Source of the DNA: Tannerella sp. | GTDB lineage: Bacteria > Bacteroidota > Bacteroidia > Bacteroidales > Tannerellaceae | Direction: 5' to 3' | Assembly: GCA_031267485.1 (NCBI GenBank) | Contig: JAIRYY010000045.1 | Span: forward strand, 1 to 21,250 | Length of the DNA stretch: 21,250 bases | Shown here: one piece after another, positions 1 through 21,250 of the stretch | Layout: each line of letters opens with the position of its first letter | Position numbering within the stretch: position 1 is the stretch's first letter | Program-made: the position numbers and the translations under genes | Notes under the pieces: generated by a model | What the model saw: only the letters and a program-made list of their open reading frames with translations | Database searches by the model: none | What the model was told of the DNA's origin: nothing

Positions 1-120
1 AAATAAAACTTTTTCATAATACAGTTTTTTATATGATTCATAATTTGTTTCATGCCATATATATGCAAAGACCGTGCCATACTGCTTAATAATTTGATTA
101 TAACCGTAGTGATTGTTCAT
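1..120 (-). CDS. 5' part of an unrecognised gene, cut by the window edge
   Basis: Reading the minus strand from an ATG at 120, forty codons stay open to the window edge. The product begins MNNHYGYNQIIKQYGTVFAY and continues rich in Tyr, Asn, Lys and Glu. A GGAAAA stretch just upstream of the ATG could be a ribosome binding site. It is divergent from the LuxR gene. A minus-strand -7-like box (267-274) lies upstream, with a palindrome placed as at the thiF-like gene, so co-regulation is likely. I do not recognise the family. The region is far more AT-rich than the rest of the window. The open frame plus promoter context supports a real gene, but 40 codons is limited evidence. Confidence 0.55.
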   Translation of the reverse strand, partial: MNNHYGYNQIIKQYGTVFAYIWHETNYESYKKLYYEKVLF

Positions 121-133
121 GTTTTTCCGTCGA

Positions 134-175
134 GTGTAAAAAAACTATACACTGCTGTAAAAAAAATTTACACTG
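134..175. repeat. Two tandem 21-bp operator-like repeats (GTGTA-N11-TACAC type)
   Basis: Units 134-154 and 155-175 match at 17 of 21 positions. Each is an A-tract flanked by inverted TGTA and TACA arms, the same half-sites as the TTACAC-N4-GTGTAA palindromes further downstream but pointing the other way. The 21-bp period is two helical turns, so equivalent half-sites lie on one face of the DNA. The repeats fall in the putative leader of the gene at 1-120. A regulator-binding role is inference. Confidence 0.5.
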
Positions 176-266
176 TCCGGGACATGCGACCGCTCATGTA
201 CAGTTTTGACATTGCCGACGGTTAGCCGGCACGGTTCGCTGCTTACTCGATTAATTTATTCCGCCA

Positions 267-274
267 CAAAAGTA
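267..274 (-). promoter_or_regulatory. Putative -7 box (TACTTTTG) for the leftward gene
   Basis: The minus strand reads TACTTTTG, matching the Bacteroidota -7 consensus TAnnTTTG. No convincing -33 TTG lies 19-21 bp upstream. Instead the palindrome at 297-312 is centred 30.5 bp before the first base of the box, which would suit an activator-dependent promoter. The predicted start is near 260, giving a leader of about 140 nt to the ATG at 120. Confidence 0.4.
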
Positions 275-296
275 AACCTCTCCCGCAACCGTCTTT

Positions 297-312
297 CTAC
301 ACAAAAGTGTAA
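297..312. promoter_or_regulatory. Palindromic operator 1 (CTACAC-AAAA-GTGTAA)
   Basis: This is a 16-bp inverted repeat with one mismatch to TTACAC-N4-GTGTAA. It lies in the divergent region between the gene at 1-120 and the LuxR gene, centred 30.5 bp upstream of the minus-strand box at 267-274. It shares arms with the sites at 335-350 and 2014-2029. The LuxR-family protein encoded next to it is the obvious candidate binder, by inference only. Confidence 0.55.
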
Positions 313-334
313 TAAATAACAAAACAGTCGATAT

Positions 335-350
335 TTACACTTTTGTGTAA
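335..350. promoter_or_regulatory. Palindromic operator 2 (TTACAC-TTTT-GTGTAA)
   Basis: The 6-bp arms TTACAC and GTGTAA are perfect inverted repeats around a T4 spacer. The centre is 38 bp from operator 1 and 59.5 bp upstream of the plus-strand -7 box of the LuxR gene. That placement would suit autoregulation. It could also be a distal second site for the leftward promoter. Confidence 0.55.
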
Positions 351-401
351 ACAAACGGGATAAATTCCGTAAAAGAATTTCCATAATCAATGAATCCTGT
401 T

Positions 402-410
402 TATCTTTGC
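402..410 (+). promoter_or_regulatory. -7 box TATCTTTGC of the LuxR-type gene
   Basis: TATCTTTGC is an exact match to the Bacteroidota -7 consensus. The -33 region (TTT at 378-380) is weak. The predicted start is near 416, so the in-frame ATG at 390 would lie inside the promoter. This makes the ATG at 438 the more likely translation start. Confidence 0.55.
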
Positions 411-437
411 CGCATAAAAAACAAGTATAGTGAGGCC

Positions 438-1193
438 ATGACGAAAGTAAAAGATTTTTTCCTGTCAATAAATGCCGTAGCCGATATTCCGGATGATGAA
501 TATCAAAAAACGGCGGTTTTGATAAGCGCGTTTGAAGCCATATCGCGGACAACATGCCAGAGTCTTTATGTAATAGATTATTTCAGAAAGGATTTTCTGT
601 ATGTATCCGCCAACCCGCTGTTTTTATGCGGACACGCGGCCGGAGAAGTCCGGGAAATGGGATATATGTTTTACATAAAAAATGTTCCGGAGGAAGAACA
701 GGCAATGCTCACCGAAATAAACAGGGCGGGGTTTGATTTTTTCAATAAAATACCGGTTGACGAACGCATTCACTATACGATCTCGTATAACTTCCACCTG
801 TTGAACGGGAAAAAGAAAACACTGATCAATCATAAACTGACGCCGGTACTGATGACGGGTGAAGGGAAAATATGGCTTGCCGCATGCGTCGTTTCACTCT
901 CCTCACACGATACGCCCGGACATATTGAAATGCGAAAGGCCGGTCAGACGGCTTTCTGGACATATTCCCGGGAAAGCCGCCGGTGGACGGAAAACCCGGG
1001 AATCGTCCTGAACGAAAGGGAACGGGACATCCTCCTGCTCTCCGCCCAGGGTTATACAATGGACGAAATAGCCGGACGGCTGTTTCTGGCCGTGGACACA
1101 ATAAAATTTCAAAAAAGACGGCTGTTCGAAAAGCTGGAAGTGAAAAATATCGTAGAAGCCCTCTCCTTCGCCTCAAACCATAAACTGCTGTAA
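438..1193 (+). CDS. LuxR-family transcriptional regulator with PAS-like N-terminus
   Basis: The 251-residue protein is probably a cytoplasmic DNA-binding regulator. Residues about 190-248 form a GerE/LuxR helix-turn-helix: LNERERDILLLSAQGYTMDE, then IAGRLFLAVDTIKFQKRRLF and a final KLEVKN segment. Residues about 40-155 read like a PAS fold (YVIDYFRKDFLYVSANPLFL). There is no receiver phospho-acceptor region and no membrane segment, so any signal is presumably intracellular. An ATG at 390 is in frame but overlaps the -7 box at 402-410, so I start at 438. The gene is convergent with the ThiF-like gene, 4 bp between stops. TTACAC-N4-GTGTAA palindromes sit upstream of it and of the ThiF-like gene. 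The class is secure; the regulon is inferred. Confidence 0.85.
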   Translation: MTKVKDFFLSINAVADIPDDEYQKTAVLISAFEAISRTTCQSLYVIDYFRKDFLYVSANPLFLCGHAAGEVREMGYMFYIKNVPEEEQAMLTEINRAGFDFFNKIPVDERIHYTISYNFHLLNGKKKTLINHKLTPVLMTGEGKIWLAACVVSLSSHDTPGHIEMRKAGQTAFWTYSRESRRWTENPGIVLNERERDILLLSAQGYTMDEIAGRLFLAVDTIKFQKRRLFEKLEVKNIVEALSFASNHKLL

Positions 1194-1197
1194 CGCG

Positions 1198-1956
1198 TCA
1201 GGTATGATCCCTGTAAATGGATGACAGGTAAAATTTGGGGAAGGTCATCACGTCCTTACCCGTCGCCAGGTTATACATTACGTTTACACAATAGCCGGCG
1301 GCAATCCAGGAAGCGACGGAAAGCTGCGGGGGCGAAGCCTCTCCTTTTTCCCTCTTATATTCGCGGATGTTCTTTTCCAGCCACTCCAGGGGAATGTTCC
1401 AAAAAGAGCTGTATCCCGCCACATACTCCGCCATCCGCAAATCAAAGTCCCGCGGATCGTTCGACAACTCGGAAAGCGGCATCCCGTCAGGCTTTGCAAC
1501 GGTCAGGAATCCGCCCCATCCGAAATTGTACGGATGCAGGACCGGAATGGCAAACTTTTTACACACACCGTCAAAAACAAACGGAATATCGGATTTGAAA
1601 TCCAGCGCATTCACGGCAATATCGTGTCCGCCGATCAACGCTTCCACGTTCGTCCCGTCGATAAAACAGTTGTGAAAGGAGATCTTTGCCTGCGGATTGA
1701 TCGCCAGCAGCCGCCCCGCCAGCGCCTCCGCCTTATATTTCCCCAAATCCGCTTCGGTATAGTTCTGCCGGTTCAGATTACTCTCCTCCACCACGTCGCC
1801 ATCCACCAGCGTGATCTGTTCAAAACCAAACCGCAGAGCACATTCGGCAATATTACTCCCGATTCCCGCCCCGCCGAAAATAACTTTCGTATTCCTTACA
1901 GTTGCCTGTTCTTCCTCGCTTACGTAAATACGATTTCTGACATATCTTTCTTCCAT
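1198..1956 (-). CDS. ThiF/MoeB/HesA-family E1-like adenylyltransferase
   Basis: Proteins of this fold use ATP to adenylate the C-terminus of a small protein or peptide (ThiS, MoaD, ubiquitin, MccA). The 252-residue product has the nucleotide-binding loop GGAGIGS (28-34), the acidic strand end and Arg finger DGDVVEESNLNRQ (52-64), a conserved GKYKAEAL segment, and NALDF (116-120) where the family's ATP-contacting Asp lies. The paired CxxC zinc motif of MoeB and ThiF is absent, and no obvious catalytic Cys follows the adenylation core. A longer frame from TTG at 1986 overlaps the promoter box at 1983-1991, so I use the ATG at 1956. No ubiquitin-like protein, E2 or JAB gene is adjacent. The substrate is unknown. 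Confidence 0.8.
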   Translation of the reverse strand: MEERYVRNRIYVSEEEQATVRNTKVIFGGAGIGSNIAECALRFGFEQITLVDGDVVEESNLNRQNYTEADLGKYKAEALAGRLLAINPQAKISFHNCFIDGTNVEALIGGHDIAVNALDFKSDIPFVFDGVCKKFAIPVLHPYNFGWGGFLTVAKPDGMPLSELSNDPRDFDLRMAEYVAGYSSFWNIPLEWLEKNIREYKREKGEASPPQLSVASWIAAGYCVNVMYNLATGKDVMTFPKFYLSSIYRDHT

Positions 1957-1982
1957 TATTGCTGCAATTATTGATTCCGGCA

Positions 1983-1991
1983 GCAAATATA
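1983..1991 (-). promoter_or_regulatory. -7 box TATATTTGC of the ThiF-like gene
   Basis: The minus strand reads TATATTTGC, a full match to TAnnTTTGC, 27 bp upstream of the ATG at 1956. There is no good -33 TTG at the right distance. The palindrome at 2014-2029 occupies that position, centred 30.5 bp before the box and roughly 45 bp before the predicted start, as for a class II activator site. Confidence 0.6.
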
Positions 1992-2013
1992 AACCGGCTT
2001 TCCAGTACCTCCA

Positions 2014-2029
2014 TTACACAATTGTGTAA
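2014..2029. promoter_or_regulatory. Palindromic operator 3 (TTACACAATTGTGTAA)
   Basis: This is a perfect 16-bp palindrome in the 77-bp gap between the GH115 stop and the ThiF-like start. It shares its arms with the two palindromes upstream of the LuxR gene. A hairpin terminator for the GH115 operon is less likely: there is no loop, and no T-run follows on the minus strand. Confidence 0.65.
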
Positions 2030-2033
2030 TTTT

Positions 2034-4562
2034 TCATTCGGCGGGCGAATAGATTGAATTTTCGTTCACCGGAAATTCATAAAAATCCTCCGCTCCCGTG
2101 CCAATCATGATTTGGTCTGCGATAATGTAAGGTGTCAGGGCTTTGATGGTGACGGTCACGTTTCCGGCCTGGGGGAAAGTATGGCGGACGGTAGACAGGG
2201 ACTGGCCGCGCAGTACGTTCTGCTTCCACGTTTCGCTGCGGCCGGAGACGCTGTAGTCCAGAACCGATATTTCCCGGCCGTCGACCGACAGGGCTATTTT
2301 CATGCCTTTCATATCCACGTCGTGATTGGGAACTGTGGCAATCTTTATCCATGCTTCGCCCGGTTCGGGTATGTCGAACGAAAACGTAAGGGCGCTTCCC
2401 TGTTTCATTTGCACGGCGGAAAAACTGTGTCCCAGTCCTTCCGTCACCGTGCCCGCGTTTGGGAGGCCGGTTGCCTGAGCGGCGTTCCGCGCCAGCACGT
2501 ATCCCTGCCGGACGATACTTTTTATTTCTTTAGCCGGCTGATGACCGGTGCGTGTCATGGAGTCAGGCCGCGGAAATGCAGGCTCGTCGAACACGGGCAG
2601 TTTGCGTGGACGGGAATCCATTATCCTGTTCCACTTGCCGTTTTCCAGCGCATTGTATTCTGCCGTGATGCGTTCCGTTTCGCGACAGGCAAGACGGCTT
2701 TTTTCCGCGTATTCCTTAGCCAGCGCCGTATCGCGATGCGTGTAATAATGCGATAGTTGGGCATACAGCCATTTCCGGTTCATCAGCGATGCGCCGCGCA
2801 CGGGATATTCGACGAATTGACAGAACGTACTCGCCCGGTGTGCCGGAATGGACGGTTTCAGCCGGGCTACCTGTTCTTCCAGCAGCAGGTATGCCTGTAT
2901 TCTGCGCTGCAGCTCGCCGCAGAACTCCGGGTTATATTCGGAATCCGTGACGGGCGTCAATCCCCGCGGGAAACCGGATTCCTCGACCCTGCTCCAGCCC
3001 ATAAATTCCGGCTTGCGGATATTTGCCAGGCGGTAGTAAGTTTTCATTATTTCCGTAACGGCAGCGGCATGCGGTTTCCCAAATTCCCTTTCCGCCCAGC
3101 AGGTCAGGTGGCCGAAGACGGACAGTTTCCCTTCATTTTCCTTCCCGGGACGGACGCCCCATGCCATATCCAGGAAAAATTCCGTCAGATATTCCGCCGG
3201 TTTGATGTCGCCTGCGTTCAGTATCCATAATCTGTCGGCCCCATGTTCGTATGCCCGCATCATTTCCGAATGAATCAATGCGGGCGAGGTGGAAGCCAGC
3301 CACAGATAATCGTGCGGTCGCCCCCAGTAGGATACGTGGTAATAGACGCCCGAACGGCCGGCGCGCGCCTGTTCGCGTGCGTCGGAAAGGCGGCGGATGT
3401 AGCCGTAATTGTCATCGCACCAGACGAGCGTCACGTGCTCCGGCACTTCCAGTCCGGCATCATACACGTCCAGCACTTCCTTGTAGGGGATAAAAATCTG
3501 AGGCGCCGACGCCGGGTCGGGATGCACGAACTGCCGGATTAGCTCCTGCTGGTCGCGGATGATTTGCGAGAGGTAAAACTTATGCTCGTCCAGCGTGCGC
3601 ACGCCCTGCATCATCCCGTCGTGCTTGCCGCGCATGCCGATGGTGTGGATGTTGTCCGACCCGCTCAGCTCCTTCAGCCGTTTCGTCCAGTAGTCGATTA
3701 TGGCATCCCTGTTGGTTGTGTAGTTGTAATCCCCCTGTCCGTCGGCGTCCCATTCGCGGACGGAGTTGCGCATCAGCGGCTCGCAGTGCGACGTCCCGAC
3801 GATAATGCCGTAACGGTCGGCAATCTCCCTGTTTCCCTCCACAAAATAAAAAGGAACCGTACATTCGTGCATGGCCGGCCAGATCGTGTTGGCGCGCAGG
3901 CGCAGCAGCAGTTCGAATATTTTCCCGTATGCTTCGGGGCCGATGGCGCCTTTTGCGGAATGGGGAGCGAGCGTTTGTGTAGCCCAGGGCATCAGTCCCC
4001 AGTCTTCGTCGTTCAGGAATATGCCTCGGTAGCGTACGGCAGGCATGTCGTGCAGCGGCGTTTCGGGAAAACCGAACGATGTCGCCGCGTCCGGTTTTGA
4101 ATCGGCAAAATAATGCCAGGGCGAGACGCCCGTCATCCGCGACAGTTCGAGTATGCCGTAGACCGTGCCGCGGCTGTCGCTTCCGGCGATAACGAGCATC
4201 GTCTTCCCGCCGTCCGTGACGGTAACGAGCTGAAACGCCTCCCATTTACCGGCTATTGCCGAGAGGTCAATCTTTCCGCTTTCGGCCAGCCGGGCTATTT
4301 CCCCGCATACTCCAACCGTACCGGCCAGAATCTGTACGGCCTCCGGGTCTTCCGACACCTGCAGGGTGGCGTCGAACACATTCCGCACGTCTTTCTGCAA
4401 AAGGGAGACGGCGGTGTGAACGGGCTGCTTTTCGCCCCTGTCCACGTAAATGGAGGTCGTACGGCCTGTTTCGAAGAGCAGGCGGTCATTCGCCGCGAAA
4501 GCCATGACCGGGATAATCGCCAATGCGCCGACTGTGGCAAATACTGTTTTCATGCGTGTCAT
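2034..4562 (-). CDS. Glycoside hydrolase family 115 xylan alpha-1,2-glucuronidase
   Basis: GH115 enzymes remove (4-O-methyl-)glucuronic acid side chains from xylan. The 842-residue protein starts MTRMKTVFATVGALAIIPVM, a signal peptide ending AFA before AND, so it is exported, probably to the periplasm. Family hallmarks are RGIFLNDEDWGLMPWA (about residue 180), the barrel segment LRLRANTIWPAMHECTVPF, GTSHCEPLMRN and HTIGMRGKHDGMM. The last ~150 residues (GYVLARNAAQATGLPNAG onward) resemble the GH115 C-terminal beta domain. Length fits the family. An upstream in-frame start at 4631 would read through the intergenic gap, so I prefer the ATG at 4562 or 4553. It is the last gene of the PUL, about 80 bp after the SusD stop, and the only enzyme in it. 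Confident on family; substrate by family knowledge. Confidence 0.9.
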   Translation of the reverse strand: MTRMKTVFATVGALAIIPVMAFAANDRLLFETGRTTSIYVDRGEKQPVHTAVSLLQKDVRNVFDATLQVSEDPEAVQILAGTVGVCGEIARLAESGKIDLSAIAGKWEAFQLVTVTDGGKTMLVIAGSDSRGTVYGILELSRMTGVSPWHYFADSKPDAATSFGFPETPLHDMPAVRYRGIFLNDEDWGLMPWATQTLAPHSAKGAIGPEAYGKIFELLLRLRANTIWPAMHECTVPFYFVEGNREIADRYGIIVGTSHCEPLMRNSVREWDADGQGDYNYTTNRDAIIDYWTKRLKELSGSDNIHTIGMRGKHDGMMQGVRTLDEHKFYLSQIIRDQQELIRQFVHPDPASAPQIFIPYKEVLDVYDAGLEVPEHVTLVWCDDNYGYIRRLSDAREQARAGRSGVYYHVSYWGRPHDYLWLASTSPALIHSEMMRAYEHGADRLWILNAGDIKPAEYLTEFFLDMAWGVRPGKENEGKLSVFGHLTCWAEREFGKPHAAAVTEIMKTYYRLANIRKPEFMGWSRVEESGFPRGLTPVTDSEYNPEFCGELQRRIQAYLLLEEQVARLKPSIPAHRASTFCQFVEYPVRGASLMNRKWLYAQLSHYYTHRDTALAKEYAEKSRLACRETERITAEYNALENGKWNRIMDSRPRKLPVFDEPAFPRPDSMTRTGHQPAKEIKSIVRQGYVLARNAAQATGLPNAGTVTEGLGHSFSAVQMKQGSALTFSFDIPEPGEAWIKIATVPNHDVDMKGMKIALSVDGREISVLDYSVSGRSETWKQNVLRGQSLSTVRHTFPQAGNVTVTIKALTPYIIADQIMIGTGAEDFYEFPVNENSIYSPAE

Positions 4563-4643
4563 ATTATTGAATTTTTGAATGTCGGGGCAGGGTGGCGGAA
4601 GAACGGGAAAACCGTCTTCCGCCACATTCACTGCGTCCCTGGT

Positions 4644-6125
4644 TTACTGTTCGTATCCGTCGTTTTGCCTCAGGTTGGGATTTTCGTTGATAGCCGCCTG
4701 GGGGATGGGGTAGAGGATGTGATAAGGCTGGGCGTCGATTCCGCGCTCAATGGCTTTCAGGATAAATTTCCCGTGACGGATGAGGTCGTTCCGTCGCCAG
4801 CCCTCATTGTATAGCTCGCGGCCGCGTTCGTCAAGAATGAAGTCGCGCAGGCTGTCCCTGTCGTAGTCGGCGAGATTAATCTCGGAGGCTTTCACGCGGC
4901 GGCGGATTTTGTTAATCAGTTCAATACTTTCGCCTGTCGGGCCCTGCAGTTCGTTCAGCGCTTCGGCTTTGGCGAGCAGGATGTCGGCATAGCGGAAGAA
5001 AATGAAGTCATTGCTCTGGTTCTCGCCGCGCTGGTCGGGGTCTTCGGAAAATTTCATCGGGATGGCGCCGGTCGCCTTGGAATCCACGACTTGACGGAAA
5101 TCCACTTCGTTATCGTCCGTATCCGTATAGTAGCGGATGATTGTGTTCAGGCGTTCGTCCTGCGGCTCGTACTTATCGTAGTATTCCCATGGCATTTTCA
5201 GTCCGCCCCAGACGTTCATTGCCGGCCCTTTCGTTTTGTAGCGCGGTATGGAGGGCATCACGCAGGCGAAATAGGTCCATGCGTAGTTCGTGTTCGAGAT
5301 GATTTTGGGGATGACGAAGATGACTTCCCTGTTGTCGGGGCCTTCGTTTTTGATGTCGAAAACGTCCTGATAGGATGGCAGGAGGTCATAGATACCCAGG
5401 CGGATGATTTCATCGGCCGTCTGGCTGGCTTCGTCCCACATTTTGGCATCAAGATAGACTTTCGTCAGCAGCGCCAGGGCGGTACCCTTGTCGGTGCGTC
5501 CCCAGTTTTCACTCGACGACTTATTGTCCAGCACAGGCCAGGATTCACGCAATTCGGCAATCAGGAAGTTGACGTATTCCCCGCTGCCCGGTTTTGCGGG
5601 TCTGTATTCCGTATAAACATCGTTGGCCACGTTTGGGTCGGTAACGACAGGCAGCGGGCCGAAAAGCGAATAAAGCGCATAGGCGTACAAAGCGCGGAGC
5701 ACGCGCAGTTCGGCGATGTACCGGGCCTTTGCATTTTCGTCCACATCGGACCTGGAAAAGGCGTCGATGATGCGTGTGGCCTTGGTGATGGCGCGGTTAT
5801 ATCTCGTATAACATTCTGTGGCGGGATTGTTGTTTGCCGCCCATGACAGACGGTTGATAATTTGCCAGCTGCTACCCCATCCGGTGTTCATCTCGTCGGT
5901 GCAGAGCGTGTTGAGCGTGATGCCGGCATAATCCAGGTTATGCCGGATATAACTGTCGCCAAGCATATTGTACACACCGATGGCAGCTGTCTGGAGGTCG
6001 GCTTGCGTAACAGGGAAGTTGCCGGAGGATATTTTTCCAAATTCTTCGTGTTCAAGATCGAAACAGCCGCATAAGAATACAAGCGTACACAGGGCGAGAC
6101 CGGTTTTATAAAAATATTTTTTCAT
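4644..6125 (-). CDS. SusD/RagB-family glycan-binding outer-membrane lipoprotein
   Basis: SusD proteins cap the SusC channel and bind oligosaccharide at the cell surface. The 493-residue protein begins MKKYFYKTGLALCTLVFLCG followed by Cys21, a lipobox. The acidic residues after it (FDLEHEE) resemble a Bacteroidota surface-export signal. The N-terminus shows the SusD-like segment LQTAAIGVYNMLGDS. The C-terminal part has the characteristic FFRYADILLAKAEALNE, the IRRRV segment and FILDERGRELYNEGWRRNDL. The ATG lies 12 bp after the susC stop, so the pair is presumably co-translated. By context with the GH115 gene it likely binds glucuronate-decorated xylo-oligosaccharides, which is inference. Confidence 0.93.
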   Translation of the reverse strand: MKKYFYKTGLALCTLVFLCGCFDLEHEEFGKISSGNFPVTQADLQTAAIGVYNMLGDSYIRHNLDYAGITLNTLCTDEMNTGWGSSWQIINRLSWAANNNPATECYTRYNRAITKATRIIDAFSRSDVDENAKARYIAELRVLRALYAYALYSLFGPLPVVTDPNVANDVYTEYRPAKPGSGEYVNFLIAELRESWPVLDNKSSSENWGRTDKGTALALLTKVYLDAKMWDEASQTADEIIRLGIYDLLPSYQDVFDIKNEGPDNREVIFVIPKIISNTNYAWTYFACVMPSIPRYKTKGPAMNVWGGLKMPWEYYDKYEPQDERLNTIIRYYTDTDDNEVDFRQVVDSKATGAIPMKFSEDPDQRGENQSNDFIFFRYADILLAKAEALNELQGPTGESIELINKIRRRVKASEINLADYDRDSLRDFILDERGRELYNEGWRRNDLIRHGKFILKAIERGIDAQPYHILYPIPQAAINENPNLRQNDGYEQ

Positions 6126-6137
6126 GTCAAGCAGATT

Positions 6138-9100
6138 TTAAAAGTTTAAATTAAGTCCTAATGAATAAGTCCGCTGGTTGGGATAGGCTGCAATCCTGTC
6201 CGTTTCGGGGTCGGTACCCTTATATTTGGTGAGGACGAACAGATTTTGCAGGTCTACGTATATCCGCGCATTTTTGAATATGTTCCCAAAGACCGTCTGC
6301 GGCAGCGTATAGCCCATTGTGAGCATTTTGAGGCGCAGGAAGTCGGCATTTTCCACCCAGAAGTCGTTGCTGCCCGCATAGCGGAGGTCCAGCCCGGACG
6401 GATAGATGCCGTCCTGACGGTCATGTTTCCACTTGTCGAAAGCATGGGTTGTGACATTGTCCCTGAACCGGAATTTGTCGGGGTCAAGCAGGATATTGTC
6501 GTTGTACTTCTGCCGGCCTGTTTCGCCGTATAAGAAGAAACTCAGGTCGAAGCCCCGGTAGCGGAACGTGTTGTACAGCCCGAAAGTCAGGCTGGGCTGA
6601 CTGTTGGCGATGATGACTTTGTCGGCGTCGTCCACCGCGCCGTCCGGCGCGCCCGAAAGCTGCTGGCGGCCGTCGGCGTCGAGGATGTAGTTGCCGCCGG
6701 CATCCTTGAGCCATCCGTTCAGGTCTTTGATTTTCATTGTCCCCACAATGGCGCCGGGCATGTGCGACACGTCGTCGCCCGGCTGAATCAGTCCGTCCGT
6801 GACGTATCCCCACGTGACGTGCAGCGGGTCGGCTGTCGTGTTGTACACGTTCAGAATCGTAAACGGATTGCGTTCTTTCCAGCGGTCTTTGAAATGCGAG
6901 ATGTTGAAATCGGTCGTCCAGGTGAACCGGCTGTTGCGGACGTTGACGCTCGACAGCTGAAATTCCCAGCCCTGCCCCAGCGTCATGCCGAGATTGTCGG
7001 CCACGGTGCTGACCGGATAGTACGAACCCACATTGCGGTTGTCCAGCAGGTCGGAAACCGTCTTCCGGAAAAAGTCGAACGAACCGGTCAGGCGGTTTTT
7101 GAACAGGCCGAAATCAAGCCCGAAATTAAATTCGGTCGTGGTTTCCCATTTCAGTTTGCTGCTTTCCAGCTGGTTTTCGGAGACGCCGGTGCGGAGTGTT
7201 CCGCCCAGGATGTAATTTGTACCCGACGCGTAGTAGCCGTAGGCATTGCCGCCGATTTCGGAGTTGCCGGTCTGTCCGACGCTGGCACGCAGTTTCAGGT
7301 TCGAAACCGTCCCGTGCGACTTCATAAACTCCTCTTCCGTGATGCGCCAGGCCGCCGACCCGGAGGGGAAGTACCCGAAGCGGTTTTCACGTCCGAAGCG
7401 GTCGCTTCCGTCGGCGCGCAGGGTGAACATGAACAGGTACCGGTCGGCAATATCGTAGTTCAGCCGTCCGAAGTAGGAGAGGTACTTGATGATGGTCTTT
7501 TCGCTCGCGACCGACTTGGTCAAATCTCCGCCGCCGCCCAGGTTGTATACGTTGTAGACATCGCTCACGAAGTCGGAATTGGAAGCGGTGACACTTTCGC
7601 TGATGAATGTCTGGTAAGCATATCCGGCCATTGCCTTCAGATGATGGCCGGCGAACAGCGTCCTGTCGTAAGTCAGCGTGGCGTCGAGCAGATAATCGTT
7701 CCCGCGCGCATCCTTGATGTAGGCATACGAATTGAGCGTGTTTCCCCGCAGGGTGGTTTTGGGGAAATACTGATTGTTCCGGATGAAATTCTGGTTTGTC
7801 CCCCAGCTGGCGCGGAAGTTCAGTCCGTCCGCGAGCTGAGCGTTCCAGAAATTGGTAATCAGGAAACGGTTATCGCGTTGCGTGTTGGTGACATCCTTAT
7901 TCGATACGGGGTTGGGGATTGTCGGGTGATTGGGGTTGATGACGTAGTTGCCGTCGCCGTCCCTTATCGGAAGGTAACGCGGATAGACGATTGCCTGACG
8001 GACCAGTCCGGTGGGGTCGTCCCAGCGCGTGGCAGCCTCCAGAAGGTCGGCGTCCTGCTGATTGCCGGAGACCGTGACGCCGGTGGTAAGCCATTTGGAA
8101 AGATGAAAATCGGCGGCGAGACGGACCATGAACTTCTCGTATCCGCTTTTCACGATGACGCCCTTGTGCTTGAAGTGTCCGAGAGAGAACGTGTAGGTGG
8201 CCTTTTCGCTTCCGCCGGTGATGGCGATGCTTTCGTTGTCAATCATGCCGGTACGCGAAATCTCGTCGAACCAGTTCGTGATGTCGCGTGCGGAGGCAAT
8301 CTCCTGTTCGCTGAAAGCGACGACCGGCCCTGTCGCCACGGTCGCGGGGTCAACATTCCCGTAAGGCGCGATTTTGTTGTTAAACATCCATTCCTCCTCG
8401 TAAAACTCGTTGGTGAGCCGCATGTAGTCTTTGGCCTGGATGAGGTCGTAGGGGTTGGATATGGTCTGCAGGGAGGTGCTGAGCTGCACGCTGACGTTCA
8501 GCGTGCCGGCCTGCCCCTTTTTGGTATTGACAAGGATGACGCCGTTGGCTGCCCGCGCGCCGTAGATGGCCGTGGCGCTGGCATCCTTGAGGACTTCGAT
8601 GGATTCAATATCGTTGGGGCTTATCGTGTTGATGTTGCCTCCGGGGAAGCCGTCGATGACGTACAGGGGATTGTTGCCGGCTCCGGTGGACGTCGCGCCG
8701 CGAATGAGCACCGAGTAACCGCCTGTGGGTTCGGCCGAATTTTGCGTGATGGTCAGTCCCGGCACGCGTCCCGTCAGGAGATTGGAGATGGAAGTCGTGG
8801 CTGCCATGGGGATATCCGTCATCTTTACCGACGACACGGCGCCGGTGAGGTTGGATTTCTTCACGGTACCGTATCCGACGACGATGATTTCATCCAGCGC
8901 CAGATTGTTCTCCTCGAGCGTGACGCTGAGACTTGACTGCCGTCCGACGTGGATATCCTGCGTGATGTATCCGATATACGACACCTGCAGGATGGCGTTT
9001 TCCGTCACATTCAGGCTGAACATCCCGTCCGCGTCCGTCACGGTCCCGTTGGTCGTGCCCTTCTCGACAATGTTAGCTCCGATGACCGCATCTCCCGCCG

Positions 9101-9476
9101 CGTCTTTTATCGTGCCGGTAATCTGCCGCAATTCCTGCGGAGGGCGGTTGGGATTGACCAGAATGTGGCTGCCCTGAATGGTATAAGTGCAGTCAATCTC
9201 GTCCAGAATGGCTGTCAGCGCATCGGACAGCTTCGCGTTCCTGTATGCTTTCCGCAATCTTGCTTCGGTGTTGACCGTCCGGTCGTTGTAGTCGACCGAG
9301 AGGTTGCTTTGCCGTTCGATTTCAAGAAAGGCTTCCTTCAATGTTATTTGCGCCGGAAGGGATACCGTCTGATTCTGCGCCCCGGCAAATGTGGAACAGA
9401 AAGGGAATAGCATGATGAAAAAAAGTTTTGCAATACTGTTTGTAATGTATTTTTGATTTTTAAAATGTAATCTCAT
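6138..9476 (-). CDS. SusC/RagA-family TonB-dependent transporter with STN domain
   Basis: This 1112-residue outer-membrane transporter imports oligosaccharides with energy from TonB. In order it has a signal peptide (about 1-33, ending FAGAQ), an STN domain (about 36-108, TLKEAFLEIERQSNLSVDY), a carboxypeptidase-regulatory-like beta domain (118-190, VIGANIVEKGTTNGTVTDAD), a TonB-box-like DEIIVVGYG (195-203), a plug (ISNLLTGRVPGLTI; NPLYVIDGFPGG; IEVLKDASATAIYGARAANG) and a 22-strand-type barrel ending in Phe (TYSLGLNLNF). The STN domain, with a FecR and an ECF sigma gene upstream, indicates trans-envelope signalling: substrate loading should release the sigma factor. A candidate antisense RNA lies opposite its leader. 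The start at 9476 precedes a hydrophobic signal segment. Confidence 0.95.
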   Translation of the reverse strand: MRLHFKNQKYITNSIAKLFFIMLFPFCSTFAGAQNQTVSLPAQITLKEAFLEIERQSNLSVDYNDRTVNTEARLRKAYRNAKLSDALTAILDEIDCTYTIQGSHILVNPNRPPQELRQITGTIKDAAGDAVIGANIVEKGTTNGTVTDADGMFSLNVTENAILQVSYIGYITQDIHVGRQSSLSVTLEENNLALDEIIVVGYGTVKKSNLTGAVSSVKMTDIPMAATTSISNLLTGRVPGLTITQNSAEPTGGYSVLIRGATSTGAGNNPLYVIDGFPGGNINTISPNDIESIEVLKDASATAIYGARAANGVILVNTKKGQAGTLNVSVQLSTSLQTISNPYDLIQAKDYMRLTNEFYEEEWMFNNKIAPYGNVDPATVATGPVVAFSEQEIASARDITNWFDEISRTGMIDNESIAITGGSEKATYTFSLGHFKHKGVIVKSGYEKFMVRLAADFHLSKWLTTGVTVSGNQQDADLLEAATRWDDPTGLVRQAIVYPRYLPIRDGDGNYVINPNHPTIPNPVSNKDVTNTQRDNRFLITNFWNAQLADGLNFRASWGTNQNFIRNNQYFPKTTLRGNTLNSYAYIKDARGNDYLLDATLTYDRTLFAGHHLKAMAGYAYQTFISESVTASNSDFVSDVYNVYNLGGGGDLTKSVASEKTIIKYLSYFGRLNYDIADRYLFMFTLRADGSDRFGRENRFGYFPSGSAAWRITEEEFMKSHGTVSNLKLRASVGQTGNSEIGGNAYGYYASGTNYILGGTLRTGVSENQLESSKLKWETTTEFNFGLDFGLFKNRLTGSFDFFRKTVSDLLDNRNVGSYYPVSTVADNLGMTLGQGWEFQLSSVNVRNSRFTWTTDFNISHFKDRWKERNPFTILNVYNTTADPLHVTWGYVTDGLIQPGDDVSHMPGAIVGTMKIKDLNGWLKDAGGNYILDADGRQQLSGAPDGAVDDADKVIIANSQPSLTFGLYNTFRYRGFDLSFFLYGETGRQKYNDNILLDPDKFRFRDNVTTHAFDKWKHDRQDGIYPSGLDLRYAGSNDFWVENADFLRLKMLTMGYTLPQTVFGNIFKNARIYVDLQNLFVLTKYKGTDPETDRIAAYPNQRTYSLGLNLNF

Positions 9477-9484
9477 ATCTTTGC
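9453..9484 (+). promoter_or_regulatory. Antisense-strand promoter at the susC start
   Basis: TTG (9453-9455, within TTTTG) and TATCTTTGC (9476-9484) are separated by 20 bp, a near-ideal Bacteroidota housekeeping promoter. It points away from susC into the gap before the anti-sigma gene. No plus-strand gene follows, but an intrinsic terminator does, at 9578-9622. Predicted start is near 9490. Confidence 0.65.
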
Positions 9485-9489
9485 ATTTT

Positions 9490-9622
9490 ATTTTGGTATT
9501 AAAATTGAAATATTCACTGAAAAAGTTCGCGCGGGCTTCCTCGAGGCCGGCCGAACGGGGTTGGATTTTCGATTTCGTCCGGGGAGAAGTGATTTTGCGG
9601 TCTGGCTTCCCGGATTTTTTTT
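9490..9622 (+). ncRNA. Candidate DonS-like antisense sRNA opposite the susC leader
   Basis: The interval runs from a strong plus-strand promoter to a hairpin plus T8 terminator, giving a predicted RNA of about 130 nt. It has no credible reading frame. It can form a first stem-loop (GTTCG at 9525-9529 with CGAAC at 9552-9556, enclosing GGCTTC/GAGGCC) and the terminator hairpin. It is fully complementary to the 5' leader of the susC transcript. In Bacteroides, cis-encoded RNAs of the DonS family sit in exactly this place, between anti-sigma and susC genes on the opposite strand, and repress the locus. Function here is inferred from position and signals; the 5' end is approximate. Confidence 0.6.
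9578..9622 (+). terminator. Intrinsic terminator, plus strand
   Basis: TCCGGG (9578-9583) pairs with CCCGGA (9609-9614). AAG and CTT extend the stem past a three-base bulge, and eight T residues follow (9615-9622). On the minus strand no T-run follows the hairpin, so it should act only on plus-strand transcripts, namely the candidate sRNA. Confidence 0.65.
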
Positions 9623-9631
9623 CATGGCATT

Positions 9632-10606
9632 TTATTTTATGTATACATCTCGGTCTGTTATTTTATAGCGAAAGCCGGCCCCGATTTGCCGCAATACCTC
9701 CAGCGATTCCTCCAGCGACTCGCCGGCATGGAAACGGACGGTAAAGGTCATTTCGGAAAACATGCTGTCGCTGTAACTGATTCTCACATTATATTTATGT
9801 TCCAGCGCAAGGAATATGTTTTTCAGGCTTTCCGCCTGAAAAATCAGGATGCCCCGCGTCCAGCTGTTCATCCTTGCCGCATCGACCGCATGTTTTGTCA
9901 TGGAGGCGTCGGCGGAGGCGAAGATGGCCTGTTCGTCCGGCGCGAGGATGACGGATGTCCGTCCGGCAGCATCGCTGACGCGTACCGAGCCGGATTCCAG
10001 CGTTGCGGTAGCGCGTTCCGCATCGGGATAGGCCTGCACGCTGAAGACGGTACCCAGCGCTTCGACTTCGATATGGGCGGTTTTTACGATGAAAGGCCGC
10101 TTCGCATCCGCGGTCACATTGAAATGCGCCTCGCCGCTCAGGAAAAGGGTGCGCGAGCGCCTGTCCCACACTTCGGGACAGAGCAGTATGGACCCGGCAT
10201 TGAGCCAGACGGTCGACCCGTCGGAGAGGGTCAGCAGCTGGCGTTCGCCGTCCGGAACGAAATGTTCCACCCACTTAACCGTCTCCGCTCCGGACGGGAT
10301 GCGCACGTACATCCAGCCGGCGGCAAGGATGAACAGCGGCAGGAAGATGGCGGCGACGGCGACTGTCCGCCGGAGACGGCGGCGCGGCGTGCGTGCCTGA
10401 ATCCGCTCATTGACCGCGCGCAGTTCGGTCAGCGACGAGAGGTCGACCGTTTCGGGCAGCATGTTCCAGACGTCAAGCAGCGCAGCGTCTTTCGCCTCCC
10501 GGTCGTCCTCCGCGGCAAACCAGCGGTGAAACTGTTTGCGGACAGGTTCGGGACAGTCGTTTTCGAAGAAACGTGCAATCAGCGTATGTATCAGTTTTTG
10601 TTTCAT
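9632..10606 (-). CDS. FecR-family anti-sigma factor
   Basis: It is a single-pass inner-membrane protein that holds the ECF sigma factor and senses the STN domain of its TonB-dependent partner. The 324-residue product has a cytoplasmic N-terminal part (1-80), one transmembrane helix (82-102, VAVAAIFLPLFILAAGWMYV), a periplasmic FecR domain (about 115-212, with RQLLTLSDGSTVWLNAGS and LFLSGEAHFNVT) and a C-terminal DUF4974/STN-like domain (255-324, SLKNIFLALEHKYNVRISYS). I start at the ATG at 10606 (MKQKLIHTLI); the longer frame to 10654 lacks a good start. It follows the sigma gene by 89 bp and precedes susC. The partner assignment comes from gene order. Confidence 0.92.
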   Translation of the reverse strand: MKQKLIHTLIARFFENDCPEPVRKQFHRWFAAEDDREAKDAALLDVWNMLPETVDLSSLTELRAVNERIQARTPRRRLRRTVAVAAIFLPLFILAAGWMYVRIPSGAETVKWVEHFVPDGERQLLTLSDGSTVWLNAGSILLCPEVWDRRSRTLFLSGEAHFNVTADAKRPFIVKTAHIEVEALGTVFSVQAYPDAERATATLESGSVRVSDAAGRTSVILAPDEQAIFASADASMTKHAVDAARMNSWTRGILIFQAESLKNIFLALEHKYNVRISYSDSMFSEMTFTVRFHAGESLEESLEVLRQIGAGFRYKITDRDVYIK

Positions 10607-10695
10607 AAAAGATGCGTTACATATCGGAAGACAAATGAGCGGGGAAACACACACAGTCCGAATGTGATTTTTTTTTCAGCGCGGGCGGGGGGCGG

Positions 10696-11253
10696 TCAGA
10701 TAAAAAACGGAATGATGACCTTGAGCAGCTTTCTCAGGTCGGCCAAAGCCTGGGTGATATGATTTTCGACGGTTCGTTTGGAGATGTTCAGTCGTTTGGC
10801 AATTTCCCCGTTCGGCAAATCCTCCTTGCGACTCATCATGAAAATCAGCTTTCTTTGCGGCGGCATCCGGTCAATGGCAAGGTCGAGCAGCAAGCCGAGT
10901 TCTTCGGCATACAGGCGTTCTTCCTGCAGGTCGTCGACGAGGATAGCCTCCCGCTGATACTGCTGTAAATGTTCCTCCCTGATGGCATTGAGTTTGAAAT
11001 GATTGTAGACGGCGTTGCGCGCCATGCGGAACAGGTACGATTTAAAGGAACCGACCCGGGCAATGGAATCCCTGTGTTCCCATACGCTGCAGAAAATATC
11101 CTGCAGGATGTCCCGCACATCGTCCCCGTCTTTAATGAAACCGGTCAGAAACCGTTTCATCAGTGAGTGGTATGACAGAAAAAGAGCGTCAAATGCGTCA
11201 TGTTCGCCTTTGCCAAGTCGCTTGAGATATTCGGATTCATGGTCAACGTCCAT
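10696..11253 (-). CDS. ECF (RpoE-like) RNA polymerase sigma factor
   Basis: The 185-residue sigma-70 family protein should direct transcription of the susC-susD-GH115 genes when released by the FecR protein. Region 2 spans about residues 20-85 (DDVRDILQDIFCSVWEHRDS, then FKSYLFRMARNAVYNHF). Region 4 spans about 125-175, with a helix-turn-helix LPNGEIAKRLNISKRTVENH. Length and layout match the Bacteroidetes ECF group that pairs with FecR. The frame is open to 11313, but the -7 box at 11302-11309 lies inside that extension, so the ATG at 11253 (MDVDHESEYL) is the likely start. It is the first gene of the PUL. Confidence 0.93.
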   Translation of the reverse strand: MDVDHESEYLKRLGKGEHDAFDALFLSYHSLMKRFLTGFIKDGDDVRDILQDIFCSVWEHRDSIARVGSFKSYLFRMARNAVYNHFKLNAIREEHLQQYQREAILVDDLQEERLYAEELGLLLDLAIDRMPPQRKLIFMMSRKEDLPNGEIAKRLNISKRTVENHITQALADLRKLLKVIIPFFI

Positions 11254-11301
11254 CGTATAGCCTGTTTGTTTATTATTATCCCGTTTCTGTAATCTGCGCG
11301 A

Positions 11302-11309
11302 CAAAAGTA
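11302..11309 (-). promoter_or_regulatory. -7 box TACTTTTG of the ECF sigma gene
   Basis: The minus strand reads TACTTTTG, fitting TAnnTTTG, about 49 bp upstream of the ATG at 11253. An A-tract precedes it and no clear -33 TTG is visible. It is the best candidate for constitutive expression of the sigma/anti-sigma pair. Confidence 0.4.
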
Positions 11310-11360
11310 ACATTTTTTTTTAAAGTAGCCGGTTCACCGGAAAAATATATTTTGGCGAGT

Positions 11361-11392
11361 AGTGATTAATGATTAATGGTTAGTGATTAGTG
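11361..11392. repeat. Short imperfect tandem repeat (GTGATTA/ATGATTA type)
   Basis: About four degenerate 7-8 bp units of the form RTGATTA follow one another at the left border of the repeat island. Nothing suggests a coding role. Confidence 0.5.
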
Positions 11393-11409
11393 TTCGTAAA
11401 GCGGGACAT

Positions 11410-11526
11410 CGTCATTGCGAGGAACGAAGCAATCCAGGCGCAGGCGATGACCCGACCGCCGCCCGGACTGCACCGCCTGTGCCACACCGCCTGTGCCTGG
11501 ATTGCTTCACTGCGTTCGCAATGACG
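11410..11526. repeat. Long hairpin repeat, CGTCATTGCGAGG/CAATCCAGG family
   Basis: The left arm CGTCATTGCGAGGAACGAAG continues into CAATCCAGGC and pairs with a right arm ending in GGATTGCTTC and GCAATGACG. The loop contains a 14-bp tandem duplication (CACCGCCTGTGCC twice). CAATGACGG recurs three more times to about 11590. Related hairpins lie at 13195-13249, 13313-13337 and 20530-20605. It looks like a dispersed REP/BIME-like intergenic repeat. Confidence 0.65.
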
Positions 11527-11605
11527 GTGTAATGTGTTCACAATGACAGAGGAATGTCCGCAATGACGGTAAACGCAGAGCAATGACGGCGCCTCGCACA
11601 TACAG

Positions 11606-11692
11606 TAAGTAATGTGAAATAAATAATATATAATGGTTATAAGCAAAATGAAGAACGCGGTTTGTCCCGTTCGGGACAAAATGTTGGTAGAA
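11606..11692. repeat. Direct repeat A, copy 1
   Basis: An 87-bp segment shares a 29-bp run around AATAATATATAATGGTTATA, plus scattered matches, with 13386-13473. The end containing TTTGTCCCG...GACAA and GTAGAA is shared too. The two copies bracket the DUF6261-like gene in the same orientation, 1.78 kb apart. Confidence 0.65.
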
Positions 11693-11853
11693 CCCGTAGA
11701 GACGCGATTAATCGCGTCTCTACAATCCCGCCCCGTGTGGACGGAATGTGATTTGTCGGTTTTATTCCACATTCCGTCCCGTACGGGACGGAGGAGATGG
11801 TGTGAGAGGACGTTTTCTACCAACATTCTGTCTCCTCCGGGACAGGGATAAAT
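11661..11853. repeat. Nested palindromic element with 31-bp inverted ends
   Basis: The ends carry ATGTTGGTAGAA (11681-11692) and its inverse TTCTACCAACAT (11815-11826), each next to a GTCCCG/CGGGAC palindrome. Inside are a perfect 28-bp palindrome (11696-11723, arms GTAGAGACGCGATT) and a CCGTCCCGTACGGGACGG palindrome near 11775-11792. No coding frame is credible. It resembles a small non-autonomous mobile repeat or BIME composite. Confidence 0.55.
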
Positions 11854-11918
11854 AAAGAACGTACAACGACGGAGGAGTAGGCCCTTTGCACGGATATGGT
11901 TCCTTTACAGATATAATA

Positions 11919-11949
11919 TTGAGTATTCATTTAAAATTATTATCTTTGC
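11919..11949 (+). promoter_or_regulatory. Promoter of the DUF6261-like gene
   Basis: TTG (11919-11921), 19 bp, then TATCTTTGC (11941-11949) is a textbook Bacteroidota promoter. The predicted start near 11955 gives a leader of about 145 nt, which contains the 41-bp tandem repeat. Confidence 0.7.
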
Positions 11950-11960
11950 AGTTATTTCAG

Positions 11961-12050
11961 TTGAAGTATTTCCGCCGAAGACTTCGGGACAAAAACTTCA
12001 ATTGAAGTATTTTCGCCGAAGTCTTCGGGACAAAAACTTCAATTGAAGTA
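11961..12050. repeat. 41-bp tandem repeat (2.2 units) of alternating palindromes in a leader
   Basis: Units 11961-12001 and 12002-12042 differ at only two positions; a partial third unit follows (12043-12050). Each unit carries CCGAAG-W-CTTCGG (11975-11987; 12016-12028). Each unit junction forms ACTTCAATTGAAGT (11995-12008; 12036-12049). The array lies between the promoter and the start codon. As DNA the period is four helical turns; as RNA it could form serial hairpins. Confidence 0.75.
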
Positions 12051-12099
12051 AATATGGGAGAATGTTTTTTATATATTAATCATTAAATGTTTTATAGCT

Positions 12100-13041
12100 A
12101 TGACCGGGTTTGCATATTTATACTTTAATTATTTGCCGAACGGCGCGCATTTCGGGTTTTTCGACCGTGCGACAAAAGAAGTGGCCAAGGCGGGCGTCGA
12201 CGTGCGAAGCGCACTGGGAACGCTCGCCGGGGAGTTGAACGAATGGTTCGCAAAGGAAACCGCCTGTTTCATGTGGGTTCGCAAAAGCGTGCTGACGGCT
12301 GACATTGCCGCTGCCAAACGTCATCTTGACCACATGCTGGTCGGGATGTCGGTACAGATTCGCGGCGCGCGGCACGACACGAACCCTGCCGTGGCCGCCG
12401 CCGCCGAACGTCTCTACATCATGCGGAGAAGCTACGGCAACGTGATGAACAACCCCTATCTGGCGGAAATCGGCGCGATGGACGCCATCCTCTCGCACCT
12501 CAAAGGCGACCTCGCCGCCGACACCCTGACGGCAGGCATGGCGCACTGGACGGCGAAAATCGAAGCCGCGCTGAACGACCAGGCCCGCCTGATTCAGGAA
12601 CGCGAAGCGCTGTCGCTCGGCAAACCGCGGGAGAAGTTTCCCGAAGTACGCCGCGGCATCGAAAACGTCTGGCGGCGGATTGTCATGCTCGTCAATTCGG
12701 GTGCGGCGCTGAACGCGTCGCCCGGCTTTGCCGCGCTGATTGACGAACTGAATCCCGAAATCAGGATGCTCAACGGCGAGTTCCACTGTGTCCGGCACAG
12801 CCTCGCCGCCGCCATACTGTCGCCCGTCGAGCCGCAAAAGCATACAGGCCTCCCCTGCACGCCCGTACCCGAAGTGCGGTACGCCACTCCACGGGGCGAA
12901 ACCGTCGCGCTCTCGCTCGGCAAAGACTTCAGCGTTGCCTTTAAAAACAACATCAATCCCGGCATAGCCGATTGTACCGTCCGCGGAAAAGGCCACTACA
13001 AAGGACAAAAACTCATAACGTTCGTCATCGTGAATTTGTAG
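12100..13041 (+). CDS. DUF6261-like protein with Ig-like/MBG-type C-terminal module
   Basis: The 313-residue protein has no signal peptide or membrane segment. Residues 1-240 are mainly helical (FNYLPNGAHFGFFDRATKEV, later NAERLYIMRRSYGN-like and FPEVRRGIENVWRRIVMLVN) and resemble DUF6261, a Bacteroidota family of unknown function. After a Pro-rich linker (about 243-258), the last ~60 residues contain GKDFSVAFKNNINPGIADCT followed by VRGKGHYKGQKLITFVI. This is the strand pattern of the Ig-like/MBG repeats usually found in extracellular proteins. The gene has its own promoter and a repeat-filled leader. Its stop codon lies 2 bp before a MITE-like element, and 87-bp direct repeats flank it. The N-terminal family call is moderate and the C-terminal resemblance is good; the function is unknown. 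Confidence 0.7.
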   Translation: MTGFAYLYFNYLPNGAHFGFFDRATKEVAKAGVDVRSALGTLAGELNEWFAKETACFMWVRKSVLTADIAAAKRHLDHMLVGMSVQIRGARHDTNPAVAAAAERLYIMRRSYGNVMNNPYLAEIGAMDAILSHLKGDLAADTLTAGMAHWTAKIEAALNDQARLIQEREALSLGKPREKFPEVRRGIENVWRRIVMLVNSGAALNASPGFAALIDELNPEIRMLNGEFHCVRHSLAAAILSPVEPQKHTGLPCTPVPEVRYATPRGETVALSLGKDFSVAFKNNINPGIADCTVRGKGHYKGQKLITFVIVNL

Positions 13042-13043
13042 GG

Positions 13044-13270
13044 GGCTGTCTCAAAAGCCTTGATTCCTCGTCATAGTGAGATCCCACCCCGGCTTTGCCG
13101 GGGAAAAGAGGGAAAAAGGCGAAAAAAAACGGTCGGTTATACTTCACGCGGGATATTTTTGTGCATTGTATTTCTCCCGTCACCAGCGACGAAGGAAGCA
13201 ATTCAGGTTGTCGCCTGTGCCTGGATTGCTTCGTTCCTCGCAATGACGGAACAGGGCTTTTGAGACAGCC
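13044..13270. mobile_element. 227-bp MITE-like element with 16-bp terminal inverted repeats
   Basis: The ends GGCTGTCTCAAAAGCC (13044-13059) and GGCTTTTGAGACAGCC (13255-13270) are perfect inverted repeats. Subterminal sequences are also inverted (CGTCATAGTGAG near 13070 against CTCGCAATGACG near 13245), and GAAGCAATTCAGG/CCTGGATTGCTTC forms an inner hairpin (13195-13232). It encodes no transposase. GGCTGTCTCAAAA-type ends are common on insertion sequences, so a transposase elsewhere could move it. I see no clear target-site duplication. Confidence 0.6.
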
Positions 13271-13312
13271 TCGTGCGGAATGTGGGGGAGTGTATCGAAA
13301 GTCGCGTTTCTT

Positions 13313-13337
13313 CGTCATTGTAAGCGAAGCAATGACG
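13313..13337. repeat. Short hairpin CGTCATTG...CAATGACG
   Basis: Eight-bp perfect arms enclose a 9-nt loop. It is a minimal copy of the CGTCATTGCGAGG family seen at 11410-11526. Confidence 0.5.
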
Positions 13338-13385
13338 GGGCTCGGCTCATGTGAAAAGAAATGATATATACTTTTTACATGGCGC

Positions 13386-13473
13386 TAAGTAACGTGAAGT
13401 AAATAATATATAATGGTTATAAGCAAAATAGAGTACACGATTTGTCCCGGAGGGGAACAATATGCCGGCAGAA
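13386..13473. repeat. Direct repeat A, copy 2
   Basis: It is the partner of 11606-11692, with the same AATAATATATAATGGTTATA core followed by AAGCAAAAT and a TTTGTCCCG...CAGAA end. Divergence is concentrated in the last 40 bp. Copies 1 and 2 enclose the DUF6261-like gene. Confidence 0.65.
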
Positions 13474-13496
13474 AAATTTTTGGATATCTTTAAGCT

Positions 13497-13604
13497 CCGT
13501 GCCGTCAGGTACGGAATGTCGGTAGAAAATGCCGAAGGCCTGTCCAGGCCCGTGCCGTCAGGTACGGAATGTGGTGACAGTCACATAGCGTACCTGACGG
13601 CACG
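13497..13604. repeat. Three copies of CGTGCCGTCAGGTACG, two direct and one inverted
   Basis: Direct copies are at 13498-13513 and 13551-13566, in a shared 23-bp context ending GGAATGT. A perfect inverse is at 13589-13604. Copy 2 and the inverse form a 16-bp hairpin stem, with ATGTG/CACAT pairing inside the loop. The element lies 40 bp beyond the mscL stop, so it may influence the 3' end of that transcript, though no U-tract follows it. Confidence 0.6.
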
Positions 13605-13645
13605 CGGAAAAGGGGTTGCGGTCAATGATATTGTCCGCGCGCGGG

Positions 13646-14077
13646 TTATTTTTTTTCAGTGGAGGACGGGGGTTTCAGCAGGTCCCGTATCTCCCTCAAC
13701 AGTTGAATGTCTTCGGGAGGCGCTGCGGGCGCCGGTTTTTCATCTTCCTTTTTCCGGAACCTGTTAATGGCTTTTATCATCAGGAAGATGGTGGTCGCGA
13801 TGATGAGAAAGTCGAATGTTACCTGTATCAGTTCGCCGTAATGGATGGCGACTTCGGGCGCAGGGACATCCGCCCCGTCTGCAGCGGCATGTTTGAGAAC
13901 AAACTTCCGGTTCGTGAAGTTCACGCCGCTGGTGAGGATACCGACAAGGGGCATGATTACATCCGCCACAAGCGAGGATACTGTTTTCCCGAAAGCTCCG
14001 CCGATGACAACTCCGGCAGCTATGTCCATCACGTTTCCGCGCATGGCAAATTCTCTAAATTCCTTTATGAAGCTCAT
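13646..14077 (-). CDS. mscL: Large-conductance mechanosensitive channel MscL
   Basis: MscL is a homopentameric inner-membrane channel that opens under membrane tension to release solutes in hypo-osmotic shock. The 143-residue product has the family N-terminus [22 protein letters not shown]1 with [20 protein letters not shown] (about 23-42), MPLVGIL, a periplasmic loop, TM2 (about 90-112, [20 protein letters not shown]) and a C-terminal helix [15 protein letters not shown]. Length is typical. The frame extends upstream to 14158, but that part overlaps the yigZ-like gene and matches nothing, so I take the ATG at 14077. It lies 16 bp after the YigZ stop, last in the operon. Confidence 0.95.
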
Positions 14078-14093
14078 ATATCTGCTGTTATGG

Positions 14094-14699
14094 TTAAAGT
14101 GATTCTTCGATGCGGGCCGTTTCCACTTTGAGGATGCGGGCCCGGAGGTTTGCGGCACGACTTTTGCGTATGCGCAGGGTCATCTCGCAGGTCATCTCGA
14201 ACTTCTGCGAGACGATTTCCGGCTGTTCTTCCTTTACAATCCGCATGATGCTGTTCAGGTGCGGGTATTCGAATACGGCCGTCAGGTCTTCGTCGACCGT
14301 CCGCTCCTCCGTTTCCGCCGCCTCGACCGCCTGGGCCGCAGCCGCACGGTAAGCCGCGGCCAGCCCGCCCGTTCCGAGTTCGATACCGCCGAAATAACGG
14401 ACGACAATCACGAGTACGTCCGTCAGTTCACGGCGATTGATTTGCCCCAGTATCGGTTTCCCGGCAGTGGACGACGGTTCGCCGTCGTCCACTGCGCGAA
14501 ACGTTTCCCGGCCGGCGCCAAGCACGTATGCCCAGCACACGTGCCGCGCGTCATCATATTTTTTCCGGTACTCCAGCACGTGCTTTTTCACGTCTTCCGG
14601 CGTCCGCACGGGCATGGCAAACGACAGGAAGCGGCTTCGCTTCTCCGTGTAATATCCTTCCGACAGCCCTTTTACTGTCCTGTACGTATCTTCCGCCAT
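14094..14699 (-). CDS. yigZ: YigZ/IMPACT (UPF0029) family protein
   Basis: This is a cytoplasmic protein of the YigZ/IMPACT family, whose eukaryotic members regulate the Gcn2 pathway; the bacterial role is not settled. The 201-residue product carries the hallmark N-terminal domain: [13 protein letters not shown] (about 19-31), [25 protein letters not shown] (71-84) and [20 protein letters not shown] (about 98-117). A DUF1949-like C-terminal half (about 138-200) follows. It sits 11 bp after the stop of the small gene upstream and 16 bp before mscL, consistent with one transcript. Confidence 0.92.
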
Positions 14700-14710
14700 C
14701 CGTCCCCCCG

Positions 14711-14929
14711 TCAGTCCGGGATATGCGTTTCCTGTTCTTCGCGGAATGCCCGGAAATCTTTCATTATTTCCTCTATCTCCTCGATGAAATAAGGGTCTTC
14801 AACCTTGCCCCGGACTGCTTCGCAGTATTTCTCTATCGCCGGGAGCGCGCATATATCCTTGCCGCGGAGCACGAAATAAGGCTCCTCGTTCGCCAGGCAC
14901 TGCTTTATCATCTGTATCGGATTCTTCAT
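14711..14929 (-). CDS. Small acidic hypothetical protein (72 aa)
   Basis: The product begins MKNPIQMIKQCLANEEPYFV and has a mostly helical, acidic C-terminal half (YFIEEIEEIMKDFRAFREEQ). There is no signal peptide or recognised domain. Its coding character is supported by its fit in the operon, 11 bp before yigZ. Its first ~50 bp exist in a second copy (MRNPIQMIKQRLANGEP, 14955-15056) produced by a local tandem duplication, so this gene now starts inside the duplicated block. I do not know its function. Confidence 0.6.
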   Translation of the reverse strand: MKNPIQMIKQCLANEEPYFVLRGKDICALPAIEKYCEAVRGKVEDPYFIEEIEEIMKDFRAFREEQETHIPD

Positions 14930-15120
14930 TGAATTAAAAATTAAAAATTAAAAATTAAAAGCCGGGGCGCGGGCGTCCAGTTCTTTTGCCGGGAACGGGG
15001 CGGTGTGGCTCCCCGTTCGCCAGGCGCTGCTTTATCATCTGTATCGGATTCCTCATTGAATTAAAAATTAAAGGCCGGGGCGCGGACGTCCAGTTCTTTT
15101 GCCAGGAACGGAGCGGTGTG
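14881..15120. repeat. Tandem duplication of the uvrA 3' end / next-gene start
   Basis: Unit A (14881-15007, 127 bp) and unit B (15008-15120, 113 bp) both start GCTC and end CGGTGTG and are nearly identical. The 14-bp difference is two extra units of an AATTAAA heptamer array. Unit B contains the genuine uvrA 3' end plus a copy of the start of the small gene. Unit A contains a silent uvrA 3' remnant plus the start of the intact small gene. Confidence 0.85.
14955..15056 (-). pseudogene. Truncated duplicate of the 72-aa gene's start
   Basis: An ATG 4 bp after the uvrA stop opens a 33-residue frame starting MRNPIQMIKQRLANGEP. It matches the first ~17 residues of the downstream 72-aa protein, then runs into duplicated uvrA 3' sequence in another frame and stops. 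It looks like a by-product of the tandem duplication. It may still be translated because it keeps the original position just after uvrA. Confidence 0.6.
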
Positions 15121-17943
15121 GCTTTCCGTCTCTGCCGCGACGAGCTGTTCCGGCGTTCCGGCAAAAATCAGACAGCCTCCCCGTCTTCCGCCCCCGGGGC
15201 CCATGTCAATAATATAGTCGGCGGATTTTATAATATCCATATTATGTTCGATGATAATGACGGTATTGCCCTTGTCCACAAGTTTGTTCAGCACTCCGAG
15301 CAGCACCCGTATATCGTCAAAATGCAGTCCGGTGGTCGGTTCGTCGAGGACGTAGAGCGTCTTTCCCGTATCGCGCTTCGAGAGCTCGGTCGCCAGTTTC
15401 ACGCGCTGGTTTTCGCCGCCCGACAACGTCGTCGAGGGCTGTCCAAGCTTGATATATCCCAGCCCCACATCCTGCATCACCTTGATTTTATTCAGTATGA
15501 CGGGCACATTTTCGAAGAACCCGACGGCCATGTTGATCGTCATGTCGAGCACATCGGCAATCGATTTGCCGCGAAAGCGCACCTCCAGCGTTTCCCTGTT
15601 ATAGCGTTTCCCGTGACAGTCTTCGCAGGGGATATACACGTCGGGCAGGAAATTCATCTCTATGGTTTTGTAGCCGTTTCCCCGGCAGGTTTCACACCGC
15701 CCCCCCGAAACATTAAACGAGAAACGTCCGGGTTTGTATCCGCGTATTTTCGATTCCGGCAATTCGACGAACAGGTTGCGTATGTCGGAAAACACTCCGG
15801 TGTACGTAGCCGGATTGCTGCGCGGCGAACGCCCTATCGGCGACTGGTCCACACTGACAATCTTATCGGTATGTTCGATGCCGTCCACCGACCCGTACGG
15901 CAGTGGGATGGCGGACGAACGGTAAAAATGGCGGCTGAGAACCGGCTGCAGCGTGCCGTTTATCAGGCTCGACTTGCCGCTTCCCGACACGCCCGTGACG
16001 CATATCATCATGCCCAGGGGAATCGACACGTCCAGATTTTTCAGGTTGTTCCCGCTGACGCCTTTCAGGGTAAGGAAACATCCGTTGCCCTTTCGTCTCG
16101 ACGCGGGAATTTCGATGGACTTGCGCCCGTTCAGGTATGCCGACGTCAGGGTATCGGTTTTCATCATCTCCTGCGGCGTTCCGGCAAAGACCACTTCTCC
16201 GCCGAGACGTCCCGCCTTCGGCCCCATGTCCACCACATAATCGGCATTAAGCATCGTATCCCTGTCATGTTCCACGACAATGACCGAGTTCCCGGCATCG
16301 CGCAGTTCCTTCAATGAATGGATGAGGCGCCCGTTATCGCGCTGATGCAGTCCGATACTCGGCTCATCCAGGACGTAGAGCACGTTCACCAGCTGGCTGC
16401 CTATCTGAGTGGCAAGGCGTATCCGCTGGCTCTCGCCGCCCGACAGCGTAACCGAAGCCCTGTTGAGCGAAAGATAGTCAAGCCCCACATCCATGAGGAA
16501 TTTCAGCCTCGAACAGACTTCCTTCAATATCTCCGCCGCTATCTTTTTCTGCTGTACGGACATCTTTTCCTCAACCGACATCATCCACCCGTAAAGTTCC
16601 GATATCTCCATCGCGGAAAGTTCGGCAATATTCCGTCCTCCGATGCGGTAGTGCAGCGCTTCCCTGTTCAGGCGCTGCCCGTCGCAGCCGGGACACGGGG
16701 ATGTGCTGATGAACTGTCCCGCCCATTTCTGCGCTTTTGTCGGCGCCTCGTCCTCCTGCTGCATCAGGATATATTTGGCGACTCCCTCGTATGACAGCAT
16801 GTAGCTTGCGTTGCCCATGTATTCGTTGTTTACGGGCAGGCGTTCGTCCGTCCCGTTCATGATTTCGTCGACGGCATCTTCCGGCAGGTCGCGTATCGGC
16901 GTGTTGATCGTGGCGCCATGCTTTTTGCAAAGCGCGTCAATCTGCCAGAAAATCATCGAATTTTTATATTTGCCGAGCGCAACGATTCCTCCCCTGTAGA
17001 TGCTCAGCGACGGGTCGGGAACAATCTTGTTCATGTCCAGCAGGTTCACCGTGCCCAGCCCCTTGCAGCGCGGGCAGGCGCCGTGGGGCGAATTGAACGA
17101 GAAATTGTGCGGAGCGGGTTCGCTGTACGAGAGGCCCGTCACGGGGCACATCAGGCGGCGGCTGTAATAGCGCGTTTCGTCCGTGCCGGCATCGAGCAGC
17201 ATAATCAGCCCGTCGCCCTGTTTCATGGCCACGCGCAGGCTCTTTCTGAGGCGCACGTCCTCCGTGCCGGAGACAATCATCTTGTCTATCACGATTTCCA
17301 CGCTGTGCATTTTATAGCGGTCGAGCTTCATCCCCTCGCTAATCTCCATGAGCTGGCCGTCAACACGGACATTCGGATAGCCTTTTTTACGGATTTGCTC
17401 GAACAGCTCCCGGTAATGTCCCTTGCGGTTCCGCACGACAGGTGCGAGAATGTAGGTTTTATGCTCCCTGTAATCCCTGAGAATAAGGTCAAGTATCTGT
17501 TCTTCGGTGTACCGGACCATCTTCTCCCCGCTCCGGTAAGAGTATGCCTCGCCGGCGCGCGCATACAGCAGGCGCATGAAATCGTACACTTCGGTAGCCG
17601 TGCCGACCGTCGAGCGGGGGCTGCGGTTGGTCGTTTTCTGTTCAATGGAAATGACGGGGCTTAAACCGCTTATTTTATCGACGTCAGGCCGTTCCATGTT
17701 ACCGAGAAAATTGCGCGCATAGGGGGAAAATGTTTCGATATAGCGCCGCTGTCCCTCGGCAAAAATCGTGTCGAAAGCGAGTGACGACTTGCCGCTCCCG
17801 CTCATGCCGGTAATAACCGACAGCTTATTCCGCGGTATGCTCACATCTATATTTTTCAGGTTATGGACGCGCGCTCCGAATATGGATATGCATCCGCCCT
17901 CCTCTATATTTCCGTTTCCGGACATTTTACTCTCTTTTTCCAT
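15061..17943 (-). CDS. uvrA: Excinuclease ABC subunit UvrA
   Basis: UvrA is the damage-recognition ATPase of nucleotide excision repair and loads UvrB. The 960-residue product has two ABC halves: Walker A loops GMSGSGKSS (46-54) and GVSGSGKSS, signatures [12 protein letters not shown] and [12 protein letters not shown], and Walker [13 protein letters not shown] and [14 protein letters not shown]-terminal-half zinc module is intact ([20 protein letters not shown]). In the first zinc module the pair that is usually CxxC reads C266-P-V-T269, while C290-P-R-C293 is kept. Start: ATG at 17943, 9 bp after the preceding stop. ATG at 17925 (MSGNGN) has a better purine-rich upstream and may be used. 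Length and layout are normal for UvrA. Confidence 0.95.
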
Positions 17944-17952
17944 GCGGTCAAA

Positions 17953-18972
17953 TTACCGGACGACCCAGCGTCCGTCGTGCACATAAGTATTGGCTGCATG
18001 ATAGAACAGCTCTCTTTTATCCGGAATCCGCACCGTATATTTCCCGCCGCCGGTCACGAGCTTCGAATCTTTCAGCCACGGATTGAAATATTTCAGGTCA
18101 TGGTAGGTGATGCCGTATCCGCGCGCAAAAGCGGCCAGGTCGGCGATATCCTCACTGACCTCGACCTCGCTGCAGGCTATCGGACGGTAAAGATTCTCCG
18201 CTTTCAGGATAAAGCCGTATTTGCCGGGATTCTCGAAAATCTGCTTGACGGCAAAAATACGGTAAGGGTATCTTGCCGATTCTTCCACCAGATGCAGGTT
18301 GAGGACAGACGTCTCCTGCTGTTTTTCCATCTGTCCCGATATGCGCCCCATTCCGGCATTGTAGGAAGAAGCGACAGCCGTCCAGTCGCCGTATTTCCCG
18401 TAAGCCTCCCGGAGATACCGGCATGCGGCCTCCGTGGATTTCGTCACATTGCGCCTCTCGTCGACCGTGGCCGTCACGCGAAGCCCGTAGTTTCTGCCCG
18501 TGCTCTCCAGAAACTGCCAGAGGCCTGCGGCGCGGGCCGGCGAGGTGGCCGTTGGGTCCAGATGACTTTCCACGACGGCAAGGTATTTGAAGTCGTCGGG
18601 AATACCGTTCGCTTTCAGGACGGGTTCGATAACCGGGAAATAGCGGTTAGCCCGTTTTATGAGCAGCATGGTGGTTGAATGGTAATACGTGAAACTGCTC
18701 AGCTCACGGTCCATTCCCTCGCGCATGTTGTAGCGGACAAGTTCAATCTCTTTTCCGCAAAACCGTACGGACGGGGGCGTTTCGGGCGAAACCGTAAACG
18801 ATCTCACAACGGGCCTGTCTTCTTCTTCGGCGGCGGTAGCGGTTGTAGTCGCGGTAGCGCTGGCGCTGTCAATAGCGGAATCGCGGTATCCGGCGAGCAG
18901 CAAAACCGCAGGACAAAGTACGCCTGCGGCCAGGAAAGCTGCTGTTCCATGCAATATTTTCATTTTATCCAT
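17953..18972 (-). CDS. GH23 (MltD-like) lytic transglycosylase
   Basis: The enzyme cleaves peptidoglycan glycan strands to 1,6-anhydromuropeptides, at or near the inner membrane or periplasm. The 339-residue product has a hydrophobic N-terminal export segment (about 9-28), an Ala/Thr-rich linker ([17 protein letters not shown]) and an SLT domain (about 105-230). Motifs are catalytic Glu135 in [19 protein letters not shown] (147-154) and ASSYNAG (201-207). The C-terminal part (about 245-330) resembles the linker of MltD homologues without a clear LysM repeat. A GGGAGGAG sequence lies immediately upstream and fits an ATG at 18963 better than the one at 18972. It sits between the T9SS-type gene and uvrA with about 9-bp gaps. 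Confidence 0.88.
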
Positions 18973-18981
18973 CTCCTCCCG

Positions 18982-20385
18982 TTATAATTGCGGTTCCTGT
19001 TCTGCCGTACCCGGCCCGGCGTCTCTCCCCCGCGTTCGGAACACGTTCACATCTCCTTTCCTCACGCCTTTCCGGCCATCCGTTCCCGTGTATTCTATCA
19101 GATAGTAATACGCCCCGGCGGGCACGTAATTCCCCCGGTATTTGCCGTCCCAGCCCTGCGACGGGTCTGTCCAGTAAAACAGTTCGGTACCCCAGCGGTT
19201 AAAAATCCGGCCCCGGAAATTCATTACGGATTTGCAGTTGACCCGGAATATGTCATTGATGCCGGGAGTGACGCCGGGAGAGAAGGCGTTCGGTATCTCC
19301 ATGACCGTCTCCGTGATGGCGATATCGAAGCTGTACTCTTCCACGCATCCGCCCGAACGGTTGCCCGTCTCCACCGTTATCCGGTACTTGCCGTTCCGGT
19401 CGAAAGTGTACTCCAGCGTTTCCGCATTGAAAAGGACGTCGGGCGAGGGATTTTCGTCCCTGAAGATTTTCCACGTGACCAGCGATGCGACGGGTTTGTT
19501 GACATGAGCGGTGAACGTGATGTGCGCGGGGGCCTGCAGTTCGCCCTCCGGGGCGTCCGCGCCGCCGCCCGCCGCCGCACCGGAAAGACTCATCACCGTG
19601 TCGGCGTGCAGTTCTATCGCCCTGGCCTCGTATGCGGGTATCGTCGCCGACTTCTCAACGCCGAAGTGACGCGCGAACGCATCGCCCGTCAGCGTAATCT
19701 CCGTATCCGTCAGCAGAAGCGGAAAATCAAGTTCGGGAGAGGCGGAGGGCATGAATGACGTGGCAAAGGGATGCGTGTCAAAAGATTTCGAAACATGCTC
19801 CGGCGAAAAACGCCCCGTCTCCCCGTTCCATTTCAGGGTCTCGTAGCTCAGCTCAAAAACGCGTTTCACCTTTTCGGGGACGCCTGACGGCGTATAGTAC
19901 GTCATATCCTCCAGGTCGGCATCTCCGTCAAAACGGATCCCGACACATTCGTTGAAATCCGGCATGACGTTGAAGCGCCGGATATTAAATTCATATTTGC
20001 TGTAGTCGATAATCCAGACATAACGCCTCATCGAGCCCTCGTCGACATAATATCCGCATCCGTCCTCGACGTCCGTAATCGTGGAGGTCGTACCGTTCTG
20101 CACGGACGTCACCCGGTCGGGGTCATTCAGGTCCGGCCGTGTCCGGTAGCGGCACCACTCGTGCGCCGTCGACGGCGACGTGTAGCTTATCTGCACGTTT
20201 TCCATTCCGTAAACGAGATATACCTGTATCCTGTTCCGCGTATTGTCGTCCGCCAGGAGCGGCGTCCCCCGTCCGCCCGTCACCCGGTAATACTCCGTCT
20301 GCTGCGCCGGCGCCGGCGTCGACAATGCGCCGGCAAGCAGCAGGGCCGCGTAAAACAGATTAAATTTTCTTCTTTTATTATCCAT
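18982..20385 (-). CDS. Secreted protein with gliding/T9SS (CHU_C-type) C-terminal domain
   Basis: The 467-residue protein has a signal peptide (1-27, cleavage after APA). Its N-terminal and middle parts are beta-rich and unassigned; a PKD-like stretch lies at about 280-355 (SLVTWKIFRDENPSPDVLFN). Residues 362-450 form a gliding motility-associated C-terminal domain: IPNAFSPGVTPGINDIFRV, FNRWGTELFYW, GWDGKYRGNYVPAGAYYYLI and RKGDVNVFR. Such domains direct export by the type IX system and cell-surface delivery. A 17-residue tail follows the domain, unusual because these domains normally end the protein. The frame extends to 20445, but the promoter at 20406-20437 lies inside that extension, so the ATG at 20385 is preferred. 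First gene of the operon. Confidence 0.85.
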   Translation of the reverse strand: MDNKRRKFNLFYAALLLAGALSTPAPAQQTEYYRVTGGRGTPLLADDNTRNRIQVYLVYGMENVQISYTSPSTAHEWCRYRTRPDLNDPDRVTSVQNGTTSTITDVEDGCGYYVDEGSMRRYVWIIDYSKYEFNIRRFNVMPDFNECVGIRFDGDADLEDMTYYTPSGVPEKVKRVFELSYETLKWNGETGRFSPEHVSKSFDTHPFATSFMPSASPELDFPLLLTDTEITLTGDAFARHFGVEKSATIPAYEARAIELHADTVMSLSGAAAGGGADAPEGELQAPAHITFTAHVNKPVASLVTWKIFRDENPSPDVLFNAETLEYTFDRNGKYRITVETGNRSGGCVEEYSFDIAITETVMEIPNAFSPGVTPGINDIFRVNCKSVMNFRGRIFNRWGTELFYWTDPSQGWDGKYRGNYVPAGAYYYLIEYTGTDGRKGVRKGDVNVFRTRGRDAGPGTAEQEPQL

Positions 20386-20405
20386 ATAACTTCCAAACAA
20401 GTCGC

Positions 20406-20437
20406 CAAAATTATAAATAATATCCGTCAATCGCAAA
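20406..20437 (-). promoter_or_regulatory. Promoter of the T9SS-type protein/mltD/uvrA operon
   Basis: On the minus strand, TTTG (20434-20437), 20 bp, then TAATTTTG (20406-20413) match the Bacteroidota consensus. The predicted start near 20399 leaves a leader of about 15 nt before the ATG at 20385. The following genes are separated by 9-16 bp, apart from the duplicated block after uvrA. Confidence 0.65.
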
Positions 20438-20529
20438 CTTTGCAATCCGGGGTTAACTCTTTTTTTGAGGGGCTATATCTTTTTGAAAATAAAGGACAGG
20501 CAACGTAAAGGCGAGTGGATACGCCTGTC

Positions 20530-20605
20530 CCGCGACCAGCGAACGCAGTGAAACAATCCAGCCTGTTCATACACCGGATTGCTTCACTGCGTTCGCTGGT
20601 CGCGG
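20530..20605. repeat. Long hairpin repeat with 23-bp perfect arms
   Basis: CCGCGACCAGCGAACGCAGT continues to GAA (20530-20552) and is perfectly inverted at 20583-20605. One mismatch inward, CAATCC/GGATTG extends the stem to about 30 bp with a 16-nt loop. The inner part matches the hairpin at 11410-11526 (GGATTGCTTCACTGCGTTCG). It is the main content of the 20446-20683 gap, downstream of the lipoprotein gene. Confidence 0.7.
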
Positions 20606-20683
20606 AGCGGCGCGAATTACCCGGATACGTACCCTATTCCGGCAAAACATTCAATAGCGCCTCAAAAAAAGAATTAACCAAAT

Positions 20684-21049
20684 TTATTTATCATATTCGT
20701 ATCTTAAAGTTGTTATATCAATATAAAAAATCTCCATTCCGCCAATGGGCGATTTCTTGTCCGATGGATAATAATTTCCGCTAAATGTCACCCTGACTAC
20801 AGTCTCTAATGAAATATCTTCCTTGAAATCCTTTATCAGGTACAGATTCACATTATCAATAGTACCGGATACGGATACCGAAATTCCCCACATGCCATAA
20901 TCCGTGAAATAGGATAAAATTCCCGGATTATTTGTATCCGTAACGGTGATCGTCTTTGTGGAATCTTCCGTTTGGTCCGCCATATCCTGCCCGCACGACG
21001 CACATGCCAGCAGTACCGTTATCAATAAAATCATATTTTTTATTTTCAT
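20684..21049 (-). CDS. Small hypothetical lipoprotein (121 aa)
   Basis: The product starts MKIKNMILLITVLLACASCG. LLAC at 13-16 is a good lipobox (Cys19 is an alternative), so it should be lipid-anchored. The mature part is about 100 residues, Asp/Thr-rich at first (QDMADQTEDSTKTITVTDTN), then beta-rich (YGMWGISVSVSGTIDNVNLY). I recognise no family. It lies downstream of the truncated gene at the right edge on the same strand. The GC content is clearly lower than that of the neighbouring operon. Confidence 0.7.
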   Translation of the reverse strand: MKIKNMILLITVLLACASCGQDMADQTEDSTKTITVTDTNNPGILSYFTDYGMWGISVSVSGTIDNVNLYLIKDFKEDISLETVVRVTFSGNYYPSDKKSPIGGMEIFYIDITTLRYEYDK

Positions 21050-21170
21050 AATTTGTATGTGTTAAAATGTTTGCTTCGGGGGAAGGCATGTTTATTTCCG
21101 CGGCTCCCGCTTCCACGTTCGGGAGCCTGCATCAGGCGTCATGATATGCCATGTATGAATACTTTTTCAT
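21050..21170 (-). pseudogene. Possible NVEALA-type peptide gene remnant
   Basis: From an ATG at 21170 the frame reads MKKYSYMAYHDA, a TGA, then CRLPNVEAGAAEINMPSPEA in the same frame. NVEA recalls the NVEALA motif of small Bacteroidota secreted peptides, which are typically encoded beside 6-bladed beta-propeller genes such as the one suspected just upstream. The signal region is too short and interrupted, so a decayed copy is possible. The match is only four residues, so chance cannot be excluded. Confidence 0.25.
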
Positions 21171-21178
21171 TGATTAAT

Positions 21179-21250
21179 TTATTTTTTGTGTTTTACCAGC
21201 ATAATCACCGGATTGTCTTCTTCGTCCAGTGTTGCTGCAATTTCTTTCAG
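21179..21250 (-). CDS. 3' end of a gene entering from the right edge (6-bladed beta-propeller-like?)
   Basis: The minus strand reads LKEIAATLDEEDNPVIMLVK followed by HKK and a TAA stop, open from the window edge. The ending DEEDNPVIMLVK resembles the C-terminus of Bacteroidota 6-bladed beta-propeller (DUF4934-type) lipoproteins, a tentative resemblance from memory. Codon content and the sharp stop support a real gene; the family does not follow from 23 residues. Confidence 0.5.
   Translation of the reverse strand: MKEIAATLDEEDNPVIMLVKHKK

Follow-up and report, generated by a model that had tools for sequence, protein, structure and literature searches.

The window, by which we mean the whole stretch of 21,250 nucleotides analyzed here, is contig C140 of a Tannerella sp. 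genome assembly (2.73 Mb, 77% complete). Close to its left end lie a gene for a LuxR-type regulator (luxR), a ThiF-family gene (thiF) and the start of a leftward gene, together with three palindromes and three promoter boxes.

1-120, minus strand: start of the leftward gene, an open frame with its ATG at 120 that runs for 40 codons to the contig end
267-274, minus strand: -7 box of the leftward promoter, TACTTTTG, 30.5 bp from the centre of 297-312
297-312, no strand: near operator (predicted), CTACACAAAAGTGTAA, 5/6 arm pairs
335-350, no strand: far operator (predicted), TTACACTTTTGTGTAA, 6/6 arm pairs, 38 bp from 297-312
402-409, plus strand: -7 box of luxR, TATCTTTG, 59.5 bp from the centre of 335-350 (37.5 bp in many relatives)
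438-1193, plus strand: luxR, 251 aa, with a PAS-like N-terminal domain, a GerE/LuxR HTH and K226 in the recognition helix (Pfam, AlphaFold2, Foldseek)
1198-1956, minus strand: thiF, ThiF-family E1-like adenylyltransferase of 252 aa (Pfam ThiF PF00899, E 6.8e-31), a predicted target
1984-1991, minus strand: -7 box of thiF, TATATTTG, 30.5 bp from the centre of 2014-2029
2014-2029, no strand: single predicted operator of thiF, TTACACAATTGTGTAA, 6/6 arm pairs

The sites, their geometry, their conservation, their co-occurrence with the regulator and the families of the target genes are computed results. As contig C140 begins at window position 1, little of the leftward gene is available: the sole Pfam match of 1-123 was DUF6446 at E 0.14, and window 1-265 matched only itself in a search of the genome. 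In the leader of this gene (124-175, minus strand), we noticed two near-copies of CAGTGTA...TTTTTTTACA(G/C), an inside-out version of the operator arms. When 110-262 was tested as an RNA, it folded weakly better than shuffled sequences with an unstriking z of -1.78, and the sole Rfam match in window 1-2100 was one sub-threshold miRNA model. To the right of the module, 2034-9476 carries GH115, SusD and SusC/TonB-type genes, which represent a xylan-type polysaccharide locus; no operator site at two or fewer mismatches was found in these SusC/SusD/GH115 genes. The protein encoded by thiF carries the GxGxxGS-like nucleotide motif as GGAGIGS and belongs to the ThiF/MoeB E1-like family, and it scored below the cut-off of every one of the 21 NCBIfam models listed.

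The regulator is a member of the LuxR/NarL HTH superfamily, as its residues 190-245 matched PF00196 (GerE) with an E of 9.1e-13. No autoinducer-binding domain (PF03472) was found by Pfam, which yielded GerE and a sub-threshold sigma region only. The AlphaFold2 model (pLDDT 92) consisted of a PAS-like domain, a small beta extension and the HTH, and the Foldseek search with this model returned 3clo first and then VqmA. The former, a LuxR-HTH protein of B. thetaiotaomicron (NP_811094.1), is the closest solved structure and shares the domain layout and the order of bacteria with the window LuxR, albeit with only 18-19% identity over the whole length. VqmA, the PAS-LuxR receptor of DPO in Vibrio (6ugl, 7dwm and 6ide), likewise unites a PAS domain and a LuxR-type HTH in one protein, but the whole-chain TM-scores were low (0.28-0.36 of the query), and its target genes and operator are different.

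The TTACAC-N4-GTGTAA palindromes, assigned to 297-312, 335-350 and 2014-2029 in the initial annotation, are present at these positions and are the sole matches in the whole window at two or fewer mismatches. At three mismatches, eight matches were found against a mean of 5.0 in shuffled sequences, and 14 of 100 shuffles reached eight; as this count is unremarkable, it is the near-exact sites, with their geometry, that carry the signal. The distance of 30.5 bp from palindrome centre to box, claimed for the two leftward promoters, was obtained again for both. The first box (267-274) stood as described but the second, given as 1983-1991, is corrected to 1984-1991. Likewise, the geometry held to be identical around the LuxR/ThiF module applies to both leftward promoters but not to the promoter of luxR itself, because the box of the latter lies 59.5 bp from the nearest site. 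The earlier account of the sites also missed the operator pairs with a spacing of 38 or 39 bp, as well as the feeM and peptide targets of relatives (see below). In the window, 297-312 and 335-350 are mirror images of each other (15/16 bases equal after reverse-complementing one), and their spacing of 38 bp places the centre of 335-350 at 68.5 bp from the box at 267-274.

Across the genome, TTACAC-N4-GTGTAA occurred at nine places with at most one mismatch (two for the reversed-pattern control), namely three in the window, two on C74, two on C167 and one each on C173 and C299. The single sites on C173 and C299 had no box at 30.5 bp and were dropped as chance matches. The pairs on C74 and C167 repeat the situation in the window, with a spacing of 38 bp and the TACTTTTG box at 30.5 bp, and precede genes for CarboxypepD_reg-domain proteins of the outer-membrane TonB type. 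Altogether, the 30.5-bp geometry was seen at all four operator promoters found in this genome (two in the window and one each on C74 and C167). On C167, a repetitive frame with GKDHNH/GKEQNH-like repeats (L011:2997-3390) separates the operator promoter from the outer-membrane protein gene, and is absent at the otherwise similar promoter on C74.

A contig scan for relatives of LuxR matched 361 stretches, 252 of which encode a relative, and the best 80 of the 252 were kept. The arrangement recurs in related bacteria of the gut, mouth and rumen, both Tannerella with an orthologous luxR and Prevotella relatives. In T. forsythia G014 (LuxR 51% identical), we found a feeM-like gene, an operator, luxR, thiF and an operator in this order, with the boxes at 30.5 bp. 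The second site and its box carry one mismatch each, the first promoter has a single site with the far one absent, and the feeM-like gene is a frame of 140 codons, shorter than others. G016 (LuxR 48%) possesses the operator variant CTACACAAAAGGGTAA / TTACCCTTTTGTGTGG at a spacing of 38 bp, and TACATTTG at 30.5 bp before feeM. Sites with at most one mismatch were detected in 24 of the 80 best loci, and the 73 exact boxes located 15.5-60.5 bp from such sites fell at 30.5 bp (52), 37.5 bp (19), 29.5 bp (1) and 36.5 bp (1), those at 37.5 bp belonging mostly to the promoter of luxR itself. The operator-plus-box composite, when variants and one mismatch were tolerated, was found in 50/80 best loci and in 0/80 for the reversed control; it occurred in 28 of the 30 loci with thiF or feeM, compared with 22 of the 50 without (Fisher p 9e-6). 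The palindrome is thus conserved near LuxR/ThiF orthologues, on which the initial annotation had staked its reading.

De-duplication by context (flanks under 60% identity, no selection on distance) reduced 186 sites to 54. Around these 54 sites, boxes stood at 30.5 bp in 25 cases, at 69.5 bp in 12, at 68.5 bp in 5 and at 37.5 bp in 4, with one or two at any other distance, and five sites had no box within 12-70 bp. The 17 boxes at 68.5 or 69.5 bp fit the expectation for the partner sites of pairs. Among 26 distinct site pairs, the spacing was 39 bp in 18, 38 bp in 5, and 37, 45 and 84 bp in one each (i.e., 38 or 39 bp in 23/26).

With the box centred at -7, the operator centre falls near -41, which is a class II position; for reference, the lux box is centred near -42.5, and class II CRP sites are comparable. 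In their one fixed operator position over the upstream element, the leftward promoters match the class II type of activator promoter, and the promoter of luxR itself differs. From 106 composites, we kept 39 promoters with unlike spacers, the box distance being the selection rule; they share TAnnTTTGC after a 22-bp spacer. In the -33 zone, only one of these 39 carried TTG (spacing 17-23) and none carried TTTG, whereas TTG was found in 36 of the 133 other promoters taken from these loci (spacing 18-22), with a peak at a spacing of 20. A second selection of operator promoters gave TTG in 1/17 (p 0.07 for 17 versus 133; p 1e-4 for the 39 against that rate). The initial annotation saw no good -33 element at the two leftward promoters of the window, and neither did we. 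The primary promoters of Bacteroides comprise elements centred at -7 and -33, but the -33 motif was not identifiable in Flavobacterium, as stated in the parts of PMC7366714 considered here, so we regard the absence of a -33 element as supporting evidence only.

Of 25 LuxR genomes, which had mostly been selected for the sites at their loci, 22 contained the exact composite (70 matches in total, none for the control); it was absent from G042, G016 and P. distasonis G451. In the order draw (393 genomes), the exact composite was found in four genomes, all of which are among the 15 with this LuxR (E 1e-40; Fisher p 1.4e-6). In the Prevotella-side family draw (399 genomes), there were 24 matches in seven genomes, all among the 52 with LuxR (Fisher p 4.4e-7), and none for the reversed control. 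Although both draws include genomes used for training the pattern, G095, G654 and G719 were not used for learning and all three possess LuxR; G654 and G719 were found through the composite alone and each has luxR between its sites. Rather than being scattered genome-wide, exact composites were confined to genomes with LuxR (4/4 and 7/7 in the two draws). They were absent from 11/15 (order) and 45/52 (family) of the LuxR-positive genomes, and subfamilies therefore use variants or something else. The one-mismatch composite was discarded as a discriminator, since 26/393 genomes matched it against 28 for the reversed control. The exact 16-mer occurred in at least five of 41 Tannerella-group genomes (G000, G014, G042, G044 and G009), and the first four are among the eight genomes of this group with LuxR at E 1e-35. 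G009, a genome in neither of the draws, carries an exact operator-plus-box at thiF, and all that was seen of this luxR is a stretch of 51 codons at the end of a contig.

Several loci depart from this pattern. In G041, which has a 34% identical LuxR homologue, no site at one or fewer mismatches was found genome-wide; the homologue stands, without an operator, beside a gene for a radical SAM/SPASM enzyme and one for a 70-aa Cys-containing peptide (L068:5868-10266), and is perhaps a sister system with another site. In G043, the sole site near luxR sits inside a gene. In G095, where three LuxR matches were obtained, one of which lies in the part of C7 that was read, TTACCC-N4-GGGTAA composites precede genes for secreted-type proteins (L258-L260; exact on C69 and C139, one mismatch on C7), perhaps representing a second type of regulon. 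Upstream of luxR in L127, L131, L133, L134, L149, L162, L165 and L174, CACACTTTAGGGTGTG was found 37.5 bp before a TAnnTTTG box and is probably the operator variant of a rumen-rich subfamily.

The operator variants can be compared with residue 226 in the recognition helix of LuxR. R accompanied CCC half-sites in 58/68 and K accompanied CAC in 115/125 (Fisher p 4e-28, inflated by relatedness as the loci are non-independent). The window (K, CAC) and L098 (R, CCC) form a pair that fits this correlation, but the KSYRR regulators of the T. forsythia group carry CAC sites against it, and mixed sites also occur. On the tree, K/R and CAC/CCC each change three times, so few that an independent-pairs test cannot reach significance. 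The residue thus appears to track the operator variant (K with CAC, R with CCC) over a small number of independent switches.

We then considered which genes follow the operators. In 111 composites (at most one mismatch, redundant), the nearest downstream family was an outer-membrane protein in 35, thiF in 27 and feeM in 20; in 14, genes of the radical SAM, GG-peptide or GLPGLI types followed, either next or at a greater distance, and none of these families was seen in 15, including the leftward gene of the window. In 41 non-redundant composites, the counts were thiF 11, outer-membrane protein 10, feeM 5, radical SAM 1 and none 14. Many operator sites lie within a few kb of luxR; among the remote stretches read, a luxR copy or piece was present in L251 and L255, and none in L252 (thiF) and L254 (outer-membrane gene). 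The radical SAM/SPASM proteins linked to operators in L102, L112 and L142 scored strongly, yet below the equivalog cut-offs. Of five small frames scanned, that of L114 alone matched TIGR04149, below the cut-off, and the frame scanned in L142 may differ from the peptide frame. C39 peptidase domains are encoded in two operator-linked clusters (L104/L256 and L251).

We found no feeM in this 77%-complete genome, the window included. A feeM-like sequence was present in 24 of 81 loci scanned (the window not among them) and, among 41 genomes of the genus, in three, again not this one. Against the FeeM family (PF21926), the G016 protein scored above the cut-off (32.3 versus 27 bits), but Prevotella L138 (25.9 bits) and T. 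forsythia L048 (19.6 bits) were below it. The model of the FeeM-like protein of Prevotella L142 had a pLDDT of 72 and retrieved the N-acyl amino acid synthase FeeM (2g0b) as the top Foldseek match, with LasI also listed, but among 285 matches at E 0.001 that include many other GNAT folds. FeeM-like proteins numbered 410 at E of 0.001 or below, and the best 120 of the 410 include those of Flavobacterium, Tenacibaculum and Chryseobacterium, mostly annotated as 'hypothetical'. The predicted targets are thiF, genes for FeeM-like N-acyl synthases and for TonB-type outer-membrane proteins and, in Prevotella, also RiPP-type operons.

Altogether, we consider it quite probable that the palindromes are operators of a PAS-LuxR activator of the class II type, which is encoded between the sites and governs a local peptide regulon. 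LuxR itself, the natural candidate in the initial annotation too, is likely the operator-binding activator, a choice favored by the conservation of the sites near its orthologues and the co-occurrence in the two draws. A LuxR dimer with a PAS-like sensor domain would bind TTACAC-N4-GTGTAA centred near -41 relative to the transcription start and, lying over the -33 zone, would recruit sigma-ABfr RNA polymerase to promoters that have a -7 element only. At many target promoters, a second dimer may occupy the mirror-image operator 38-39 bp further upstream. The regulon would comprise thiF, the divergent neighbour (feeM or an outer-membrane protein gene in relatives) and nearby operons for peptides and outer-membrane proteins. 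The identity of LuxR as the binder, activation, the start site and a ligand of the PAS domain are what we infer from the sequences.

The same dimer might instead repress, covering the -33 zone and blocking the polymerase until a ligand gives relief. The operator does overlap this zone, the promoter of luxR itself has another distance, and divergent autoregulatory sites are common for repressors; nevertheless, operator promoters lacking a -33 element (TTG 1/39 versus 36/133) should be weak unaided, and a repressor would not need the exact spacing seen in the 25 boxes at 30.5 bp around the 54 unique-context sites, so we regard repression as unlikely. Somewhat harder to sustain is the idea that the palindromes are the target of another regulator, for instance a Crp/Fnr-like one, with the LuxR gene just carried along in the cluster. 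Several regulator families typically use short palindromes with an N4 spacer, and G009 has an exact site with no intact luxR seen, but exact composites were found only in genomes with this LuxR (two draws), the sites still flank luxR at about 50% protein identity, and the operator variant tracks the recognition-helix residue.

It is very improbable that the conservation merely reflects the spread of a single promoter cassette, by recent common descent or by mobility, instead of selection for the geometry. The promoters on C140, C74 and C167 can be aligned by eye over about 100 bp, the module in Prevotella L119 (5651-8751) has an HTH_17 pair as well as VapE-like and DnaG-zinc-ribbon genes as neighbours, a content usual for mobile elements, and LuxR genes on mobilizable transposons of P. 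intermedia are described in the parts of PMC4755523 considered here. Yet 30.5 bp still dominated after the de-duplication, in which distance was not selected; the 39 spacer-distinct promoters were selected on distance and therefore show spacer divergence only. The gene content around the L119 module suggests that it rides on a mobilizable element, and frames resembling these mobile-type genes were also noticed in L112 and L114.

The PAS-LuxR activator proposed here shares with the LuxR/LuxI system the LuxR-family HTH and a palindromic operator that overlaps the -35/-33 zone at a constant position of the class II type; a number of relatives also have a divergent neighbour that encodes an enzyme of the LuxI superfamily (FeeM-like). 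The activator system differs in having a PAS-like N-terminal domain in place of the autoinducer-binding one, a 6-4-6 operator, a Bacteroidota -7 promoter and a FeeM-like synthase, with no feeM found in this genome. The LuxI family (PF00765) was not among the Pfam matches of the relatives' neighbour of luxR, which is FeeM-like. Some Prevotella loci recall the RiPP clusters of Bacteroidales that combine GG-leader peptides with PCAT exporters (PMC10352776), as their operators are accompanied by GG-leader-like peptides, radical SAM enzymes, exporters of the C39 type and outer-membrane proteins, but the main text of that survey contains no occurrence of LuxR, ThiF, acyltransferase or TonB. Among the matches listed in the open-licence literature, we found none that deals with this operator or with the LuxR/FeeM/ThiF module. 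Since feeM belongs to the operator-controlled set of relatives and the regulator has the PAS-LuxR form, we tentatively raise a more far-reaching and rather doubtful scenario of a quorum-sensing-like circuit. The FeeM-like enzyme would make an N-acyl amino acid or similar signal; PAS-LuxR would sense it and activate feeM, thiF and operons for modified peptides and receptors via the 6-4-6 operator replacing the -33 element; and the module would travel among Tannerella, Prevotella and relatives on mobile elements.

Bacteroidota promoters differ from those of E. coli, and to our knowledge few transcription-factor operators have been defined in this phylum. For the operator described here, a probable regulator, a precise promoter distance and a set of targets are at hand, and it is thus directly testable; the composite can serve to find regulon members in raw sequence, as in the family draw. 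In relatives, the arrangement seems to activate genes whose products are peptides and an enzyme that may make a chemical signal. Since peptide-type operons, C39 exporters and an enzyme of the LuxI superfamily are among the targets there, the system offers a handle on whether competition peptides in Bacteroidales are controlled by small-molecule signalling of their own.
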